Part shown: positions 1 through 64,000 of the stretch, in pieces
Numbering within the stretch: the first letter of the stretch is position 1
Layout: each line of letters starts with the position of its first letter
Assembly (NCBI GenBank): GCA_944390015.1
Contig: CALXOL010000007.1
Location: 1 to 64,000, forward strand
DNA: 64,000 nucleotides
Direction: 5' to 3'
Source: an uncultured Spirochaetaceae bacterium
GTDB lineage: Bacteria > Spirochaetota > Spirochaetia > Sphaerochaetales > Sphaerochaetaceae
Made by a program: the position numbers and the translations under genes
The notes under the pieces: model-generated
What the model saw: only the letters and a program-made list of their open reading frames with translations
Told to the model about the DNA's origin: nothing
Database searches by the model: none

Positions 1-366
1 GTTTGGGTACTGTGTTACGTTAGATATATCTCAAACGAATAAACAACTTAGAAATATGTTTGATTGGTTTGGGTACTGTGTTACGTTAGATATATCTCAA
101 ACTAAGTCCATCAGAATAAGGAATAATCTTAAGTTTGGGTACTGTGTTACGTTAGATATATCTCAAACCTCTCTGCTTGAGATATACATACCTATTGCGT
201 TTGGGTACTGTGTTACGTTAGATATATCTCAAACTGCTCTTGCCACAACGAAGCTCGTTCCGTTGTTTGGGTACTGTGTTACGTTAGATATATCTCAAAC
301 GAAGAGGCTATAGAGGAGTATCAGGAGGACGTTTGGGTACTGTGTTACGTTAGATATATCTCAAAC
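1..366. CRISPR. CRISPR array, 6 repeats of 36 bp, 30-bp spacers, type II-like
   Basis: Six identical 36-bp repeats begin at 1, 67, 133, 199, 265 and 331 and are separated by five different spacers of exactly 30 bp. Each repeat starts GTTTGGG and ends CTCAAAC, so the ends can pair (7 bp with one G-T), and it contains the palindrome AGATATATCT. The 36/30 geometry and GTTT...AAAC ends are typical of Cas9 (type II) arrays. From memory the repeat resembles the Treponema denticola type II-A repeat; I could not check this. The array is cut by the window edge, so cas genes and tracrRNA, if present, lie to the left. No degenerate terminal repeat is seen at 331-366, so array polarity is not settled. 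Confidence 0.97.
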
Positions 367-426
367 TAAATATTCTCTATCCGTTTGTTCTTCCTTAGAT
401 TGAAATGCTTTGAATTCGGGGGCTGG

Positions 427-460
427 TACAAAAGAAAAGCCACCTCACTTACGAGATGGC
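427..460 (-). terminator. Rho-independent terminator of relB-yoeB
   Basis: On the minus strand an 8-bp stem GCCATCTC/GAGGTGGC (plus 439-446 and 453-460, loop of 6) is followed by a T-rich tract (plus A-rich 427-438). It lies 13 bp past the yoeB stop codon. Confidence 0.8.
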
Positions 461-473
461 CCTGATTATTTTG

Positions 474-740
474 TTATCTGTCGGAATAATGGTCGGCACA
501 AGAGATTATTTCTACGTACTCACCCCTTATCCTGTTTACAATCCTGTTCTTGTCGTCTATCCTTCGGCTCCAATACCCAGAAAGGTCGTTTTTCAAAGGT
601 TCGGGTTTTCCAATTCCTGTGGCTTGTCCGTTGCGGATAATATCAGTTATGAGCTGGTTTATCCTGCGTAACGTTTTCTTGTCCAAAACCTGCCATTCAA
701 GATATTGGCTCCAAGACGGCTCGTTCCATACTATTTTCAT
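474..740 (-). CDS. yoeB: YoeB/Txe family mRNA interferase toxin
   Basis: 88-aa ribosome-dependent endoribonuclease toxin of the RelE superfamily, expected to cleave mRNA in the ribosomal A site when freed from its antitoxin. The family block GKPEPLK (44-50), then SGYWSRRI (54-61) and the C-terminal DHY (83-85) are intact. Glu47, Arg66 and His84 match the catalytic Glu/Arg/His set of E. coli YoeB. Length agrees with the family (about 84 aa). Its ATG overlaps the antitoxin stop codon (ATGA), so the pair is translationally coupled, and a terminator follows. It sits beside the CRISPR array, in the accessory end of the window. Confidence 0.93.
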   Translation of the reverse strand: MKIVWNEPSWSQYLEWQVLDKKTLRRINQLITDIIRNGQATGIGKPEPLKNDLSGYWSRRIDDKNRIVNRIRGEYVEIISCADHYSDR

Positions 741-979
741 GCCTGTATCAGTTGGTGGACTTCACCCAACCCTCTTTCCATTTCATCAGCACTTTTACGA
801 ATCCTTTTCAGATTCTCTGGGTCATAGAAAGGGTCGATTGATTTCGGAATGTCTCCTTCCTTCCTGATTGCGTCGAAGTACATCCTGACTGCTCCAGACA
901 TGCTTATTCCTGCCTCAGACAGAATCTTCTGCACTTCCTCCTTCTCCCTATCATCGACATTTATTGTTATCTTACACAT
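737..979 (-). CDS. relB: RelB/DinJ family antitoxin
   Basis: 80-aa antitoxin. The N-terminal half (residues 3-45) reads as a ribbon-helix-helix DNA-binding module with the RelB/DinJ-like stretch SMSGAVRMYFDAI. The C-terminal half is charged and helical, as expected for the toxin-wrapping segment. It is the first gene of the operon and overlaps yoeB by 4 bp. A GGGAGG ribosome binding site lies upstream. The promoter contains a small palindrome that could be the autoregulatory operator. Confidence 0.87.
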   Translation of the reverse strand: MCKITINVDDREKEEVQKILSEAGISMSGAVRMYFDAIRKEGDIPKSIDPFYDPENLKRIRKSADEMERGLGEVHQLIQA

Positions 980-993
980 ACTCGTTTCCTCCC

Positions 994-1028
994 ATTATGA
1001 TAATATTTCCCAACAGCCGCTAAGTCAA
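994..1028 (-). promoter_or_regulatory. Promoter and probable operator of relB-yoeB
   Basis: On the minus strand TTGACT (plus 1023-1028) and TATTAT (plus 1000-1005) are separated by 17 bp. The 11-bp palindrome ATTATGATAAT (994-1004) overlaps the -10, where an antitoxin repressor would be expected to bind. Confidence 0.7.
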
Positions 1029-1159
1029 TTAAATACCTCCTAACGCAAACGTATCAACATAATAATTGTTTGAGCAGAGAGTGATGTTGATTTCTCTAAC
1101 AAGCGTTGTTTTATGTACGGAATTTATATATAAATTAAGTTATGTAGCTGGGAGGTTTT

Positions 1160-2995
1160 ATGACGCTTAGGGAGTATTTAAGAGGTAAGAAATATCCAGG
1201 AAGGTTTATTCTTTGTGGAAGCAATTCAAAAGGGGAAGTAGTTCTTTGCTATGCGATAATGGGCAGAAGTGAGAACAGCAGGAATAGGATCTTTGTCATG
1301 GAAGACGGAAAGCTTAAGACAAAGGCTTATGATGAGGGCAAAGTCGCTGATCCGAGTCTTATAATCTACGATGCTAAGCTGGATAACGAGGATTACATAG
1401 TTCTTGCAAATGGAGACCATAGTACTACCATAATGGATGCACTCTGTGATGGGAAAAAATTAGAAGATGCTCTTATAGAGAGGACATATGAACCTGATTG
1501 CCCTAACTATACACCAAGAATCGCCGCTCTCTTTAATAAGAAAGATCTCTCATATTCCCTTTCTATTATCAGGAAGAATGAAACTGAAGAGAAAGCAGAT
1601 AGGATAATTTACTCCTACTTACCCGAAAAGGGAATTTGCCATGCGATACACACATACAGCGATGATGGCTCTCCCCTTCCCTCCTTCAATATTGATCCCC
1701 CTTCTTTTTTAATCCCTGATGACATCACTCTTTTAAAGAACGCCATCTGGGAAAGCCTTGATGAAGAGAATAAAGTCAGCCTCTATGTAAAAGTCGGTGA
1801 TAAAGAGGAGATAATCAACAAGAATGAATGCCTCATCAATCTAAAATACGGCTGTAATCCAAACCAGAAAGATAGCAGTATCAGCACACCTTTTCCACTC
1901 CCAGTCAAAGTTCTTAACGGAAGACCGGGCTATATCAACCTTCTGGATGCCTTAAACGGCTATCAACTGGTAAGGGAACTGAGAGAAGTTACATCCCTTC
2001 CTGCCGCAACTTCTTTTAAGCACGTATCCCCTGCGGGAGCTTCTGTCTACTGTCCTTTGAGCGAGAGGGAAAGGAGGATGTACTTTGTAAAAGAAAGTGA
2101 AGAGCTCTCAGATCTCGCAGTTGCTTATATAAGAGCTCGCGGAGCAGACAGGATGAGTAGCTTTGGAGATTTTATTGCTCTTTCAGACGTATGTGATGAG
2201 GCAACGGCGAAAGTCATATCAAGGGAGGTATCAGATGGTATCATAGCTCCCGGCTATGAGGAGAAAGCTCTTGAGATTTTAAAGGATAAAAAGAAAGGAG
2301 CGTATTGCATCCTATCCATCGATCCAGAGTACATACCAGATGATAAAGAGATAAAAACAGTATATGGGATATCATTTGCACAAAAACATAACGACTACAT
2401 CCCATCTGAAAAGGATTTTGCGAATATTGTAACTGAGAAAAAGAATCTGAGTGCTGAAGCGATCAGGGATCTCATGGTAGCCCAGGTTGCATTGAAATAT
2501 ACTCAGTCGAATTCCGTGTGCTATGCAAAAAATGGACAGACCATCGGGGTTGGAGCAGGACAGCAGTCCAGGCTTCACTGCACAAGACTCGCAGGAGGAA
2601 AAGCCGATTTATGGAATCTCAGGCAAAGCGATAAGGTACTCTCCCTTCCTTTTAAGGATAAGCTTTCAAGAAACGATAAGGACAACATCATCGAGCAATA
2701 CCTCTCAGATGAGCCGGAGATAGATCTTTTCTCATCCTGGAGCGATTATTTTAAATCATGCCCAGAACCTTTTAAGGAAGAAGAGAAAAAGGCATATTTA
2801 AAAGAAGTCAAAGGTATCAGCCTCTCAAGTGATGCATTCTTCCCGTTCCCTGATAACATTGAAAGAGCAGCCAGAAGCGGTGTCACATACATCGCAGAGC
2901 CAGGGGGATCCATCAGGGATGATGATGTTATAAAAGCTGCAAATGAACATGAAATGGTAATGTGCTTCACAGGCATCAGGCTATTTCACCATTAA
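1160..2995 (+). CDS. purH: Fused PurO-like IMP cyclohydrolase / AICAR formyltransferase
   Basis: 611-aa enzyme for the last two steps of de novo IMP synthesis (AICAR to FAICAR to IMP). Residues 1 to about 225 resemble the PurO-like Ntn-fold IMP cyclohydrolase found in clostridia and archaea (YPGRFILCG, MGRSENSRNRIFV, EPDCPNYTPRI). Residues about 226-611 are a complete AICAR transformylase domain: TSFKHVSPAGAS holds the Lys-His catalytic pair, SNSVCYAKNGQTIGVGAGQQ follows, and the C-terminus is FTGIRLFHH. The usual PurH N-terminal MGS-like cyclohydrolase domain is absent. A GGGAGG ribosome binding site precedes the ATG. It stands alone as a monocistron. No purine riboswitch core was recognised upstream. 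Confidence 0.9.
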   Translation: MTLREYLRGKKYPGRFILCGSNSKGEVVLCYAIMGRSENSRNRIFVMEDGKLKTKAYDEGKVADPSLIIYDAKLDNEDYIVLANGDHSTTIMDALCDGKKLEDALIERTYEPDCPNYTPRIAALFNKKDLSYSLSIIRKNETEEKADRIIYSYLPEKGICHAIHTYSDDGSPLPSFNIDPPSFLIPDDITLLKNAIWESLDEENKVSLYVKVGDKEEIINKNECLINLKYGCNPNQKDSSISTPFPLPVKVLNGRPGYINLLDALNGYQLVRELREVTSLPAATSFKHVSPAGASVYCPLSERERRMYFVKESEELSDLAVAYIRARGADRMSSFGDFIALSDVCDEATAKVISREVSDGIIAPGYEEKALEILKDKKKGAYCILSIDPEYIPDDKEIKTVYGISFAQKHNDYIPSEKDFANIVTEKKNLSAEAIRDLMVAQVALKYTQSNSVCYAKNGQTIGVGAGQQSRLHCTRLAGGKADLWNLRQSDKVLSLPFKDKLSRNDKDNIIEQYLSDEPEIDLFSSWSDYFKSCPEPFKEEEKKAYLKEVKGISLSSDAFFPFPDNIERAARSGVTYIAEPGGSIRDDDVIKAANEHEMVMCFTGIRLFHH

Positions 2996-3181
2996 AGAGG
3001 AAGTACACTCTTCGGTCTTTTTACGATATTTAGCTGTTTAAACTATCATTATTAATTTATCGATAAAGGTTTACCTTAATGTGAAAAACGGTAAATTATC
3101 TGTAAAATCGACAGATTATTCCTTTTCAAGTCTTTATCAAGATGATAGAATTTTGGCTGGATATTTTATTAGGAGGGTGCA

Positions 3182-4402
3182 ATGATCCATGTAATTGAAG
3201 AGGCTAACCGCTGTCTGCAGTGCAAGAAACCCATGTGTACGACCGGTTGCCCTATTTCAACAAATATCCCGACAATGATCAGGCTTTTCAAGGAAGGCAA
3301 GGTCAAGGATGCGGGACAGATGCTTTTCGAGAATAATCCACTTTCCGTGGTATGTTCCCTGGTATGCGACCATAAGAAGCAGTGTGAGGGGCACTGCGTA
3401 CTCGCACGTAGGGGACAGGGAATTCACATCTCAAGCATTGAAAACTATATTTCCAATGCCGTTTTGGACACATTGGAAGTTCCAATGGCTCCAAAGAACG
3501 GCAAGATGGTGGCTGTCATTGGGGCAGGACCTGCCGGCATCACGATTGCAATCGAGATGGCTAAAAAAGGATATAGTGTTACGATTTTCGATTCCAAGGA
3601 CAAGATCGGAGGAGTTCTCCAGTATGGAATTCCTGATTTCCGTCTTCCAAAGACAATACTGGCACGCTATAAGAAGAAACTTGAGGCGATGGGAATCCTC
3701 GTACGCCCGAATACTACAATAGGAGGAGCTCTCGTCATCGATGACCTCTTTAGAGACGGATATAAGGCTATCTTCATCGGAACAGGAGTCTGGAGGCCGA
3801 AAAAACTCGCAGTTCCAGGGGAGAGCCTCGGAAACGTGCACTTCGCAATCGACTTCCTCGCAAATCCAAGTGCATACAATCTCGGAGAGGACATCGCAAT
3901 CATCGGTGCTGGAAACACGGCGATGGACGTGGCACGTACAATCTTAAGGAGCGGACACCACAACGTCACAATCTATGCACGCAGAAATAAGATCGATGCA
4001 TCCGAGGAAGAGAAGGACTATGCAGCCCTTGACGGTGCGAATTTCGAATACTGCATGAAGGTGGACCATATAACACCGGATGGCCCTGTCTTCAAGAAAA
4101 ATATCGTCGATGAGGAGGGAAACATCGTAGGAGAGAGCGAGGAGTTCTATCCCGTTCATGCTGATAACACTTTCATCGCAATCAGCCAGGGACCTAAGTC
4201 AAAGCTGGTAGATACCACAGAGGGTCTCAAGCCTTCAAAGAACGGCCTGCTGCTCACAAATGAGAAGGGAGAGACGACACACCCTGGAATATTCGCCGCA
4301 GGAGATGTCGTACTTGGTGCAAGAACAGTTGTAGAAGCAGTTGCTTATGCAAAAAAGGTTGCAGAAAGCATGGATGAATACATCAAAGGACTTAATGACT
4401 GA
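3182..4402 (+). CDS. GltD-like NAD(P)H flavoprotein oxidoreductase
   Basis: 406-aa FAD- and NAD(P)-binding oxidoreductase related to the glutamate synthase small subunit. The N-terminus carries a Cys-rich Fe-S motif (CLQCKKPMCTTGCP, then CSLVCDHKKQCEGHC). Two Rossmann motifs follow, VAVIGAGPAGI and IAIIGAGNTAMDVA, and a C-terminal FAD clamp FAAGDVVLGARTVVEAV. It is shorter than typical GltD (about 470 aa), and no glutamate synthase large subunit gene is adjacent, so it may serve another electron-transfer partner; the NfnB-like families are an alternative. An AGGAGG ribosome binding site and a downstream terminator mark it as a single-gene unit. Confidence 0.85.
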   Translation: MIHVIEEANRCLQCKKPMCTTGCPISTNIPTMIRLFKEGKVKDAGQMLFENNPLSVVCSLVCDHKKQCEGHCVLARRGQGIHISSIENYISNAVLDTLEVPMAPKNGKMVAVIGAGPAGITIAIEMAKKGYSVTIFDSKDKIGGVLQYGIPDFRLPKTILARYKKKLEAMGILVRPNTTIGGALVIDDLFRDGYKAIFIGTGVWRPKKLAVPGESLGNVHFAIDFLANPSAYNLGEDIAIIGAGNTAMDVARTILRSGHHNVTIYARRNKIDASEEEKDYAALDGANFEYCMKVDHITPDGPVFKKNIVDEEGNIVGESEEFYPVHADNTFIAISQGPKSKLVDTTEGLKPSKNGLLLTNEKGETTHPGIFAAGDVVLGARTVVEAVAYAKKVAESMDEYIKGLND

Positions 4403-4414
4403 TTCTTAATGACG

Positions 4415-4444
4415 AGAGCCGAGGAAAAAACCTCGGCTCTTTTG
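4415..4444 (+). terminator. Rho-independent terminator after the GltD-like gene
   Basis: Perfect 10-bp stem AGAGCCGAGG/CCTCGGCTCT (4415-4424, 4431-4440) with an A6 loop, followed by TTTT. Confidence 0.93.
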
Positions 4445-4454
4445 CTATACAAAG

Positions 4455-4477
4455 AAAAGGGAGCTCTGCGCTCCCTT
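4455..4477 (-). terminator. Terminator of the cytidylate-kinase-like gene
   Basis: On the minus strand the hairpin AAGGGAGC/GCTCCCTT with a 5-nt loop (plus 4457-4477) runs into TTTTCTTT. It lies just past the stop codon at 4491. Confidence 0.8.
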
Positions 4478-4490
4478 AAAAATACTCCTT

Positions 4491-5072
4491 TCACTCCCCT
4501 TTTGCGAAACTCACAATTGACTCTACGATGGCATCGATTCCAAGCTCGCTTGAGTAGACAAGATGGTAGCTCTCGCTCGTACCCCACTTCTTACCGGTAT
4601 AATGGTTATAGTAGTTCGCCCTCTGCTTGTCCATCTTTGTCAGATACTTCTTATAATCCTTCTCAATCTCATGATAGGTATCACGGACACGCTCAATCCT
4701 ATCTTCTAGCGGAGCATGGATGAATACGTTAAGAACATCCTTTCTCTCCCTGAGAACATAGTCCGCACAGCGTCCTACGATAACACAAGGCTCCTTATCA
4801 CTGACCTCTTTTATCACCTTTGACTGGGCGATATAGAGCTGATCCTCCAAAGGCAGGTTCCTGCTGTCGATATACATTCCGTAGAAGAATGACTGGATTC
4901 TCCTCATGTCAGTATCCTTGACATATTCCTCGGCAAAACCACTTTCCTTCGCAATAAGCTGAATCAAGAGCTTATCATAAAGTTTTATTCCTAGCTCCTT
5001 CGCAACTTTCTCAGCAACAGTTCTTCCTCCCGAGCCATGCTGACGTCCTATTGTAATAACTGGATATCTCAT
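4491..5072 (-). CDS. Cytidylate kinase-like family protein
   Basis: 193-aa P-loop protein of the cytidylate-kinase-like family (Pfam Cytidylate_kin_2). It opens with PVITIGRQHGSGGRTVAEKVAKE (a variant P-loop) and continues through VIVGRCADYVL and a LID-like Arg-rich segment. The family is similar to CMP kinase, but substrates are poorly established. The ATG at 5072 is preferred over an upstream in-frame ATG because AAGGAGG lies directly before it and a TTGCAT-N17-TAAAAT promoter (plus 5118-5123 and 5095-5100) would start transcription downstream of the earlier ATG. Single-gene unit with its own terminator. Confidence 0.85.
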   Translation of the reverse strand: MRYPVITIGRQHGSGGRTVAEKVAKELGIKLYDKLLIQLIAKESGFAEEYVKDTDMRRIQSFFYGMYIDSRNLPLEDQLYIAQSKVIKEVSDKEPCVIVGRCADYVLRERKDVLNVFIHAPLEDRIERVRDTYHEIEKDYKKYLTKMDKQRANYYNHYTGKKWGTSESYHLVYSSELGIDAIVESIVSFAKGE

Positions 5073-5403
5073 AGCAACCTCCTTAAGTAAATATATTTTA
5101 CCCCTCAAAAAGCTAAAATGCAATTTCATATCCTTTTACACGTCCTATTTATGTCGTGCAAAAATATGAATTACATGATTATCTCATTTAGATAAAATAA
5201 GTTATTTTGTTAAAATATTTTTAAGAAAAATTTAGAAGACAATTTTGTTTCCCTTCACTACTAGAGGGAAAAAGAGTGGCAAAACAATGGAGATAATAAA
5301 TACTATTTTATCGATAAATTTTTATAAATTATTATTCTGAAAAGAATTATTTTGAGAATTCTAAAATTGCATGCTACACTTAGGTAAACAACAGGAGGCC
5401 ATT
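5073..5403. promoter_or_regulatory. AT-rich divergent intergenic region with two promoters
   Basis: It holds the minus-strand promoter TTGCAT-N17-TAAAAT (plus 5118-5123, 5095-5100) and the plus-strand promoter TTGAGA (5352-5357) -N17- TACACT (5375-5380), which has an upstream TG. Between about 5130 and 5350 the sequence is very AT-rich and shows no reading frame or convincing structure. Confidence 0.6.
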
Positions 5404-5991
5404 ATGATAGAAGCTATTTATGATACCAATGCAAGAGAGTTCATCGAAAGCTGGCTGAGTGCTGACATGCATGACCAGTATAAGGTTTTTGAAAGCTTGG
5501 TTCCCTCTGGTGCGAAGATTCTGGATGGAGGATGTGGCAGCGGAAGAGACAGCCTTTATTTCCTTCAGCACGGTTATGTAGTAGATGCTTTCGATCCATC
5601 AGATGAGATGATCAAATATGCCAGTGAATTCACAGGATTGAAGGTAAAGAAGATGAAATGGGAGGATCTGGATGCCAAGGAAGTCTATGATGCGGTATGG
5701 GCCAGCGCATCGCTATATCATGTAGCCAGACCTGACATGGCTCCGACTTTCAAGAAGATAGCCGATGCACTTAAGAGCAAGGGAATACTGTTCGCATCAT
5801 TTAGGGATAAGGAAGAGGACTTTGTTGACAGTGAAGGAAGAGCACTCACATCCTTTAATAAGGAGACTCTGACCAGTTTCCTCTCAACCCTTGGCCTATT
5901 CGATATCGTAGCCCTTTCAGAGAGAAAGGACACAAGGAAGAACAAGCAGGATGAGATCTGGCTCTTCGCACTACTTAGAAAAAAGATTTAA
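5404..5991 (+). CDS. Class I SAM-dependent methyltransferase
   Basis: 195-aa soluble methyltransferase with a Rossmann SAM-binding core: motif I KILDGGCGSGRDSLYF, acidic motif II VDAFDPSDEM, and a post-I segment VWASASLYHV. The overall pattern resembles small TehB/UbiE-type enzymes; the substrate cannot be read from sequence. The start at 5404 is chosen because AGGAGG (5393-5398) precedes it and the promoter at 5352-5380 predicts a transcript starting near 5387, after an alternative upstream ATG. It converges on azlD with a 4-bp overlap of stop regions. Confidence 0.85.
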   Translation: MIEAIYDTNAREFIESWLSADMHDQYKVFESLVPSGAKILDGGCGSGRDSLYFLQHGYVVDAFDPSDEMIKYASEFTGLKVKKMKWEDLDAKEVYDAVWASASLYHVARPDMAPTFKKIADALKSKGILFASFRDKEEDFVDSEGRALTSFNKETLTSFLSTLGLFDIVALSERKDTRKNKQDEIWLFALLRKKI

Positions 5992-6287
5992 ATCATTAAC
6001 AATAAAAGAGTTGCAACAAGAGCAAGGATTATGGCTACTATCATTGAGGTACGCTTAAATCCTAAGAAGAACGCAACCACGACTCCCCCTAGCCCCGCAT
6101 ACCAGGAAGATGCAAAATCCGTAAGGGCAAGGGGGAATATTAATGACCCCAGAGCCGCAGTAGGTAACAGAAGCATTGCCTTCTTCACACTCTTAGGAAG
6201 TTTTTCCAATGAACTTATGTACTGAGGAATGATCCTTGCGGCCATCGTCACAAGTGAGCAAAGTAGAATCATGAGAATCTTATTCAT
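5988..6287 (-). CDS. azlD: AzlD family branched-chain amino acid exporter subunit
   Basis: 99-aa membrane protein with about four hydrophobic segments and the AzlD-like pattern (TMAARIIPQYIS near the N-terminus). AzlD pairs with AzlC to form a branched-chain amino acid exporter in the inner membrane. The ATG at 6287 overlaps the end of azlC by 8 bp and is preceded by GAGGAGG; that site would be coding if the upstream ATG at 6305 were used, so 6287 is preferred. Confidence 0.85.
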   Translation of the reverse strand: MNKILMILLCSLVTMAARIIPQYISSLEKLPKSVKKAMLLLPTAALGSLIFPLALTDFASSWYAGLGGVVVAFFLGFKRTSMIVAIILALVATLLLLMI

Positions 6288-6981
6288 TATCAAAAACCTC
6301 CTCATCGGTATAGATGAAACAGGCGAAGATGACAGAGATTATCATGCTGATGATGAAACTAAGGCCTGTTGAGAGATCAAAACCCAATATGAGCAGACTG
6401 TTGAGAGCGGCAGAGATTCCGACTACAGCAATGGCCTTCACATTTCTGCTCACCTCGTTTCCGAATAGGGATGCGAACATCGCATAAATCGTAATAAGTG
6501 CAGCATGCTGGACAATCTCAGGAAGGATGTTGCCGACAAGATATCCGATTGCGGTACCGCTAACCCACCCCGAGTATGATGTCAGCATGAGTGCAATCAG
6601 GTAGCTGTAGCTGAGCTTCTCTCCTTTGAAGGAGGCCACGGCAAACGCCTCATCAACGGTTCCAGCTCCTACGAAGAAACGCCCTATTATGCTTTTCCTA
6701 TCCTTGAGACGTTGATTGAGAGAGGCACTCATGAATATATACCTGGCATTAATGAAGAACACGGATAGCACGATTTCCAATAAAAACGCACCACCGTTAT
6801 AGAGGTTCATCATAAGAAACTGTCCGCTTCCTGCAAAATTCGTGAGGCTTGTTAGCACGCCTTCCACAAAAGTGAATCCACTGGAACGGGTCAGAAGACC
6901 AAACGCAAGTGCCGTCGTAAAATATCCGAGAAATATTGGACTGCCGTCCTTTATCCCCTCTTTTATCGCTCTCTTATCCAT
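6280..6981 (-). CDS. azlC: AzlC family branched-chain amino acid exporter
   Basis: 233-aa polytopic inner-membrane protein. KEGIKDGSPIFLGYFTTALA at the N-terminus and the NARYIFMSASL and GTVDEAFAV segments fit AzlC. It is translated together with azlD through an overlapping junction. No Shine-Dalgarno is visible. The promoter TTGAAG-N17-TAATAT (plus 7016-7021 and 6993-6998) places the transcript start only a few nucleotides before the ATG at 6981; an in-frame GTG at 6987 is the alternative start. Confidence 0.88.
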   Translation of the reverse strand: MDKRAIKEGIKDGSPIFLGYFTTALAFGLLTRSSGFTFVEGVLTSLTNFAGSGQFLMMNLYNGGAFLLEIVLSVFFINARYIFMSASLNQRLKDRKSIIGRFFVGAGTVDEAFAVASFKGEKLSYSYLIALMLTSYSGWVSGTAIGYLVGNILPEIVQHAALITIYAMFASLFGNEVSRNVKAIAVVGISAALNSLLILGFDLSTGLSFIISMIISVIFACFIYTDEEVFDNE

Positions 6982-6992
6982 AGCCACGGTTT

Positions 6993-7055
6993 ATATTAGG
7001 CGAATAACGAAAGCACTTCAAGGCTGTGGACGAAAGAAAAACAACTATCTAAAAT
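6993..7055. promoter_or_regulatory. Back-to-back promoters of azlC and the ABC-F gene
   Basis: Minus strand: TTGAAG (plus 7016-7021), 17 bp, TAATAT (6993-6998). Plus strand: TGGACG (7027-7032), 17 bp, TAAAAT (7050-7055), which ends 7 nt before the ATG at 7063. The two -35 elements are only 5 bp apart, so polymerases would compete or share a regulator. Confidence 0.6.
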
Positions 7056-7062
7056 AAAAGAG

Positions 7063-8928
7063 ATGAATATCCTAAGTGTTGAGAATCTTGAGAAGACATT
7101 AAAGGACGAGCCTCTTTTCTCATCCCTCACTTTCGGGCTTGAGAAGGGGGAGAAGGTCGGCATAGTCGGAAAGAACGGAGCAGGGAAAAGCACCCTATTA
7201 AAAGTACTTGCAGGGCTATTATATCCCGATGAGGGTACTATAAGCGTCAAAAACGGTGCTGATATATCACTTCTTGAGCAGAACGTCTCTTTCAGCCAGG
7301 ATGACAGCATTGAGGATTTCTTCTTCTCCTCCACATCAGAAAAGATAAGGAAACTGAAAAAGTATTATGTTTCTTTATCGGGAAATAACAGCAAGGAACA
7401 GATGAGGCTCTTTGAAGAGGTTGAAAAAGAAGGTCTCTTCAACATAGAAAGAAACTACTATGCCCTACTCTCTGATTTTGGCCTGCCCTATTCAAAAGAT
7501 ACAAAAGTCGCCCTTCTCTCGGGAGGAGAGCAGAAGAAGATGGCCCTATCAAGAGCATTTGCCGCAGAAAGCGACATAATCCTGCTTGATGAGCCTACGA
7601 ACCATCTTGACATCAGGACGATAGAGAAGATGGAGGAGATGCTGGGATCAGAGAAGCTCAGCGCTATCATCGTCACTCATGACAGACATATCCTGGATAG
7701 CGTATGTACAACCATATTCGAGCTGGACAGATCCTCATTCTATCGCCATCCAGGCTCTTACTCATCATACCTTGAAAGAAAGGCAGAACGCCTTGTCATG
7801 GCACAGAAACAGAAGGAAAGGATGGAGAGCGTACTCAGGAGGGAACTCAAGTGGCTTCAGCGTGCTCCCAAAGCAAGAACAGGTAAGGACAAAGGAAGGA
7901 TCGAGAGAGCGGAAAAGCTGAAAGAGGTACAGAGTACTCCTGTATATGAGAAAAGGATAAGGGAGTTCTCCAGCGAGAAAAGAAGACTTGGCAAAAAGAT
8001 TCTTGAAGTCGATTCCATAACAAAGAGTTATGGAGAGAAGAAGATATTCTCATCGTTCTCGTTCATCTTTGAAAAAAACATGAAGATCGCACTTGTCGGA
8101 GACAATGGATCGGGAAAGAGCACATTCCTGGATGTCATCACAAAAAACATCGCTCCCGACAGTGGCTCAGTTGACATTGGGGTTAACACTGTATTCGGCT
8201 ATTACGACCAGAAATCGAGGCTCCTAAATGAGAACAAGACTGTTATCGAATACATATCAGATATCGGGGAGAACATAGAAATAAATGAGGATGAGAAGGT
8301 AAGTGCAGCTCGCTTTCTCGAGCTTTTCGGATTTCCCCAGGCGATGCACCGCTCTCCCATATCGATACTTTCAGGAGGAGAGAAAAGAAGGCTTTACCTA
8401 ATCTCCCGTCTTGTTGCGAATCCCAATTTCCTGATTCTCGATGAGCCGACAAATGATCTTGATATAGATACGATGGAAAGCCTTGAGGATTACATATCAT
8501 CTTTCGCAGGACCTGTTCTCATCTGTTCCCATGATAGAACCTTCCTGGATATCACGACCGAGACGACACTTTATATAAAGGATGGCAAGATTCAATACTT
8601 CGCAGTTCCCGTCTCAACATTCCTCGAGGAGGAAAAAGAGAGGGAAAAAGCAGATAAAAAGAACATTGAGATAACAAAAGCTCCAGAGCAGAGAGTAAGG
8701 AAAGATGAGAAGAAAAAGCTCTCATTCAAAGAGCAGAGGGAATATGAACTCCTTCAAAAAGAGATAGAAGATTTAGAATCTGAAGTTGCCGCAATTGAGG
8801 CATCATTCTCAACAATCGACTCAAGGGAATATGAAAAACTACTCAAAGCCCAGAGGGACTATGAGGAGAAGAATAATCTGCTTGAGTCCAAGATAGAGCG
8901 CTATCTTGAACTCGATGAAAGAGCTTAA
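7063..8928 (+). CDS. ABC-F family ATPase (Uup-like)
   Basis: 621-aa soluble protein with two ABC ATPase domains and no membrane segments. Domain 1 has Walker A GKNGAGKST, signature LSGGEQKK and Walker B LLDEPTNHLD. Domain 2 has GDNGSGKST, LSGGEKRR and LILDEPTNDLD. The C-terminus (about 545-615) is a charged coiled coil, as in Uup. ABC-F proteins act on the ribosome, and some branches give antibiotic resistance; the coiled coil favours a housekeeping Uup-type role. No Shine-Dalgarno precedes the ATG, and a -10 element ends 7 nt upstream, suggesting a leaderless mRNA. Confidence 0.93.
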   Translation: MNILSVENLEKTLKDEPLFSSLTFGLEKGEKVGIVGKNGAGKSTLLKVLAGLLYPDEGTISVKNGADISLLEQNVSFSQDDSIEDFFFSSTSEKIRKLKKYYVSLSGNNSKEQMRLFEEVEKEGLFNIERNYYALLSDFGLPYSKDTKVALLSGGEQKKMALSRAFAAESDIILLDEPTNHLDIRTIEKMEEMLGSEKLSAIIVTHDRHILDSVCTTIFELDRSSFYRHPGSYSSYLERKAERLVMAQKQKERMESVLRRELKWLQRAPKARTGKDKGRIERAEKLKEVQSTPVYEKRIREFSSEKRRLGKKILEVDSITKSYGEKKIFSSFSFIFEKNMKIALVGDNGSGKSTFLDVITKNIAPDSGSVDIGVNTVFGYYDQKSRLLNENKTVIEYISDIGENIEINEDEKVSAARFLELFGFPQAMHRSPISILSGGEKRRLYLISRLVANPNFLILDEPTNDLDIDTMESLEDYISSFAGPVLICSHDRTFLDITTETTLYIKDGKIQYFAVPVSTFLEEEKEREKADKKNIEITKAPEQRVRKDEKKKLSFKEQREYELLQKEIEDLESEVAAIEASFSTIDSREYEKLLKAQRDYEEKNNLLESKIERYLELDERA

Positions 8929-9386
8929 GAGTTACTATCATCAATCAGCACGGCATCACTGGCTTTAGTGCTTATGTGCTTTCTCAGATATGGAGTAAGG
9001 CCTAGAAAAGTCTTTTTAAACTCCTCTTCGCTCTCTTTAAGCGCTGCCTGCCATACAGGAGCAAAGCCAGGGGAATTCATTATAAGGCGCTCTGCAGCCG
9101 TCTGATAGACATCAAGCCTCTGGATCTCCTTTCTCCCTGGTTTCTGAGCCATCGTATTAAGACTGATCCTGAGATTCTCATTCTGCTTTTTTAGCTCCGC
9201 TATCTCATCTTTGAGCTTTACAATGCCATCACTCTCAAGCTCCATCCTGTCCTGAAGCATATTCTTATATTTCTCAACCTCTTTCCTTGACTCCTTCTTC
9301 TGGGAGGCATTCCTGGAAATAAGAACTATTGCAAGGACGAGCGCTACAGCAAGTCCAACTATAAGACCAACTAGAAAATCATTCAT
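8925..9386 (-). CDS. Membrane-anchored coiled-coil protein of unknown function
   Basis: 153 aa. A single N-terminal membrane segment (about 4-24, LVGLIVGLAVALVLAIVLI) is followed by a charged helix (about 30-85) predicted to be coiled coil and a mixed C-terminal region. Topology would place the bulk in the cytoplasm, because Lys/Arg residues follow the membrane segment. I do not recognise a family. It converges on the ABC-F gene with a 4-bp overlap and appears monocistronic. Confidence 0.65.
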   Translation of the reverse strand: MNDFLVGLIVGLAVALVLAIVLISRNASQKKESRKEVEKYKNMLQDRMELESDGIVKLKDEIAELKKQNENLRISLNTMAQKPGRKEIQRLDVYQTAAERLIMNSPGFAPVWQAALKESEEEFKKTFLGLTPYLRKHISTKASDAVLIDDSNS

Positions 9387-9656
9387 GTATAAAGTTTAAC
9401 CAAGAAAAGGGAAAAAGAGAATAAGAAAGTTTGCTGAGTGGAGATTTGAAAACAACTTGCTTATAAAATTCTAAGCGGGCATTATTTCTATCTATGCGTT
9501 TCATCAAGAATCTGAGTACGGTACTTTTTGAAATCCTATAACTAGCAATGAAATTCATAAATTATACAAAGTACGTTCGAAATTTTATTGTTAGGATTTT
9601 TCTAAATCACCACTTCCATTTTTTTCTTTTTCAATCTAATATATCAATGCAAGATT

Positions 9657-9739
9657 GCCCAGGTGGTGGAATGGTAGACACAAAGGACTTAAAATCCTTT
9701 GGCCGCAAGGCCGTACGAGTTCGAGTCTCGTTCTGGGCA
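9657..9739 (+). tRNA. tRNA-Leu (TAA anticodon)
   Basis: 83-nt class II tRNA. The acceptor stem GCCCAGG pairs with TCTGGGC (9732-9738). The anticodon stem AAGGA/TCCTT frames the loop CTTAAAA with anticodon TAA. A long variable arm (GGCC GCAA GGCC) is typical of leucine. The T arm carries GTTCGAGTC. The CCA end is not encoded. A T8 run follows directly. Confidence 0.95.
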
Positions 9740-9750
9740 TCTTTTTTTTA

Positions 9751-11088
9751 TTATCCGACAATCCTCTTCTTCCAATGCCCTGTAAAATAGAAGAATATTG
9801 AGATTACTGTTGCTACAGACCATCCTATAGGCCAGCTGAGCCATATTCCTACAGTTCCCAGATATCTTGAGAAAAGCCATGAAAGCCCTACACGGAGTAG
9901 AAGATCTATGAAAGTATCTGCCATGAAAGGTTTCATGTCCCCTGCTCCCCTTAGAACCGCATCACTAATATTCTTGACCGCTACCACCAGATAGAACGGG
10001 GCAACAATCAAAAGGAAACTTCTTCCAGTTGCCATTGCAAGAGATGAGGCATCATCAAGAAAAACCCTCAGAACAAGATTCGAACCTAAAGTAAAGAGCA
10101 ATATAATCGGTATGAGCATGCACTCTGTGAATGCGATGCCGACACGCCAACCTGATTTCACCCTCTCATATTTCGCAGCTCCGATGTTCTGGGATGTGAA
10201 AGAGCTTACAGCATTTGCTAGTGTCGTAGTACTTGTTATTACGAGATTGTTAAGCTTTATCGCAGCACTGTAACCGGCGATTACCGCACTTCCAAAACTG
10301 TTTATGATGGTCTGAACAAGTATGTTTCCCACACTAACAAAGCTCTGCTGAAGGATAGAAGGAACTGCAAGGTATACAAACTTAAAAAACATCCTTCCAT
10401 CGAACAGCTTACCCTTAGCCAGACCCTTCGTCATCGAAGATATCCTCTTAAAAAGCACAGCGTTTGCAAGGATACAGCTTACCCCCTGACAGATGAATGT
10501 AGCCCATGCAACACCATCAACTCCCATTTTGAAGGCTGTTACGAAGAGTATATCCATGAAGATGTTAGCTGTCGAAGAGATGGCAAGGAATACAAACGGA
10601 GTCCTGCTGTCGCCAAGGGCGGAGAACACCCCTGTTGCTAGATTATAGAAAAAGAGGAAAATCAAGCCATATATATAAATATCGAGATATAGAGCACTGT
10701 CTGCGAATATCTCAGAGGGTGTGTTAATCACCTTTAGTAAGCCATCCGTACCAATTATTCCACCTATAGTTAGGATAACTACCAAAACAAATGTCGATAT
10801 ATAACTTGTTGTAATTGCAAGCCTTACATCATCATACCTCTTTGCCCCAAAGAACTGTGATACGAGGATGCTAGTACCCATGTTGCAACCAAATGCGAAT
10901 GCAATGAATATCAGGGTTATCTCATAGCTGTTTCCGACAGCGGCAAGTGCTTCCTCGCTTATGAACTTCCCAGCCACCAGGCTGTCTGCAATGTTGTATA
11001 GCTGCTGGAATACCATCGAAAGTAGCAGAGGCAATGCGAATTTAATCAGTATGGGTGCGACACGCCCCTCTGTAAGGTCTTTGTTCAT
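9751..11088 (-). CDS. MATE family efflux transporter (first copy)
   Basis: 445-aa inner-membrane protein with about 12 hydrophobic helices in two MATE repeats. The start [20 protein letters not shown] and the motif [17 protein letters not shown] are characteristic of the MATE/NorM superfamily, which exports cationic drugs or metabolites using Na+ or H+ gradients. The ATG at 11088 fits the family N-terminus. No Shine-Dalgarno is present; TTTACC-N17-TATAAA (plus 11121-11126 and 11098-11103) would give a leader of about 2-3 nt. Substrate unknown. Confidence 0.92.
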
Positions 11089-11097
11089 AGCATGCTT

Positions 11098-11147
11098 TTT
11101 ATAATTCAAAATTAAAACTTGGTAAAGAATCAAAATTATGCAATCAT
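11098..11147. promoter_or_regulatory. Overlapping divergent promoters of the MATE gene and tatD
   Basis: Minus strand: TTTACC (plus 11121-11126) -N17- TATAAA (11098-11103). Plus strand: TTGGTA (11119-11124) -N17- AATCAT (11142-11147), with TGC just before the -10. The two -35 elements overlap on opposite strands. The plus-strand -10 is weak (4 of 6). Confidence 0.5.
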
Positions 11148-11154
11148 CTGTTCT

Positions 11155-11925
11155 ATGGAGATTCTAGATTCACACTTCCACCTATATTCAATGAAAAAGA
11201 GAGGAATCGATACAACACTACCAGAGAACCTGATAGGAATCGATGTTGGAACTGACCCTTACGACTATGAGGATAGAAAGACTCTTATCCCCTCCTCTGT
11301 TGATTACTCCCATGCGGCGGGTCCCTGGTGCACCTCAAGGGAGGATTACACGGATGCTGAGGACTTTGGTAGCAGAATAAGGGATTGTTTTTCCAAATAT
11401 AAGGGAACCTTTCTGGGTGAAATCGGGCTTGACTACCATTGGATGTACGGGACAAAGGAGAAGCAGATTGCACTTTTTATGGAGCAGCTAGAGCTTGCAA
11501 ATGAACTATCAGTGCCAGTAATCATCCATTCACGTGATGCGGATGAAGATCTTGTCCGCATTCTCAAAAGCCATGACTTCAAGACCTCTGGAATAATGCA
11601 CTGTTTCTCTTCAGACAGAGCTGTAATGGAAATTGCCGTTGAAAGAGGTCTTTACATCTCATTTTCTGGAAACGTTACATATCCCTCCAATCGGAGTATA
11701 CAAGATGCCGCGATTCATACGCCTGCAGATAGGCTGCTCTATGAGACGGATAGCCCGTATCTTGCCCCCGTTCCATTTAGAGGAAAGCCATGCAGGCCTG
11801 AATATACTCAATACACATCTGCTTATATTGCAGAATTGCGGAATACGGATGTAAAGGATCTGAGAAGCACAGCCATCAGTAATTTTAAAAATCTTAGATC
11901 CCTGTCTAAAGGTTCTCTCTTATAA
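11155..11925 (+). CDS. tatD: TatD family metal-dependent hydrolase/DNase
   Basis: 256-aa TIM-barrel hydrolase. The N-terminal metal ligands are in DSHFHL. LGEIGLDYHW, VPVIIHSRDADED, MHCFSSDRAVMEIAVERG and LLYETDSPYLAPVPFRGK are the successive family motifs, all with their His/Glu/Asp ligands. TatD proteins are 3'-5' exonucleases implicated in DNA repair and nuclease degradation. The ATG at 11155 lacks a Shine-Dalgarno and lies 7 nt after a -10-like element. The 3' end overlaps the convergent gene at 11906 by 20 bp. Confidence 0.93.
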   Translation: MEILDSHFHLYSMKKRGIDTTLPENLIGIDVGTDPYDYEDRKTLIPSSVDYSHAAGPWCTSREDYTDAEDFGSRIRDCFSKYKGTFLGEIGLDYHWMYGTKEKQIALFMEQLELANELSVPVIIHSRDADEDLVRILKSHDFKTSGIMHCFSSDRAVMEIAVERGLYISFSGNVTYPSNRSIQDAAIHTPADRLLYETDSPYLAPVPFRGKPCRPEYTQYTSAYIAELRNTDVKDLRSTAISNFKNLRSLSKGSLL

Positions 11926-12544
11926 TGGCATCCCAATCAGGGGAGAACACCAGGACAGGCTCAATCGTCTCAAGTGCCGCTGCATCAAGATATGTGAGTG
12001 CAAGTTGAGGGCCTTCCAATGATCTTATGAAGCCCACCGTCTCCTCAAGACTTGTTGTTATTATCAGACCGTCACCTACCCTGTTTTTATATACACCGTA
12101 ATCGGCCTTACGGATCTCGCCTTCATATGAGACATCATTTACACTCAGCAGAGAAGATCTCAGAAAGCCAAGCAGGGCCACTTCATCCGGATCCGTGGAA
12201 TCATAAAGATAGATGACACCGTCTCCAAGATTTTCAATATAAGGGGCAATCAGGGATTGAAGGTCGTACGTTACATCATATACATTATTATAATCCAATC
12301 CGATTACGGAATGATTAATTATTAAATCAGCTTTATTTAAGATATCATCCTCTGCTTTTTCGCATATTCTTGTTCTGTAAGAGAGATTAATAGGAGCGGG
12401 CTTTACTAGATTGGAAACATAGAGAGAATCCGCATCTCCCGTAAAAAAGACGACAAGAGGACGAGTGAAATAGAATGCCAAGAATACAAGCATGAATACT
12501 AATAAAAAGATTAGCAAAGCGATAAAACCTTTCCGTTTTCCCAT
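11906..12544 (-). CDS. Hypothetical membrane-anchored protein
   Basis: 212 aa. It has a basic N-terminus (GKRKG), one strong hydrophobic helix (about 7-30) and a soluble C-terminal domain probably outside the membrane. The Cys at 61 is not in a lipobox. Segments such as DGVIYLYDSTDPDEVALLGF and VGDGLIITTSLEETVGFI hint at a periplasmic-binding-like fold, but I cannot assign a family. It is transcribed divergently from fba across a perfect palindrome. TTGCAA-N17-GATTAT ends 6 nt before the ATG and there is no Shine-Dalgarno. Confidence 0.6.
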   Translation of the reverse strand: MGKRKGFIALLIFLLVFMLVFLAFYFTRPLVVFFTGDADSLYVSNLVKPAPINLSYRTRICEKAEDDILNKADLIINHSVIGLDYNNVYDVTYDLQSLIAPYIENLGDGVIYLYDSTDPDEVALLGFLRSSLLSVNDVSYEGEIRKADYGVYKNRVGDGLIITTSLEETVGFIRSLEGPQLALTYLDAAALETIEPVLVFSPDWDAIIRENL

Positions 12545-12550
12545 AAGGCC

Positions 12551-12616
12551 ATAATCTCATTATATATTGTAAATTGCAACAAGCTTGTTGCCTTAAATCC
12601 GCATATTAAGTAAAAT
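12551..12616. promoter_or_regulatory. Divergent promoters around a perfect 16-bp palindrome
   Basis: GCAACAAGCTTGTTGC (12576-12591) is a perfect inverted repeat. Its left arm lies inside TTGCAA (12574-12579), the -35 of the minus-strand gene, with GATTAT at plus 12551-12556 and 17-bp spacing. Its right arm supplies the TTGC of TTGCCT (12589-12594), with TAAAAT at 12611-12616 and 16-bp spacing, for fba. A dimeric regulator bound here would cover both -35 boxes. Confidence 0.5.
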
Positions 12617-12650
12617 ATTATCGATTACAAAGCTAAGGAGGCTTTTCCAA

Positions 12651-13649
12651 ATGGTAAGCTATAAGGAGTTAGGCCTTGTGAACACAAGAGACATGTTTGC
12701 AAAGGCAGTTAAAGGCGGATATGCAATTCCTGCATACAACTTCAACAACATGGAGCAGATGCAGGCAATCGTACAGGCATGCGTAGAGACAAAGAGTCCT
12801 GTTATTCTTCAGGTTTCAAAGGGCGCAAGGGACTATGCAAACATCAACATCCTCAGGAACATGGCACGTGGCGTAGTTGAGTACGCACATGAACTCGGCT
12901 GTGACATTCCTATCGTTCTCCATCTTGACCATGGTGACAGTTTTGAGACATGCAAGAGCTGCATCGATAACGGATTCTCTTCCGTAATGATTGATGGATC
13001 AAGCCTTCCATACGATGAGAACGTAGCGCTTACTAAGAAAGTAGTAGAATATGCACACCAGTTCGATGTTACGGTCGAGGGAGAGCTCGGAGTCCTCGCA
13101 GGAATCGAGGATGAGGTTCAGAGTGCTGTAAGCCACTATACAAGACCTGAAGAGGTAGAGGACTTTGTTTCCAAGACGGGAGTAGACTCACTGGCCATCA
13201 GCGTTGGAACGAGCCATGGCGCTTATAAGTTCACTCCGGAACAGTGCACGAGAAACGCTGAGGGTATTCTCGTTCCACCAGAGCTTAGATTCGACATCCT
13301 TGCGGAGATCGAGAAGAGACTTCCTGGATTCCCAATTGTTCTTCATGGTTCATCATCCGTGCCTCAGGAATATGTAAAGATGATTAACGAGCATGGTGGA
13401 AAGCTCAAGGACAGTGTAGGTATTCCAGAGGAGCAGCTCAGGAAAGCAGCAAAGAGTGCCGTATGTAAGATCAACATCGACAGCGATGGACGTCTTGCTA
13501 TGACAGGAACCATCAGGAGAATCTTTGACGAGAAGCCAAGTGAATTCGATCCGAGAAAGTACCTTGGACCGGCAAGAGAGGCTCTCAAGCAGATGTACAT
13601 GCATAAGAACATCGATGTTCTCGGTTCCGCAGGTCATGCACTTGACTGA
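12651..13649 (+). CDS. fba: Class II fructose-bisphosphate aldolase
   Basis: 332-aa zinc-dependent aldolase that splits fructose 1,6-bisphosphate in glycolysis or runs in reverse. Family motifs are in order: GGYAIPAYNFNNMEQ, IVLHLDHGD (metal-binding His), GFSSVMIDGSSLPYDENV, VEGELGVLAG, SVGTSHGAYK, IVLHGSSSVP and KINIDSDGRLAMT. Length is normal for the class IIB type. AAGGAGG precedes the ATG. A terminator follows at 13672. Its upstream region holds the palindrome at 12576-12591, so regulation is likely. Confidence 0.96.
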   Translation: MVSYKELGLVNTRDMFAKAVKGGYAIPAYNFNNMEQMQAIVQACVETKSPVILQVSKGARDYANINILRNMARGVVEYAHELGCDIPIVLHLDHGDSFETCKSCIDNGFSSVMIDGSSLPYDENVALTKKVVEYAHQFDVTVEGELGVLAGIEDEVQSAVSHYTRPEEVEDFVSKTGVDSLAISVGTSHGAYKFTPEQCTRNAEGILVPPELRFDILAEIEKRLPGFPIVLHGSSSVPQEYVKMINEHGGKLKDSVGIPEEQLRKAAKSAVCKINIDSDGRLAMTGTIRRIFDEKPSEFDPRKYLGPAREALKQMYMHKNIDVLGSAGHALD

Positions 13650-13671
13650 TTGCATTCAGTATTCTTACACG

Positions 13672-13700
13672 AGGCAGGAGCAATCCTGCCTTTGTTTTTT
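13672..13700 (+). terminator. Terminator after fba, abutting the next gene's RBS
   Basis: Stem AGGCAGGA/TCCTGCCT (13672-13679, 13684-13691), loop GCAA, then a T tract ending at 13700. The ribosome binding site of the next gene (GGAGGAG) begins at 13701. Confidence 0.85.
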
Positions 13701-13709
13701 GGAGGAGAG

Positions 13710-13997
13710 ATGAAATTCGCTTTTCTGATCATGTCCAGTCATGAGATCGACTCGACAAAAGAAAGAGCAAGCATATGTGACGGGGAGTTCTCCATCATCA
13801 GCGTAAACGATATAGAGGATGCGAGGAGGACCGCATTGGAGCTTGAGAAGGCTGGAATCGGATGCATAGAACTCTGTGGAGCATTCAACGAGGAGGGATG
13901 CAGAGCCGTCATTGAGGCCACGGGAGGAAGGATTCCCGTAGGATACGTGACACACCTTGAAGAACAGGATGAGATTTTCAAGAAGACTTTTGGCTGA
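13710..13997 (+). CDS. DUF6506-like small protein
   Basis: 95-aa cytoplasmic protein of unknown function. The N-terminus MKFAFLIMSSHE and the C-terminal block GIGCIELCGAFNEEGCRAVI...RIPVGYVTHLEEQDEIF match, from memory, a small conserved family (DUF6506). The ATG at 13710 follows GGAGGAG (13701-13707). Because the fba terminator ends exactly where this site begins, expression would depend on terminator read-through or on an unseen promoter. Confidence 0.7.
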   Translation: MKFAFLIMSSHEIDSTKERASICDGEFSIISVNDIEDARRTALELEKAGIGCIELCGAFNEEGCRAVIEATGGRIPVGYVTHLEEQDEIFKKTFG

Positions 13998-14023
13998 TTT
14001 ACACATAAAATTAGATATAACCA

Positions 14024-14052
14024 TTTTGACATAATATACTTAGTGTGCTAAT
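14024..14052 (+). promoter_or_regulatory. Strong promoter of the infC-rpmI-rplT operon
   Basis: Consensus TTGACA (14024-14029), 17-bp spacer, TGC-extended -10 TAATAT (14047-14052). The predicted start near 14059 leaves a leader of about 67 nt that contains AAGGT/ACCTT (14098-14111) just before the AAGGAG site. Confidence 0.85.
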
Positions 14053-14125
14053 ATCATACTCTGTGTGTGAAAAACACATAGACTTTTAGCTGAATTTAAG
14101 GTTTTGACCTTTTCAAGGAGTATTC

Positions 14126-14656
14126 TTGGCTACAAAAGATTTGAGGATTAATCGCCAGATTAGGGCGCGTGAAGTTCTGGTAATCGATGAAAATGGTAAC
14201 CAGAGAGGTGTTATGGATGTACGCTCTGCAAACGCACTAGCAGAGGAAGCAGGACTGGACCTGGTAGAAGTAAGTCCTAACGCAAATCCTCCTGTATGCA
14301 AGATTCTCGATTTCGGAAAGTACCGTTACGAGATGGAGAAGAAAAGCAGGGAAGCGAAGAAGAACCAGGTTGTCGTCAAGATTAAGGAAATCAGGATGCA
14401 GCCTAAGATTGAGAAGCATGACCTTGAGACTAAGAGCAAGGCCATTACCGAGTTCCTCCAGGAGGGAAACAAGGTAAAGGTCTCAATACGCTTCAGAGGA
14501 AGGGAACTTGCTCACCCGGAGCTTGGAAAAGCTGTTCTCGATAGGATTCTAGACATCCTCAGCGAGAACGCAGTTGCCTATAATCTCGATAAGGCAGCAC
14601 TGCTTGAGGGCAAGATGATGAGCATGACGCTCTCTCCGATGAAGAAAAAGATGTAA
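14126..14656 (+). CDS. infC: Translation initiation factor IF-3
   Basis: 176-aa IF-3, which binds the 30S subunit and polices start-codon choice. The N-domain (about 5-80) shows DLRINRQIRAREVLVIDENG, DLVEVSPNANPPVCKILDFGKY and the basic linker KKSREAKKNQ. The C-domain has KIKEIRMQP, HDLETKSKA and IRFRGRELAHPE. The predicted start is a TTG at 14126, 5 nt after AAGGAG; the next codons read ATKDLRINR as in homologues. infC genes commonly use rare starts that allow IF-3 autoregulation. First gene of the ribosomal operon with rpmI and rplT. Confidence 0.97.
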   Translation: MATKDLRINRQIRAREVLVIDENGNQRGVMDVRSANALAEEAGLDLVEVSPNANPPVCKILDFGKYRYEMEKKSREAKKNQVVVKIKEIRMQPKIEKHDLETKSKAITEFLQEGNKVKVSIRFRGRELAHPELGKAVLDRILDILSENAVAYNLDKAALLEGKMMSMTLSPMKKKM

Positions 14657-14658
14657 AT

Positions 14659-14711
14659 AACCTCGTATGAGGTTTATAATACGATGTATGTAGGGCTTTC
14701 TTGTGCCCTAC
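14659..14711 (+). promoter_or_regulatory. Two hairpins between infC and rpmI
   Basis: AACCTC/GAGGTT (14659-14664, 14669-14674, GTAT loop) and GTAGGGC/GCCCTAC (14690-14696, 14705-14711, 8-nt loop). No long T tract follows, so they are not simple terminators. In E. coli, L20 represses translation by binding structures in this interval; a similar role here is an inference. Confidence 0.4.
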
Positions 14712-14734
14712 AGCACTAAAGGAAGGTAAGAAAA

Positions 14735-14932
14735 ATGCCTAAGATGAAAACAAGAAAGTCCGCAGCGAAAAGGTTCAAAGTAACCAGCTCCGGAAAGGTT
14801 ATCATCAAGAAGATGGGACTTCGCCATATTCTCACAAAGAAGTCCTCCAAGCGTAAGATGAATTTAAGACACGCTGGAGTACTTTGCGAATCAGAAGCTA
14901 AGAGAGCAAAATCAATGCTCCCTTACGGCTAA
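14735..14932 (+). CDS. rpmI: 50S ribosomal protein bL35
   Basis: 65-aa highly basic ribosomal protein. [20 protein letters not shown] at the N-terminus and [13 protein letters not shown] in the middle are standard bL35 features, and the length is normal. It sits between infC and rplT in the conserved order, with GGAAGG upstream of the ATG. Confidence 0.98.
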
Positions 14933-14950
14933 GGATAAGGAGAAGAGAAT

Positions 14951-15307
14951 ATGCCAAGAGCAGTTGACGGAACAAGACGTAAGGACAGAAGAAAAAAGAT
15001 TCTTGAGCAGGCCAAAGGATACTACGGCCGCAGAAGTACGAACCATCGTGTAGCAAAAGATGCCGTAGCAAAGGCAGGACAGTATGCATACCGCGGCAGA
15101 CACGAGAAAAAGAGGGACTTCAGAAAGCTCTGGATTGCAAGAATCAGCGCTGCTGTTAAGGCTGAGGGACTTAATTACTCTCAGTTCATGCACGGCCTAA
15201 AGCTTGCGAACATTGAGCTAAACAGAAAAGCTCTTTCCAACATGGCTATTGAGGACAAGGCTGCTTTCTCAGCTCTTTGTGGCCAGGTTAAGAGCACTCT
15301 ACAGTAA
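14951..15307 (+). CDS. rplT: 50S ribosomal protein bL20
   Basis: 118-aa 23S rRNA-binding protein needed early in 50S assembly. The N-terminal extension is typical (RKDRRKKILEQAKGYYGRRS), followed by FRKLWIARISAAVKAEGLNY and FMHGLKLANIELNRKALSNM. Length agrees with the family. In many bacteria bL20 autoregulates this operon by binding its mRNA. AAGGAGAAG precedes the ATG, 18 bp after rpmI. Confidence 0.98.
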   Translation: MPRAVDGTRRKDRRKKILEQAKGYYGRRSTNHRVAKDAVAKAGQYAYRGRHEKKRDFRKLWIARISAAVKAEGLNYSQFMHGLKLANIELNRKALSNMAIEDKAAFSALCGQVKSTLQ

Positions 15308-15334
15308 GACTTTTATCCAAAAGGAGGGTAGACG

Positions 15335-15670
15335 ATGAATCAAGTAGAAGAGACGAAATTGGCTGCATTGCGCATTATGAAGGCAATGACTCTCGTAAAA
15401 CAGTTAAGAGAGTCATACAGGGAGCTACAGACAAGGTTCAACATGGTTGAAAACCATAACCTTGAGTTGCAGGATCTCATCAACAGGGTAAGTGCAGACC
15501 AGAGCGCTGTCGAAGAGGCCATCGAATCTGCCCTCGAGGGACTTGAGTCACTCGGAGATCTCGAGAGCTTCGGAACTCTCGATCTTAATGAGCTCGAGGA
15601 TGCTGAGGCATTCACACTCGACGGATCGAATGCTGAAGAGCTCGATACTTTCGAGGATGAGAATCTTTAA
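15335..15670 (+). CDS. Small acidic coiled-coil protein
   Basis: 111 aa, no signal or membrane segment. Residues about 5-70 form a heptad-rich helix (LAALRIMKAMTLVKQLRESY, then ELQTRFNMVENHNLELQ), followed by an acidic tail rich in Glu/Asp/Leu. The shape recalls small cell-division coiled coils such as ZapB, but no specific family is recognised. AAGGAGGG precedes the ATG. It lies 27 bp after rplT and before a terminator, so it is probably the last gene of the infC operon. Confidence 0.7.
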   Translation: MNQVEETKLAALRIMKAMTLVKQLRESYRELQTRFNMVENHNLELQDLINRVSADQSAVEEAIESALEGLESLGDLESFGTLDLNELEDAEAFTLDGSNAEELDTFEDENL

Positions 15671-15682
15671 ACCTTATGAATG

Positions 15683-15713
15683 ACGGGTTGTTTGATGCAA
15701 CCCGTTTTCTTTT
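15683..15713 (+). terminator. Terminator of the infC-rplT operon
   Basis: Stem ACGGGTTG/CAACCCGT (15683-15690, 15698-15705), 7-nt loop, then TTTCTTTT. Confidence 0.92.
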
Positions 15714-15727
15714 AGAAAGAAATCTGT

Positions 15728-15733
15728 TAATAT
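15728..15733 (+). promoter_or_regulatory. Extended -10 of the 6S RNA promoter
   Basis: TGT-TAATAT places transcription near 15740, at the base of the 6S closing helix. The -35 position falls in the T tract of the preceding terminator and is poor, so the extended -10 probably does the work. Confidence 0.5.
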
Positions 15734-15739
15734 GAATAT

Positions 15740-15920
15740 AGCCCATATTGGTCCGGCTACCTCAGGCCTCTTGGAGCAAATCTTATTATATGGACTGTGG
15801 CATAGCATGGCAGCATTGATCCAACTCCGTAAGGGTTGAAAGGAACAGAACGCCAAGGCAAACTAGCAGTCCCCCTTGAACCTTAGTTCAAGAGCACGTA
15901 GCTTGCCGGCCTTATGGGTC
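15740..15920 (+). ncRNA. ssrS: 6S RNA
   Basis: About 180 nt in a gene-free stretch that folds as a long rod. CCCATA (15742-15747) pairs with TATGGG (15913-15918), CCGGC (15753-15757) with GCCGG (15905-15909), and GCTAC (15756-15760) alternatively with GTAGC (15898-15902). On the 3' side a perfect hairpin CTTGAAC/GTTCAAG (15875-15892) is preceded by CCCC, closely matching the CCTTGAAC...GTTCAAGG hairpin on the 3' strand of the E. coli 6S central bubble. 6S RNA sequesters sigma70 holoenzyme by mimicking an open promoter. Ends are estimated. Confidence 0.75.
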
Positions 15921-15932
15921 TTCTGTTATCCT
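15903..15932 (+). promoter_or_regulatory. Promoter of the TPR gene, overlapping the 6S 3' end
   Basis: TTGCCG (15903-15908), 18-bp spacer, TGT-extended -10 TATCCT (15927-15932), then exactly 7 nt to the ATG at 15940. The -35 lies inside the 3' arm of the 6S RNA. Confidence 0.55.
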
Positions 15933-15939
15933 ATAAATT

Positions 15940-17241
15940 ATGGAAAATCACGAATTAAGTAGAATCAGGTATATCAAAGTCCCTCAGAATCTGAAGCTAT
16001 CAGAGGGAGCGTTTAAAATCGACCCGGAAATAAGACTCCCGATCCAGATAAAGGAGGGGAAAAAGAATATTGAAGAGGATGATCTCACTATTGAGGCGAT
16101 CGTAGCTGGAATGCTAACTCTAATCGCATATGATGAGCTGAATAAGGACATAGACTATTACAAGGCATTCGTCAAAGCGGTAGAGCCTGATATTGCATCG
16201 AACCTAAACACGGCAGCAATAGCAAAACAAGAGGCGAAAGACTATGACTTTGCAGAAGAACTTTTCCTTTCTGTCTATCACCTTGAACCTCAGAGTGCAT
16301 CGTGTATAAATCTTGCAACCCTATATTCCTACATGAGCGTCAATGAAGAGGAGAAAAAAAATCTTGATAAGGCGGATGAGTATCTTGCAAAAGCAAAAGC
16401 CACGCTGCTTGACGGACTCAGGCGCTTTGGTGAGAACGAGTGGATCCTAGCCGAGCTCGCTTCTTTCGAAGGATTTCTGGGAAATCTTGAAGAAGCGAAA
16501 GAGTATTCTGAAAGATATCTGCTTGTTGCGAGTGAAGGGGAAAGGAAAGAGGAGATAAAGAAGTTTCTCAAGGAAGTCAATCAGCACCTCGAAAGTGACA
16601 ATGCTTTCAAAGAGGCATACGACTACATAATGCTTGACATGCCGGACAAGGCAATCAGCGCAATTGACTCCTTCCTTGAAAAAAACAGTGGGATCTGGAA
16701 CGGATATTTCATTAAGGCATGGGCACTGAGGAAAGCAGAGCGGTATGACGAGGCGAAAAAATGTCTTTTAAAATGTCTGGAACTCGGAGAGAGCAACACC
16801 GATATATACAACGAGCTGTCGATATGTGAACTGGAATGTGGCAACAAGGAGCTTGCGAAGCAGTATCTGAATACAGCAGTTGATCTCGATGGGACGAATC
16901 TGACTGCCATGTCAAACCTGGCATTCCTCCTGATTGAGGATAAGGAATATGATGATGCCAGATACTATCTAGAGAAGGCAAGGAACGTAGCAGCAGACGA
17001 TGAGATAATTAAGAACCTGATTAAAAGCTATGAGAAAGCCACAGGGGAGAAGATCGGTGATAAAATCACTGAAGAAGTCGTTAATAGCGATGAAGATGAG
17101 AGCATGGAGGAGATTTTAGAGGAACTTGAAAACACCCATGACCATCATGACGGATGCTCATGCCATCATCATGATAAAGGTGGGTGCTCTTGCCATCATG
17201 GGCATGAAGAAGGACATTGCTCCTGCCATCACGAGGAATAA
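15940..17241 (+). CDS. TPR protein with a Cys/His-rich C-terminal tail
   Basis: 433-aa soluble protein. Tetratricopeptide-type helical repeats run from about 85 to 370 (for example YDFAEELFLSVYHLEPQSAS, then YDEAKKCLLKCLELGESNTD and YDDARYYLEKARNVAADDE). An acidic linker (about 375-400) leads into a roughly 35-residue tail with three CSCHH motifs and many extra His, encoded by three similar 15-nt units near 17155, 17184 and 17217. This looks like a metal-binding appendage. No Shine-Dalgarno precedes the ATG, so a leaderless mRNA is predicted. tsaE follows after 4 bp. Function unknown. Confidence 0.8.
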   Translation: MENHELSRIRYIKVPQNLKLSEGAFKIDPEIRLPIQIKEGKKNIEEDDLTIEAIVAGMLTLIAYDELNKDIDYYKAFVKAVEPDIASNLNTAAIAKQEAKDYDFAEELFLSVYHLEPQSASCINLATLYSYMSVNEEEKKNLDKADEYLAKAKATLLDGLRRFGENEWILAELASFEGFLGNLEEAKEYSERYLLVASEGERKEEIKKFLKEVNQHLESDNAFKEAYDYIMLDMPDKAISAIDSFLEKNSGIWNGYFIKAWALRKAERYDEAKKCLLKCLELGESNTDIYNELSICELECGNKELAKQYLNTAVDLDGTNLTAMSNLAFLLIEDKEYDDARYYLEKARNVAADDEIIKNLIKSYEKATGEKIGDKITEEVVNSDEDESMEEILEELENTHDHHDGCSCHHHDKGGCSCHHGHEEGHCSCHHEE

Positions 17242-17245
17242 AAGA

Positions 17246-17680
17246 ATGCAGATCATCTCAAAAAACGAAGAAGATACGAGAAAAGCTGGAAGAGTCTTCT
17301 CAGGCAGTCTGATAAAAGGAGACGTAATCTCTCTCAGAGGAAGTCTGGGAGCGGGAAAAACTGTTTTTGCGAAAGGCATAGCAGAGGCATTGAATATCGA
17401 AGAGGCAATCGTCAGCCCAACATTCACAATCGTCCAGGAGTATGATGGAAGGCTCAAGATGTATCATCTCGACTTATACAGGCTCTCTGGAGAGGACGAA
17501 TTTGAATCCATGGGAGGAGAGGATTTCCTTTACCCAGACGGCGTAACACTGATTGAATGGTCGGAGAAGATAGAATCTATGCTCCCTGATTCTACGATAT
17601 ATGTTGAAATAACGATTTTAGAAAACGGAGACAGGCTGATAAAAGCAGAAGGAGGATGCCATGAATATTCTCTCGCTTGA
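17246..17680 (+). CDS. tsaE: tRNA t6A synthesis ATPase TsaE
   Basis: 144-aa P-loop ATPase that works with TsaB and TsaD in adding threonylcarbamoyl to A37 of ANN-decoding tRNAs. Walker A is GSLGAGKTVFAKG, followed by VSPTFTIVQEYDG, MYHLDLYRL and LIEWSEKIESMLP, all family hallmarks. The ATG at 17246 gives the normal length; a longer frame starting at 17126 would overlap the TPR gene and is rejected. It overlaps tsaB by 20 bp. Confidence 0.95.
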   Translation: MQIISKNEEDTRKAGRVFSGSLIKGDVISLRGSLGAGKTVFAKGIAEALNIEEAIVSPTFTIVQEYDGRLKMYHLDLYRLSGEDEFESMGGEDFLYPDGVTLIEWSEKIESMLPDSTIYVEITILENGDRLIKAEGGCHEYSLA

Positions 17681-18359
17681 CACATCCACCGATGTGCTAT
17701 CAATTGCTTTAAAAACAGAAAACAGCTATGAGGAGCGCCTTATTAACGGCAATTTCTCACATTCTGAGAATCTTCTGGGCGAAATCATTTCCCTGCTTAA
17801 GAGAGCAGGGCTTGAACTGAAAGACCTGAATCTCCTGATTGCGACAAAAGGTCCTGGATCTTTCACAGGCCTACGCGTCGGCATTGCAAGTTTAAAGGGA
17901 ATCAGGGCTGCATGCGGGGCTAAGCTCGTGACAATAGAAACCCTTAGGGCGATGGCATATGGGATAAAAGATCTCTCCCCCTACCCGATTCTCGCCTGCA
18001 TTGATGCGAAGAAGAAGAGATTCTACTATTCTCTTTTCAGCTCGGACGGAGATGTTATCTTGCCGGTCATGGATGCAGATCCGAGTGAAGTAATCTCCAT
18101 TGCAAAAGAATATGAGAAGATCATAATCACAGGAAAAGACGCACCACTCTTTCTTTCAAAGCTGGAAAGTGAGGAATTAAGAGAGAAATTCATAATTGAT
18201 GAAGGCTCTCCCAGAAATATCGCTTCAGCCCTCATAAAGCTCGGACTGATGAAGTTTGAAGAAGAGGGAGAAGACGACATCGGAGACGGCCCGCTCTATG
18301 TCAGAAGAAGTGATGCGGAAGAGGCTCTTATCAGGAAAATGGAGGGAGAAAATGACTAA
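17661..18359 (+). CDS. tsaB: tRNA t6A synthesis protein TsaB
   Basis: 232-aa ASKHA-fold protein that scaffolds the TsaB-TsaD-TsaE complex. NILSLDTSTDVLSIAL and LIATKGPGSFTGLRVGIASL are diagnostic. GAGGATG-type spacing from AGGAGG precedes the ATG. The upstream overlap with tsaE and the 8-bp overlap with trxB indicate one operon. The third Tsa enzyme in this window, TsaC, is encoded at 59143. Confidence 0.95.
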   Translation: MNILSLDTSTDVLSIALKTENSYEERLINGNFSHSENLLGEIISLLKRAGLELKDLNLLIATKGPGSFTGLRVGIASLKGIRAACGAKLVTIETLRAMAYGIKDLSPYPILACIDAKKKRFYYSLFSSDGDVILPVMDADPSEVISIAKEYEKIIITGKDAPLFLSKLESEELREKFIIDEGSPRNIASALIKLGLMKFEEEGEDDIGDGPLYVRRSDAEEALIRKMEGEND

Positions 18360-19257
18360 GACGGATGTACTTGTCATCGGTGCTGGGCCTGCAGGTCTTT
18401 CAGCCGCAGCATATGCAGCAAGAGCGGGTTATGATGTGATTGCCATCGACCAACTATCGCCAGGGGGGCAGCTTCTTCTCATCGATGAGATTGAGAACTA
18501 CCCAGGACTTGCGCTTACAAACGGATATAAGCTTGCAGAGGACATGGAAAAGCAAGCCACATCATTCGGTGCAAAAATCGAGTTTTCAGCCCTAATCGGC
18601 ATAAAGAAAGAAGGAGAAGGACGATTCATCGCACAGACCGATTCCGGAGAAATAGAGGCCAAGGCTGTAATCATCGCAACGGGAGCAGATCATCGTCATC
18701 TTGGTGCCAAAGGCGAAGAAGAGAACCAAGGGCGTGGTGTCAGTTACTGTGCGACATGCGACGGACCGTTCTTCAAAAATAAGGATGTCATTGTCGTCGG
18801 TGGCGGAGATACAGCTCTAACGGATGCAATTTATCTGGCAAAAATCACACGAAGCGTCACCATTGTGCATAGGAGAGAGGAATTCAGAGCGCAGAAGGCA
18901 CTTCAGTACAAGCTCAATGGTTATGACAACATAGCAACTAAACTTGGACACAACGTCGTTGAGATAATCAGCGACGGAAGAAAAGTAACGGGTGCGAAGC
19001 TGGAAAATGGAGAGATACTTAACGCTGATGCCGTATTCATCTTTGTCGGAATAGTACCCAATACCGCGCCATTCAAATCCTTTGTAGCCCTCGATAGAAA
19101 CGGTTTCATCATCACTGATGGAAAGATGGAGACGGACGTAAAGGGAGTATTCGCTGCCGGTGATGTCCGCACAACTCCGTTCAGACAGGTGACTACCGCC
19201 ACATCGGATGGTGCAATAGCAGCACACAGTGCTGATGAGTACATATCGAATCTATAA
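18352..19257 (+). CDS. trxB: Thioredoxin reductase
   Basis: 301-aa NADPH-dependent flavoprotein that reduces thioredoxin. The FAD motif VLVIGAGPAGLSAAAYAAR, the redox-active CATC in SYCATCDGPFF, the NADPH motif VVGGGDTALTDAIYLA and the C-terminal FAAGDVRTTPFRQVTTATSDG are all present. The ATG at 18352 follows GGAGGGAG and overlaps the tsaB stop; an upstream in-frame ATG at 18256 lies deep inside tsaB and is rejected. Last gene of the tsaE-tsaB-trxB operon. Confidence 0.96.
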   Translation: MTKTDVLVIGAGPAGLSAAAYAARAGYDVIAIDQLSPGGQLLLIDEIENYPGLALTNGYKLAEDMEKQATSFGAKIEFSALIGIKKEGEGRFIAQTDSGEIEAKAVIIATGADHRHLGAKGEEENQGRGVSYCATCDGPFFKNKDVIVVGGGDTALTDAIYLAKITRSVTIVHRREEFRAQKALQYKLNGYDNIATKLGHNVVEIISDGRKVTGAKLENGEILNADAVFIFVGIVPNTAPFKSFVALDRNGFIITDGKMETDVKGVFAAGDVRTTPFRQVTTATSDGAIAAHSADEYISNL

Positions 19258-19294
19258 TTTTTTTAGATTTTAAACCGAATTTAAAAAACATTTC

Positions 19295-19323
19295 TTGACT
19301 GTTGAATAGGCATGGTTTCTAAT
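19295..19323 (+). promoter_or_regulatory. Promoter of glgA-glgC
   Basis: TTGACT (19295-19300), 17-bp spacer, TCTAAT (19318-19323), then 7 nt to the ATG at 19331. The predicted transcript begins at or next to the start codon. Confidence 0.6.
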
Positions 19324-19330
19324 TATATCT

Positions 19331-20767
19331 ATGAATGTCTTGATGGTATCGAGTGAAACTGTGCCTTTTTCAAAATCAGGCGGACTTGCGGATGTAATCG
19401 GAGCCCTGTCTTTTGCTCTGGCGAAGACGGGAACAAACGTTAAAGTTCTCATGCCTATGTATTCATTCATAGACAGGAAGGGATTCAAGAAAGGCGTGAA
19501 GTTCAACGTCGAAATGCTTGGCGGCAAAATAGAGGTATCCACATGTTCTAAAACTGTAGAGAAAGTGGAATTCATCGGTCTCGAGCACCCCTATTTCACA
19601 GAAAGGAAGGGAATCTACGGCGATACTTCATTCTCCCCCTACTCTGACAATGCGGAGAGATTCGCACTTTTCTCCCTTGCAGTACTTCCATATTTGAAAG
19701 AATCAGGTTTTGCCGCTGATATCATACACTGCCATGACTGGACGACTGGCCTTGTTCCATATATTGTCAAGCTCAATACAAAGAAGATAAAAACCGTATA
19801 TACGATACACAATCTCGCATACCAGGGAGAGGCCAGCAGATATGATGTGCTTTTATCAGCACTGCCACTGACTGGCGAGCTCTTCTCCGGAGAGGGCCTT
19901 TCATCACGCCTGAATATGATGAAGGCGGGAATAACATACGCAGACAAGGTTACCACGGTCAGCCCCACTTATGCGAAAGAAATCACGACAAAGGAACAGG
20001 GATGCTCTCTTGAAGGGCTTTTGAAATCAAGGGAAGAAGATCTTGTCGGAATAATAAACGGAATCGACTATAAGGAGTGGAATCCAGAGAAAGATGCTTA
20101 TTTTACTCCGGGCTTCTCATCTAAGAACCTGAAGAACAAACAACTGCTTAAGAAAGCGGTTCTTAATGAGTTTAACATAAAAGAGAATCAGGATCGCCCT
20201 CTCATCTCCATGATAAGCAGACTCGCTGACCAGAAAGGATTCCATGAGCTTTTAAGTGGAAGTCCATGTCTGCTTGAATCAATGCTCAAGAAGGGGAATG
20301 CGAACTACATTATAATCGGAACAGGCGATAAGAGGTTTGAGGACAAGATAATGGAGCTTGATGCGGCATATGAGAATTTGAGTGCACGCATCGTATTCTC
20401 AAACGAGGTCGCACACAGGGTGGAAGGGGCTTCGGATTTCTTCCTGATGCCTTCACGCTATGAGCCTTGTGGCCTTAATCAGATGTATTCGCTTCATTAT
20501 GGGACGCTTCCAATCGCACATGAAACCGGTGGTCTAAAAGATACGATAATAGACATAGGGTGCGACAAAATCAACGGACAGGGATTTCTTTTCTCGCAGA
20601 TGAATCCAGAGGAGATAGAAAAAACCATGGACAGGGCAATCGCATTCTATTATAACGCACCGGCAGATGAGATTGAGAGTGCCCGTAAAAGAGGTATGAG
20701 AGAAGACTTTACATGGGTGAAGTCTGCTAACTTATATAACGATCTTTATAAATCAGTTGCCAGATAG
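19331..20767 (+). CDS. glgA: Glycogen synthase (ADP-glucose)
   Basis: 478-aa GT5 glycosyltransferase that extends alpha-1,4-glucan from ADP-glucose. The substrate-binding KSGGLADV (17-24), the HCHDWTTGL and TIHNLAYQG segments, NGIDYKEWNP, and the C-terminal SRYEPCGLNQMYSLHYGTLP with its catalytic Glu are intact. Length is normal. It is followed after 10 bp by glgC, giving a two-gene glycogen operon. No Shine-Dalgarno is visible before the ATG, and the promoter geometry suggests a leaderless mRNA. Confidence 0.97.
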   Translation: MNVLMVSSETVPFSKSGGLADVIGALSFALAKTGTNVKVLMPMYSFIDRKGFKKGVKFNVEMLGGKIEVSTCSKTVEKVEFIGLEHPYFTERKGIYGDTSFSPYSDNAERFALFSLAVLPYLKESGFAADIIHCHDWTTGLVPYIVKLNTKKIKTVYTIHNLAYQGEASRYDVLLSALPLTGELFSGEGLSSRLNMMKAGITYADKVTTVSPTYAKEITTKEQGCSLEGLLKSREEDLVGIINGIDYKEWNPEKDAYFTPGFSSKNLKNKQLLKKAVLNEFNIKENQDRPLISMISRLADQKGFHELLSGSPCLLESMLKKGNANYIIIGTGDKRFEDKIMELDAAYENLSARIVFSNEVAHRVEGASDFFLMPSRYEPCGLNQMYSLHYGTLPIAHETGGLKDTIIDIGCDKINGQGFLFSQMNPEEIEKTMDRAIAFYYNAPADEIESARKRGMREDFTWVKSANLYNDLYKSVAR

Positions 20768-20777
20768 GGAGGAGCAT

Positions 20778-22073
20778 ATGAAGAAAGGCAATAACGTAGT
20801 AGCCATTGTTCTTGGAGGAGGAAGAGGTACTAGATTATATCCTCTTACAATGGAAAGAAGTAAGCCAGCAGTACCGTTCGCTGGAAAATATCGTCTTGTT
20901 GATATCCCAATTTCAAACTGTATCAACAGTGATATGAAGAAGATTTACGTACTGACACAGTTCAATACCGCAAGTCTTCACAACCATATCGCACACACAT
21001 ATACATTCGACCAGTTCACAAACGGTTTCGTAGAGATTCTCGCAGCTGAGCAGACCTATACATCAGAGAGCTGGTATCAGGGAACCGCAGATGCCGTAAG
21101 GAAGAACCTTAAGCACTTCTCAGACCAGAATGCCGATTATTATGTAATCCTTTCGGGCGACCAGCTTTACAGGATGGACTTCAGGGAGATGCTCGACAGG
21201 CATATCAAATCAGGAGCTGAGCTCACAATCGCAGCAAAGCCTATCAGCAGAAGTCAGGCTACGGGTCTTGGAATCATCGGATGTGATGAGCATGGCATGA
21301 TTAAGAAATTCTACGAGAAACCGGCAAAGGATCTCGACATCTCAGAATACAAGGTACCTGCAAAGCTCATGAAGGATCAGCTTAATCAGCAGGTTACAGA
21401 CAAGAACGAGTATCTTGCATCAATGGGTATTTATATCTTCACAGCAAAAACGATGGAACAGGCCCTCAACAATGATAAAACCGACTTTGGAAAGGAGATC
21501 ATTCCTGAGATCATCAAGACACGTCCAGTTGCCGCATATCTCTTCGATGGATTCTGGGAGGATATCGGAACTATCAAGGCGTTCTATGAGACAAACCTCA
21601 ACCTTGCATCTGAGAAGCCCGCATTCAACTTCTATGATGAGGATATGCCTATCTACACGCATAGAAGACACTTACCGGCAACGAAAGCCAATTTCTGCAA
21701 CATCAGCTGCTCTCTTACAAGTGAGGGAAGCATCATAACGAATGCATACATCGTAAACTCAATCATCGGTGTAAGAACATTCATTGAAGCAGGTGCAAGC
21801 CTTGACGGAGTATACTGCATGGGAGCCAGCCGCTATGAGACTGAGGCGGAAAAGGCTGAAAATGCCAGAAAAGGTATTCCTAACATCGGTATCGGAAGAG
21901 CAACGATTATTAAGAGGGCGATTATCGACCAGAACGTAAGAATCGGAGCGAACTGCAGAATCGGTATCGATAACATCGATCGTCCTGAAGGGGACTTTGA
22001 AATGTACTCAGTACATGATGGAATCATCGTAATCAACAAGAATGCGGTAATCCCAGATGGAACGGTAATCTGA
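20778..22073 (+). CDS. glgC: Glucose-1-phosphate adenylyltransferase
   Basis: 431-aa ADP-glucose pyrophosphorylase, the committed step of glycogen synthesis. The catalytic start VLGGGRGTRLYPLT, KPAVPFAGKYRLVDIPISNC, WYQGTADAVRKN, ILSGDQLYRMD and the C-terminal left-handed beta-helix (IGIGRATIIKRAIIDQNVRI) are present. The ATG at 20778 follows GGGAGGAG; an ATG-like start at 20757 would run into glgA and is rejected. A strong terminator follows. Confidence 0.97.
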   Translation: MKKGNNVVAIVLGGGRGTRLYPLTMERSKPAVPFAGKYRLVDIPISNCINSDMKKIYVLTQFNTASLHNHIAHTYTFDQFTNGFVEILAAEQTYTSESWYQGTADAVRKNLKHFSDQNADYYVILSGDQLYRMDFREMLDRHIKSGAELTIAAKPISRSQATGLGIIGCDEHGMIKKFYEKPAKDLDISEYKVPAKLMKDQLNQQVTDKNEYLASMGIYIFTAKTMEQALNNDKTDFGKEIIPEIIKTRPVAAYLFDGFWEDIGTIKAFYETNLNLASEKPAFNFYDEDMPIYTHRRHLPATKANFCNISCSLTSEGSIITNAYIVNSIIGVRTFIEAGASLDGVYCMGASRYETEAEKAENARKGIPNIGIGRATIIKRAIIDQNVRIGANCRIGIDNIDRPEGDFEMYSVHDGIIVINKNAVIPDGTVI

Positions 22074-22094
22074 TTGAGTACAGAGAAAAAAATG

Positions 22095-22121
22095 AGAGCC
22101 TGTTTTGCGCAGGCTCTTTTT
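22095..22121 (+). terminator. Terminator of glgAC
   Basis: Stem AGAGCCTG/CAGGCTCT (22095-22102, 22110-22117), 7-nt loop, followed by a run of T. Confidence 0.93.
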
Positions 22122-22126
22122 CATGC

Positions 22127-22310
22127 AAAAGCGAATCCGAAGACCCGCATAACTGACTGCTCCCACATGCAAGCAAGTGGGGTTCCTGTGAATAGGCTTA
22201 TACCATATCCGTACACCATTCTCAGGCTTTGGGACTAAGGTTGCCACCCAGAGCACCTGAACTGCCGGACAAGCACTGCACTCAGCACATTAGCGCCCGG
22301 CTTCTAACTT
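22127..22310 (-). ncRNA. Candidate structured non-coding RNA of unknown family
   Basis: This 330-bp gap between glgC and ilvE has no plausible reading frame but is rich in stems. On the minus strand it ends in a UUCG-capped hairpin GCGGGTC-TTCG-GATTCGC (plus 22131-22148) followed by TTTT. Upstream stems are CCCAC/GTGGG (plus 22162-22166, 22177-22181), TCAGG/CCTGA (22222-22226, 22256-22260) enclosing GGT-TGCC-ACC (22239-22248), and GCCGG/CCGGC (22264-22268, 22297-22301). The minus strand is favoured because the tetraloop reads UUCG and a T tract follows only there. Ends and promoter are unclear; TTGACT near plus 22329-22334 has no good -10. Confidence 0.4.
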
Positions 22311-22340
22311 TTCAAAACCAAGGAAAGACAGTCAACTTCC

Positions 22341-22395
22341 CTATGTTTTCAACATAGCATGCTTTTCATCCCATATGCAAGCATATTGGGTTTTC
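22341..22395. repeat. Two hairpins downstream of ilvE
   Basis: CTATGTT-TTC-AACATAG (22341-22357) and CCCATATGC-AA-GCATATTGGG (about 22371-22390). The second is followed by TTTTC on the plus strand only. Their role is unclear; they may delimit the candidate RNA or end ilvE transcription. Confidence 0.4.
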
Positions 22396-22404
22396 ATAAC
22401 GCTA

Positions 22405-23430
22405 TCAGCAGATAGTCCTTATCCAGCCCTCAGGAGCCTCTATTGTACCCTCCTGGATTCCGACAATCGTCTCTCTAAGCTTCTGTGTGATCTTACCCAT
22501 CTTCTCACTTCCACTTGGGAATTCAACCGTACCACCTTCGTAGTCTACGGCATACACAGGGGAGATGACGGCTGCTGTTCCACAGAGTGCGCATTCCTCA
22601 AACTCCTTAATCTCAGCAAATGGCACTACCCTTTCCTCAACCTTGAGTCCAAGATAATGTTCTGCGATATATACAAGACTTCTTCTTGTGATAGAAGGAA
22701 GAATCGTATTGCTCTTAGGTGTTACGACTACCCCGTCCTTCGTGATGAAAAGGAAATTCGCACCTCCTGTCTCCTCAACATTGGTTCTTGTCGCAGCATC
22801 AAGATACATGTTCTCCGAGTACCCCATATCCTTTGCAACATGTCCAGGATAAAGGCTCATCGCATAGTTAAGCCCTGCCTTTATATCCCCTGTTCCATGA
22901 GGAGCTGCCCTGTCATACTGGCTCAGCAGAAGCCTGATTGGCTTTATTCCACCTTTGAAATACGGACCGACTGGTGTACAGAATACCCTGAACTCATACT
23001 CAGGAGAAGGAGCTACTCCGATTACAGGTCCAGACCCGAATATGCATGGTCTGATGTAAAGTGTAGCACCTGAACCATATGGCGGAACCCATGCGGCATT
23101 TGCCCTGACAACCTCATCCACAGCTCTCAGGAACATCTCCTTGCTTATGTGTGGAATCATAAGGCGGTCTGCTGAATTAATAAGGCGCTCTGCGTTAAGA
23201 TCAGGACGGAAAGCAACGATTTTACCTTCCTTCGTAGTATAAGCCTTAAGCCCCTCGAAACATGTCTGTGCATACTGGATTACACCTGCGCACTCACTCA
23301 TAGTGCACATAGGATCCTCAGTCAGAGATCCTTCATTCCAGGCCCCATTCTTATAATGAGCGACGAAACGGTAATCCGTAGGCATGTAGCTGAAACTGAG
23401 ATTACCCCAATCTAAGTTCTTCTTCTCCAT
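22405..23430 (-). CDS. ilvE: Branched-chain amino acid aminotransferase
   Basis: 341-aa PLP enzyme of fold type IV that interconverts Leu, Ile or Val and their 2-oxo acids. VIQYAQTCFEGLKAYTTKEG, FRPDLNAERLINSADRL, GDIKAGLNYAMSL (PLP lysine) and NVEETGGANFLFI are characteristic. Length fits the class. AAGGAGG precedes the ATG. It is the last gene of a minus-strand cluster that starts near 26013. Confidence 0.95.
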   Translation of the reverse strand: MEKKNLDWGNLSFSYMPTDYRFVAHYKNGAWNEGSLTEDPMCTMSECAGVIQYAQTCFEGLKAYTTKEGKIVAFRPDLNAERLINSADRLMIPHISKEMFLRAVDEVVRANAAWVPPYGSGATLYIRPCIFGSGPVIGVAPSPEYEFRVFCTPVGPYFKGGIKPIRLLLSQYDRAAPHGTGDIKAGLNYAMSLYPGHVAKDMGYSENMYLDAATRTNVEETGGANFLFITKDGVVVTPKSNTILPSITRRSLVYIAEHYLGLKVEERVVPFAEIKEFEECALCGTAAVISPVYAVDYEGGTVEFPSGSEKMGKITQKLRETIVGIQEGTIEAPEGWIRTIC

Positions 23431-23463
23431 AATGGCCTCCTTAAACTTAAGAAAAAGATAGAA

Positions 23464-23865
23464 CTAAAGAAAGTTATTTTCAACTAGATAAGAGGCAATC
23501 TTGCTATCAGAAGGTGCAAAATCCAGAGAAGAAAGCAGCCTGCTATCGGCCATAAGCAGCTGTGAATGGAAATTGAGGATGAAATCAGGCTTTGGAATGT
23601 CTATTAAGAGCGCCTTTAGATGGTAAAGCACGCCCTTGTTCTCAAAGTCGTACGAGAATATCTCATCGCCGACTATTATATCGACACCAAGCTCTTCCAT
23701 GTACTCACGGCTCAGAGTCTCCGCCACAGTCTCACCATATCGGTTCTTTCCTCCAGGGAACTCCCATTTTTTCGATATGGAGCCGCCTTCGACCCTTTTT
23801 GCGACTAAGACTCTAGAATCCTTGATGAATATTCCAGCAGTTGTTATTCGCTCATTCTTTTCCAT
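23464..23865 (-). CDS. Nudix hydrolase, MutT-like
   Basis: 133-aa Nudix pyrophosphohydrolase. The Nudix box is perfect: GGKNRYGETVAETL then SREYMEELGV (G-x5-E-x7-REUxEExGU), preceded by KWEFPGG as in MutT, which removes oxidised dGTP. Nucleotide specificity is inferred from that similarity only. The GGAGGAG site and close spacing to ilvE (33 bp) and to the upstream membrane protein (10 bp) suggest one operon. Confidence 0.88.
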   Translation of the reverse strand: MEKNERITTAGIFIKDSRVLVAKRVEGGSISKKWEFPGGKNRYGETVAETLSREYMEELGVDIIVGDEIFSYDFENKGVLYHLKALLIDIPKPDFILNFHSQLLMADSRLLSSLDFAPSDSKIASYLVENNFL

Positions 23866-23875
23866 CTCTCCTCCT

Positions 23876-24277
23876 TTATAAGATTATAAACGAAGGGAAA
23901 AGAAAATGGAGAAGAAAAGCGATGGAAAAGAGGACTCCTTTCTTAAAATATGGATTTGAGCTCAAATCGGTAGTAACGATTACAAATGGCTCTACTGAAG
24001 ATGAATCCAATTTCCTGACCTCCAAAAAGAAGAGAAAAAGAGAGAGGGACGGAAATAAATCCCCAAGAATCATCGGCCCCGGATAGAGCGGGAATAAGAG
24101 CATGAGAAAGGCCGTTAGCATTGTAATGATACAAAGAATCATTCTCGCCCTATCATTCTTTCTCAACCAGATTTTAAAACGCAGAAAGAAGGAAAGCTCC
24201 GTACGAAAAACCTCAAGAAAAGAAAGGAGAGCTGCGACAGCAAGCAATAAAAGGGATAGCGGATATAACTGTATCAT
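23876..24277 (-). CDS. Hypothetical small membrane protein
   Basis: 133 aa with about four hydrophobic helices (near 2-20, 45-65, 67-85 and 114-132) and a basic loop RFKIWLRKNDRAR. Its ATG overlaps the stop codon of the NAD(P)HX repair gene (ATGA), so the two are co-translated. No family recognised. Confidence 0.65.
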   Translation of the reverse strand: MIQLYPLSLLLLAVAALLSFLEVFRTELSFFLRFKIWLRKNDRARMILCIITMLTAFLMLLFPLYPGPMILGDLFPSLSLFLFFLEVRKLDSSSVEPFVIVTTDLSSNPYFKKGVLFSIAFLLHFLFPSFIIL

Positions 24278-25599
24278 CTCATTCTCCCGACTTCAGAGAT
24301 TAAATCAAGCGAATCGTAATAACCTAACCTCTCATGGGCACGCCGTCCGCTCATCTGATGGAGGATCACGGCATTTATCGCGGCCTCCTTACTCGTCATG
24401 CCAGAGGCAAGAAAAGCCCCTATTATTCCAGCAAGGACATCACCACTTCCCGCAACACCAAGGCTGGGATTGTTTCCAATACAGAAATACCTCTCATCCA
24501 GACACGCAATCTCAACGATGCTCGATTTCTTTACGACTACCGCCTCAAGTTCTTTTGAAAGTGATACTGCATCATACTCAATTCCAAGTCGTCTAACAAG
24601 TCGGTTAAACTCTCCGATATGAGGCGTTAAGATCGCCCTGAGCGAGAACTTATCCCCTTTTTCTATCATGGAAAGAGCATCGGCATCCAGGACCATGCGA
24701 CCATCGTATTTTAAAAAGCTCCTATCACAATCTGAGCCCCACCCCGGACCTGCCAAGAGCGCAGAATATGGAGCATAGTCCAATTCTCCTCCTTTATAAA
24801 TCAATGGAGGATAATAACAGGCTATGTCACTCAGCTCCTTTGCTGAGTTCAGCGTAACAAGCCCGCACCCTGCATGGAACGATGCCTTCGCACTTAAGAT
24901 AGGTGCTCCCTTATATTCGGCAGAACCCGCCTTTATAAGCAGATGACCCCTCACGTTCTTATAATCGGAAGGCCCAAATGAACGGGCAGAATAATCGTCA
25001 TCCTCTAGAAGAAAAGAATCAGGGGAGAAAGATGAGATCTCCTCATCTGGAAAGCCTGGGTTTTCAAGAATCAGTCTTGCTGAACTTGAGAGGACATCCT
25101 CCTCTTTCAACATCGTAAAAGAGATAGTGACATCGGCTTTGAAATAATAGGCAGAGCAGACATCCAAGGCGACCTTAAAAGCCTGAGTATTGTTTATCCT
25201 ATCGAAAAAATCCTTGTCATGAGAGCTTAGCGGAGGATGAAACGATACTCCATACACGGCATCTATAATCACATCAAAACCTTCGACTCTTGTGGAAATT
25301 GCCGAAAGAGGGACACGTTTTCTTAGTATTCTGTTCTCCTCACTTTTAGCCTCTGATCTGTAATAGACATGAACATCCTCTCCTCTTTCTCTCAGAAGGA
25401 GGAAGAGAAATATTCCATCTGCTCCATTATTGCCAGAACCTACCAGGATGAGAGTACGCTTTCCTCTTATCTCATCACCGATGGCATTTAATGCGCATCG
25501 TGCGGCATTCTCAATCAGATCAAGGCTATTTAGGGAGTACTTCCTCCTCATTGCCTTATCAAAATCATTTACCCGATTTGCCTTATAAAGTCTCTTCAT
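24274..25599 (-). CDS. nnr: Bifunctional NAD(P)H-hydrate epimerase/dehydratase
   Basis: 441-aa metabolite repair enzyme. The N-terminal epimerase domain (about 1-200) has LILVGSGNNGADGIFL. The C-terminal ADP/ATP-dependent dehydratase (about 210-441) has GHLLIKAGS, LLAGPGWG, VLDADAL, ILTPHIGEF and the GVAGSGDVLAGIIGAFLASG signature. Together they convert R- and S-NAD(P)HX back to NAD(P)H. No strong Shine-Dalgarno precedes the ATG, which lies 12 bp after the upstream gene. Confidence 0.94.
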   Translation of the reverse strand: MKRLYKANRVNDFDKAMRRKYSLNSLDLIENAARCALNAIGDEIRGKRTLILVGSGNNGADGIFLFLLLRERGEDVHVYYRSEAKSEENRILRKRVPLSAISTRVEGFDVIIDAVYGVSFHPPLSSHDKDFFDRINNTQAFKVALDVCSAYYFKADVTISFTMLKEEDVLSSSARLILENPGFPDEEISSFSPDSFLLEDDDYSARSFGPSDYKNVRGHLLIKAGSAEYKGAPILSAKASFHAGCGLVTLNSAKELSDIACYYPPLIYKGGELDYAPYSALLAGPGWGSDCDRSFLKYDGRMVLDADALSMIEKGDKFSLRAILTPHIGEFNRLVRRLGIEYDAVSLSKELEAVVVKKSSIVEIACLDERYFCIGNNPSLGVAGSGDVLAGIIGAFLASGMTSKEAAINAVILHQMSGRRAHERLGYYDSLDLISEVGRMR

Positions 25600-25611
25600 A
25601 CTACTAGGACA

Positions 25612-26013
25612 CTACTGGAGAACGTAGAGTTTCTTCCCATCCATGGTGAAATCAACACGCTCAGATCCATCGATGAAACTGGACTCGATGCTATGACTAT
25701 CTCCGGAAACTGATGCATCAAGGTCTACCTCGTAATAGTCCCCTTCATCCACCTCTTCATACACGACAATCCCAGATAGTAGGCTCTTTCCTTCCTCATC
25801 TATCGGGTAATCATCATAGATGACTCTGAAGCCCTCATCCGTTGTAATCATATCAACCCCATCACCACCGATCAGCCATCCAACAAGTGCAAAACCCGTG
25901 ATTTCCTGAAAAAGCTCAGATTGCTCCACACTCGCCTCCCTGGGCAGAGAACAGAACACGAAAACAATGACGATCAGAATAACAACACAGAGAAAAAACA
26001 GTATTTTTTTCAT
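25612..26013 (-). CDS. Hypothetical exported protein
   Basis: 133 aa. MKKILFFLCVVILIVIVFVFCS is a signal peptide or anchor; Cys21 could be lipidated, but the preceding VFVF is a poor lipobox. The remainder is acidic and beta-rich. No family recognised. First gene of the minus-strand cluster that runs to ilvE. Confidence 0.6.
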   Translation of the reverse strand: MKKILFFLCVVILIVIVFVFCSLPREASVEQSELFQEITGFALVGWLIGGDGVDMITTDEGFRVIYDDYPIDEEGKSLLSGIVVYEEVDEGDYYEVDLDASVSGDSHSIESSFIDGSERVDFTMDGKKLYVLQ

Positions 26014-26107
26014 ATCTATCCTTTTTCAACATTTATTATATTAAAATAGATTATCCGAGAGCGAACGAAAGTCAAGAATTTTGCTCTGACATAATTAGCC
26101 ATTTCCC

Positions 26108-26136
26108 TTGACTAGGAGAATGAATTAATCTATTTT
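26108..26136 (+). promoter_or_regulatory. Promoter of the thiBPQ transcript
   Basis: TTGACT (26108-26113), 17-bp spacer, TATTTT (26131-26136). The predicted start near 26143 coincides with the 5' edge of the riboswitch P1 helix. Confidence 0.65.
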
Positions 26137-26140
26137 TGAT

Positions 26141-26214
26141 AGTGCCGGGGTGGCTTTTTGCCTGAGATCATACCCGTCAACCTGATCTGGATAATACCAG
26201 CGTAGGGAGCGACT
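26141..26214 (+). promoter_or_regulatory. TPP riboswitch (THI element)
   Basis: The conserved core is complete: CGGGGTG, GCCTGAGA, TACCCG, ACCTGATCTGGATAATACCA and GCGTAGGGA. P1 pairs AGTGC with GCgACT at the ends. It binds thiamine pyrophosphate and lowers expression of the downstream genes, here a thiamine transporter. Confidence 0.97.
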
Positions 26215-26228
26215 TGTATAAACCTTAA

Positions 26229-26259
26229 AACCTCCCCCGCAATACTCTTTATGGAGGTT
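26229..26259 (+). promoter_or_regulatory. Shine-Dalgarno sequester hairpin of the TPP switch
   Basis: AACCTCC (26229-26235) is perfectly complementary to GGAGGTT (26253-26259), which contains the ribosome binding site of thiB. This points to translational rather than terminator-based control. Confidence 0.75.
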
Positions 26260-26262
26260 GAG

Positions 26263-27282
26263 ATGAAAAAAATTCTCATACTATTACTTGTTCTACTTAC
26301 CGTCTGCGCTTTTAGTTTCGCAGAGGGAGTTAAGGAAGAGAGCGAAAACGTCGTAACCGTATATGCCTACGACTCCTTCGCCGGGGACTGGGGTCCTGGA
26401 GCTGAGGTCATTCCAGCTTTTGAAGAGGCAACAGGAATCAAAGTCAATCTTGTAAGCGCAGGGGATGCCGGTGAGATGCTTTCAAGAATCATAATGGAGG
26501 GAGATGACTGCCCTGCCGATGTCGTACTAGGTATTACCGATGACCTTGCATATAGGGCCTATGATGCCGATATCCTTTCTCCATATGACAGTCCAATACT
26601 CGATACGATGGCCGACCATCTTAAATTCGATCCTGAAAACCGTCTGCTTCCTTTCGATTACGGCGTGTTCTCATTCGTAATCGACAGCGAGAGTGATATC
26701 CCTGTACCTTCTTCCCTTGAAGACCTTACCAGCGAAGTATATAAGGACAAGGTGATACTAATTGATCCTAGGACGAGCAGTGTCGGCTTAGGACTTCTGA
26801 TGTGGACATATAATGTTTTAGGAGAGAAGAATTATCTTAGCTGGTGGAAAGCGATGAGGGATAATATGCTCACCATGGCAGATGGATGGTCAAGTGCATA
26901 CGGACTCTTTACGGAAGGTGAGGCTCCTTTGGTCATCAGCTACACGACAAGCCCTGTTTACCATGTACTTAACGAGGATACCACCAGATACCAGGCCGTA
27001 ATATTCAGCGAGGGCCATCAGGAGACGATCGAGGGAATCGGCATACTCAAAAATGCAAAGCATAGGAAGAATGCTGAGACATTCGTGGATTTCGTCCTTA
27101 CAGAGGGGCAAGAGGATATTGCGGTGCTCAACAGCATGTATCCGGTAAACAGTACGATCAAACTGCCTGACGCATACGAATGGGCACCAGAACCTGAAAT
27201 CCTCTTTACAAGCGATAGCGATGTAGTGGAAAATCATCTTGATGATATCCTTCAAGATTGGATCGAGGTGATGACAAATTGA
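26263..27282 (+). CDS. thiB: Thiamine ABC transporter substrate-binding protein
   Basis: 339-aa periplasmic binding protein of the TbpA/ThiB type. A signal peptide (1 to about 21) is followed by VTVYAYDSFAGDWGPG, which is typical of thiamine-binding proteins, then VVLGITDDLAYRAYD, LLPFDYGVFSFV and VISYTTSPVYHV. Cys15 lies in a weak lipobox. The ATG at 26263 is chosen over 26251 because GGAGG lies between them. It delivers thiamine to ThiP/ThiQ. Regulated by the TPP riboswitch directly upstream. Confidence 0.94.
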   Translation: MKKILILLLVLLTVCAFSFAEGVKEESENVVTVYAYDSFAGDWGPGAEVIPAFEEATGIKVNLVSAGDAGEMLSRIIMEGDDCPADVVLGITDDLAYRAYDADILSPYDSPILDTMADHLKFDPENRLLPFDYGVFSFVIDSESDIPVPSSLEDLTSEVYKDKVILIDPRTSSVGLGLLMWTYNVLGEKNYLSWWKAMRDNMLTMADGWSSAYGLFTEGEAPLVISYTTSPVYHVLNEDTTRYQAVIFSEGHQETIEGIGILKNAKHRKNAETFVDFVLTEGQEDIAVLNSMYPVNSTIKLPDAYEWAPEPEILFTSDSDVVENHLDDILQDWIEVMTN

Positions 27283-28910
27283 GTAATAGAAAGGCGAATG
27301 GAATATACAGAGGACTAGCATTTCCCGCATTAATAGTGCTCGTATTCTTATTTGCCTTACCACTTTATTTTACTTTCTCAAAGGCTTTTGAAGGCGGATT
27401 TGACACACTTAAGTCCGTCTTCACCAGCCCCTATTCATACCGCTTAGTACGTTTTACCGTAGTAGAGAGCCTGTTGTCGGCTTTCATCTCATGTCTCATA
27501 GCCCTTCCTTTCGCAGCATTTTATGCAAGCTATGATTTTAAGCTAAGAAAGCTGACACTGACCCTTTCAGCACTCTCCTTTACCATTCCTTCAATACTTG
27601 TCGTACTGGGATTCGTAATCTTTTACGGCAATAACGGAGTGCTGAACAACATGCTTAAAAGCATATTCTCCCTCGAAGAATCTCCTATAAGAATTCTTTA
27701 TACTTTTCCTGCAATCATACTTGCACATGTCTATCTGAATCTTCCCGTGGCTTTCAATCTAATAACGAACGGATGGACAAGCTTGGCGAGAAGCGAAGAG
27801 ATGGCAAGCTATACATTGAAGAAAGGGAAAATGAAGACGTTCCTATCCATAACCCTTCCAAAGCTGAGAGGGGTAATAGCAAACGCATTCGTAATCATAT
27901 TCCTTTTCTGTTTCTCATCTTTTGCTATCGTGATGGTCCTTGGAGGAAGCCCCGAGTACTCGACGCTTGAGAGTGAGATATACAGGAGGGCACATATCTC
28001 TCTTGACTACAGCGGAGCAAGCGCCCTCTCCATCTTCTCATTCATAATAACTACGATAGCCCTCAGCCTCTCTTACATCGGGAGGAGAAAGGAGAAGATG
28101 GAAAGAAGAGAAAGCGCTCTTAAGAAAATCAGAAAAAAGAAAGGAAAGGCACTTGCAGCCCTGATGACACTTGCAATGCTCCTTTTCATCCTTCCTCCGA
28201 TGCTAAGCATACTTTACCGCTCATTCTTCGACAGAAGGGGTGATTTCTCTCTTGAATCCTGGAATACGATATTTAGTGCATCATCGTTCCTCTCCGCGAT
28301 ATTGAACAGCCTCTTCATCGCCATGACTTCCGCTATTCTGGCCACCGTTTTGGCAGAGAACATAGCAATGTACTCGGTAAAGTGCAAGAGCAGGATCGCA
28401 CCACTTTTCGCAACACTTCCTCTTGCAACAGGAAGTGTCACATTAGGGCTTGGCTATAATTTCCTAGCAGCTAAGATCGGGCTCTCAAGCATATATACTG
28501 ACTATCTGCTGATACTCGCCACTCATCTCGTACTCTCTATTCCTTTTGCCATAAGAACCATGCTTCCAGGGGCGAAAGAGATACCACAGAGGGTCAGCGA
28601 GGCTTCATACACACTGAAAAAAAGTGCATTTGAAACATATATGAGAACCGAACGTCCATTGCTTAAAAGCTACAGAAGAAAGGCGTTTATATTCGCATTC
28701 GCACTCTCGCTTGGGGAGGTAAATGCAACCCTTGCACTGGCAGGAGGAAGGATTACGACTCTCCCTATCCTGATATACCGTCTTATTGGAAGCTATAACT
28801 ACCAGGGAGCCAGCGCCCTTGGCAGCGTATTATTGATTCTCGCATTCATCGTGTTCATCATGGGAGAGAGAATTGGAAAGAAGGAAGGAACATGGAATAT
28901 CTCGAGATAA
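27279..28910 (+). CDS. thiP: Thiamine ABC transporter permease
   Basis: 543-aa inner-membrane permease with two fused binding-protein-dependent transport domains. Each carries an EAA-like loop (SLARSEEMASYTLKKGKMKT and IPQRVSEASYTLKKSAFETY). The fused form is typical of ThiP and FbpB-type permeases. The start is predicted as TTG at 27279, overlapping the thiB stop codon, after GAGGTGATG; an ATG at 27258 inside thiB is rejected. It overlaps thiQ by 19 bp. Confidence 0.93.
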   Translation: MSNRKANGIYRGLAFPALIVLVFLFALPLYFTFSKAFEGGFDTLKSVFTSPYSYRLVRFTVVESLLSAFISCLIALPFAAFYASYDFKLRKLTLTLSALSFTIPSILVVLGFVIFYGNNGVLNNMLKSIFSLEESPIRILYTFPAIILAHVYLNLPVAFNLITNGWTSLARSEEMASYTLKKGKMKTFLSITLPKLRGVIANAFVIIFLFCFSSFAIVMVLGGSPEYSTLESEIYRRAHISLDYSGASALSIFSFIITTIALSLSYIGRRKEKMERRESALKKIRKKKGKALAALMTLAMLLFILPPMLSILYRSFFDRRGDFSLESWNTIFSASSFLSAILNSLFIAMTSAILATVLAENIAMYSVKCKSRIAPLFATLPLATGSVTLGLGYNFLAAKIGLSSIYTDYLLILATHLVLSIPFAIRTMLPGAKEIPQRVSEASYTLKKSAFETYMRTERPLLKSYRRKAFIFAFALSLGEVNATLALAGGRITTLPILIYRLIGSYNYQGASALGSVLLILAFIVFIMGERIGKKEGTWNISR

Positions 28911-29875
28911 ACAACCTGAAAAAGAAATATGGTGATTTTGAACTGAATGTGAATTTCAGCGTGAAAGAAGGTGAGTTTCTATGCCTCATCGGACCTTCAG
29001 GCTCAGGAAAGAGCACGGTCCTCTCCCTACTCTCCGGGCTTGAGGATGCTGACGAAGGGATGATCGTCCTCGATGGGGAAGATATAACTCAAAAGACGAC
29101 ACAGGAAAGGAACATAGGGCTGGTATTCCAGGATTACGCACTCTTTTCCAACATGAATGTAGAAAAGAACATACAGTATGGCATGGATAAGAAGCACAAA
29201 AGCAGTAAGGAGATAAAGGAACAGACTGAGCTGCTACTGAGATATGTCGATCTCGAGGGTTATGGAAAAAGGAGTGTCTCAAGCCTCTCTGGAGGGGAGG
29301 CTCAGAGAGTCGCCCTAGCCCGCTCACTGGCTTCAGAGCCGAAAATCCTGTTGCTTGATGAGCCCCTTTCCGCCCTTGACGCACCTTTAAGAAAAAGGCT
29401 GAGAACCGTAATAAGGGACATACACAACAAGACTGGGATCACCATGATCTATGTGACACATGACAGGGAGGAGGCTTTTGCAATCTCTGACAGGATAATA
29501 ATAATGAAAGACGGGAGCATAGCCGCTGACGGCAGTCCCGAAAGCCTTTACAACAGACCTAACAACGCATTCACAGCCTCATTCACAGGGGATGGAACAC
29601 TGCTTGATGCCTCGCTTTTCTTCCAGAACCAGAGCGGACTGATATTCTTCCGCCCTGAGAGTGTGATAATCTCTGATGAGGCGTTAAACCCAGAGATGTA
29701 TCCATCCTACCTTGTCATAAACAATGTACAGATCACAGGAGTTGAATATACGGGATCTCATTACCTCTTATGCGTGGATTATAATGGTTCATACATACTC
29801 GCCCTCTCCCTTGTAAAACCGAGCAAAAGCGTTATAAGCCTGCTTATAAACGAGGAGAGTATCACGAAAATTTAA
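28892..29875 (+). CDS. thiQ: Thiamine ABC transporter ATPase
   Basis: 327-aa ABC ATPase. Walker A is GPSGSGKST, the Q-loop lies in LVFQDYALF, the signature is LSGGEAQRVALARSLA, Walker B is ILLLDEPLSALD and the switch His is in VTHDREEAFAI. A C-terminal extension (about 235-327) looks like a TOBE-type domain, longer than classical ThiQ (about 230 aa) and closer to the FbpC/PotA class. Assignment to thiamine rests on the operon with thiB and the TPP switch. Confidence 0.9.
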   Translation: MEYLEINNLKKKYGDFELNVNFSVKEGEFLCLIGPSGSGKSTVLSLLSGLEDADEGMIVLDGEDITQKTTQERNIGLVFQDYALFSNMNVEKNIQYGMDKKHKSSKEIKEQTELLLRYVDLEGYGKRSVSSLSGGEAQRVALARSLASEPKILLLDEPLSALDAPLRKRLRTVIRDIHNKTGITMIYVTHDREEAFAISDRIIIMKDGSIAADGSPESLYNRPNNAFTASFTGDGTLLDASLFFQNQSGLIFFRPESVIISDEALNPEMYPSYLVINNVQITGVEYTGSHYLLCVDYNGSYILALSLVKPSKSVISLLINEESITKI

Positions 29876-29919
29876 CACGAAGATACTTTTTTGCATTAAG
29901 AATAAGGAGGAAATATAAA

Positions 29920-30444
29920 ATGAAGAGAATCTCTTTATTATTCTTGACCTTATTTCTTATTGTGCAAGGTGCGTACTCACTGTCCTACAGCGCATACTTA
30001 TCACTGGACACGGGGTATCTTCTCACGAAGATAAAAGATGATGAGATCATGCGCTCAAGCTATGCGCTCTCTATCGAGGCCGAACCATTTGGACTCAGCT
30101 TCGGAAGAAATACGATAAGCATACCTATCATGCTATCATTCTACTCATCAAGCCCTGAGTACAGGTATTACAGCCTAAATGCGCATAATGATTACGGTAT
30201 CGCACTGGCATACCGCTATGCATTTACAGACCTTTTCACCCTGAAGACACAGGCAGGACTGGCATACCGCCACTACCCGGATATAGATGCATCTACGATA
30301 TCGTTTCTCATCTCATCATCAGCGGAGTTTTACCCCGCCCATTACACGGCGATAGTACTGCCTCTGGACATCTTGATTACGAAAGATGAAGTGGCCTTCT
30401 CAATCGGACTAGGGTGTCTTGTACGATTAGGAGGTGAGAGATGA
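29920..30444 (+). CDS. Putative small outer-membrane beta-barrel protein
   Basis: 174 aa with a signal peptide (1 to about 20, LLFLTLFLIVQGAYS). The mature part consists of alternating hydrophobic and aromatic strands (SYSAYLSLDTGYLL, YGIALAYRYAFTDLFTLKTQ, AGLAYRHYP) typical of small outer-membrane barrels. AAGGAGG precedes the ATG. The stop overlaps the start of the caspase-like gene (ATGA), so the pair is translationally coupled. Confidence 0.65.
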   Translation: MKRISLLFLTLFLIVQGAYSLSYSAYLSLDTGYLLTKIKDDEIMRSSYALSIEAEPFGLSFGRNTISIPIMLSFYSSSPEYRYYSLNAHNDYGIALAYRYAFTDLFTLKTQAGLAYRHYPDIDASTISFLISSSAEFYPAHYTAIVLPLDILITKDEVAFSIGLGCLVRLGGER

Positions 30445-31427
30445 GAAAGTTTGTTATATTTTTAACTTTACTAGTATCCCTTACATCCTGCGAATATTTC
30501 ATCTCTCCGGGAATACAGGTTGAACCGAAGCTCTACATGGTTGCAATCGGAGTCGGGTATGAAAGACATGGAACTATAAATGAACTGAAGTTCACAAAAA
30601 ATGATTTGGAGGATCTTACGGGACAGATCAGGAATCTCGTCGATGGAAAGATGGAATATGAGATATTGAGATTCTCCGACTGCTCTGATAATGAAGATGA
30701 GGCATTCGTCTTAAAAAGGGAGGCAAGCCAGCATAATGGGATAGAGACCCTTAAGTACGGGAAAGAAGATTTCTGTAATCCTTATGCGTTCTTCGACACA
30801 TTGGCAGAGGCATTTACGACGATGCCGGAAAAAGACGATATCATCATATTCTATTATGCGGGACATGGGGATGAGGAAACAGGAAATCTCGTATATTACT
30901 ACGATTCTCTTTCAAAAGATTACCAGACGATATCACAAAGGGAGCTATTCGATTCATTCCTCTCCAGATGGCAGGCAAGGCGTCTTGTCATATTGGACTC
31001 ATGCTTTAGCGGAAACTTCATTGAAGAGGGAGATCTTGCAAGTACCCTTTTCTATAGTGGAAAAGATAGCGAACTTACATTCAACCTCTCATCATCCCTA
31101 TCATCCTCTTTTACCTCTTTAAGCTTGGGCAATAAGGCAAAACCGGATGTATTCGTCATCTCAGGCTCGGGATACGTGCAATCCACATATGAGAACGTTG
31201 CAGGCATAGAGCACGGGATTTTCACATACGCACTGCTTAAATACCTGGATTATGATGAGGAGATGGACGAGGCATCATTCACAACCAAGTTCGAGGGGAG
31301 AACCATCAGCGTGAAGGACTTATACGATGGGATAATCAAGAATTTCCCTTTCAAGGAGTTTTACAGGATCAGCACACCAAACACCACCCCGTCAAAACTT
31401 GATATGACGGTATTCGATTTCAGATAG
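30441..31427 (+). CDS. Caspase-fold (peptidase C14-like) lipoprotein
   Basis: 328 aa. The signal peptide ends in the lipobox LTSC (Cys17), so the mature protein should be lipid-anchored outside the cytoplasm. The caspase p20 core follows: VAIGVGYERHG opens the fold, LKFTKNDLEDL is a family helix, IIFYYAGHGDEE carries the catalytic His and RLVILDSCFSGNF the catalytic Cys. VFVISGSGYVQSTYE and HGIFTYALLKYL complete the domain. Clan CD peptidases of this kind usually prefer Arg/Lys or Asp at P1; specificity here is unknown. It is coupled to the barrel-like protein before it. Confidence 0.87.
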   Translation: MRKFVIFLTLLVSLTSCEYFISPGIQVEPKLYMVAIGVGYERHGTINELKFTKNDLEDLTGQIRNLVDGKMEYEILRFSDCSDNEDEAFVLKREASQHNGIETLKYGKEDFCNPYAFFDTLAEAFTTMPEKDDIIIFYYAGHGDEETGNLVYYYDSLSKDYQTISQRELFDSFLSRWQARRLVILDSCFSGNFIEEGDLASTLFYSGKDSELTFNLSSSLSSSFTSLSLGNKAKPDVFVISGSGYVQSTYENVAGIEHGIFTYALLKYLDYDEEMDEASFTTKFEGRTISVKDLYDGIIKNFPFKEFYRISTPNTTPSKLDMTVFDFR

Positions 31428-33432
31428 CCTTATATCTGGCAATCTCATCACGTACGGCCGCGGCTTTCTCGAATTCAAGATTCTTGGCATACTCGAACAT
31501 CTGTTTCTCAAGGTCGCGGACGTATTTCTTCCTGTCCTTCTCAACAAGGAGGTTATAGCCGGCTTTTCTGATTTTGATATCGTCTTTCGCCGCTTCCTCT
31601 TTCTCATGGCTGTCGCGTTCTATGATATCCTCAATAGCCTTCTTGACGGTGGTAGGAGTTATCCCATGCTCCCTATTATATTCAATCTGTACCTTACGCC
31701 TGTGCTCTGTCTCCTGGATGGCCTCCGCCATGGCATCACTTACCCTGTCAGCATACATGATAACCCTGCCGTTTGAATTTCGTGCGACCCTTCCTATCGT
31801 CTGTATCAGCGAGGTTGCAGAGCGCAGGAATCCTATCTTATCGGCATCCAGGATGGCGCATAGGGACACCTCTGGCATGTCCAGCCCTTCCCTAAGGAGG
31901 TTTATGCCTATCAGGACATCGTACTTACCCTTCCTCAGGTCCCTGAGTATCTCAACCCTTTCAATCGTATCCACTTCGGAATGCAGATACTGTACTTTAA
32001 GCCCTAATGATGATAGATAATCAGTCAGGTCCTCGGCCATGCGCTTGGTAAGCGTCGTGACGATAGTCCGCTCACCCATATCTATTGTCTTCCTGATTTC
32101 AGAATAAAGATCCTCCATCTGACCTTCGGTACTGCGTACTTCAATCTCAGGATCGAGCAATCCTGTAGGCCTGATCAGCTGCTCGACAATCTGGGAAGAC
32201 TCCTTTCTCTCCCTCTCCCCTGGAGTTGCGGATACATATATCCTCTGTCCGACTTTTTGATCGAATTCATCGTATTTCAAAGGACGGTTATCCAATGCAG
32301 AGGGCAGACGGAAGCCGTAATTTACCAGATTGAGCTTCCTTGACCTATCGCCCTCATACATCGCTCCTATCTGCGGAAGAGTGACATGGGACTCATCTAT
32401 GAAAGTTACGAAATCATCTGGGAAATAATCCAAAAGGACTGCGGGGCGTTCTCCAGGGGCACGCCCTGAAAGCGGACGGGAATAGTTCTCTATGCCAGAG
32501 CAGTGTCCGGTCTCGGAAAGCATCTCCAAGTCATATTCGACCCTTGTCTTTATACGCTCGGCCTCAACCAGCTTTCCAAGGCTCTTGAAGTACTCTATTC
32601 TCTCCTCCTTCTCCTCGTTTATCCTCTCTATGCCTTTTTTAATATAGCTGTCGGGAAGGACGAACTGCTTTGCCGGATAGAGCGTTATCGAGTCCATTGA
32701 CTCATATTTCTCACCACTGACGGGATTAAACCATGTGATGTCCACTATCTCATCCCAATCCAGGCTTATCCTGAATGCGGTCTCCAGATATGCAGGATAG
32801 ATCTCAATCACATCACCGCGGCTGCGGAACGTGCCACGCTCAAGAGAGTATTCATTTCTCTCATAAAGCATCCTCGATAGCTGAGCGAACTCTTTTTTAT
32901 GGTCAAACACGTCTCCCGTATTGTAAGTATGAACCATATCAGTAAGTGCTACAGGGTTTCCAAGTCCATATATGCATGAGACAGTTGCGACTACTATCAC
33001 ATCCCTTCTTTCCAGCAGTGAAAATGACGCTGCCAGGCGAAGCCTATCAATTTCATCGTTTATATCCGTCTCCTTCTCAATATAGAGGTCTTTTCCCGGA
33101 ACATATGCCTCAGGCTGGTAATAGTCGTATGTCGATACGAAATATTCAACGGCGTTCTCAGGAAAGAAGGTCTTGAATTCCCTGTATAACTGGGCGGAGA
33201 GCGTCTTGTTGTGGGAAAGTATCAGCGTCGGCTTCTGTATCTTCTCGATAAGCTTTGCCATGGTAAAAGTCTTTCCCGAGCCCGTGACTCCTTTAAGAGT
33301 CTGTGCCCTGTCCCCATCGAGATATCCTTTATATAAGCTCTCTACAGCCTCTCTCTGGTCTCCCGCCATATCAAAAGATGAGACGACCTTGAAAGGCTTT
33401 GATTTACCTGTCTGGAAGTTAATCTCATTCAT
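31420..33432 (-). CDS. uvrB: Excinuclease ABC subunit B
   Basis: 670-aa DNA damage verification helicase of nucleotide excision repair. Walker A GVTGSGKTFTMA, the beta-hairpin region YDYYQPEAYVPGKDLYIEKE, DESHVTLPQIGAMYEGD, YVSATPGE, LREGLDMPEVSLCAILDADK, QTIGRVARN and the C-terminal UVR motif (LEKQMFEYAKNLEFEKAAAV) are intact. The ATG at 33432 overlaps the htrA stop (ATGA), so it is the second gene of an htrA-uvrB operon. It converges on the caspase gene with 8 bp of overlap. Confidence 0.98.
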   Translation of the reverse strand: MNEINFQTGKSKPFKVVSSFDMAGDQREAVESLYKGYLDGDRAQTLKGVTGSGKTFTMAKLIEKIQKPTLILSHNKTLSAQLYREFKTFFPENAVEYFVSTYDYYQPEAYVPGKDLYIEKETDINDEIDRLRLAASFSLLERRDVIVVATVSCIYGLGNPVALTDMVHTYNTGDVFDHKKEFAQLSRMLYERNEYSLERGTFRSRGDVIEIYPAYLETAFRISLDWDEIVDITWFNPVSGEKYESMDSITLYPAKQFVLPDSYIKKGIERINEEKEERIEYFKSLGKLVEAERIKTRVEYDLEMLSETGHCSGIENYSRPLSGRAPGERPAVLLDYFPDDFVTFIDESHVTLPQIGAMYEGDRSRKLNLVNYGFRLPSALDNRPLKYDEFDQKVGQRIYVSATPGERERKESSQIVEQLIRPTGLLDPEIEVRSTEGQMEDLYSEIRKTIDMGERTIVTTLTKRMAEDLTDYLSSLGLKVQYLHSEVDTIERVEILRDLRKGKYDVLIGINLLREGLDMPEVSLCAILDADKIGFLRSATSLIQTIGRVARNSNGRVIMYADRVSDAMAEAIQETEHRRKVQIEYNREHGITPTTVKKAIEDIIERDSHEKEEAAKDDIKIRKAGYNLLVEKDRKKYVRDLEKQMFEYAKNLEFEKAAAVRDEIARYKAI

Positions 33433-34670
33433 CTTATAATCCACCCCGCAGTATCGTCCCCCTGCTCAACGAGGACCGTATCCAGTACTACATAACGGCC
33501 ATTCCTATATACGGTGATCTCCACCGTCTCCCCACTCTCAGAGCCAAAGAGAGAGAGGAAATAATCCGCATAGCCGTTTATCTGCTTGCCGTTTATCTCA
33601 ACAATCACATCACCCGAAAGATAGACCGTACTGTCCCCATATAGTGCCTTCTCCGTTCCCCCTTTCAGTCCTGCCTTTTCGGCATTTCCACCGGCTATCA
33701 CCTGGCTGACCATCAGGCCAGAGTGAATTGGAAGATTAAGATACGATACGATCTGCGGATTCAATTCCATCAATACGGCATCTATGACACCTCGTCTGAT
33801 ACTTCCATTCTCTATGATCTGGGAAGAGACCCTCTTTACAGTCTCCGCTGGAATAGCGAAAGAAATTCCCTGGGCACTGCCCGTTGTCGAATAAATCGAT
33901 GAAATCAAGCCGATCATATTGCCCCTACTGTCTAAAAGAGGCCCTCCACTATTTCCAGGATTAATGAAATTGTCCGTCTGTATGAGATTCGGGATTATCA
34001 TACCATCCGGTGTGAAGACAGAGCGACCAAGTCCTGAGACAACACCTGCGCTCATGCTCCATGTATATCCGTACGGGTGCCCTATTGCGATCGCTCGGCT
34101 TCCTATGACTGCCTCATGCTCTGAAAAAGATATAGGTACTAAATCATCCCTCTCTGTTTTTATGACTGCAATATCCGTAAGGCTGTCAGAACCGATAAGA
34201 ACCGCTTCCATGCTGAGTCCATCATAGAAATTGACCATTATTTTCTCATCATCCCCAAGCACATGCTTATTCGTGACTATGTATCCGTCTCTGGATATTA
34301 TGATACCAGAGGCCTGACTCTCATCACTGAAATTCGCAGAGCTGATTATCTGAACCGTAGATTCCTTAGCCCTCTCATATGAAGCTATGTCAATAAGCTC
34401 ACTCTCCTGAAATGTCCATGCCCCACGTCCATTTAGATAGAGATCGACATCCCCGTAATTCATACTCTCCGTCGGAATACCTGCAAGCTGGAAGAGCCCC
34501 TCCTCCCCTTTTTGATCAATCACAGCCTCAAGAGCACTTCTCATCTCCTCCAATCTCGCATTCTCATATATACTCCTGGTCCATAGCCCCAATAAAATAA
34601 TCAAAGCTATCAAGATAATGGCAAAAACTATCAATTTAATCTTATCTTTTGCATTCTTCTTATCAGTCAC
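33429..34670 (-). CDS. HtrA/Deg-like serine protease, membrane-anchored
   Basis: 413-aa envelope protease. One N-terminal membrane helix (about 11-29) anchors a trypsin-like domain with His in YIVTNKHVLGD, Asp in DSLTDIAVIK and Ser in NPGNSGGPLL. A single C-terminal PDZ domain (about 300-405; LMVSQVIAGGNAEKAGLKGG, VIVEINGKQINGYADYF) follows. The family degrades misfolded envelope proteins. It has one PDZ domain, as in DegS and HhoB-like forms. Co-translated with uvrB. Confidence 0.93.
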   Translation of the reverse strand: MTDKKNAKDKIKLIVFAIILIALIILLGLWTRSIYENARLEEMRSALEAVIDQKGEEGLFQLAGIPTESMNYGDVDLYLNGRGAWTFQESELIDIASYERAKESTVQIISSANFSDESQASGIIISRDGYIVTNKHVLGDDEKIMVNFYDGLSMEAVLIGSDSLTDIAVIKTERDDLVPISFSEHEAVIGSRAIAIGHPYGYTWSMSAGVVSGLGRSVFTPDGMIIPNLIQTDNFINPGNSGGPLLDSRGNMIGLISSIYSTTGSAQGISFAIPAETVKRVSSQIIENGSIRRGVIDAVLMELNPQIVSYLNLPIHSGLMVSQVIAGGNAEKAGLKGGTEKALYGDSTVYLSGDVIVEINGKQINGYADYFLSLFGSESGETVEITVYRNGRYVVLDTVLVEQGDDTAGWIIR

Positions 34671-34721
34671 AACAATAAAATATCACAAAAAGGGTTTTTT
34701 GTGTTTTACTATGGAATTGAA

Positions 34722-35498
34722 ATGTGTGAAAAGAAGTTGAATGCCACGGCGTGGGATAATGAGGCCATGAGAGGGAATTACTGGACAAGACCGGTATCTG
34801 AAGAAGAGGTTTCCAAGGCGAAAAACGGGGACCTTCGAATCTGGCTGACCCCATCCAAAATGGTAAAGAAATCATGGATTTCCGGAACAAAAGGTAAGAA
34901 AGTCCTTCTTCTCGCATCAGGAGGAGGTCAGCAGAGCGTGCTGCTCTCTGCCTATGGAGCGCATATACTGAGCATAGACATATCAAAGGAGCAGATAAGG
35001 AGAGATTTAGATACTCTGAGAAGATTCGGCCTTGATGGAGAGGCACGAATCGGGGATATGTGCGATTTAGGAGATTTAGAGGACTCTTCCTTCGACTATG
35101 TGTTCATTCCCCATTCCATAAACTTCATATCAAATCTTGATGATCTTTATTCAGGGGTATCCAGAGTACTGAAAGAGGGAGGGCATCTTCTATTCGGCTC
35201 GGCAAATCCAGTGCTCTATATTTTTGATGAGAAGAAGGAAAAAAGGGGAAAGCTTAAAGTCAAATACACTCTGCCATTCTCAGATGAAAAGAGTAAGAGT
35301 AAAAAAGAGATAAAGAAGATGATAAAGGCAAAGGACACGTTTGAATCCAGCCATACGCTCTCTTCAATTCTCTCCCCACTCTTTGAAAAAGGATTCATCC
35401 TCGTAGATTTCTACAGTGATGAATCATTGAATGAGACTGTCGATTCCTTCATCCATGATAGTTTTCTGGCCTTCAATTTCGCTAAATGCCGATTCTGA
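34722..35498 (+). CDS. Class I SAM-dependent methyltransferase
   Basis: 258-aa methyltransferase. SAM motif I is KKVLLLASGGGQQSVLL, the acidic residue after beta-2 is in ILSIDISKEQ, and GDMCDLGDLEDSSFDYVFIPHS is the motif III/IV region, followed by LKEGGHLLFGSANP. The substrate is unknown. The ATG at 34722 is preferred over an upstream GTG at 34701, though neither has a strong ribosome binding site. It converges on apbE with a 17-bp overlap. Confidence 0.8.
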   Translation: MCEKKLNATAWDNEAMRGNYWTRPVSEEEVSKAKNGDLRIWLTPSKMVKKSWISGTKGKKVLLLASGGGQQSVLLSAYGAHILSIDISKEQIRRDLDTLRRFGLDGEARIGDMCDLGDLEDSSFDYVFIPHSINFISNLDDLYSGVSRVLKEGGHLLFGSANPVLYIFDEKKEKRGKLKVKYTLPFSDEKSKSKKEIKKMIKAKDTFESSHTLSSILSPLFEKGFILVDFYSDESLNETVDSFIHDSFLAFNFAKCRF

Positions 35499-36447
35499 CC
35501 GTGCTGCCATCCTTCAAAAGGAATACCGCCTTGACATTATAATGTCTTACAATATCAGCTGCTTTATCAGAGCCAAGAGCGAAACACGCGGTAGAGAGCA
35601 TATCGGCAAGCGTAGCATCTTCCGTTATGATCGATGATGAGACGATATCCGAGGATGCGGGATAGCCGGTCTTATAGTCCAGGATATGATGGTAGACCTG
35701 TCCATCCTGTGCTATAAAATACCGCTCATATCCACCACTTGTGACTACTGCCGAATCGCTGCATTCGACGGTGGTGTAATATCCTCCCCTCTCCGTATCG
35801 GGATTCTGAAGGCCTATAGTCCATGCTCTTCCTGAGGGATGAGTGCCTACGGCATATACGTTACCACCAAGGTTTATTATCGCACTCTCAACCCCGTTTC
35901 CCTCAAAATAAGAAGCAAGCACATCCGATATATACCCCTTACCGACCGCTCCGAGATCTATCGCCATACCCTCTTTTAAGAATCTTACGCTTTTCTCATC
36001 CTCATCAAGAGAGATGTTCCTCCAGTCAAGAAGAGGAAGCACCTCCTCTATCTCAGAGGAAGAAGGTACCCTCTCATCCTCGCTTCCAATTGCCCAAAGC
36101 CTTACAAGAGGACCGATTGCGAGATTGAACGCACCAAACGTGTATTCCGTCACACTATAAGCATACGAGAGTAAGGAGAAAAGCTCATCAGAAACGTACA
36201 CATCCTCTTGATAAGCATTCCTATTCACATTTGAGAGTTCACTATCCTCATCATACATGTCGATCATGCCTGCAATCTCTTTCATGAGATCAAAAGCACC
36301 CTGTACGAACTCCTCGTCCTCAGCCTCATATACAGTGATGGAACAGATGGTATTAAGATCAAGGGATGTAAATACTCTTGCCTCATTTTTCTCACATGAT
36401 GGAAAAAGAAACATCAAGAGCAATAGAGGAAGAAGAAATCTCCTCAT
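35482..36447 (-). CDS. apbE: ApbE family FAD:protein FMN transferase, lipoprotein
   Basis: 321-aa lipoprotein (lipobox FPSC, Cys18), expected to act in the periplasm attaching FMN to Thr of flavoproteins such as RnfD/RnfG or hydrolysing FAD, as the Treponema pallidum Ftp does. LDLNTICSITVY, FNLAIGPLVRLW, AIDLGAVGKGYISDVL, SAIINLGGNVYAVG, HHILDYKTGYPA and EDATLADMLSTACFALG are family motifs in order. Its ATG overlaps the stop of the upstream PfkB-like gene (ATGA). Confidence 0.95.
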   Translation of the reverse strand: MRRFLLPLLLLMFLFPSCEKNEARVFTSLDLNTICSITVYEAEDEEFVQGAFDLMKEIAGMIDMYDEDSELSNVNRNAYQEDVYVSDELFSLLSYAYSVTEYTFGAFNLAIGPLVRLWAIGSEDERVPSSSEIEEVLPLLDWRNISLDEDEKSVRFLKEGMAIDLGAVGKGYISDVLASYFEGNGVESAIINLGGNVYAVGTHPSGRAWTIGLQNPDTERGGYYTTVECSDSAVVTSGGYERYFIAQDGQVYHHILDYKTGYPASSDIVSSSIITEDATLADMLSTACFALGSDKAADIVRHYNVKAVFLLKDGSTVRIGI

Positions 36448-37235
36448 AAAGCACCTAGCATCTCTGATATGAAATCATCCGTAAGGTCATATCTGGAGAT
36501 ATCCTCTCCATCGGATGGAAGAAATCCGGCTCTCTCAAGATATACCATTATCGAGGCAGAGAAAGAATCATCACTTAAATCCTTTGACAAAGAGTAGCTA
36601 TTTACCTTCTCACCCATCCTATATACGTCTACGCCATCATTCCTTCTTAAAAAGACCAGTTTTGCTCCATTTAAAAGAGTCTCACTCGCAGAATCTTCTT
36701 TTGTTATAAAAAGATCCGTATAAGGGCAAAGGGTCTCAATACCACGCTCGGCTACAGGCCCCTCAGCCTTTTCATTCAAGTCCACGGCGATGAAAGGGCG
36801 TGGAGAGAGGAAAAGAACCTGATCTATCACGGCACTCGAGGCGGGATTGAAACTGAGTATTCTTGAGCTCAAATGTACAGCCTTTATATTCGTATGAACG
36901 CTCAATGCCGACTGTAGGGACTGGGAATTCAGAAGAGCGGAAGCACTATACTGATGAAAATCAGAGACGCTGCCATCAGAAAAAGAGATGCACACATTCG
37001 TCTTAAAAGGCAAGCGCACGATATCCGGATCAAAGAGGATCTCATCTTCTACTAAGCGTTCTACGATGAGAGAGCCGGCCTTATCGGAGCCAAGTGAACA
37101 GAAGAGAGCGGGGAAAAGCCCTTTTTCAGCAATGTTTTTCGCCACACGATATCCGTATCCGGAAACCTCACATCTAAAATCGCCATCCTCCTTCTCATAT
37201 AATGAAAGGCAGGCATCACCCATTATAGCTATCAT
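36444..37235 (-). CDS. Degenerate PfkB/ribokinase family protein
   Basis: 263 aa. It starts with MIAIMGDACLSLYEKEDGDF, and ALFCSLGSDKAGSLIVERL and PFIAVDLNEKAEG resemble PfkB carbohydrate kinases. The usual DTTGAGDSFSAG signature is replaced by DLSDDSFSASI: the catalytic Asp position is retained but the GAG anion hole is lost, so kinase activity is doubtful. The chosen ATG at 37235 is 7 nt after a -10 (TAGTAT) with a 17-bp-spaced TTGAGA. It is coupled to apbE by a 4-bp overlap. Confidence 0.65.
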   Translation of the reverse strand: MIAIMGDACLSLYEKEDGDFRCEVSGYGYRVAKNIAEKGLFPALFCSLGSDKAGSLIVERLVEDEILFDPDIVRLPFKTNVCISFSDGSVSDFHQYSASALLNSQSLQSALSVHTNIKAVHLSSRILSFNPASSAVIDQVLFLSPRPFIAVDLNEKAEGPVAERGIETLCPYTDLFITKEDSASETLLNGAKLVFLRRNDGVDVYRMGEKVNSYSLSKDLSDDSFSASIMVYLERAGFLPSDGEDISRYDLTDDFISEMLGAL

Positions 37236-37242
37236 GTCTGCT

Positions 37243-37280
37243 ATACTAGCTTGAATAACGATTCCTCTCAAGTGTAGTAT
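37243..37280. promoter_or_regulatory. Interlocked divergent promoters
   Basis: Minus strand: TTGAGA (plus 37266-37271) -N17- TAGTAT (plus 37243-37248), 7 nt before ATG 37235. Plus strand: TTGAAT (37251-37256) -N18- TAGTAT (37275-37280), 6 nt before ATG 37287. The two promoters cross each other completely, so they should be mutually exclusive. Confidence 0.6.
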
Positions 37281-37286
37281 TCCTTT

Positions 37287-37700
37287 ATGCAGATAAAAAA
37301 GACAGACTGGATAGGCCGTCCTGAGAAAGTGATGGTAAGATCTCATAGCCTTACATTCAAGACAGATAAAAGGTGTGCAGTACTTTATACTCTGGAAGAG
37401 ACGGGAGAGCTGAAACTCATAAAACACAATAAAAGCGTCTCTTTTCTGATGTTACATACGAAAAAGGACCGCATCATCATCTCAGACGATGTTATTGACG
37501 CATCTTTCTTCGGCCTCAGGGAGAAAATCGAGATTAAAGCTGGTGACATGCTCCTGGTAAAAAAAGAAGGAAGTAAAATAACCTTCTCATCCGACTCTTT
37601 CAAACTCTTAGAGATAGAGAACGAGGCATTTGCTTCATCTGCATCCTTTGGTTTTCTCATAGAAGGATCAGATGAAGAGGTCTTCCTGGAATTCTTTTAA
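37287..37700 (+). CDS. Hypothetical cytoplasmic protein
   Basis: 137 aa, no signal or membrane segment. It is a beta-rich sequence of short strands (RSHSLTFKTDKRCAVLYTLE, VSFLMLHTKKDRIIISDDVI, EIKAGDMLLVKKEGSKITF). No family recognised. It lacks a Shine-Dalgarno and lies 6 nt after a -10 element, so a leaderless mRNA is predicted. Confidence 0.6.
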   Translation: MQIKKTDWIGRPEKVMVRSHSLTFKTDKRCAVLYTLEETGELKLIKHNKSVSFLMLHTKKDRIIISDDVIDASFFGLREKIEIKAGDMLLVKKEGSKITFSSDSFKLLEIENEAFASSASFGFLIEGSDEEVFLEFF

Positions 37701-37804
37701 TGAGTATTATTTTCATCTGAAAACTTTACGCAGCCTCCCCTAAAATGATAAAGTAAGCCATCCAAATCTAAATTGCCCTTTGAAAGGCAAGTAAGGAGAA
37801 TATC

Positions 37805-39499
37805 ATGGAAGAGATAAAAGAAGAGAGACCTCTAAATTTTATTGAGAAAATAATTGAGGACGACCTTAAGAACGGAAGAGTACCCAACAATGAAATCGTT
37901 ACGAGATTTCCACCGGAGCCAAACGGGTATCTTCACATCGGACACATCAAGAGCATCTGCATCAATTTCGGCCTTGCCCAGAAGTACGGAGGACGCTGTC
38001 ATCTCCGCCTTGATGACACAAATCCTGCAAAGGAAGAGACGGAGTACATCGACTCAATAAAGGAAGACATCAAATGGCTCGGTTTTGATTGGGGCAAATA
38101 CGAATACTACGCCTCAGATTATTATGACCAGCTTTATGAGATTGCAGTCCGCCTCATAAAAGAAGGAAAGGCATACGTAGACTCACTCTCAGCAGAGGAG
38201 ATGAAGGAATACAGGGGAACTCTTACTGAACCAGGAAAGAACAGCCCTGACAGGGATCGTCCTATTGAAGAGAATCTAAGACTCTTTGAAGAGATGAGAG
38301 AAGGAAAATACCCGGAAGGCGCCTATACCCTTAGGGCCAAGATTGACATGGCAAGTCCAAACATCAACATGCGCGATCCCGCTCTATATAGGATTAAATA
38401 TGCAACCCATCCTCGTACCGGAGACAAATGGTGCATCTACCCGATGTATGATTTCACACACCCGATCTCCGATGCCATTGAAGGTATAACGCACAGTATC
38501 TGCACCCTTGAGTTCGAGGATCACCGTCCTGCATATGACTGGGCGACCAGCATCGATGGAATCGAACATACTCCACATCAGTATGAGTTCGCCCGTCTCA
38601 ACATAAACTACCTGTTGATGAGCAAAAGAAAGCTGCTTTATCTCGTAAACAACAATTTCGTAACCGGCTGGGATGACCCGAGAATGCCGACTGTAAGCGG
38701 AATAAGAAGAAGAGGATATTCCCCTGAGAGCATGAAGGACTTTGTAAGCCGTGTAGGAGTAGCAAAGGTAGAAGGCGTTGTTGACTATTCACTTATGGAG
38801 TTCTGTGTACGCGAAGACCTCAATAAGAGAGCTAAGAGACTCATGGCGGTTCTCGATCCCGTCCTTGTCATCATCGATAACTACCCAGAGGGCAAAGTCG
38901 AGTATTTCGAGGCTGAGAACAACCCGGAGGATGAGAATTCAGGAGTACATAAGGTCGCTTTCTCAAAGAACATATTCATTGAGAGAGAAGACTTCATGGA
39001 GAATCCTGTCAAAGGATACCACAGGCTTTATATCGGAAACGAGATCAGGCTTAAGCACGCCTACTACATTACAGCAACCAGCGTAGATAAAGACGAAGAT
39101 GGAAAGATCATCGCAGTACATGCGACATACGACCCGGAGAGTAAGGGTGGTACGACAGCAGATGGCAGAAAAGTCAGAGGTACGAGCCACTGGGTATCAA
39201 AAGACCATGCGCTTGTTGCAGAGGTCAGACAGTACGATAAGCTCTTTAAGGCTGAGAATCCCGGTGCTCAGACAGGCAACTACCTTGATGATCTCAATCC
39301 GGACTCACTCATCGTCATTGAGAAGGCCTATATCGAAGAAGAGGCTGCTAATGCGAAGGTCGGAGATTACCTACAGTTCATACGTAACGGATACTACTGC
39401 GTAGATAGTAAGGACAGCAGGCCTGAGCATATGGTATTCAACCGCACCTGCACGCTCAAAGACAGCTGGGCGAAACAGAAAGCAAAGATGGGACTTTGA
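37805..39499 (+). CDS. glnS: Glutaminyl-tRNA synthetase
   Basis: 564-aa class I synthetase charging tRNA-Gln directly. TRFPPEPNGYLHIGHIKS holds the HIGH motif and LLMSKRKLLYLV the KMSKS equivalent. WCIYPMYDFTHPISDAIEGI and TLEFEDHRPAYDW are GlnRS-specific. The C-terminal anticodon-binding barrels are full length. AAGGAG precedes the ATG. A small stem TTGCC/GGCAA (37773-37777, 37786-37790) lies just before that site. Followed by a UUCG-loop terminator. Confidence 0.98.
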   Translation: MEEIKEERPLNFIEKIIEDDLKNGRVPNNEIVTRFPPEPNGYLHIGHIKSICINFGLAQKYGGRCHLRLDDTNPAKEETEYIDSIKEDIKWLGFDWGKYEYYASDYYDQLYEIAVRLIKEGKAYVDSLSAEEMKEYRGTLTEPGKNSPDRDRPIEENLRLFEEMREGKYPEGAYTLRAKIDMASPNINMRDPALYRIKYATHPRTGDKWCIYPMYDFTHPISDAIEGITHSICTLEFEDHRPAYDWATSIDGIEHTPHQYEFARLNINYLLMSKRKLLYLVNNNFVTGWDDPRMPTVSGIRRRGYSPESMKDFVSRVGVAKVEGVVDYSLMEFCVREDLNKRAKRLMAVLDPVLVIIDNYPEGKVEYFEAENNPEDENSGVHKVAFSKNIFIEREDFMENPVKGYHRLYIGNEIRLKHAYYITATSVDKDEDGKIIAVHATYDPESKGGTTADGRKVRGTSHWVSKDHALVAEVRQYDKLFKAENPGAQTGNYLDDLNPDSLIVIEKAYIEEEAANAKVGDYLQFIRNGYYCVDSKDSRPEHMVFNRTCTLKDSWAKQKAKMGL

Positions 39500-39518
39500 A
39501 GAATTAATTCACTTTGAT

Positions 39519-39549
39519 GGGACTTCTTCGGAGGTCCCTTTCCTTTTTC
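39519..39549 (+). terminator. Terminator of glnS
   Basis: Stem GGGACTTC/GAGGTCCC (39519-39526, 39531-39538) capped by TTCG, then a T/C-rich tract. Confidence 0.9.
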
Positions 39550-39575
39550 CTCCTATTACGGTAATATCCTCTGCT

Positions 39576-40751
39576 ATGGTATCTGCACTGCTACTAATAG
39601 TAATTTACATATCATTCATCTCACTCGGGCTTCCAGACAGCCTTTTAGGGGCCTCATGGCCTATGATGCATCAAAGCCTAGGCTTTGATACCTCATCCCT
39701 GGGATATATATCATTTACCATCTGCATCGGTACGGTCATCTCTTCCCTATCCTATTCAAAGCTCTCATCAAGATTCCGCACGGAGCAGATCACATTGGCT
39801 TCCGTTCTGCTTACTGCGCTATCCCTTTTCACATTCGCATTCCTTGCAGATAAATACACGGTATTTCCAATAGCACTCGCACTTGGAATCGGGGCAGGGA
39901 GTGTCGATGCGGGGCTTAACTACTATGTCGCACTTCACTATAAGGCAAGGCATATGAGCTGGCTGCATGCGTTCTGGGGGCTTGGAACGACTTTCGGACC
40001 TACAGTGCTTGCACTTTTCTTCTCTCAGGGAAAGTCCTGGAATGATGCGTATTTCATAATGGGCGCAGTACAAAGCCTCATAGTTCTGATTCTTCTCCTC
40101 TCGTTTCCATTATGGAAGAAGAATGAAAAAAACAGCCTGCGCTCGGAAAGTCATAATGATACGAGAACAGAGAATGCAGATACGAAAAAGGGTGTTCTGA
40201 GGATAAAAGGAGCTAAATTGGTGCTCCTATCTTTCTTCCTGTATTGTGCGATTGAATCCACAATGCTCAACTGGAGTGCCTCCTTCACTGTCTTCGCAAA
40301 GTCCCTTACAGAGAGCCAAGGTGCGCAAATCGCATCCTTCATATACTGGGGAATGACAATCGGACGGCTTTTAACCGGCATATTCAACGAGAAGACAGGA
40401 GACCGTTTCATGATCTCCGTGGGACTCATCCTCTCATTGACTGGAGCCATACTTCTTATTATATCGACATCTTTTTCCATGATAGCCGTATCCATATTCC
40501 TCATAGGTCTTGGTTTTGCTCCTGTCTATCCATCCCTTCTCCATCAGACCCCAGCGATATTCGGAATGGATGACTCACAGAAAATAATGGGTTATGAGAT
40601 GTCATCCGCATATATCGGATCGAGCCTGACACCATTTCTTTTCGGGCTTTTTACAAGAGTAACAGGTGTGGGAATACTACCTCTGGTCCTTCTAATCTTT
40701 GTGGGCTTTGAGATAATTGTGGCGATGCTGAAAAGAAGGCTTTATCTCTAA
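39576..40751 (+). CDS. Major facilitator superfamily transporter
   Basis: 391-aa inner-membrane protein with about 12 helices split by a basic, hydrophilic central loop (about 177-212). SLGLPDSLLGASWPMMHQSLG at the N-terminus and GAGSVDAGLNYYVALHY resemble the FucP/sugar-type MFS branch. The substrate is unknown. TAATAT (39562-39567) lies 8 nt before the ATG and there is no Shine-Dalgarno. It abuts the convergent HD gene with no gap. Confidence 0.87.
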   Translation: MVSALLLIVIYISFISLGLPDSLLGASWPMMHQSLGFDTSSLGYISFTICIGTVISSLSYSKLSSRFRTEQITLASVLLTALSLFTFAFLADKYTVFPIALALGIGAGSVDAGLNYYVALHYKARHMSWLHAFWGLGTTFGPTVLALFFSQGKSWNDAYFIMGAVQSLIVLILLLSFPLWKKNEKNSLRSESHNDTRTENADTKKGVLRIKGAKLVLLSFFLYCAIESTMLNWSASFTVFAKSLTESQGAQIASFIYWGMTIGRLLTGIFNEKTGDRFMISVGLILSLTGAILLIISTSFSMIAVSIFLIGLGFAPVYPSLLHQTPAIFGMDDSQKIMGYEMSSAYIGSSLTPFLFGLFTRVTGVGILPLVLLIFVGFEIIVAMLKRRLYL

Positions 40752-41228
40752 TTAAGCAAGCAGTATTTCAAGCTCGTTTTTAAGCTTCCTAAACCTGGGA
40801 TAATCCTTCATGGACGGACTTTGAAATGGGTCTGAAAGGAAATGATCCATCACATCGGCATCCTTTAGCACCTCATCCATTGGATCGTGCTCCTTCTTTT
40901 TATCACTATGATGCTTTATTGCCGAAACGACAACATCAATCTCCTGCTGAGTAAAGATATTCAACGATTTCAATACTCCGCTGGCTAAGATGGATCCGTG
41001 CAATGCATGCTCTCTCCTGTAATGGGTAAATGCATAAAGATCATGCAGGATACCAGAAATATATGCCAGCTCTGGATTCAAAGAGCGACGGGATGCAAGA
41101 AGAAATGAGAATTTTGCAACAGCGGTAAGATGGGCGACAGCCTCCATTTTCTCAACATCATCCGCGATTTCACCCAGAATCGTGAAAGCCATATTCTCAA
41201 CCGCATGAATCCTGTCCATGTTCAGCAT
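40752..41228 (-). CDS. HD-domain phosphohydrolase-like protein
   Basis: 158-aa metal-dependent phosphohydrolase candidate. The conserved ligands are recognisable: His in AHLTAVAKF, His-Asp in GILHDLYAF, His in AIKHHSDKK and Asp in LKDADVMDHFL. The arrangement resembles YedJ/YqeK-type small HD proteins; the substrate is unknown. TATTAT (minus strand) lies 8 nt before the ATG at 41228 and no Shine-Dalgarno is visible. Confidence 0.8.
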   Translation of the reverse strand: MLNMDRIHAVENMAFTILGEIADDVEKMEAVAHLTAVAKFSFLLASRRSLNPELAYISGILHDLYAFTHYRREHALHGSILASGVLKSLNIFTQQEIDVVVSAIKHHSDKKKEHDPMDEVLKDADVMDHFLSDPFQSPSMKDYPRFRKLKNELEILLA

Positions 41229-41307
41229 ACTACCACATAATATGCATCTTTGTTAACAAAAGGTGATAATTGAATTTTTCCCGAAAAAAATGTATTCATA
41301 CATTCCG

Positions 41308-41895
41308 ATGGAAAATATTGCGTCTGATTTAGATTATCTGAAAGGTACCTCAATCGAGAGGAATATCAGGAATATTGAGGATTTTTACCGCGACGTGAAT
41401 GAAAAGCTCTCCGCATTCTCTTTAAAAGAAGGGATACGATGCCCTACTGGATGCGGCATGTGCTGTGAGAGATTCCTCCCAGATGTTTCAAAGCTTGAGA
41501 GCCTTTATCTCGCATATAACATTCTTCTTTCCGAAAGGAAGACTGAGATAATCAGAAGGCTGAATGAATCAAAGGAACAGAAGAACGGCCCATGCCCGCT
41601 TTATGATGGCGATAATGATTTTCATTGCATGTGCTACGATGCACGCCCTTTGATTTGCCGGCTTTTCGCTTCATCATGCTTTCCTGGGAAAAACGGTGAG
41701 AGTAAATTCGCATTATGTCATTTGAACACTGATTTCAAAGGACCGGATAAAGTGCCAGCTGATGCTCCCGTAATGGGCGTATTCGGACAGAGGATGATTT
41801 GCTTAGAAGACAATGACAACATAACCGAATTTCTTCCGCTCCGAGTCTTAAAAGACATATCGTTGATAGAGTTTTACAGCAGACTGAAAAAATAA
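41308..41895 (+). CDS. YkgJ-like Cys-cluster protein
   Basis: 195 aa. RCPTGCGMCCERF and then CMCYDARPLICRLFASSC form the zinc or iron-chelating cysteine cluster (UPF0153/YkgJ, PF03692 type). Function unknown. The start is uncertain. ATG 41308 is chosen because TTGAAT (41270-41275) -N17- TATTCA (41293-41298) ends 9 nt before it; an ATG at 41290 or GTG at 41263 would extend the protein by 6 or 15 residues. Confidence 0.75.
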   Translation: MENIASDLDYLKGTSIERNIRNIEDFYRDVNEKLSAFSLKEGIRCPTGCGMCCERFLPDVSKLESLYLAYNILLSERKTEIIRRLNESKEQKNGPCPLYDGDNDFHCMCYDARPLICRLFASSCFPGKNGESKFALCHLNTDFKGPDKVPADAPVMGVFGQRMICLEDNDNITEFLPLRVLKDISLIEFYSRLKK

Positions 41896-41919
41896 TGCCG
41901 CATTTCTGCGGCAATTTCC

Positions 41920-43482
41920 TTAGTCATTCTTCTTCTCGTCACGACCCTTTGTTCTTCTGAACTCATCATAGCCATATGGAACAGGGGCCTTCCTTGCCCG
42001 GCGTGGCCTATCCTCGGAATATGATGGTCTCTCCCTTCGATCCTCAAATCTTCTTGCTCCTCTGGCTTCATCATCCTCTCTTCTGGGCCGATCATCATAT
42101 CTTCTAGGACGCTCCTGATAATCCCTTCTAGGGCGATCATCGCGATCCCATCTTGGCTTTCTATCATAATCCGGTCTATCGTAACTCCTTCTCTCAGGCC
42201 TCGCATCGCTAAATTTTCTGCGTGAAGAAAAGTCATCGTCCCTTCTTCTCTCACCGTAGCTTCTTCTTTCATACCTGTCAAAGTCACGTCCATATGAAGG
42301 GCGATCGTCGAACCTTCTTTCCTCACGTCTCGATCTTTCATCGCCATCAAAAGATTTCCTATCCTTGAAACTCCCCCTCTCAATGCCGTAACTTCTTCTT
42401 GGAGCTCCGTAATCTCTTCTCTCTTCCCTTCTCTCTTCTCTCTTAACCGGCTTTTTTTCCCTTTTCCCGCCCTCTTCTTTCAGGCTGAGCATCTCAAGAC
42501 TATCATCGTCAATAATCCTTTTCATCACTTCTCCCTTAAATTCTTTAACCTTCTCAAGACGGAAAATGCGCAGCGTACTTCTCTTTCTGGTAAATCCGAA
42601 CGCTCTGAACTCATCCGTCATCTCCTGTGTCTTATAATATGCTTTTATCTTCCCCTTATCGAGATTGAAAGAGGAAAGATTCTCACTGAAAATAACTACC
42701 CCGCCATCATTCAACAGCTTCGTAAAATTATAAAGATAGAACAGATAGTCCTTCTTCAAATCGAAATCATGCGCCTTATGCGAATTGGAGAAACTTGGAG
42801 GATCGAAAATGATTACATCCCATTTCCGGCCATCCTTAACCGCTTTCTCAACATATGCCTCAGCATCGGAGGCAATAGTCGGATATTTATCCTGATCAAA
42901 GAAACCATTGGCATCCAGATTCTCTCTTGCCCATGCAGTATATACATTGGAGAGATCAACACTGTCCACTCTCTCTGCTCCCCCATATGCGGCATACACG
43001 CTGAACGATCCCGTATAGGAGAAAAGGTTAAGCACCTTCAGCCCGAAAGCCGACTCCTCCAAGGCCTTCCTGGTCTTTGCCTGATCAAGAAAAAGGCCCG
43101 TATCCACATATTTTAAAAGCTCCGTCTTAAAGAGATGGGAGTTCTCCTTGACATCCACGATAAGGCTCTCATCCCCTTTCTCGTGCTGCTCCCCGTTAGG
43201 ACGCTTCTTTCTCTCTTTGTATATGACCTTATCGCTCTCAACATACAGAAAGCGCCTTACAATATCGATAACCTCAGTTCTCTCCGCATCACTAAGCGGC
43301 TCATCACCATAATCGAGAATCCTGGCATATGGGCCATACAGGTCCACGCTTAAATCCAAGCCATCAAGATTCCTGTCATAGATGCGGGCGACAGTAGAAT
43401 CGCTTTCTCTCATTAGCCGCCTGGCATCAAGCCCGTTATGCTTCAAAATCTTGGCAAAATCTTTTCTTAAAAACTCCTGCAT
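41920..43482 (-). CDS. RlmI/RlmL-like methyltransferase with Arg/Asp-rich disordered tail
   Basis: 520 aa. Residues 1 to about 340 form a class I rRNA-type methyltransferase: GLFLDQAKTRKALEESAFG, VLNLFSYTGSFSVYAAYGGA (SAM motif), WDVIIFDPPSFSNS (catalytic DPPSF) and VIFSENLSSFNL. The remaining roughly 170 residues are extremely rich in Arg, Asp, Tyr and Ser in repeated RPRRYDD, RRSYG and DDRPRRD units, with almost no hydrophobics, like an RG/RD-type RNA-binding tail. Such a tail is not part of RlmI/RlmL. TATACA-N17-TATGAT lies 9 nt before the ATG; no Shine-Dalgarno. Confidence 0.87.
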   Translation of the reverse strand: MQEFLRKDFAKILKHNGLDARRLMRESDSTVARIYDRNLDGLDLSVDLYGPYARILDYGDEPLSDAERTEVIDIVRRFLYVESDKVIYKERKKRPNGEQHEKGDESLIVDVKENSHLFKTELLKYVDTGLFLDQAKTRKALEESAFGLKVLNLFSYTGSFSVYAAYGGAERVDSVDLSNVYTAWARENLDANGFFDQDKYPTIASDAEAYVEKAVKDGRKWDVIIFDPPSFSNSHKAHDFDLKKDYLFYLYNFTKLLNDGGVVIFSENLSSFNLDKGKIKAYYKTQEMTDEFRAFGFTRKRSTLRIFRLEKVKEFKGEVMKRIIDDDSLEMLSLKEEGGKREKKPVKREERREERRDYGAPRRSYGIERGSFKDRKSFDGDERSRREERRFDDRPSYGRDFDRYERRSYGERRRDDDFSSRRKFSDARPERRSYDRPDYDRKPRWDRDDRPRRDYQERPRRYDDRPRREDDEARGARRFEDRRERPSYSEDRPRRARKAPVPYGYDEFRRTKGRDEKKND

Positions 43483-43704
43483 ATCTGTGTCATCATAACC
43501 GTTTATCTTCTCTTTGTATATGGTATTATCTGAGGCTTTGAATTACTTTCATCCCGCATAATTTTTAAATTCTTCTCATAACTCTTTTATCGTGATTAAC
43601 AAAAGAAAGAAATATGAGAGCAAGAGAAGGAAAATAGTATAAAATAATACAGCATATCTATGATATGATATATTATCTTTTGAGAAAAAAACTGGATATT
43701 GTTT

Positions 43705-44154
43705 ATGCAACTTGATAACGAAACACTCAATTTCCTGAAAGAAAGGGAAGAAAAGCTCGGTGCTAAAATAAAAATGAGGACATATGCCCTCTTTTACCTC
43801 TGTTCTGATGGGGAGAAAAGAGAGTATGGAGTTTTTTTATATACCGATGGAAGCACCTTTATCTTTGAGGATTTCTACCGCCCACCTACATTCCTTGGAA
43901 TTGAGCTGAAAAAGAATGAGAAAGAAAAGTATGTTAAGATGGAACACTCCTTCAAAAAGGAGGAAGTTGCATCGGTGGCAATAGTTTCCAGAAATGCGGC
44001 GATAAAAAGTGTGGAGACGGGAAAGCCCTGTAACGAGGCAGGTTGGTTTACGAGGGTGTTCAGAAAGACACTGACCGAGGTCATCTTAAAAAACGGAACA
44101 AAATATTATTTCGAGCTTATGAAGCCGGAAGACTTCATAAAGCTTCTAAAATAG
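43705..44154 (+). CDS. Hypothetical protein upstream of the phosphohexomutase
   Basis: 149-aa soluble protein, mixed alpha/beta and rich in Lys/Glu. TYALFYLCSDGEKREYGVFL and LTEVILKNGTKYYFEL look like a small PH-like or beta-sandwich fold, but no family is recognised. The ATG at 43705 is the most likely start; a TTG two codons upstream is possible. It precedes the mutase gene by 8 bp and is probably co-transcribed. Confidence 0.6.
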   Translation: MQLDNETLNFLKEREEKLGAKIKMRTYALFYLCSDGEKREYGVFLYTDGSTFIFEDFYRPPTFLGIELKKNEKEKYVKMEHSFKKEEVASVAIVSRNAAIKSVETGKPCNEAGWFTRVFRKTLTEVILKNGTKYYFELMKPEDFIKLLK

Positions 44155-44162
44155 GAGTTAAC

Positions 44163-45509
44163 ATGGGAGCATTTAAAGCTTACGACATCAGAGGAATCTA
44201 TAACAGGGATTTCAACAAGGATACGGCATATAAGGTAGGATATTTCCTTCCTTCCCTATTAAAGACGGACCACGTCGTAGTCGGACGTGATGTAAGGCTC
44301 AGCAGCCCAGAAATCCACGAATATCTTGTAAACGGTATACTGGACAGTGGCTCGGATGTCTGGGATTTAGGACTTGCAACCACGCCGATGGTATATTTTG
44401 CTACGGTATTCTTGAAAGCGGAGGCATCGGTCCAGATTACGGCAAGCCACAACCCAAAAGAATATAACGGCCTTAAGATATCCAGAAAAGATGCGATTCC
44501 AGTCGGAGGAGATTCGGGCCTTAAGGATCTTGAGAAGCTGGTAAACGAGGAGACGGTTATAGTCAGGGAAAAGAGAGGAAGTGTAAAGGACTACTCTCAT
44601 GTCAAAGAAGAGTATGTTAAATTCCTCAAATCATTTTGCCCCGACTTAAGCGGAATGAACATAAGCATCGACTGCTCCAATGGTATGTCCAGCCTCATAA
44701 TCAAAGACGTGCTTGAATGCGACAGCATCCATTACATCTACGATACTCTCGATGGATCTTTCCCGAACCATGAGCCAAATCCTCTGGAGGAGAAGAACTG
44801 TGCGGCAATAAAGGAAGAGACACTCAAGAACAACAGCGATGTCGGCATCATCTATGACGGAGATGCAGACCGTGTTATGTTCATAGATGAAAAAGGCAGA
44901 TTCATTCAGCCTGATTACATAACTGCCGTGCTTGGATACTACTATGCGAAAAAAGGATTAAAGGGGCCATCACTCGTAGACGTACGTACAAGCCGCAGCA
45001 CGACAGAGTACCTTGAGAACATAGGATTTCCTCCAACGCTGTGGAAAGTAGGACATGCCTTTGCAAAGATGAAGATAAGGGAGATTGACGGAGTATTTGG
45101 AGGAGAACTCGCAGGCCACTACTATTTCAGAAGGGATTTCTTCAACTGTGACAGCGGAATACTTGCTTCCCTAATCGTACTTAATGTCGTAAAAAGCCTT
45201 AAGGATGAGGGGAAATGCCTCTCCCAGTTCATCGATTCAATCGTAAAATATTCAAATACAGGTGAAGTCAACTTCAAGCTCGAGAATAAGGATGATTGCA
45301 TTGCAAGCCTATTAGAGCACTTCAAGGAAGAAAACCCTGCTAAAATCCTTTCATTTGACGGATACCGCATCGAATTTCCTGATTGGTGGTTCAGCGTCAG
45401 AAAAAGCAACACAGAGCCTTATCTGAGAATAGTTCTTGAGGCAAGAAATGAAGATGAGAAGGAGAAGAAACTGAAAGAGATTGTGGATATTATCAAACAA
45501 TTCAAATAG
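44163..45509 (+). CDS. manB: Phosphomannomutase/phosphoglucomutase
   Basis: 448-aa alpha-D-phosphohexomutase. The start FKAYDIRGIYNRDF, the phosphoserine loop ITASHNPKEYNGLK, the Mg site IIYDGDADRVMF, the sugar loop GGELAGHYYF and the phosphate loop RKSNTEPYLRI are intact. It interconverts hexose 6- and 1-phosphates for nucleotide-sugar or glycogen supply. The ATG at 44163 follows AGGAG; a longer frame from 44043 would overlap the upstream gene. galE follows after 56 bp. Confidence 0.94.
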   Translation: MGAFKAYDIRGIYNRDFNKDTAYKVGYFLPSLLKTDHVVVGRDVRLSSPEIHEYLVNGILDSGSDVWDLGLATTPMVYFATVFLKAEASVQITASHNPKEYNGLKISRKDAIPVGGDSGLKDLEKLVNEETVIVREKRGSVKDYSHVKEEYVKFLKSFCPDLSGMNISIDCSNGMSSLIIKDVLECDSIHYIYDTLDGSFPNHEPNPLEEKNCAAIKEETLKNNSDVGIIYDGDADRVMFIDEKGRFIQPDYITAVLGYYYAKKGLKGPSLVDVRTSRSTTEYLENIGFPPTLWKVGHAFAKMKIREIDGVFGGELAGHYYFRRDFFNCDSGILASLIVLNVVKSLKDEGKCLSQFIDSIVKYSNTGEVNFKLENKDDCIASLLEHFKEENPAKILSFDGYRIEFPDWWFSVRKSNTEPYLRIVLEARNEDEKEKKLKEIVDIIKQFK

Positions 45510-45565
45510 ATAATCTTTTATCTTTTTACCTTTCATTGTAGAATTTAAGAAGCAAGGAGGAAGTT

Positions 45566-46555
45566 ATGAAAGTAATACTCTTCGGAGGAGCCGGATATAT
45601 CGGCACACATGTGGCACTCGCATTTCTTGAGCGTGGAGATGAGGTTGGAATCTATGATAACCTCTCTACAGGACTAGAGAGCAACGTAAGTCCAAAAGCT
45701 AAATTCTATCTGGGTGACATCCTGGACAGGGAGCATGTCAGAGAAGTACTCTCTGAGGGCTGGGACGTAGCAGTGCACCTTGCAGCATTCAAGGCTGCGG
45801 GAGAGTCCATGGTAAAGCCAGAGAAATACAGTGAGAACAATATCACGGGTTCCCTGATTCTCATCACGGAATGCCTTAAGGCAGGATGCAAGAATTTCAT
45901 CCTCTCCTCATCGGCCGCAACCTACGGAGAACCGCAATACCTCCCAATAGATGAGAAGCACCCGACAAATCCTGAGAATTATTATGGATATACAAAGCTG
46001 TGCATAGAGGAGAATCTCGCATGGTATTCAAAGCTTAAAGGGCTGAACTATGCGGCTCTCAGATACTTCAATGCCGCTGGCTATGATGTTGATGGCAAGA
46101 TGCTCGGGCTGGAGAAAAACCCAGCGAACCTGATTCCTATCGTAATGGAAACGGCGTGTGGCATGAGACCGAACGTACTTATCTTTGGAAACGACTATCC
46201 TACGGATGATGGTACTGGAGTAAGGGACTACGTTCATGTAACCGATCTGGCAGATGCTCATGTGAGGGCTGCAGATTACATTTATTCGAAGAACAAAAAC
46301 CTCGTGGTTAATCTCGGTTCGGAAAAAGGACTCTCGGTAATGCAGATAGTCGAAGCTGCAAGAAGAATCACAGGCAAGGAAATCCCAGCAATCATCAGCC
46401 CAAGGCGCCCGGGAGATCCGGCAAAACTGGTTGCCACTTCCACGTATGCGAAGAAAGAACTTGGATGGAGCGCGAAATACAGCGACCTCGATACGATAAT
46501 AAGTTCAACTTGGAAGGTGTATCAGGCTAATATGAAAGAAAAAGAAGGAAAATAA
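45566..46555 (+). CDS. galE: UDP-glucose 4-epimerase
   Basis: 329-aa extended SDR enzyme interconverting UDP-glucose and UDP-galactose. The NAD motif LFGGAGYIGTHVA, VHLAAFKAAGES, the catalytic YGYTK (with Ser in LSSSAATYGEP), ALRYFNAAGYD and GTGVRDYVHVTDLADAHV are present. AAGGAGG precedes the ATG. Likely in one transcript with the phosphohexomutase, ending at the terminator at 46563. Confidence 0.95.
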   Translation: MKVILFGGAGYIGTHVALAFLERGDEVGIYDNLSTGLESNVSPKAKFYLGDILDREHVREVLSEGWDVAVHLAAFKAAGESMVKPEKYSENNITGSLILITECLKAGCKNFILSSSAATYGEPQYLPIDEKHPTNPENYYGYTKLCIEENLAWYSKLKGLNYAALRYFNAAGYDVDGKMLGLEKNPANLIPIVMETACGMRPNVLIFGNDYPTDDGTGVRDYVHVTDLADAHVRAADYIYSKNKNLVVNLGSEKGLSVMQIVEAARRITGKEIPAIISPRRPGDPAKLVATSTYAKKELGWSAKYSDLDTIISSTWKVYQANMKEKEGK

Positions 46556-46562
46556 AACACAT

Positions 46563-46596
46563 GGGGAGCTCGAAGGAGAAAGCTCCCCTTCTTATT
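46563..46596 (+). terminator. Terminator of galE
   Basis: Stem GGGGAGCT/AGCTCCCC (46563-46570, 46581-46588), 10-nt loop, then TTCTTATT. Confidence 0.88.
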
Positions 46597-46642
46597 GCTA
46601 TTTTCCCTCTCTTACATGATAATTCCCTATTGAGGATACAGA

Positions 46643-47881
46643 ATGAACGATCAGAGAGATTTTGAGTACATCGTAAGAACAAAAAAGAAGGATTTTACAA
46701 AAGCTGATGAGCTTTTCAACATCAGATACGCACGTTTTGCGCGCTCTTTTCACCGCCAGATTCCAGGATACAAGATGACAAGTCTTAAAAGTCTTGCAAA
46801 CCTTGCCCACATGATCGGGCTGGAGGGCATTTACATAAAGGATGAATCAGAAAGGCTGCATCTCAATTCTTTCAAAGTAATGGGAGGTAGTTTCGCGATT
46901 GCACGTTTCATCCAGAAAAAGCTCAATCTGAGCGACGAACAGCTCTCATACGAATATCTTGTAAGTCCCGAGTGCCATGAGAAACTAAAGGATATGACAT
47001 TTGCTTCCGCCACAGATGGGAACCATGGAAGAGGAATAGCATGGGCATCAATGAAACTTAATCTGAAATGTGTAATCTACGTGCATAAATACACATCACA
47101 GGCGAGAATCGATGCGATAAGAAATTACGGGGCTCGCGTAGAAGTCATAGATGGCAACTATGATGATGCCGTAAGGCAGATCGCGATTGATGCGGAAAAA
47201 TATGGATGGCAGATCATAAGCGATACTTCCTGGCCAGGTTATGAGGAGATTCCTACCTGGATCATGCAGGGCTATACGACAATCATGCTGGAAGCTCAGG
47301 AGGAGTTTGCAGGACTAGGCATAATCCGCCCTACTCACATATTCGTTCAGGCGGGAGTTGGAGCACTGGCTGCCGCAACAATCGGGTTCTATGCATCACT
47401 GTTCAAAGATGATCCTCCTAAGTTCATCGTAGTCGAACCGGATAAGGCGGCATGTATCTTTGAAACGGCAAAATATAATGATGGAACACTGCACAACATA
47501 ACAGGCTCTCTCGATACTATCATGGCAGGTCTTGCCTGTGGAGAAGCAAGTCCAATTGCCTGGAGCGTCTTGGATGGAACAGTAGATGCCTTCATGAAAG
47601 TACCTGATTACACATCGGCACGTGGCATGAGAATTCTTGCCGTACCGCTTAAAGGAGATCCGTTCGTCATATCAGGGGAAAGTGGAGCGGTTCCACTCGG
47701 CGCACTCTATTCAATAATGACGGAGGAAGGCTCAGAGGGTTTAAAGGCTGTTCTTGGCTTAAACGAGAAATCGAACGTACTTATTATCAACACAGAGGGA
47801 AATACGGATCCCACTCACTTCAGACAGATTATCTGGGATGGTCTCGATAATGTTCCAAAGGATTATCTGACTAGGAAATAA
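46643..47881 (+). CDS. dpaL: Diaminopropionate ammonia-lyase
   Basis: 412-aa fold-type II PLP enzyme converting 2,3-diaminopropionate to pyruvate and ammonia. IKDESERLHLNSFKVMGGS holds the PLP lysine. FASATDGNHGRGIAWAS, VEVIDGNYDDAVR, SDTSWPGYEEIPTWIMQGY, QAGVGALAAA and SGESGAVPLGAL are family signatures. Length is as expected. GAGGA precedes the ATG. It is a single-gene unit with its own terminator and would support amino acid fermentation. Confidence 0.95.
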   Translation: MNDQRDFEYIVRTKKKDFTKADELFNIRYARFARSFHRQIPGYKMTSLKSLANLAHMIGLEGIYIKDESERLHLNSFKVMGGSFAIARFIQKKLNLSDEQLSYEYLVSPECHEKLKDMTFASATDGNHGRGIAWASMKLNLKCVIYVHKYTSQARIDAIRNYGARVEVIDGNYDDAVRQIAIDAEKYGWQIISDTSWPGYEEIPTWIMQGYTTIMLEAQEEFAGLGIIRPTHIFVQAGVGALAAATIGFYASLFKDDPPKFIVVEPDKAACIFETAKYNDGTLHNITGSLDTIMAGLACGEASPIAWSVLDGTVDAFMKVPDYTSARGMRILAVPLKGDPFVISGESGAVPLGALYSIMTEEGSEGLKAVLGLNEKSNVLIINTEGNTDPTHFRQIIWDGLDNVPKDYLTRK

Positions 47882-47887
47882 TTTCGG

Positions 47888-47917
47888 ACTCAGGCTTTAC
47901 GCCTGGGTTCTTTTTTT
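47888..47917 (+). terminator. Terminator of dpaL
   Basis: Stem ACTCAGGC/GCCTGGGT (47888-47895, 47901-47908, one G-T), loop TTTAC, followed by TC and T7. Confidence 0.9.
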
Positions 47918-47971
47918 GCAGAAACAACACAACATGATAAATATAATCTGCCTAAAACTAGACTGTGCGTT

Positions 47972-48000
47972 TTGCAAAATGAAATAGAATAGTCTATAAT
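47972..48000 (+). promoter_or_regulatory. Near-consensus promoter of the AAA ATPase gene
   Basis: TTGCAA (47972-47977), 17-bp spacer, consensus TATAAT (47995-48000), then 8 nt to the ATG at 48009. No Shine-Dalgarno lies between. Confidence 0.75.
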
Positions 48001-48008
48001 CTTAATCT

Positions 48009-49073
48009 ATGTTGCAAAGAGATGCATATATAAGAAGACTGCTGCTTATAAAGGATGAAAAAGGAGTCAATTTCATCCATGGGCCTAAAGGCTCTGGTAA
48101 GACGATGTTGTTAAATCTTTTATTTGACAGCCTTACAAAAATAGAAGGTGCTGATGTTGCAATTTGTTTTCCATCCTCACATCCTGATTCTGTTGAGAAT
48201 AAGAAATATGTTCTCATAGATGATATTGATGAGCATCCAGAGCTTCTCACAACTCTCATTTCTGATGAAATGACCATTTACGCAACATGTAAATCATTAT
48301 CTGCAATTTCAGCGGTGACAGGGAGAAAAAATATTTTAAAACTTTATCCTCTCTCTTTCTCTGAGTATAGGTCTCTCCTATGCAGAAATCTGAGCTTAAA
48401 GAAGAGCTATGACAGATATAGATCAAATCTTACCTTGATTCCACTGGATGAGGTCAGGGCGATGAGTAATTTCTCCAATTTCGCATATTTCTCTGACACG
48501 CTCAGCAGTCTAAAAAACAGTTTGAGAGAAAAGATGAGTATAGAAAGAGAAGACTGCGATGCAGTACTGAATTTCATCTCAAGCAGCATAGGACGCATTC
48601 TCTCCATAAATGACATCTCTGTAAGAACAAAAGTCTATGAGCGCGATGTTATTGAAATAATAAAGGCTCTTGAAGAGGCTGGAATCATAGCAGCGATCAG
48701 CGGATATGACGAGGAGAAAGAAGAGCTTCTCGATAATGGAAGAAAATATTACCTCTCAGATAACTACTATATTAAGAGACTGTCGGAAAACCTCTCTCAA
48801 TCATTTTTCTTTGAGAATATTATAGCCATGGAGCTACTAAGAAGGGAAGAACATGTATATTATGGAGTTTATTCAGATTTCATTACCTTCTATGAATTTG
48901 AAAGAAGAATATTCCAGAGTGCTGTTACCGCAGAAGATGCAAGAACAAAGGCAGAAAGTATCAGGAAGTTTAAGGGTGCGAATAAGTATGTGATTACCGA
49001 GGCAATCGATGACATAGATGTTAACGGTATAGAATTCATCGATGCGATATCCTTCCTTTCATCTTCAACATAG
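48009..49073 (+). CDS. AAA-type ATPase, DUF4143-like organisation
   Basis: 354 aa. Walker A is NFIHGPKGSGKTMLLN (22-37) and Walker B is YVLIDDIDEHPEL. KLYPLSFSEYRSLL is the segment typical of the ATP-binding/DUF4143 AAA family. A winged-helix-like region follows (DISVRTKVYERDVIEIIKAL), then a divergent C-terminal domain with a possible nuclease-like fold. These ATPases are widespread and mostly uncharacterised. Leaderless expression is predicted. Confidence 0.75.
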   Translation: MLQRDAYIRRLLLIKDEKGVNFIHGPKGSGKTMLLNLLFDSLTKIEGADVAICFPSSHPDSVENKKYVLIDDIDEHPELLTTLISDEMTIYATCKSLSAISAVTGRKNILKLYPLSFSEYRSLLCRNLSLKKSYDRYRSNLTLIPLDEVRAMSNFSNFAYFSDTLSSLKNSLREKMSIEREDCDAVLNFISSSIGRILSINDISVRTKVYERDVIEIIKALEEAGIIAAISGYDEEKEELLDNGRKYYLSDNYYIKRLSENLSQSFFFENIIAMELLRREEHVYYGVYSDFITFYEFERRIFQSAVTAEDARTKAESIRKFKGANKYVITEAIDDIDVNGIEFIDAISFLSSST

Positions 49074-49147
49074 CATTTTGTGTTTTTATTGGCATAAAAT
49101 AAAAACCCACTTTCAAAAGGTCAAATAATGATACAAATCAAAATTAA

Positions 49148-49184
49148 CAAAAAAAAGCAACCCATTACATTATAATGAGTTGCT
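49148..49184 (-). terminator. Terminator downstream of tRNA-Asn
   Basis: On the minus strand AGCAAC...GTTGCT with an inner CATTA/TAATG extension (plus 49156-49184), followed by a T7 tract (plus 49149-49155). Confidence 0.85.
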
Positions 49185-49188
49185 CGTG

Positions 49189-49261
<73 letters not shown>

Positions 49262-49343
49262 ATATCTTTAACCTCTAGGATACTACTCTAAAACAATACA
49301 TGTTGTCAACAAAGATGGAAAATATTTTTTATTTTTCTCATCA

Positions 49344-49871
49344 TCAGCTACAAATCGCAGGAGAAAGTGCAAAATTAGGGCTGTACGCAATTGCCATTAG
49401 AGCAAACAGAGCAGAACTGGCATACGTAATATCATTTCCTGGGGAAGGTGTATTTCTATGATAAGATTTCTTCCAACTGCCCAAATCAGAAAAATATCCT
49501 CTGGACATTTCAATTTCCGTCTGTGAAAAAAGCAGTTCATCTATCTCACTCTCCCATGCGATATGTTCTCTAATCGAGCCAAGAAATTTCTTAGTATGAG
49601 GGAAGGAAAAAGAATCTACTATGTAATGGGCGGCTCTACCAGCCTTATAGAAATCAAGCAGACTCCATCGTCTTTTTTTTCTCAAACAATCGATGATACG
49701 AAGAATGTAATTGCTTACTCGCTCATCTCCATGTCCCTTAATATATGTGAAAAAATTAATATCCGGTTCAATAGAGCCAAAAAGAAATACAAACTTTTGA
49801 CAAATCCCAATAAACGGGAACACAGAAGAGCATACAAGCGCAGTAAGCTTAAGGTGACATCTTTTATTCAC
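49344..49871 (-). CDS. Zinc-dependent phospholipase C-like protein
   Basis: 175 aa with a PF00882-like pattern: FGSIEPDINFFTYIKGHGDE near the N-terminus, FYKAGRAAHYIVDSFSFPHT with metal-ligand His/Asp, and SIREHIAWESEIDELL. No convincing signal peptide is present, so an intracellular role is likely and phospholipase activity is not established. The predicted start is GTG at 49871, preceded by GGGAGAAG. Confidence 0.7.
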   Translation of the reverse strand: MNKRCHLKLTALVCSSVFPFIGICQKFVFLFGSIEPDINFFTYIKGHGDERVSNYILRIIDCLRKKRRWSLLDFYKAGRAAHYIVDSFSFPHTKKFLGSIREHIAWESEIDELLFSQTEIEMSRGYFSDLGSWKKSYHRNTPSPGNDITYASSALFALMAIAYSPNFALSPAICS

Positions 49872-49944
49872 TATCTTCTCCCTATCTTATTATCAGGCAG
49901 GGAGGAAACAAAATGATTAATGCAATGTAAAATCCTGATGAAAT

Positions 49945-49973
49945 CAAAAAAACAGGGCGCAACATGTGCGCCC
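49945..49973 (-). terminator. Terminator of the 5'-nucleotidase gene
   Basis: On the minus strand the stem GGGCGCA/TGCGCCC (plus 49955-49961, 49967-49973) is followed by a T-rich tract (plus 49945-49953). Confidence 0.88.
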
Positions 49974-49992
49974 CATATTAAGACATTCAGCC

Positions 49993-51747
49993 TTAATTAG
50001 CTGGTGGGTAGAGCTGAGCAAGGTAATCAGCGAAAACCTCGTTAAGCACCCTTCCCTCCTGCGTAATGCGTCCGAACATTGTATATCCGTCACCGCCGGC
50101 AGCCATGAAGTCATTCGTAGCAACAGTATATGTTGCATTCCTGTCGATAGGCTCGCCATTTAAGCGGACTTCCTCGATTCTCTCACCTACAGGATTGTCA
50201 GCGGAGAATACGACTTCAAGATCAGTCTGAGAGAAAGCTCCGTTAGTTTCAGGAAGCATTGAATAACCGTGCTCTAATGCCTGGTAGACCTCATCTCCAG
50301 TAATTTCACAAACGGTTACGATATTAGTAAATGGAAGGACGGCATTAACCTCTCCAAGAGTAACATCTCCTGCGCTGAGGCTTGCTCTGATTCCTCCACC
50401 ATTAACGATTGTGAAATCAGCACCAGTTTCAGCGGTAATAGCATCACATACGATTTCAGAGAGATTTGTCTTTCCGGTTCTGACATGCTCTCTTTCACCG
50501 TCAAGATTCTCTGGAATTGTTGCAACAACCTCACCGAAACGTGCCTCTATAGCCTCGTTAACACTCTCAATATAAGCGGAAACCTCAGGATCATCTGGAA
50601 CATCCGTGATGCCATACTGCTGGCAGAGTGCGCTGTTAGCAGGATCAAGAACATCTGAACTTGCAATTAAGAATGCATTCTCACTTGCGACTTCTCCATT
50701 CTTAACGAGGATATCGACAACTCCGATATTCTGCATATATTCGCCTGCTGAAACGATTAATGTGCCATTTACATAGTTGTCGCCAGAAAGAACGCTGTGG
50801 CTGTGTCCATCAACAAAGAGATCGATTCCATCAATGTTCTCGCAGATGATTGTACTTGTAAGTCCGCTCTCGCCATCGGCAACTGTTCCAATATGACCGA
50901 GAACTACTACATAATCAGCAATCTCATGTGCAAGATCAATCGCAGCCTGTGCATTCTCATAGACTACAGGATTATCGAATTCAACCCCTTCCGTATTCTT
51001 CGGATGGCTCTTTGTCTTGGTATCTGGAGTCGTGAGTCCGATTACGCAGACCTTGAAACCATTGAAGTCATAAATCTGATATGGCTGGAAAAGAAGATAG
51101 CCATTCTCATCCGTTATATTTGCAGAGAGGACCTTGAGATCAGAAACAGCTTCTGCCTCATCGCTAAGAGCAAGAAGATTATCTATGCCGTAGTTGAAAT
51201 CATGATTTCCAGGAGCAACCGCATCATAACCAGACATTATGAGCAATTCCCCTACTGTCGCACCATTGAAGAGGTTTGCGAAATTCGTTCCATGTGTAAC
51301 ATCTCCAGCATCAAGAACGAGAATGTTGTCAGTGATGGAACGTGCCGTCTTGATTATAGTTGCAAGCTTCGCATATCCGACAGAATCATCCTCTCCCGCT
51401 GTAACACGTGCATGGACGTCATTGGTATGAACGATAAAAAGATCAAATACGTCATCCCCCTGCGTGTTTTTCACTATTGGGGTAACCCCAAAAGGATACT
51501 CCTCTGCAGAAGCTGAAACAATCACATCCTCAGAGACAGGAGCAACCACTTCTTCAGCATCACTTACCTCCGCTGCTGGAGCAGGTACTGGTGCTGGGGC
51601 AGGAGCTGGAGCCGGTTCTGCGGGAGCTGCGGCAGGGACAACTATCTCAGGAACCGATTCAACAGTGCTCTTCGTGCTACAGCTTATTAAGGCTATAGCC
51701 AATAAGGCAACTAAAGCGACAGAAACAATCTTAGATAAACGTTTCAC
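49993..51747 (-). CDS. 5'-nucleotidase/UshA-like lipoprotein
   Basis: 584-aa exported metallophosphoesterase. The lipobox ISCS (Cys23) is followed by a Pro/Ala-rich linker (about 37-60). The catalytic domain has VHTNDVHAR, LDAGDVTHGT, APGNHDFNYG, VLGHIGTV and DGHSHS. The C-terminal 5'-nucleotidase domain has TNLSEIVCDAI, VNGGGIRASL, LPFTNIVT and TNDFMAAGGDGY. It salvages extracellular nucleotides. The start is GTG at 51747 with AGGAGG upstream. Single-gene unit with its own terminator. Confidence 0.93.
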   Translation of the reverse strand: MKRLSKIVSVALVALLAIALISCSTKSTVESVPEIVVPAAAPAEPAPAPAPAPVPAPAAEVSDAEEVVAPVSEDVIVSASAEEYPFGVTPIVKNTQGDDVFDLFIVHTNDVHARVTAGEDDSVGYAKLATIIKTARSITDNILVLDAGDVTHGTNFANLFNGATVGELLIMSGYDAVAPGNHDFNYGIDNLLALSDEAEAVSDLKVLSANITDENGYLLFQPYQIYDFNGFKVCVIGLTTPDTKTKSHPKNTEGVEFDNPVVYENAQAAIDLAHEIADYVVVLGHIGTVADGESGLTSTIICENIDGIDLFVDGHSHSVLSGDNYVNGTLIVSAGEYMQNIGVVDILVKNGEVASENAFLIASSDVLDPANSALCQQYGITDVPDDPEVSAYIESVNEAIEARFGEVVATIPENLDGEREHVRTGKTNLSEIVCDAITAETGADFTIVNGGGIRASLSAGDVTLGEVNAVLPFTNIVTVCEITGDEVYQALEHGYSMLPETNGAFSQTDLEVVFSADNPVGERIEEVRLNGEPIDRNATYTVATNDFMAAGGDGYTMFGRITQEGRVLNEVFADYLAQLYPPAN

Positions 51748-51863
51748 GCTGATCCTCCTAGTAATTATTATTGTTGTTGATAGGGTCTAAACCTTCTGTG
51801 TTTAATTTTAACATAGGATAATCTCAATTCATATGGAAAAAATGTAACATCGATATTAAAAAA

Positions 51864-51891
51864 TAAAAAAACCTGTACTCGTCAGTACAGG
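51864..51891 (-). terminator. Terminator of the 56-aa gene
   Basis: On the minus strand the perfect stem CCTGTACT/AGTACAGG (plus 51872-51879, 51884-51891) is followed by a T7 tract (plus 51865-51871). Confidence 0.9.
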
Positions 51892-51910
51892 CTAAAATCA
51901 AAACTTAGAA

Positions 51911-52081
51911 TTACATTAAGTCTTTTGGCTTTCTTGCAGTATTGCCAGTCTTCTCGCAATATGCAACATGGCGGAGCTTTCCATTTTCAAATACGCTCTT
52001 CATCTTAATTGCGCCGCCCCATCTGCTCATCAAAACCTTAGCACCTTCACGGTGTGCGTTCTTAGATACGTTACCTGCCAT
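51911..52081 (-). CDS. Small basic protein of unknown function
   Basis: 56 aa: MAGNVSKNAHREGAKVLMSR at the start, a Lys-rich centre, and CEKTGNTARKPKDLM at the end. GGAGG lies upstream of the ATG and a strong terminator follows the stop, so this is a dedicated transcription unit and not a chance frame. High Lys/Arg content suggests nucleic acid binding. I do not recognise a family. Confidence 0.65.
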   Translation of the reverse strand: MAGNVSKNAHREGAKVLMSRWGGAIKMKSVFENGKLRHVAYCEKTGNTARKPKDLM

Positions 52082-52273
52082 ATATAATCGTCCTCCACGT
52101 AGAAATAGACAAAATCTTACAATATAGTACAAAACTACAGATTTATTGTCAAACCTCAGTACTTATATCACTAAAGCAAATCAACATCAAGATGTATGGG
52201 AATATAATAACGGAAATGAGTACACCCATTTTCACTTTTTTACCTGAGAATTTTAATTTTTTATTAAAACCTC

Positions 52274-52302
52274 TTGATATTGTCCATTAAATCGTGTACC
52301 TT
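52274..52302 (+). promoter_or_regulatory. Promoter of tRNA-Thr
   Basis: TTGATA (52274-52279), 17-bp spacer, TACCTT (52297-52302), about 22 nt before the tRNA. Confidence 0.5.
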
Positions 52303-52324
52303 AGCGTTGTTCAAAAGAACAGAT

Positions 52325-52398
52325 GCCTCCTTAGCTCAGCTGGCCAGAGCACGTGATTTGTAATCTCGGGGTCGTTGGTTCGAATCCGACAGGGGGCT
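52325..52398 (+). tRNA. tRNA-Thr (TGT anticodon)
   Basis: 74-nt cloverleaf. The acceptor GCCTCCT pairs with AGGGGGC. D arm AGCTCAGCTGGCCAGAGC, anticodon loop TTTGTAA (TGT), T arm GTTGGTTCGAATCCGAC. The anticodon stem has one T-T mismatch. CCA is not encoded. Confidence 0.93.
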
Positions 52399-52405
52399 TC
52401 AAAAG

Positions 52406-52430
52406 CGGTGTATTTTTACACCGTTTTTTT
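52406..52430 (+). terminator. Terminator after tRNA-Thr
   Basis: Stem CGGTGTA/TACACCG (52406-52412, 52417-52423), TTTT loop, followed by T7. Confidence 0.93.
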
Positions 52431-52431
52431 A

Positions 52432-52462
52432 TGAAAAAAAGAGGTGGACTTTTACCCACCTC
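52432..52462 (-). terminator. Terminator of the InlB-repeat gene
   Basis: On the minus strand the stem GAGGTGG/CCACCTC (plus 52441-52447, 52456-52462) is followed by T7 (plus 52434-52440). It lies back to back with the tRNA-Thr terminator. Confidence 0.88.
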
Positions 52463-52486
52463 CCATGAACGGATTTATTTCCCTCT

Positions 52487-53656
52487 TTATTTGGAAGAAA
52501 TTGTGAAATCATTTGACCAGGTATTTCCATCCGTGTCTTTAACAGTGACATGGATAGGAATCTGCCTGGAACTCTCAGTTCCCGTATATACGATTCTTGT
52601 AGAGACGGTTCCGATTCCTTTTGCCGGCAACCTCCTGAAATATAGGGTGTCATTGAGAACCGTCAGATCATCATCTGAGCAAGAGATGTTCACTTCAAGA
52701 TTCTTCAAATCCTCGCTTCCCGTATTTTCAACATTAAACGTCGCTGTCACCTGAATATTCTTAGGAAGTTTGGAATAAGGACTTGTGCTTAAATTGGAAA
52801 TCTCGACAGATGCATACAGAGCTTCAAACTGAGCTCCATTTCCGCGGACTGTGTAGCTCTCCTCCTCAGGTCCAAGGAACTCCCCTGTCGTAGAATCATA
52901 CCAACCGATGAATACATTAGTCCCATCTCCATTGCTGATTTGAGGAATTGCGATCTCATCCCCTTCACTTACACCTTCGCTGATCTCATCTATTCCGCTT
53001 ACATCATCCTTAAACGTAACGGCATTACGCCAGATGGCATAAAGAGTCTGATCCGTCAGAGGCATTGTAATCTCCTCTCCGGCAGAATAAGTAACATCAT
53101 CCTCGGTAACACCCCAACCTACGAGCTGTCCAAGGTTATTAGAATTAGCATTGATTGATTCCTGATCCGGAAGACGCACAGTATTACCTGGTTTGACACT
53201 AACACTCGAGCGGTAGCTGTAAGAGAAATTCTCTCCGCTGGTTGAGTAATCGAGAGACAGCGTCGGCCTGTAATATGGACTGATGCCATAAAGCCACTGG
53301 GCATCCTTTAAAGCCTCCTCTTCCGACTCTTCCACAATCAAGGCAAGAAGGGCATCACTCTGCTCTCTTGTTATCTTATATCCAGAGAGTGCCTTCAGCT
53401 CACCTCTGGCTTCAAGATAAAGATCCATATTATTCTTCGCATAAGCCTTCTCAAGCGATTTGTTCGTACTTGATAGCTCTTCACTTAAACGCTCTGTCAA
53501 ATCAGAATAGCTTTTAATCGCACCGTCTAGGTCTCCCTTTTCAACTGCCAAGGAAAAATCCTCATAAAGTCGCTGCGCCGATGCGGCAAACAGCATCGCT
53601 GATGAGAGAGCCAACATCATTAGAATTAAAACAATTTTTTTAGCTTTCATCGTCAT
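52487..53656 (-). CDS. Exported protein with InlB-type B repeats
   Basis: 389 aa. It has a signal peptide (about 1-26) and a helical N-terminal region (30-120; RLYEDFSLAVEKGDLDGAIK). Two Listeria-Bacteroides (PF09479-like) beta-grasp repeats follow: VGWGVTEDDVTYSAGEEI with LTDQTLYAIW, and VFIGWYDSTTGEFLG with FEALYA. An immunoglobulin-like C-terminal domain (VTATFNVENTGSEDLKNLEV) ends the protein. The layout suggests a surface or periplasmic adhesion-type protein; function is unknown. AAGGAG precedes the ATG. Confidence 0.78.
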   Translation of the reverse strand: MTMKAKKIVLILMMLALSSAMLFAASAQRLYEDFSLAVEKGDLDGAIKSYSDLTERLSEELSSTNKSLEKAYAKNNMDLYLEARGELKALSGYKITREQSDALLALIVEESEEEALKDAQWLYGISPYYRPTLSLDYSTSGENFSYSYRSSVSVKPGNTVRLPDQESINANSNNLGQLVGWGVTEDDVTYSAGEEITMPLTDQTLYAIWRNAVTFKDDVSGIDEISEGVSEGDEIAIPQISNGDGTNVFIGWYDSTTGEFLGPEEESYTVRGNGAQFEALYASVEISNLSTSPYSKLPKNIQVTATFNVENTGSEDLKNLEVNISCSDDDLTVLNDTLYFRRLPAKGIGTVSTRIVYTGTESSRQIPIHVTVKDTDGNTWSNDFTISSK

Positions 53657-53734
53657 TTACGCTCCTTATACTTACTAATATCGGATGCGAAAATGACGAT
53701 ATGGTGAATTCAATATGTCTACTTTTTGTTTCTT

Positions 53735-55009
53735 TTAAGAATATTGCCTGTAAAGCATGGATATCAGCCTTATTCCGTTCCTCACGCTCTCATCATCGGT
53801 CGAATAATTCAGGCGCAGGCATTTATCATAGTGAGGATGAGGATACACCCCTCCATTCAACTGCTGCTCCGAACCATAAAAGGAATACTCACCAGGAACA
53901 GTAACCACACCCTTCTCCTTAAGTTTCTGATAGAACTCGATCGCACTTATCTTCAGCGAAGGGAGATAGAGCCAGATGAATATGCTTCCCTCACTCCTAT
54001 GATAATAATAGTCCGTCCCTTCAAAATACTCTCTGATGTAATTTTGGCATTTTTCGGATTTCTTTTTATAGTACGGCATCACCACGCACCTAGAAACACG
54101 TTCAAGCTCCCCTGAGGCTATGAGTTCGCCGGCAAGTGCCTGCCCGAAAGAACCAGCGGTAAGACTTACGATGGCGTTTATATTGGAAAGAGCCTCTATT
54201 ATGTTTTTATTTGCTATGATTATCCCGGTTCTTATAGAAGGAAGTCCTATTTTGGAAAGGCTCATCGAAAGTACTATGTTCTCATTCCACATCATGTTTG
54301 CGTCTGAGAAAATAATCGAAGGGAATGGAAGTCCGTAAGCATTATCTATAATGAGAGGAAGAGAGTATTTTTCAGCCTCCTTGGAAAGGAACAGCACCTC
54401 ATCATCCCTTAAAACATTACCACTTGGATTAGTCGGGCGTGAAAATGCGATTGCACCTACATCTTCATGGCTTTCAAGATACCTGGAAATCGCATCCTTA
54501 TCGAGGATGTATTTGAAAGTGTGATCATCGTAATACTCTAAACGAGAGGGAACACTTCTCATCATGTTCCTCTCTATTCCCTGGTCGGCGTATCCAACGT
54601 ACTCAGGCATCAAAGGAAAAAGAATGTGCTTCTCCTTTGAACCGAACTTTCCAGCAAAAAGGTTAAAGAGGAAGAACATGGACATTTGGCTACCACTTGT
54701 GACTGCTATGTTCTCCTCAGTTATCGGCCAGCCGTAGCGTCGTGAGAAATATGATGCCAGAGACCGTATGAATGCCATTCTTCCCTGCGGCGCATCATAT
54801 GAGCAGATCACGGATAGAAACTCTTTCGACTCGAGCATATTGCGCATGCGCTCCTCATAGAGAGCCTCAACCTCTTTTATCCTCGCAGGATTTCCTCCAC
54901 CAAGGGGACACGGTGTCACACCTTCAGGAAGAGGACGTCCAAGATCGTCCATCAATGAGAGTATGCCAGAGCTCTCAGTAAGTTTCTTGCCAAAATCCGA
55001 AAATTCCAT
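53735..55009 (-). CDS. avtA: Valine-pyruvate aminotransferase
   Basis: 424-aa fold-type I PLP aminotransferase. It follows E. coli AvtA closely: SGILSLMDDLG, LGGGNPARI, CSYDAPQGR, NIAVTSGSQMSMFFLFNLFA, LMPEYVGYADQGIE, SRPTNPSGNV, IDNAYGLPFP and the PLP lysine in LSMSLSKIGLPSIRTGI. The ATG at 55009 lies 7 nt after TATCAT with TTGAAA 17 bp upstream, and no Shine-Dalgarno is present. Confidence 0.92.
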   Translation of the reverse strand: MEFSDFGKKLTESSGILSLMDDLGRPLPEGVTPCPLGGGNPARIKEVEALYEERMRNMLESKEFLSVICSYDAPQGRMAFIRSLASYFSRRYGWPITEENIAVTSGSQMSMFFLFNLFAGKFGSKEKHILFPLMPEYVGYADQGIERNMMRSVPSRLEYYDDHTFKYILDKDAISRYLESHEDVGAIAFSRPTNPSGNVLRDDEVLFLSKEAEKYSLPLIIDNAYGLPFPSIIFSDANMMWNENIVLSMSLSKIGLPSIRTGIIIANKNIIEALSNINAIVSLTAGSFGQALAGELIASGELERVSRCVVMPYYKKKSEKCQNYIREYFEGTDYYYHRSEGSIFIWLYLPSLKISAIEFYQKLKEKGVVTVPGEYSFYGSEQQLNGGVYPHPHYDKCLRLNYSTDDESVRNGIRLISMLYRQYS

Positions 55010-55016
55010 ACGGCAT

Positions 55017-55079
55017 ATGATATGACTTGCTTTTTCATTTTTCAAGGAGATTAACAAACTATGTATTTGCGTCTATAAT
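55017..55079. promoter_or_regulatory. Divergent promoters of avtA and the second MATE gene
   Basis: Minus strand: TTGAAA (plus 55040-55045) -N17- TATCAT (plus 55017-55022), 7 nt before ATG 55009. Plus strand: TTAACA (55051-55056) -N17- TATAAT (55074-55079), 10 nt before ATG 55090. The -35 boxes face away from each other, 5 bp apart. Confidence 0.7.
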
Positions 55080-55089
55080 ACCATCTGCC

Positions 55090-56448
55090 ATGGCTAAGAT
55101 AGATCTGGAAAAAGATAAACTCATACCATTATGCCTGCGTCTGAGCATACCAACTGCGATCTCACAGGCCGTACAGGTTTTATATGCAATCGTGGACAGG
55201 ATGTATATCGGACACATAGATGTAATAGGAACGACCGCTCTCTCTGCGGTAGGCATCGCCTCTCCCATTACATCGCTTGTAAGTTCATTCAGCGTACTTA
55301 TCGGGCTTGGAGGAGCCCCTATAATGGCGATGAGGCTTGGCGGAGGGGAGAAAGACAAAGCAGGAGAGGTGCTATCACTCGCACTTTATCTTCTTATTGC
55401 GCTCTCCGTAATACTTACTCCACTCTTCTTCTTTCTGAGAAACCCGTTACTCAGCCTCTTTGGAGCAACAGAGAGCAACATGGGTTATGCTTCAACATAC
55501 CTTGGCTGGTATCTTGCGGGAACCCCGTTCATAGTTATAGCAACAGGCCTCTCAAACTACCTGATTAACCAGGGACAAAGTAAAAAAGCCATGATTGCAG
55601 TTCTTTCCGCTACCGTATGTAACGTCGTTCTTGATCCCATATTCATATTCATTTTCAATATGGATGTAAAAGGTGCGGCAATCGCCACGGTTATCAGTCA
55701 GGTCGTTCAATTCCTTCTTACCATACATTTCATAACGGGCAAAGACCTGATGCTTCCATTGAAGCTGAAGGTGGTGGCAAATCCCCTTCCCCTAATTGGG
55801 AAGATAGTGAAATTCGGACTGTCGCCGTTCATCATCATCGCCACTGACAGCCTTCTGATGATTCTGCTGAATACGATGCTCTCACGCTTTGGGAAAGAGA
55901 GTGCCGATATTCTGATAACAGCCTCTGCGATAATACAATCATTCCATCTGCTGGTAATGAATCCGCTTGGGGGAATAACAGCAGGATGCCAGGGACTTAT
56001 AAGCTATAGCTATGGAGCTGGAAACGATGAGAGAGTAAGAAAAGCTGCAATGATAGCTCAAATCTATGCGGTAATATACTCTCTTTTAATGTTTCTCATA
56101 ATCAATTTATTCTCAAAACCTCTTGTAATGCTATTTACAACGGATGAATATGTTGCAGCATTCAGTGCACGTTACCTGCGCCTGTTCGAGATGATGATAA
56201 TCCCCCTGGCATTCCAGTACAGCAATGTCGATGCATTCACAGCACTCGCCGAGGTACGTTTCTCCCTCCCTCTTTCACTGGGAAGAAAACTCATATTCCT
56301 CATCTCAATCCTGATTCTCCCCAGATTCTTTCAAGCCTCAAGTGCATTCCTTGCCGAACCTATTGCAGATCTTTTGAGCGGAATAATATCAACAACTCTG
56401 TTCTGGACAGAGTTGAATAAGATACTTTCACACAAGAAAAAGCTCTAA
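55090..56448 (+). CDS. MATE family efflux transporter (second copy)
   Basis: 452-aa polytopic protein with about 12 helices. LRLSIPTAISQAVQVLYAIV and DRMYIGHIDVIGTTALSAVG are MATE hallmarks, and ANPLPLIGKIVKFGLSPFI begins the second half. The sequence is clearly different from the MATE protein at 9751, so it is not a recent duplicate. The ATG at 55090 is preferred to a longer frame from 55027 because the promoter at 55051-55079 lies between them. Confidence 0.91.
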   Translation: MAKIDLEKDKLIPLCLRLSIPTAISQAVQVLYAIVDRMYIGHIDVIGTTALSAVGIASPITSLVSSFSVLIGLGGAPIMAMRLGGGEKDKAGEVLSLALYLLIALSVILTPLFFFLRNPLLSLFGATESNMGYASTYLGWYLAGTPFIVIATGLSNYLINQGQSKKAMIAVLSATVCNVVLDPIFIFIFNMDVKGAAIATVISQVVQFLLTIHFITGKDLMLPLKLKVVANPLPLIGKIVKFGLSPFIIIATDSLLMILLNTMLSRFGKESADILITASAIIQSFHLLVMNPLGGITAGCQGLISYSYGAGNDERVRKAAMIAQIYAVIYSLLMFLIINLFSKPLVMLFTTDEYVAAFSARYLRLFEMMIIPLAFQYSNVDAFTALAEVRFSLPLSLGRKLIFLISILILPRFFQASSAFLAEPIADLLSGIISTTLFWTELNKILSHKKKL

Positions 56449-56810
56449 TTGCTGTAATCAGGGCGCAGGACTTCTGCTCCGTTAATATACACATGGTGAA
56501 CGGGATTCTGCTCTTCATGCGCTACAAGCACCAGAACTCTTATTACCTTTCTCAGGCTTCCCGATACCTCAGCTTCCGCAACACAGAAAAGAGGAGTTTT
56601 TCCTGCAAGTCCACTCTGACGGAACGCAGCGGCGGCATTCTTACTCTTTAAATCCCCGGTCTGCGAGAAAAGGACAAAGGCAACATCTTCCTCCCCTATC
56701 TTGTTCTCACTGTAAAGCCTGTTCATCATTTCAGATACACCGCTATCGATATCCTTTGGATTATCAAAAGGGATACAGACAGCACCACGAATAGCATATT
56801 CTTTCTTCAT
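56445..56810 (-). CDS. aroH: AroH-type chorismate mutase
   Basis: 121-aa AroH-fold enzyme converting chorismate to prephenate. AIRGAVCIPFD supplies the N-terminal active-site Arg, followed by IGEEDVAFVLFSQTGDLKS, AEAEVSGSLRKVIRVLVLV and the C-terminal VHHVYINGAEVLRPD, which parallels B. subtilis AroH. Its ATG overlaps the stop of the upstream membrane gene, and the 3' end overlaps the MATE gene by 4 bp. Confidence 0.9.
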   Translation of the reverse strand: MKKEYAIRGAVCIPFDNPKDIDSGVSEMMNRLYSENKIGEEDVAFVLFSQTGDLKSKNAAAAFRQSGLAGKTPLFCVAEAEVSGSLRKVIRVLVLVAHEEQNPVHHVYINGAEVLRPDYSN

Positions 56811-57157
56811 AAATCAACTCCGATTGTTATTCCGCTGTTATTAAGGGCGACTATGAAATCAAACATGAAAGAGAGGAGGAAAAAGACAAGAAGCCGCAAT
56901 ACGGTGAGAATGAAAGGTTCCGCAGCGACAACCTTACTTAAAAAACTTATATGGATGGATGAAAGCAGAAGGAAAGCCCCGACAAGGACTATTGTCCAAC
57001 CAAGAGCGCGGGAAAAAGATACCATCAAGCCATAAAAGGACGATGAGATATCCAGATGAAGGAAAAGGATGAAAAGCAGGAAGAAAACCGCATAAAGTAC
57101 CGTAAGATAAGTATGCACTCTGGATAAGAAAGCTATGAGTCTCCTGTAATTCAACAT
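56807..57157 (-). CDS. Hypothetical three-helix membrane protein
   Basis: 116 aa with hydrophobic segments near 18-35, 52-70 and 80-105. A basic N-terminus (MLNYRRLIAFLSRVH) suggests it starts in the cytoplasm. No family recognised. It overlaps thiN by 7 bp and aroH by 4 bp, so it is the middle gene of a thiN-membrane protein-aroH operon. Confidence 0.65.
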   Translation of the reverse strand: MLNYRRLIAFLSRVHTYLTVLYAVFFLLFILFLHLDISSSFYGLMVSFSRALGWTIVLVGAFLLLSSIHISFLSKVVAAEPFILTVLRLLVFFLLSFMFDFIVALNNSGITIGVDL

Positions 57158-57780
57158 GTAATAATTTTAGCCCCTGAGGAGAAAAAGTCCATAGGAAATC
57201 TTATGAAAAGAGGGACACTAGATGTTATTTCCATGTTTTTATTCTTACATCTGTTAGATAGGGAAATAAAGGAAAGGGATATCTCATGAGCACTTAAATC
57301 CCATTCAAGGCCATGAGTGGTAACCAGAGCCCTCGAAGAAAGGTCGGCAGGAAAGAAAGAGAGCGGATAGCCAGGCTCCAGACTTGCTGAAAAATGCGAT
57401 GAGGAGAATATTACATCCTCATGTGTAAGCCACATCCTTGGTGGCCCGAAATTATGGAAAGCAGAGAATATGGAGATAAGATGATCCAACCTGCCCTCCC
57501 CACCTCCAACAAGGTCATAGCAGCCGTTTGCTGCTTTGAGTGCAAGAACGAAATCACTATCGTCCTTATCATGGGGACAAGGAATGAAGCCCTTATTAAC
57601 AATCTCTTCCCTGAGCCTGGTGGAATCCATATCCCCGATAACGAGGTCGGGCATTATATCGAATGACCTTGCCATGTCGTACCCACTATCAGCGCAGATT
57701 ATTTCCTTGTACGCCTTGATATCCAGATCAGGCAGCCTCTCAGGCCCTTTTCCTCCAATGAATATGAGACTCTTAGCCAT
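57151..57780 (-). CDS. thiN: Thiamine pyrophosphokinase
   Basis: 209-aa enzyme transferring pyrophosphate from ATP to thiamine. KEIICADSGYDMARSF, LVIGDMDSTR, CPHDKDDSDFVLALKAA and VGGGEGRLDHLIS are the conserved motifs. It completes the salvage route started by the thiBPQ importer 28 kb away. No riboswitch was seen upstream of this gene. AAGGAG precedes the ATG. First gene of the operon with the membrane protein and aroH. Confidence 0.93.
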   Translation of the reverse strand: MAKSLIFIGGKGPERLPDLDIKAYKEIICADSGYDMARSFDIMPDLVIGDMDSTRLREEIVNKGFIPCPHDKDDSDFVLALKAANGCYDLVGGGEGRLDHLISIFSAFHNFGPPRMWLTHEDVIFSSSHFSASLEPGYPLSFFPADLSSRALVTTHGLEWDLSAHEISLSFISLSNRCKNKNMEITSSVPLFIRFPMDFFSSGAKIITC

Positions 57781-57857
57781 ATTAAAATTTCTCCTTGAAC
57801 CGATGCAAAAAGGACTCTACCATATTTATGATAACAAAAAAAGTGGAGGATGCTATC

Positions 57858-59150
57858 ATGGATAGATCTGAATTAGGAGTAAAGAGCGCGGATATTCTCC
57901 TGCCAAGAGAAGGAATCGATCTGGAAAAATGGGCAACTGTCGCCTGTGATCAATACACATCTGAGCCAGAATACTGGGCTGATGTAGAACAAATCGTGAA
58001 AGAAAGTCCTTCGACATTCCGAATAACATTTCCTGAAGTCTACCTTGAAAAAGACGGCAAGGCGGAAAGGATTCATGACATAGTTAAAACCATGGAGAAA
58101 TACCTGGATGACGGTATCTTCACAGAGTATAAGGACTCGTTCATTCTCGTAAAAAGGACTTGTGACGGAAAGAGCCGCTATGGCCTTATAGCCGCACTGG
58201 ACCTGGAAAAATATGATTACAGTAAGGACTCGAAAAGCCTGATAAGAGCGACAGAGGGAACAATCCTTGAGCGCATACCACCAAGAAAGGAAATCAGGAA
58301 AGACGCACCGCTCGAGCTGCCACACATAATGGTTTTAATAAGTGATGAGAAAAGAAGCGTGATTGAACCATTTAAGGATAGGCTCAATGACCTGAGAAAA
58401 ATCTATGACACATCACTTATGAAGAACGGAGGGCATCTTGAGGGCTATCTTATTGATAGAAAAGAGGATAAGGAGAATATATATCTCGCATTCTCCTCTC
58501 TTTATGCCTCATTGGATAAGAGCAATCCTCTTCTATTTGCTATGGGAGACGGTAACCACAGTCTGGCAACGGCAAAAAGCTGTTGGGAGGACATTAAAAA
58601 GGGTCTAAGCGAATCAGAAAGGGAGACTCATAGAGCACGTTATGCCCTTGTCGAGATTGAGAACATCTACGATGAGGCACTGCTGTTTGAGCCTATTCAC
58701 AGGGTTTTCTTCGGCTTAGATAAGAGTGAGCTGGAAAAAGAGATTCTTAAATACGCTAAAAGCATTCTCTACCGCAAAGAAGAGAGTCTTGATTGCCTGA
58801 TAAAAAGAATCAACAGCTCAAAGGGTCTTCATTTCGGACTCTGCTGCTCGGGAGAACTTTTCTCTGTAGAGGTCAAAGGCTCAAAGAACTTCCTCTCTGC
58901 TTCCCTGATGCAGTCGGTAATAGATTCGCTCAAAGAAAGAAATGCCTGCCAGATAGATTACATACACGGCGTCGATGTGACACAAAAGCTATCGGAGGAA
59001 AGCGGCAACATAGGAATCATCCTACCCGATGTGGATAAATCAACATTCTTTGAGACTGTGATAAAAGAAGGAAGCTTCCCACGTAAGACGTTCAGCATAG
59101 GCCATGCGAATGAGAAAAGGTATTACATGGAAGCCAGAAGAATCAAATAA
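57858..59150 (+). CDS. DUF1015 family protein
   Basis: 430-aa cytoplasmic protein of the widely conserved DUF1015 family, often found in clostridia and spirochaetes. VACDQYTSEPEYWADVEQ near the N-terminus, LFAMGDGNHSLATAKSCWED in the middle and the C-terminal IDYIHGVDVTQKL and FPRKTFSIGHANEKRYYME are family signatures. Biochemical function is not established. GGAGG precedes the ATG at 57858; an earlier in-frame ATG at 57795 lacks such a site. Confidence 0.88.
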   Translation: MDRSELGVKSADILLPREGIDLEKWATVACDQYTSEPEYWADVEQIVKESPSTFRITFPEVYLEKDGKAERIHDIVKTMEKYLDDGIFTEYKDSFILVKRTCDGKSRYGLIAALDLEKYDYSKDSKSLIRATEGTILERIPPRKEIRKDAPLELPHIMVLISDEKRSVIEPFKDRLNDLRKIYDTSLMKNGGHLEGYLIDRKEDKENIYLAFSSLYASLDKSNPLLFAMGDGNHSLATAKSCWEDIKKGLSESERETHRARYALVEIENIYDEALLFEPIHRVFFGLDKSELEKEILKYAKSILYRKEESLDCLIKRINSSKGLHFGLCCSGELFSVEVKGSKNFLSASLMQSVIDSLKERNACQIDYIHGVDVTQKLSEESGNIGIILPDVDKSTFFETVIKEGSFPRKTFSIGHANEKRYYMEARRIK

Positions 59151-59703
59151 GAGCATGGGGGTCGTAAGCCCCCATTCTTATTACCCTATACGGTTTTTGT
59201 GTCATATCTATGATTGTGGAAGGAACTCCTTCTGAGACATCATTCGTTCTTACTATGAAATCCAATGTTTTATCAAATGTGCAAAGGACATCGTTAAATG
59301 TAAGAAGACTCCTCTCACCCGATATATTCACACTGGTAGAGAATATCGGGCCTGAAAGGGGAAGGAGACGAAGCATGAAAGGATCGGAGGGGACCCTGAT
59401 TGCATGAGTAGTGCCCACCTCGTCCATCAAGATGGCTGTAAGCGGCGCAGGATACACATCATAAAGCACCGATGGTACCTTAAGCGATGATAAGCGGAGA
59501 TCATCAAGCGAGATAAGGGTAATCAGGCTCTTATTCTGAGGTCTCTTCTTTATTTCATAGATTTTCTCAGCATTTACATCGTTTGCCCGTGCGGATATCC
59601 CATAAATCGTATCGCAGGGAATGGCCCCTACCTTATCAAGGTTCAAAAGCTCTGCGATGCTTTCAATTGAACTAAAACTTTTATCGATTATTACGCTTTG
59701 CAT
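59143..59703 (-). CDS. tsaC: Threonylcarbamoyl-AMP synthase (TsaC/Sua5/YrdC family)
   Basis: 186-aa enzyme that makes threonylcarbamoyl-AMP from Thr, bicarbonate and ATP for t6A. GAIPCDTIYGISARA, KIYEIKKRPQNKSLITLI, LTAILMDE, AIRVPSDPFMLRLL and GPIFSTSVNISGERS are the YrdC-domain motifs. Length fits TsaC rather than the longer Sua5. The ATG at 59703 lies within the end of the upstream gene, after AAGGA. It complements tsaE and tsaB at 17.2-18.4 kb. Confidence 0.93.
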   Translation of the reverse strand: MQSVIIDKSFSSIESIAELLNLDKVGAIPCDTIYGISARANDVNAEKIYEIKKRPQNKSLITLISLDDLRLSSLKVPSVLYDVYPAPLTAILMDEVGTTHAIRVPSDPFMLRLLPLSGPIFSTSVNISGERSLLTFNDVLCTFDKTLDFIVRTNDVSEGVPSTIIDMTQKPYRVIRMGAYDPHALI

Positions 59704-60097
59704 TACGCTTATCCTTCTTAAGCCAATCAAGAATAAATGTGATTGCAAGAGATGCGAAAACGCTTAGGAGAAACAGTGCGGAAAAAGGAAGATAGAACAC
59801 GCTCTGGCTCTCATCACGCCCCTTATCCTCTATAGGCGCAGCCGATGATGCTCTGTTTACCGCCACTACCTCCTCTCGTCCAAGGGAAAGGAAATTCTCT
59901 CCCATGCCTCCACCTTCTTCGGCTTTAAGCATCTCAAGTTCCGCTTCCCTACGCTCAACCTCATCTTTCAAGTCGTCAGAATATTTTCTCAACTGCCGGT
60001 TCACAAAGTAACCATTTGCGCTTAAAAACGTTACAGATAGTGAAAATATTATTACGAAACTTAAGGTGAAAGTAAGCAATTTCGTTCTTGCTAACAT
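59681..60097 (-). CDS. Hypothetical two-helix membrane protein
   Basis: 138 aa. An N-terminal hydrophobic helix (about 7-27), a charged helix (about 33-62; RKYSDDLKDEVERREAELEM), a low-complexity linker and a C-terminal helix (about 103-124) ending in a basic tail. A periplasmic loop is likely. No family recognised. It overlaps tsaC by 23 bp. TTGCAT-N17-TATAAA lies 12 nt before the ATG, with no Shine-Dalgarno. Confidence 0.6.
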   Translation of the reverse strand: MLARTKLLTFTLSFVIIFSLSVTFLSANGYFVNRQLRKYSDDLKDEVERREAELEMLKAEEGGGMGENFLSLGREEVVAVNRASSAAPIEDKGRDESQSVFYLPFSALFLLSVFASLAITFILDWLKKDKRNAKRNNR

Positions 60098-60172
60098 CTT
60101 ATTTCTTAGTTTATAATATTCTTTGAATTAACATGCAATAGTATTGTATGAGAATGCATTGGGGGCGAATGG

Positions 60173-60239
60173 CTAACAAATGACACTTTCATGCATATAG
60201 CTGTGTGTTAGTAGGTTCTCATGGGAGCCTGATGAAAGT
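60173..60239 (+). promoter_or_regulatory. Structured 5' leader with possible pseudoknot
   Basis: ACTTTCAT (60185-60192) pairs perfectly with ATGAAAGT (60232-60239) and encloses a hairpin AGGTTCT-CATG-GGAGCCT (60213-60219, 60224-60230). CTAACA (60173-60178) can pair with TGTTAG (60206-60211), crossing the first helix, which would make a pseudoknot or an alternative fold. The ribosome binding site CCGGAGG begins 2-3 nt after the closing helix. Confidence 0.5.
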
Positions 60240-60253
60240 AACCGGAGGAAATA

Positions 60254-61261
60254 GTGTCTAAATCTAACAGTTCTTTGAAGCTCATTATTTCTAGTGTGGT
60301 TATATCTGCCATCGTTCTCGGAATATTCGCAGTCATATTCCTTTTATATCTGGTACCTGCCTATCAGATTACGAATGATAGCATCTATAATGGCCTAATT
60401 AAGTTCTTTCCCGTCTTAATCGGATTGATTCTGATTCAGATAGGAATCATCGTCGGTAGAAGGAATGATAGGGAAGAAGATAAATCCGATCTTCTGCCTC
60501 CGAATGCATATGATAAGCCTCTCTATCAGGAAGCAAAGGATGATCCTAGTGCTGTCGAAGGTGTAAATTATGCTAAATTCGACAAGAGTGAAAGCAATGA
60601 AAACGTCACGGTCAAGGAAGTTCCAGTAGAGGTTGTTAAGGAAGTCGTAAAAGAAGTTCCTGTCGAAGTCGTTAAAGAAGTTGTCAGGGAAGTTCCTGTC
60701 GAGGTCATAAAAGAAGTCATCAAGGAAGTCCCTGTAGAGGTTGTTAAGGAAGTTCCGGCCGCTCAGGAAGCTGAGAAGACCATAGAGGTCGAGGTTCCTG
60801 TTGAGGTTATAAGGGAAGTTCCTGTTGAAGTAGTCAGGGAAGTTGAAAAAGTAGTTGAGAAGATTGTCGAAGTCCCTGTAGAGGTCATAAAGGAAGTTCC
60901 TGTTGAAGTAGAGAAAGAGGTGATAAAAGAGGTCGCAGGTGCGGTCGCAGAACCTCGCTATCTTAACCTTGAAGACACGATTAACGCAGAGATTGAATCG
61001 GCCAATACTTACGGATATGACTTAACCGTAGTAGCAATTAAAGCCAGAGAGAATCTTACAAGCATGGGAATCGAAGAGTTCTTCGGAGAAGACACGCTGG
61101 CATTTGATGGCGATGGAGGTAACATCTTCGTCGTTCTTCCTATGTATAACGAGATTGAAGCTAAATTCGCTCTTAGGAAGTTTGAACCACTCTCAGTTGT
61201 CCAGTATAAGGACGGAGATGCGGAAAAGCTTCTTTCAGCGCTGAAGAAAGGACTTAAGTAA
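60254..61261 (+). CDS. Membrane protein with PVEV repeats and GGDEF-like C-terminal domain
   Basis: 335 aa. Two membrane helices (about 8-35 and 47-68) are followed by a hydrophilic stretch and, from about 118 to 228, eight repeats of an EVPVEV unit separated by Lys/Arg/Glu spacers (VKEV, IREV). The C-terminal part (about 235-335) reads YGYDLTVVAIKAREN and FDGDGGNIFVVLPMYNEIEA, reminiscent of a degenerate GGDEF fold without the active-site sequence. The start is GTG at 60254, after GGAGG. Function unknown; the leader suggests regulated translation. Confidence 0.75.
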   Translation: MSKSNSSLKLIISSVVISAIVLGIFAVIFLLYLVPAYQITNDSIYNGLIKFFPVLIGLILIQIGIIVGRRNDREEDKSDLLPPNAYDKPLYQEAKDDPSAVEGVNYAKFDKSESNENVTVKEVPVEVVKEVVKEVPVEVVKEVVREVPVEVIKEVIKEVPVEVVKEVPAAQEAEKTIEVEVPVEVIREVPVEVVREVEKVVEKIVEVPVEVIKEVPVEVEKEVIKEVAGAVAEPRYLNLEDTINAEIESANTYGYDLTVVAIKARENLTSMGIEEFFGEDTLAFDGDGGNIFVVLPMYNEIEAKFALRKFEPLSVVQYKDGDAEKLLSALKKGLK

Positions 61262-61278
61262 TAAAGGTTTGAATTCAC

Positions 61279-61307
61279 ATCCTTCCTTTCGGGGAAGGAT
61301 TTTTTTT
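61279..61307 (+). terminator. Terminator of the PVEV-repeat gene
   Basis: Perfect 8-bp stem ATCCTTCC/GGAAGGAT (61279-61286, 61293-61300), 6-nt loop, then T7. Confidence 0.93.
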
Positions 61308-62229
61308 ATGCTTTAAATGGGATGTCAAAACTCATCCTGTCACGGGTAAGCACGGTATCAGAAAAGACAGAACTGGCCTCCTCATAAAGGAGACGCAACT
61401 CATCTTTTGAATATCTTGGAGAATAATGCTGGAGACACAGCTTCCCTACATTGGCATCCTTAGCAATCGTCGCAGCTTCTTTTGCCGTCATATGCTTCTT
61501 CTCATGGGCATCATCCTTAAGAGATTCATCGAACATCGCTTCACAGAAGAGTATGTCGCTGTCCTTCACAAATTCTGATATCTGCGGGAAGTATAATGTA
61601 TCGGTGATATAACTGTATTTCCGGCCTTTCCTCTCAGGGCCCATGACATCTAAACCTTTGACTACACGGCCATCATCCGTTACTACGGTCCCACCACTCT
61701 GAAGACGACCCCATAGCGGTCCTTTTGGTATGCCAAGAGCCTCAGCTTTATCGGGAAAGAACTCCCCTTTTCTGTTTTTCTCGACAAGTGTATAGCCAAA
61801 GCATGGCTTCGTATGTCTTAGGGCAAGGGCGTAGACGTAGAACTCATCCCTCTCCATCACAAGCCCCTCTTCAACGGGAATCACGATAATCTCGTAATTG
61901 ATATACATATCGAGAATCTTCCTGTTCTGCTCAACATAATCCCTAAGCTTCTCCGGGCCATAGATATATAATGGCTCATCCCTGTCCACCTGGCTTGAAA
62001 GCATCAGAATACCCGGCAGTCCAGTGACATGGTCCGCATGCATATGCGATATGAAGATCGAATCTATTTTCTTCCATTTGAGATTAAGCATCTTAAGGGA
62101 GACCTGTGTCCCCTCCCCTGCGTCAAAGAGGAATAAATCGCCATCTCTGCGAACAAGTGATGATGTAAGAAAACGACCAGGAAGAGGCATCATGCCGCTG
62201 GTTCCTATGCTGAAAACTTCGAAGCTCAT
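61306..62229 (-). CDS. rnz: Ribonuclease Z
   Basis: 307-aa metallo-beta-lactamase-fold tRNA 3' endonuclease. FLFDAGEGTQVSL, FISHMHADHVTGLPGIL (the HxHxDH zinc site), the GPLWGRLQSGGTV segment, YITDTLYFPQI, CEAMFDESL with HMTAKEAATIA, and LQHYSPRY are family motifs in order. None of the three tRNAs in the window encodes CCA, which agrees with a need for RNase Z processing. Promoter uncertain; TATCAT lies 11 nt before the ATG. Confidence 0.95.
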   Translation of the reverse strand: MSFEVFSIGTSGMMPLPGRFLTSSLVRRDGDLFLFDAGEGTQVSLKMLNLKWKKIDSIFISHMHADHVTGLPGILMLSSQVDRDEPLYIYGPEKLRDYVEQNRKILDMYINYEIIVIPVEEGLVMERDEFYVYALALRHTKPCFGYTLVEKNRKGEFFPDKAEALGIPKGPLWGRLQSGGTVVTDDGRVVKGLDVMGPERKGRKYSYITDTLYFPQISEFVKDSDILFCEAMFDESLKDDAHEKKHMTAKEAATIAKDANVGKLCLQHYSPRYSKDELRLLYEEASSVFSDTVLTRDRMSFDIPFKA

Positions 62230-62254
62230 ACTAGTGGAAAATGATAACAGTTTT

Positions 62255-63397
62255 CTATTCGGCAGAAAAGAGGCTTATAAGATGTACCTTTCTCAAATGC
62301 CTAAGCCCAACAAGCAGGCTTATAAAAGAAAAGAGCGCCAATACACTATTCAAGCCCGCCATACCTACCACGGGGTATCTTATGGAAAAAGATGTCAAAT
62401 ACGCATCCAGCGCATCATAGTCCATTGCAGATAGCAAGTTCAGTAGGTAAGGAAGAGATAAAGAGAATAAAAGAGCAAGGGCAATACCGAGGATAATCGA
62501 TATGAGCACGACAAGGAGGGTTATAATCGAATAAATATACCTTATCTCCCCTCCTGATAGCCCAGAAAGATATAAAAGAGCGATATCTTTTTTATCCCTA
62601 TCGATATAACGGATGGAGATGCTTGCAGCAAAGAACGATGCTAAAATGGCAAGAAGAGTCAACACTCCATACAAAACATTAACGCTGAAGACCACGTTAT
62701 CATAGATGCTCTTATATAAAACCCTATAGTCATATGCTTTATACCCAATACTGCTGAAATAATCCACAGTCTCATCAATTAAGGAAGAATCTTCCATGAT
62801 GATCTCTGTATATACATCGCCACTCAAAGATGATGAGGCGATATAACAAAGGCTCTCATCAAACTCCATATACCCTGAATCGAATACGGCAGAAAGAGTA
62901 CAGAGCAAAGGACGGGTCCGATTAAGATCCTCATCATAGACAAGTAATGTAAACCTGTCTGAGACTTCAAGAGATAACAGAGCTGCGCATCTACGGCTTA
63001 AAATGACAGGATTCAAATACCCGCCATCAGAGAATTCATCAAGATTAAGAAGTTTTTTCCTCTCTCTCGTAAAGTACGTTTGAAAATCCACACCTTTGAG
63101 CATCAGTGGGATGCTTTCCTCTTCGCTGAAAGCAAGGGCTCCAGCCTCTTTTACATGGAACAATGAGAGAGAGGGGTCATCTATCTCACCCTCGACTCTT
63201 ACAGAGCCAGAGCCAAGAAGGATGAGTAGCTTATCAATTCCTTCGGACATGCTTATGATGAATATGAGGGAGAAATTGAGTATGAAGGCAACCAATATGA
63301 TCAGCAGTGCAGGAGAAAACAGCCCTGCTTTATAGCTTAATGGCATTGAGAACCCCATCTTCCTCTTGATGTATAGCCCTAGATTAGAGACGCTCAA
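62255..63397 (-). CDS. FtsX/LolCE-type ABC permease
   Basis: 380-aa permease with one N-terminal helix (about 27-50), a large extracytoplasmic domain (about 60-235) and three C-terminal helices, the MacB/LolCE topology. With the downstream-reading ATPase it would form a lipoprotein-releasing or efflux complex; the abundance of lipoproteins in the window favours a Lol role, which is an inference. The start is predicted as TTG at 63397, 6 nt after GAGGAGG inside the ATPase gene end. Confidence 0.8.
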   Translation of the reverse strand: MSVSNLGLYIKRKMGFSMPLSYKAGLFSPALLIILVAFILNFSLIFIISMSEGIDKLLILLGSGSVRVEGEIDDPSLSLFHVKEAGALAFSEEESIPLMLKGVDFQTYFTRERKKLLNLDEFSDGGYLNPVILSRRCAALLSLEVSDRFTLLVYDEDLNRTRPLLCTLSAVFDSGYMEFDESLCYIASSSLSGDVYTEIIMEDSSLIDETVDYFSSIGYKAYDYRVLYKSIYDNVVFSVNVLYGVLTLLAILASFFAASISIRYIDRDKKDIALLYLSGLSGGEIRYIYSIITLLVVLISIILGIALALLFSLSLPYLLNLLSAMDYDALDAYLTSFSIRYPVVGMAGLNSVLALFSFISLLVGLRHLRKVHLISLFSAE

Positions 63398-64000
63398 GCA
63401 CACCTCCTCTCAAAACAAACCTCGTCTCCGTTTTACGGCTCAAGTCACTGTCATGGGTTACGAGGATGAATGAAATACCATCACATCTAAGAGAGGATGA
63501 GAATAAAAGCTCCTCCACAGATTTTTTCGACTCCTCATCAAGACTCCCGGTAGGCTCATCAAGAAATATAAGTCTTGCACCGTTTGCTACCGCCCTTGCG
63601 AGAGCCACACGTTGCCTCTCTCCTCCTGAGAGTTCCTTGGGTCTATGGTTAAACCTGTCTTTTAGTCCCATCTTGATTAACACTTCCTCTGCCCTATCAT
63701 AAGCATCTTTCTTCTTGAATCCTGCGATATTCAGAGCCAGAAGCACGTTTTCCAATGCTGAGAAATCCTCAAATAGAAGGGAATTCTGAAATACGAATCC
63801 TATCACATGCCTTCTAAGACGCTCAAAATCTGAAGGCTTGAATAAATCTGTGTCCTTGCCGTAATAGAGTATCTTCCCTCCATTTTTGCCATCGAGAAGA
63901 GCCAGTACGTTCAAAAGAGTACTCTTACCGCTTCCACTCTTTCCGATGATGGAACAGCTCTCTCCTTCCCTTATTGAGAAATCCAGACCTTTTAGAATCG
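63384..64000 (-). CDS. LolD/MacB-type ABC ATPase (5' end outside the window)
   Basis: Partial: the visible 205 codons lack the first residues. Walker A IIGKSGSGKSTLLNVLA, Q-loop FVFQNSLLFEDFSALENVLL, signature LSGGERQRVALARAVA, Walker B LIFLDEPTGSLD and the switch His in LVTHDSD are intact. The short form (LolD/FtsE/MacB-like) without accessory domains fits a partner for the permease, with which it overlaps by 14 bp. Confidence 0.9.
   Translation of the reverse strand, partial: ILKGLDFSIREGESCSIIGKSGSGKSTLLNVLALLDGKNGGKILYYGKDTDLFKPSDFERLRRHVIGFVFQNSLLFEDFSALENVLLALNIAGFKKKDAYDRAEEVLIKMGLKDRFNHRPKELSGGERQRVALARAVANGARLIFLDEPTGSLDEESKKSVEELLFSSSLRCDGISFILVTHDSDLSRKTETRFVLRGGVLERL

Follow-up and report, generated by a model that had tools for sequence, protein, structure and literature searches.

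The window (the 64-kb stretch of DNA analyzed here) carries on its forward strand a gene for a 335-amino-acid protein that begins with a GTG codon at 60254 (60254 to 61261) and is preceded by a leader of approximately 129 nt (60125 to 60253). This leader is homologous to leaders of 165 to 170 nt in three related species (L015, L016, and L017; 69 to 77% DNA identity, measured against the window or L016), which were combined with it in alignment A1. A pattern scan placed a promoter-like site on the same strand at 60088 to 60117, consisting of TTGCTA (60088 to 60093), an 18-nt spacer, and TATAAT (60112 to 60117), with 10 of 12 positions matching. Since a −10-like hexamer also lies upstream of the gene in the orthologs (30 loci), transcription probably starts near 60124. 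The initial annotation, which covered positions 60173 to 60253, relied on transcription from upstream of 60192, and the start predicted from the sequence agrees with that. Its fold began at 60173 and so left out the first 48 nt of the leader, whose inclusion alters the predicted structure. A scan of the leader for an intrinsic terminator found none.

Protein encoded downstream of the leader

The gene product had been described as a GGDEF-like membrane protein, a description borne out by structural prediction. It has two hydrophobic N-terminal stretches, VPVEVxKEV repeats, and a C-terminal domain with a predicted GGDEF fold; across 30 orthologs the protein length is 304 to 394 amino acids. Searches of Pfam and NCBIfam with the 335-amino-acid protein returned nothing above the cutoff, and the Pfam GGDEF family was not reported. 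An AlphaFold2 model derived from 30 aligned C-terminal domains (pLDDT 84.9) had a diguanylate cyclase as its top Foldseek match (E = 2.9e-4). In VIA-align comparisons, the model matched 6tts_B with a Z score of 13.1 (rmsd 5.1, 108 residues) and 4zve with a Z score of 12.8 (rmsd 2.2, 99 residues), and GGDEF entries accounted for nearly all of the 50 matches listed. The GG[DE]EF active-site signature is absent: in the window the corresponding hairpin has the sequence FDGDGGNIFVVLP, and in 29 aligned relatives it is degenerate as judged by eye. A GGDEF fold that lacks this signature points to a degenerate GGDEF domain. The genome contains four PF00990 matches, three of them above the cutoff, and cyclic-di-GMP biology is possible in this organism; nothing ties cyclic-di-GMP to the leader.

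Predicted fold of the full-length leader

The window leader, folded from 60125 up to its start codon, reached −36.3 kcal/mol, an energy that none of 500 dinucleotide shuffles matched (z = −3.17). A composition regression gave a less favorable result than the shuffles (z = −1.6; rank 309 of 3,194 windows scored). The stretch from 60158 to 60275, which lacks the first 33 bases of the leader, folded no better than its shuffles (z = −0.02).

Two hairpins make up the predicted structure. P1 is a long, imperfect 5′-terminal hairpin (60127 to 60212) that contains P1a (60128 to 60136 paired with 60203 to 60211) and P1b (60145 to 60152 paired with 60188 to 60195), and it begins 2 to 3 nt from the predicted 5′ end of the transcript. 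P2 (60213 to 60230) is a hairpin of seven pairs, AGGTTCT-CATG-GGAGCCT. The Shine-Dalgarno sequence GGAGG (60244 to 60248) follows without a conserved pairing partner. Its predicted unpaired probability in the window is only 0.34 to 0.51, and its predicted ground-state accessibility ranges from 0.01 to 1.0 between species with no common pattern.

Conservation of P1 and P2

P1 and P2 together comprise 24 pairs, and 95.8% of the 96 cells are paired in the four species of alignment A1, compared with 30 to 54% in slid controls. The consensus fold had a z score of −5.1; none of 500 versions of the alignment with shuffled columns was as good. P2 is kept in all four species, with one-sided G-U changes. 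Overall, alignment A1 contains no pair with changes on both sides and nine further pair types that arise through one-sided change; a slightly longer P1 (alignment A3) includes one pair with both-sided change. The near invariance of the 5′ strand of P1, which may reflect overlap with the promoter region, explains why double compensatory change is scarce there. On the 3′ strand, five of the seven variable columns swap A and G opposite U, and pairing is kept in all but one cell of these five columns.

When the strands of P1 were compared with shuffled strands, they paired better in five of the six long leaders known among the orthologs (P = 0.0005 to 0.006). The values were 0.002, 0.0035, 0.0005, and 0.006 for the set of four formed by the window and L015 to L017, 0.0025 for L019, and 0.07 for L018. 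Folds of single sequences were more uneven; L015 exceeded its shuffles (z = −2.43), the signal was weak in L017 (−1.17) and L016 (−0.76), and P1 is missing from the minimum-energy fold of the L017 leader extended by 12 coding nt.

A middle hairpin lies between P1 and P2 at approximately 1421 to 1458 in L015 and 1424 to 1458 in L017, and it is missing from the window. Its outer stem in L015 to L017 (GAAC/GTTC, GGAC/GTCT, and GGGC/GTTT) looks compensatory by eye. The numbers of shuffles, out of 500, that folded as low were 0 for L015, 308 for L016, and 56 for L017, so that only the L015 hairpin is significant.

The proposed pseudoknot

The initial annotation had proposed that two interlocking helices form a ligand- or protein-sensing translational switch that closes 2 to 3 nt before the ribosome binding site. 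Both helices are present in the sequence: helix 1, CTAACA/TGTTAG, joins 60173 to 60178 with 60206 to 60211, and helix 2, ACTTTCAT/ATGAAAGT, joins 60185 to 60192 with 60232 to 60239. As read from the sequence, their a-b-a′-b′ order is a true H-type arrangement. The gap is right when measured to CCGGAGG (2 nt) and too short when measured to GGAGG (4 nt). Of 20,000 shuffles of the 81 nt that preserved dinucleotides, 29 contained an interlocked pair of 6 and 8 bp, yet tiles of equal size revealed 13 separate plus-strand places with such a pair in the window (39 of 6,392 tiles when both strands are counted). The arrangement is thus unlikely for one chosen stretch but turns up about a dozen times in this 64-kb window.

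The initial annotation would be contradicted by helices that are neither conserved nor compensated in relatives, and this is what the comparison showed. Across four leaders, the 14 pairs of the pseudoknot model are formed in 75.0% of 56 cells. Helix 1 is paired in 58.3% of its cells and is not conserved; none of its six pairs is intact in every species, and two of them are lost in three of the four. In helix 2, 87.5% of 32 cells are paired, and four of the eight pairs never vary. Its core, TCAT/ATGA, is the same in all four species and is the main remaining thread for reading the leader as a switch. Three pairs of the model show change on both sides, a number that 66 of 500 shuffles also reached. 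Tested as a duplex against shuffles, helix 2 gave a P value of 0.04 in the window and 0.40, 0.37, and 0.30 in the three relatives, and its strands paired as well across species as within one.

Both helices compete with P1, helix 1 with P1a and helix 2 with P1b, and in the full-length window leader each has a predicted probability of 0.0. TGTTAG is predicted to pair with TTAACA of the 5′ end, at the base of P1 (probability, 0.89 to 0.999), and not with CTAACA (0.0). Predicted pair probabilities for helix 2 are 0.0 to 0.004 across all four leaders. What stands from the initial annotation is a structured leader in front of a GGDEF-fold membrane protein; the pseudoknot is not conserved, and the sensing switch built on it is unsupported. 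A leader folded without its own 5′ end had yielded a convincing yet unsupported pseudoknot.

Distribution and probable origin of the long leader

A match to the protein was found in 43 of 48 genomes of the genus and in 50 of 100 relatives, and leaders were compared at 30 fetched ortholog loci. The distance from the −10-like hexamer to the start codon is 95 to 177 nt in 6 of these orthologs and 28 to 48 nt in the remaining 24; the value of 177 nt, for L016, was read from the sequence and lies outside the range of the hexamer scan. The six long leaders measure 88 (L018), 100 (L019), 129 (window), 165, 166, and 170 nt, and they form a single clade (support, 99/99). All six of these genes (L014 to L019) start with GTG, and all 24 others (L020 to L043) start with ATG. 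Leader growth and the change of start codon therefore go together.

Many short leaders contain a simpler element. In L025 to L043 (n = 19; 33 to 39 nt before the start codon), a conserved GCGTA-type strand lies right after the promoter, and a variable, roughly complementary strand lies ahead of the ribosome site. When the downstream part was shuffled, 9 of the 19 hairpins had a P value below 0.05 (median, 0.051), and the combined Fisher value was 3.8e-8, which is overstated because the species are related and not independent. Four of these leaders (L028, L035, L036, and L037) did no better than the average shuffle, and of L020 to L024, folded singly, L024 alone formed a clear hairpin (z = −2.33). 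In the distant orthologs L092 to L094, the leader sequences are unrelated, and their folds were no better than shuffles (z = −0.65, 1.58, and −0.97). A small hairpin in short leaders appears to be common across the genus, with the long leader an elaboration of one clade, and we infer that P1 descended from the short-leader hairpin.

Covariance models of the leader (R1 and R2) gave four clear matches in the 48 genomes of the genus, which are the leaders used to build the models, and a weak match in G010 (E = 0.013 and 0.0012). Further matches in G044 (0.2), G014 (0.49), and G043 (0.7) are chance-like. Among 139 genomes of the family, five matches had an E value of 0.1 or less, all of them in the same genus, and matches were located only upstream of the gene for the GGDEF-fold protein. 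The genome analyzed here holds a single copy of the leader. A dispersed RNA family or mobile repeat was considered and ruled out, since the models match only the leaders from which they were built plus the weak G010 locus. A search of a viral collection found no relative of the leader. A wider search of genome contigs returned 12 loci and no new long leader, because 8 of the 12 appear to correspond to genomes of the genus already in the comparison.

The leader had also been said to match no recognized riboswitch consensus, and Rfam agrees. At the gathering threshold, Rfam 15 gave no leader match in the window or in the loci of five relatives; at E values up to 10, the window leader gave only a chance microRNA match on the opposite strand.

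Interpretation and alternatives

Because the pseudoknot is not kept in relatives, the element looks like an ordinary structured leader, a minor regulatory element specific to a small group of gut spirochetes, rather than a new riboswitch. We favor, with somewhat better than even confidence, an expanded 5′ untranslated hairpin leader, specific to the lineage, through which mRNA stability or translation is tuned. The promoter at 60088 to 60117 would drive a transcript whose 5′ end leads into P1, then P2, and then a Shine-Dalgarno region free of conserved pairing. A constitutive role is the likeliest: P1 may protect the mRNA end against 5′-dependent decay, and the leader may also, or instead, set spacing and tune how ribosomes load on a weak GTG start codon. 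The long leader presumably arose from a much shorter one; other species of the genus have a small hairpin in the equivalent place.

A possible but doubtful account is that the leader simply lengthened through neutral insertions and that its hairpins are functionless in themselves. The wide variation in length (88 to 170 nt), the absence of one entire hairpin from the window, and the two of six single-sequence folds that do not rise above shuffles (L016 and L017) all fit such growth, but the z score of the consensus fold (−5.1), the A/G swaps that preserve pairing on the 3′ strand of P1, and the genus-wide recurrence of a hairpin in the equivalent place argue against it. Least probable of the alternatives is a leader peptide or coupled upstream open reading frame, in which the GGGAG of P2 would drive an ATG at 60232 and the frame would overlap the GTG start. 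The motif GGGAG-N4-ATGAA is invariant in four long leaders, and the ATG always lies 22 nt before the start codon. However, GGGAG is inside the P2 stem, the arrangement is missing from L018 and L019, the few codons outside the ribosome site vary freely, and the peptide, which ends as MKVTGGNSV in the window, has no stop within the 12 coding bases examined in each of the other three. Other upstream frames that follow the GGGG run of P1 (MANK, MAS, and similar) were rejected; L017 lacks the ATG, and the spacing is 1 to 4 nt.

A translational switch that responds to a ligand or protein could still be built from helix 2 without helix 1. In such a switch, TTTCAT would alternate between the ATGAG of P1b and the ATGAAAG before the Shine-Dalgarno sequence, the latter state would hinder ribosome loading, and helix 2 would interlock with P1a in place of CTAACA. 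The two states are mutually exclusive, neither the ATGAA ahead of the Shine-Dalgarno sequence nor the TCAT of P1 varies among four species, and helix 2 is paired in 87.5% of its 32 cells and includes one position that appears as U-A, U-G, and C-G. We nonetheless judge this switch unlikely: the duplex is unremarkable in the relatives (P = 0.30 to 0.40) and shows no preference for strands of the same species, helix 2 is nearly absent from the predicted ensembles of all four leaders (0.0 to 0.004), Shine-Dalgarno accessibility is patternless across species, the searches gave neither a terminator nor an Rfam match, and the element is confined to a single small clade and a single gene. A more elaborate version, which we regard as highly improbable, is a young lineage-specific RNA switch in which selection in the four long leaders has kept P1b and the ATGAA-TTCAT helix as alternative, mutually exclusive states. 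It would sense a metabolite, a protein, or a cyclic dinucleotide, would set translation of the degenerate GGDEF protein, and would have been assembled within one genus from a simple ancestral hairpin.

The favored hairpin leader is a modest example of how a 5′ leader can grow severalfold within one bacterial genus while its promoter stays in place. If a function were shown, the orthologs would offer a natural series for one gene, with the start codon 28 to 177 nt from the −10 box.

Comparison with known leaders

The cyclic-di-GMP riboswitches, GEMM-I and GEMM-II, come to mind from the context, given a GGDEF-fold protein downstream and GGDEF proteins encoded in the genome. Unlike these riboswitches, the leader has no match to a family model even at an E value of 10, and the protein lacks the GGDEF signature. 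Stem-loops at the 5′ terminus stabilize mRNAs in the ompA, papA, and aprE leaders. Like the hairpins of those leaders, P1 would sit at the very 5′ end of the predicted transcript or close to it, ahead of an unrelated Shine-Dalgarno region; the leader sequence is unrelated to theirs, and a stabilizing role here would be by analogy. Stabilizers of this 5′ stem-loop type are named in titles cited by PMC3997798. Class I preQ1 riboswitches are described in PMC11625349 as small H-type pseudoknots at the Shine-Dalgarno sequence, which is the geometry that had been proposed for this leader, an H-type pseudoknot ending at the ribosome site. In contrast to that class, the pseudoknot of the window leader is not conserved, the leader has no Rfam match and differs in size and fold, and the downstream gene is not a recognized queuosine gene.

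Other structured elements occur elsewhere in the window. A TPP riboswitch at 26136 to 26225 scores above the Rfam gathering threshold. Relative to composition, the regions 52361 to 52570 (z = −4.9) and 4321 to 4530 (z = −4.1) contain some of the most stable 129-nt folds in the window. The former adjoins a tRNA (52325 to 52398), and the latter folds strongly on either strand, a pattern like that of a long inverted repeat.
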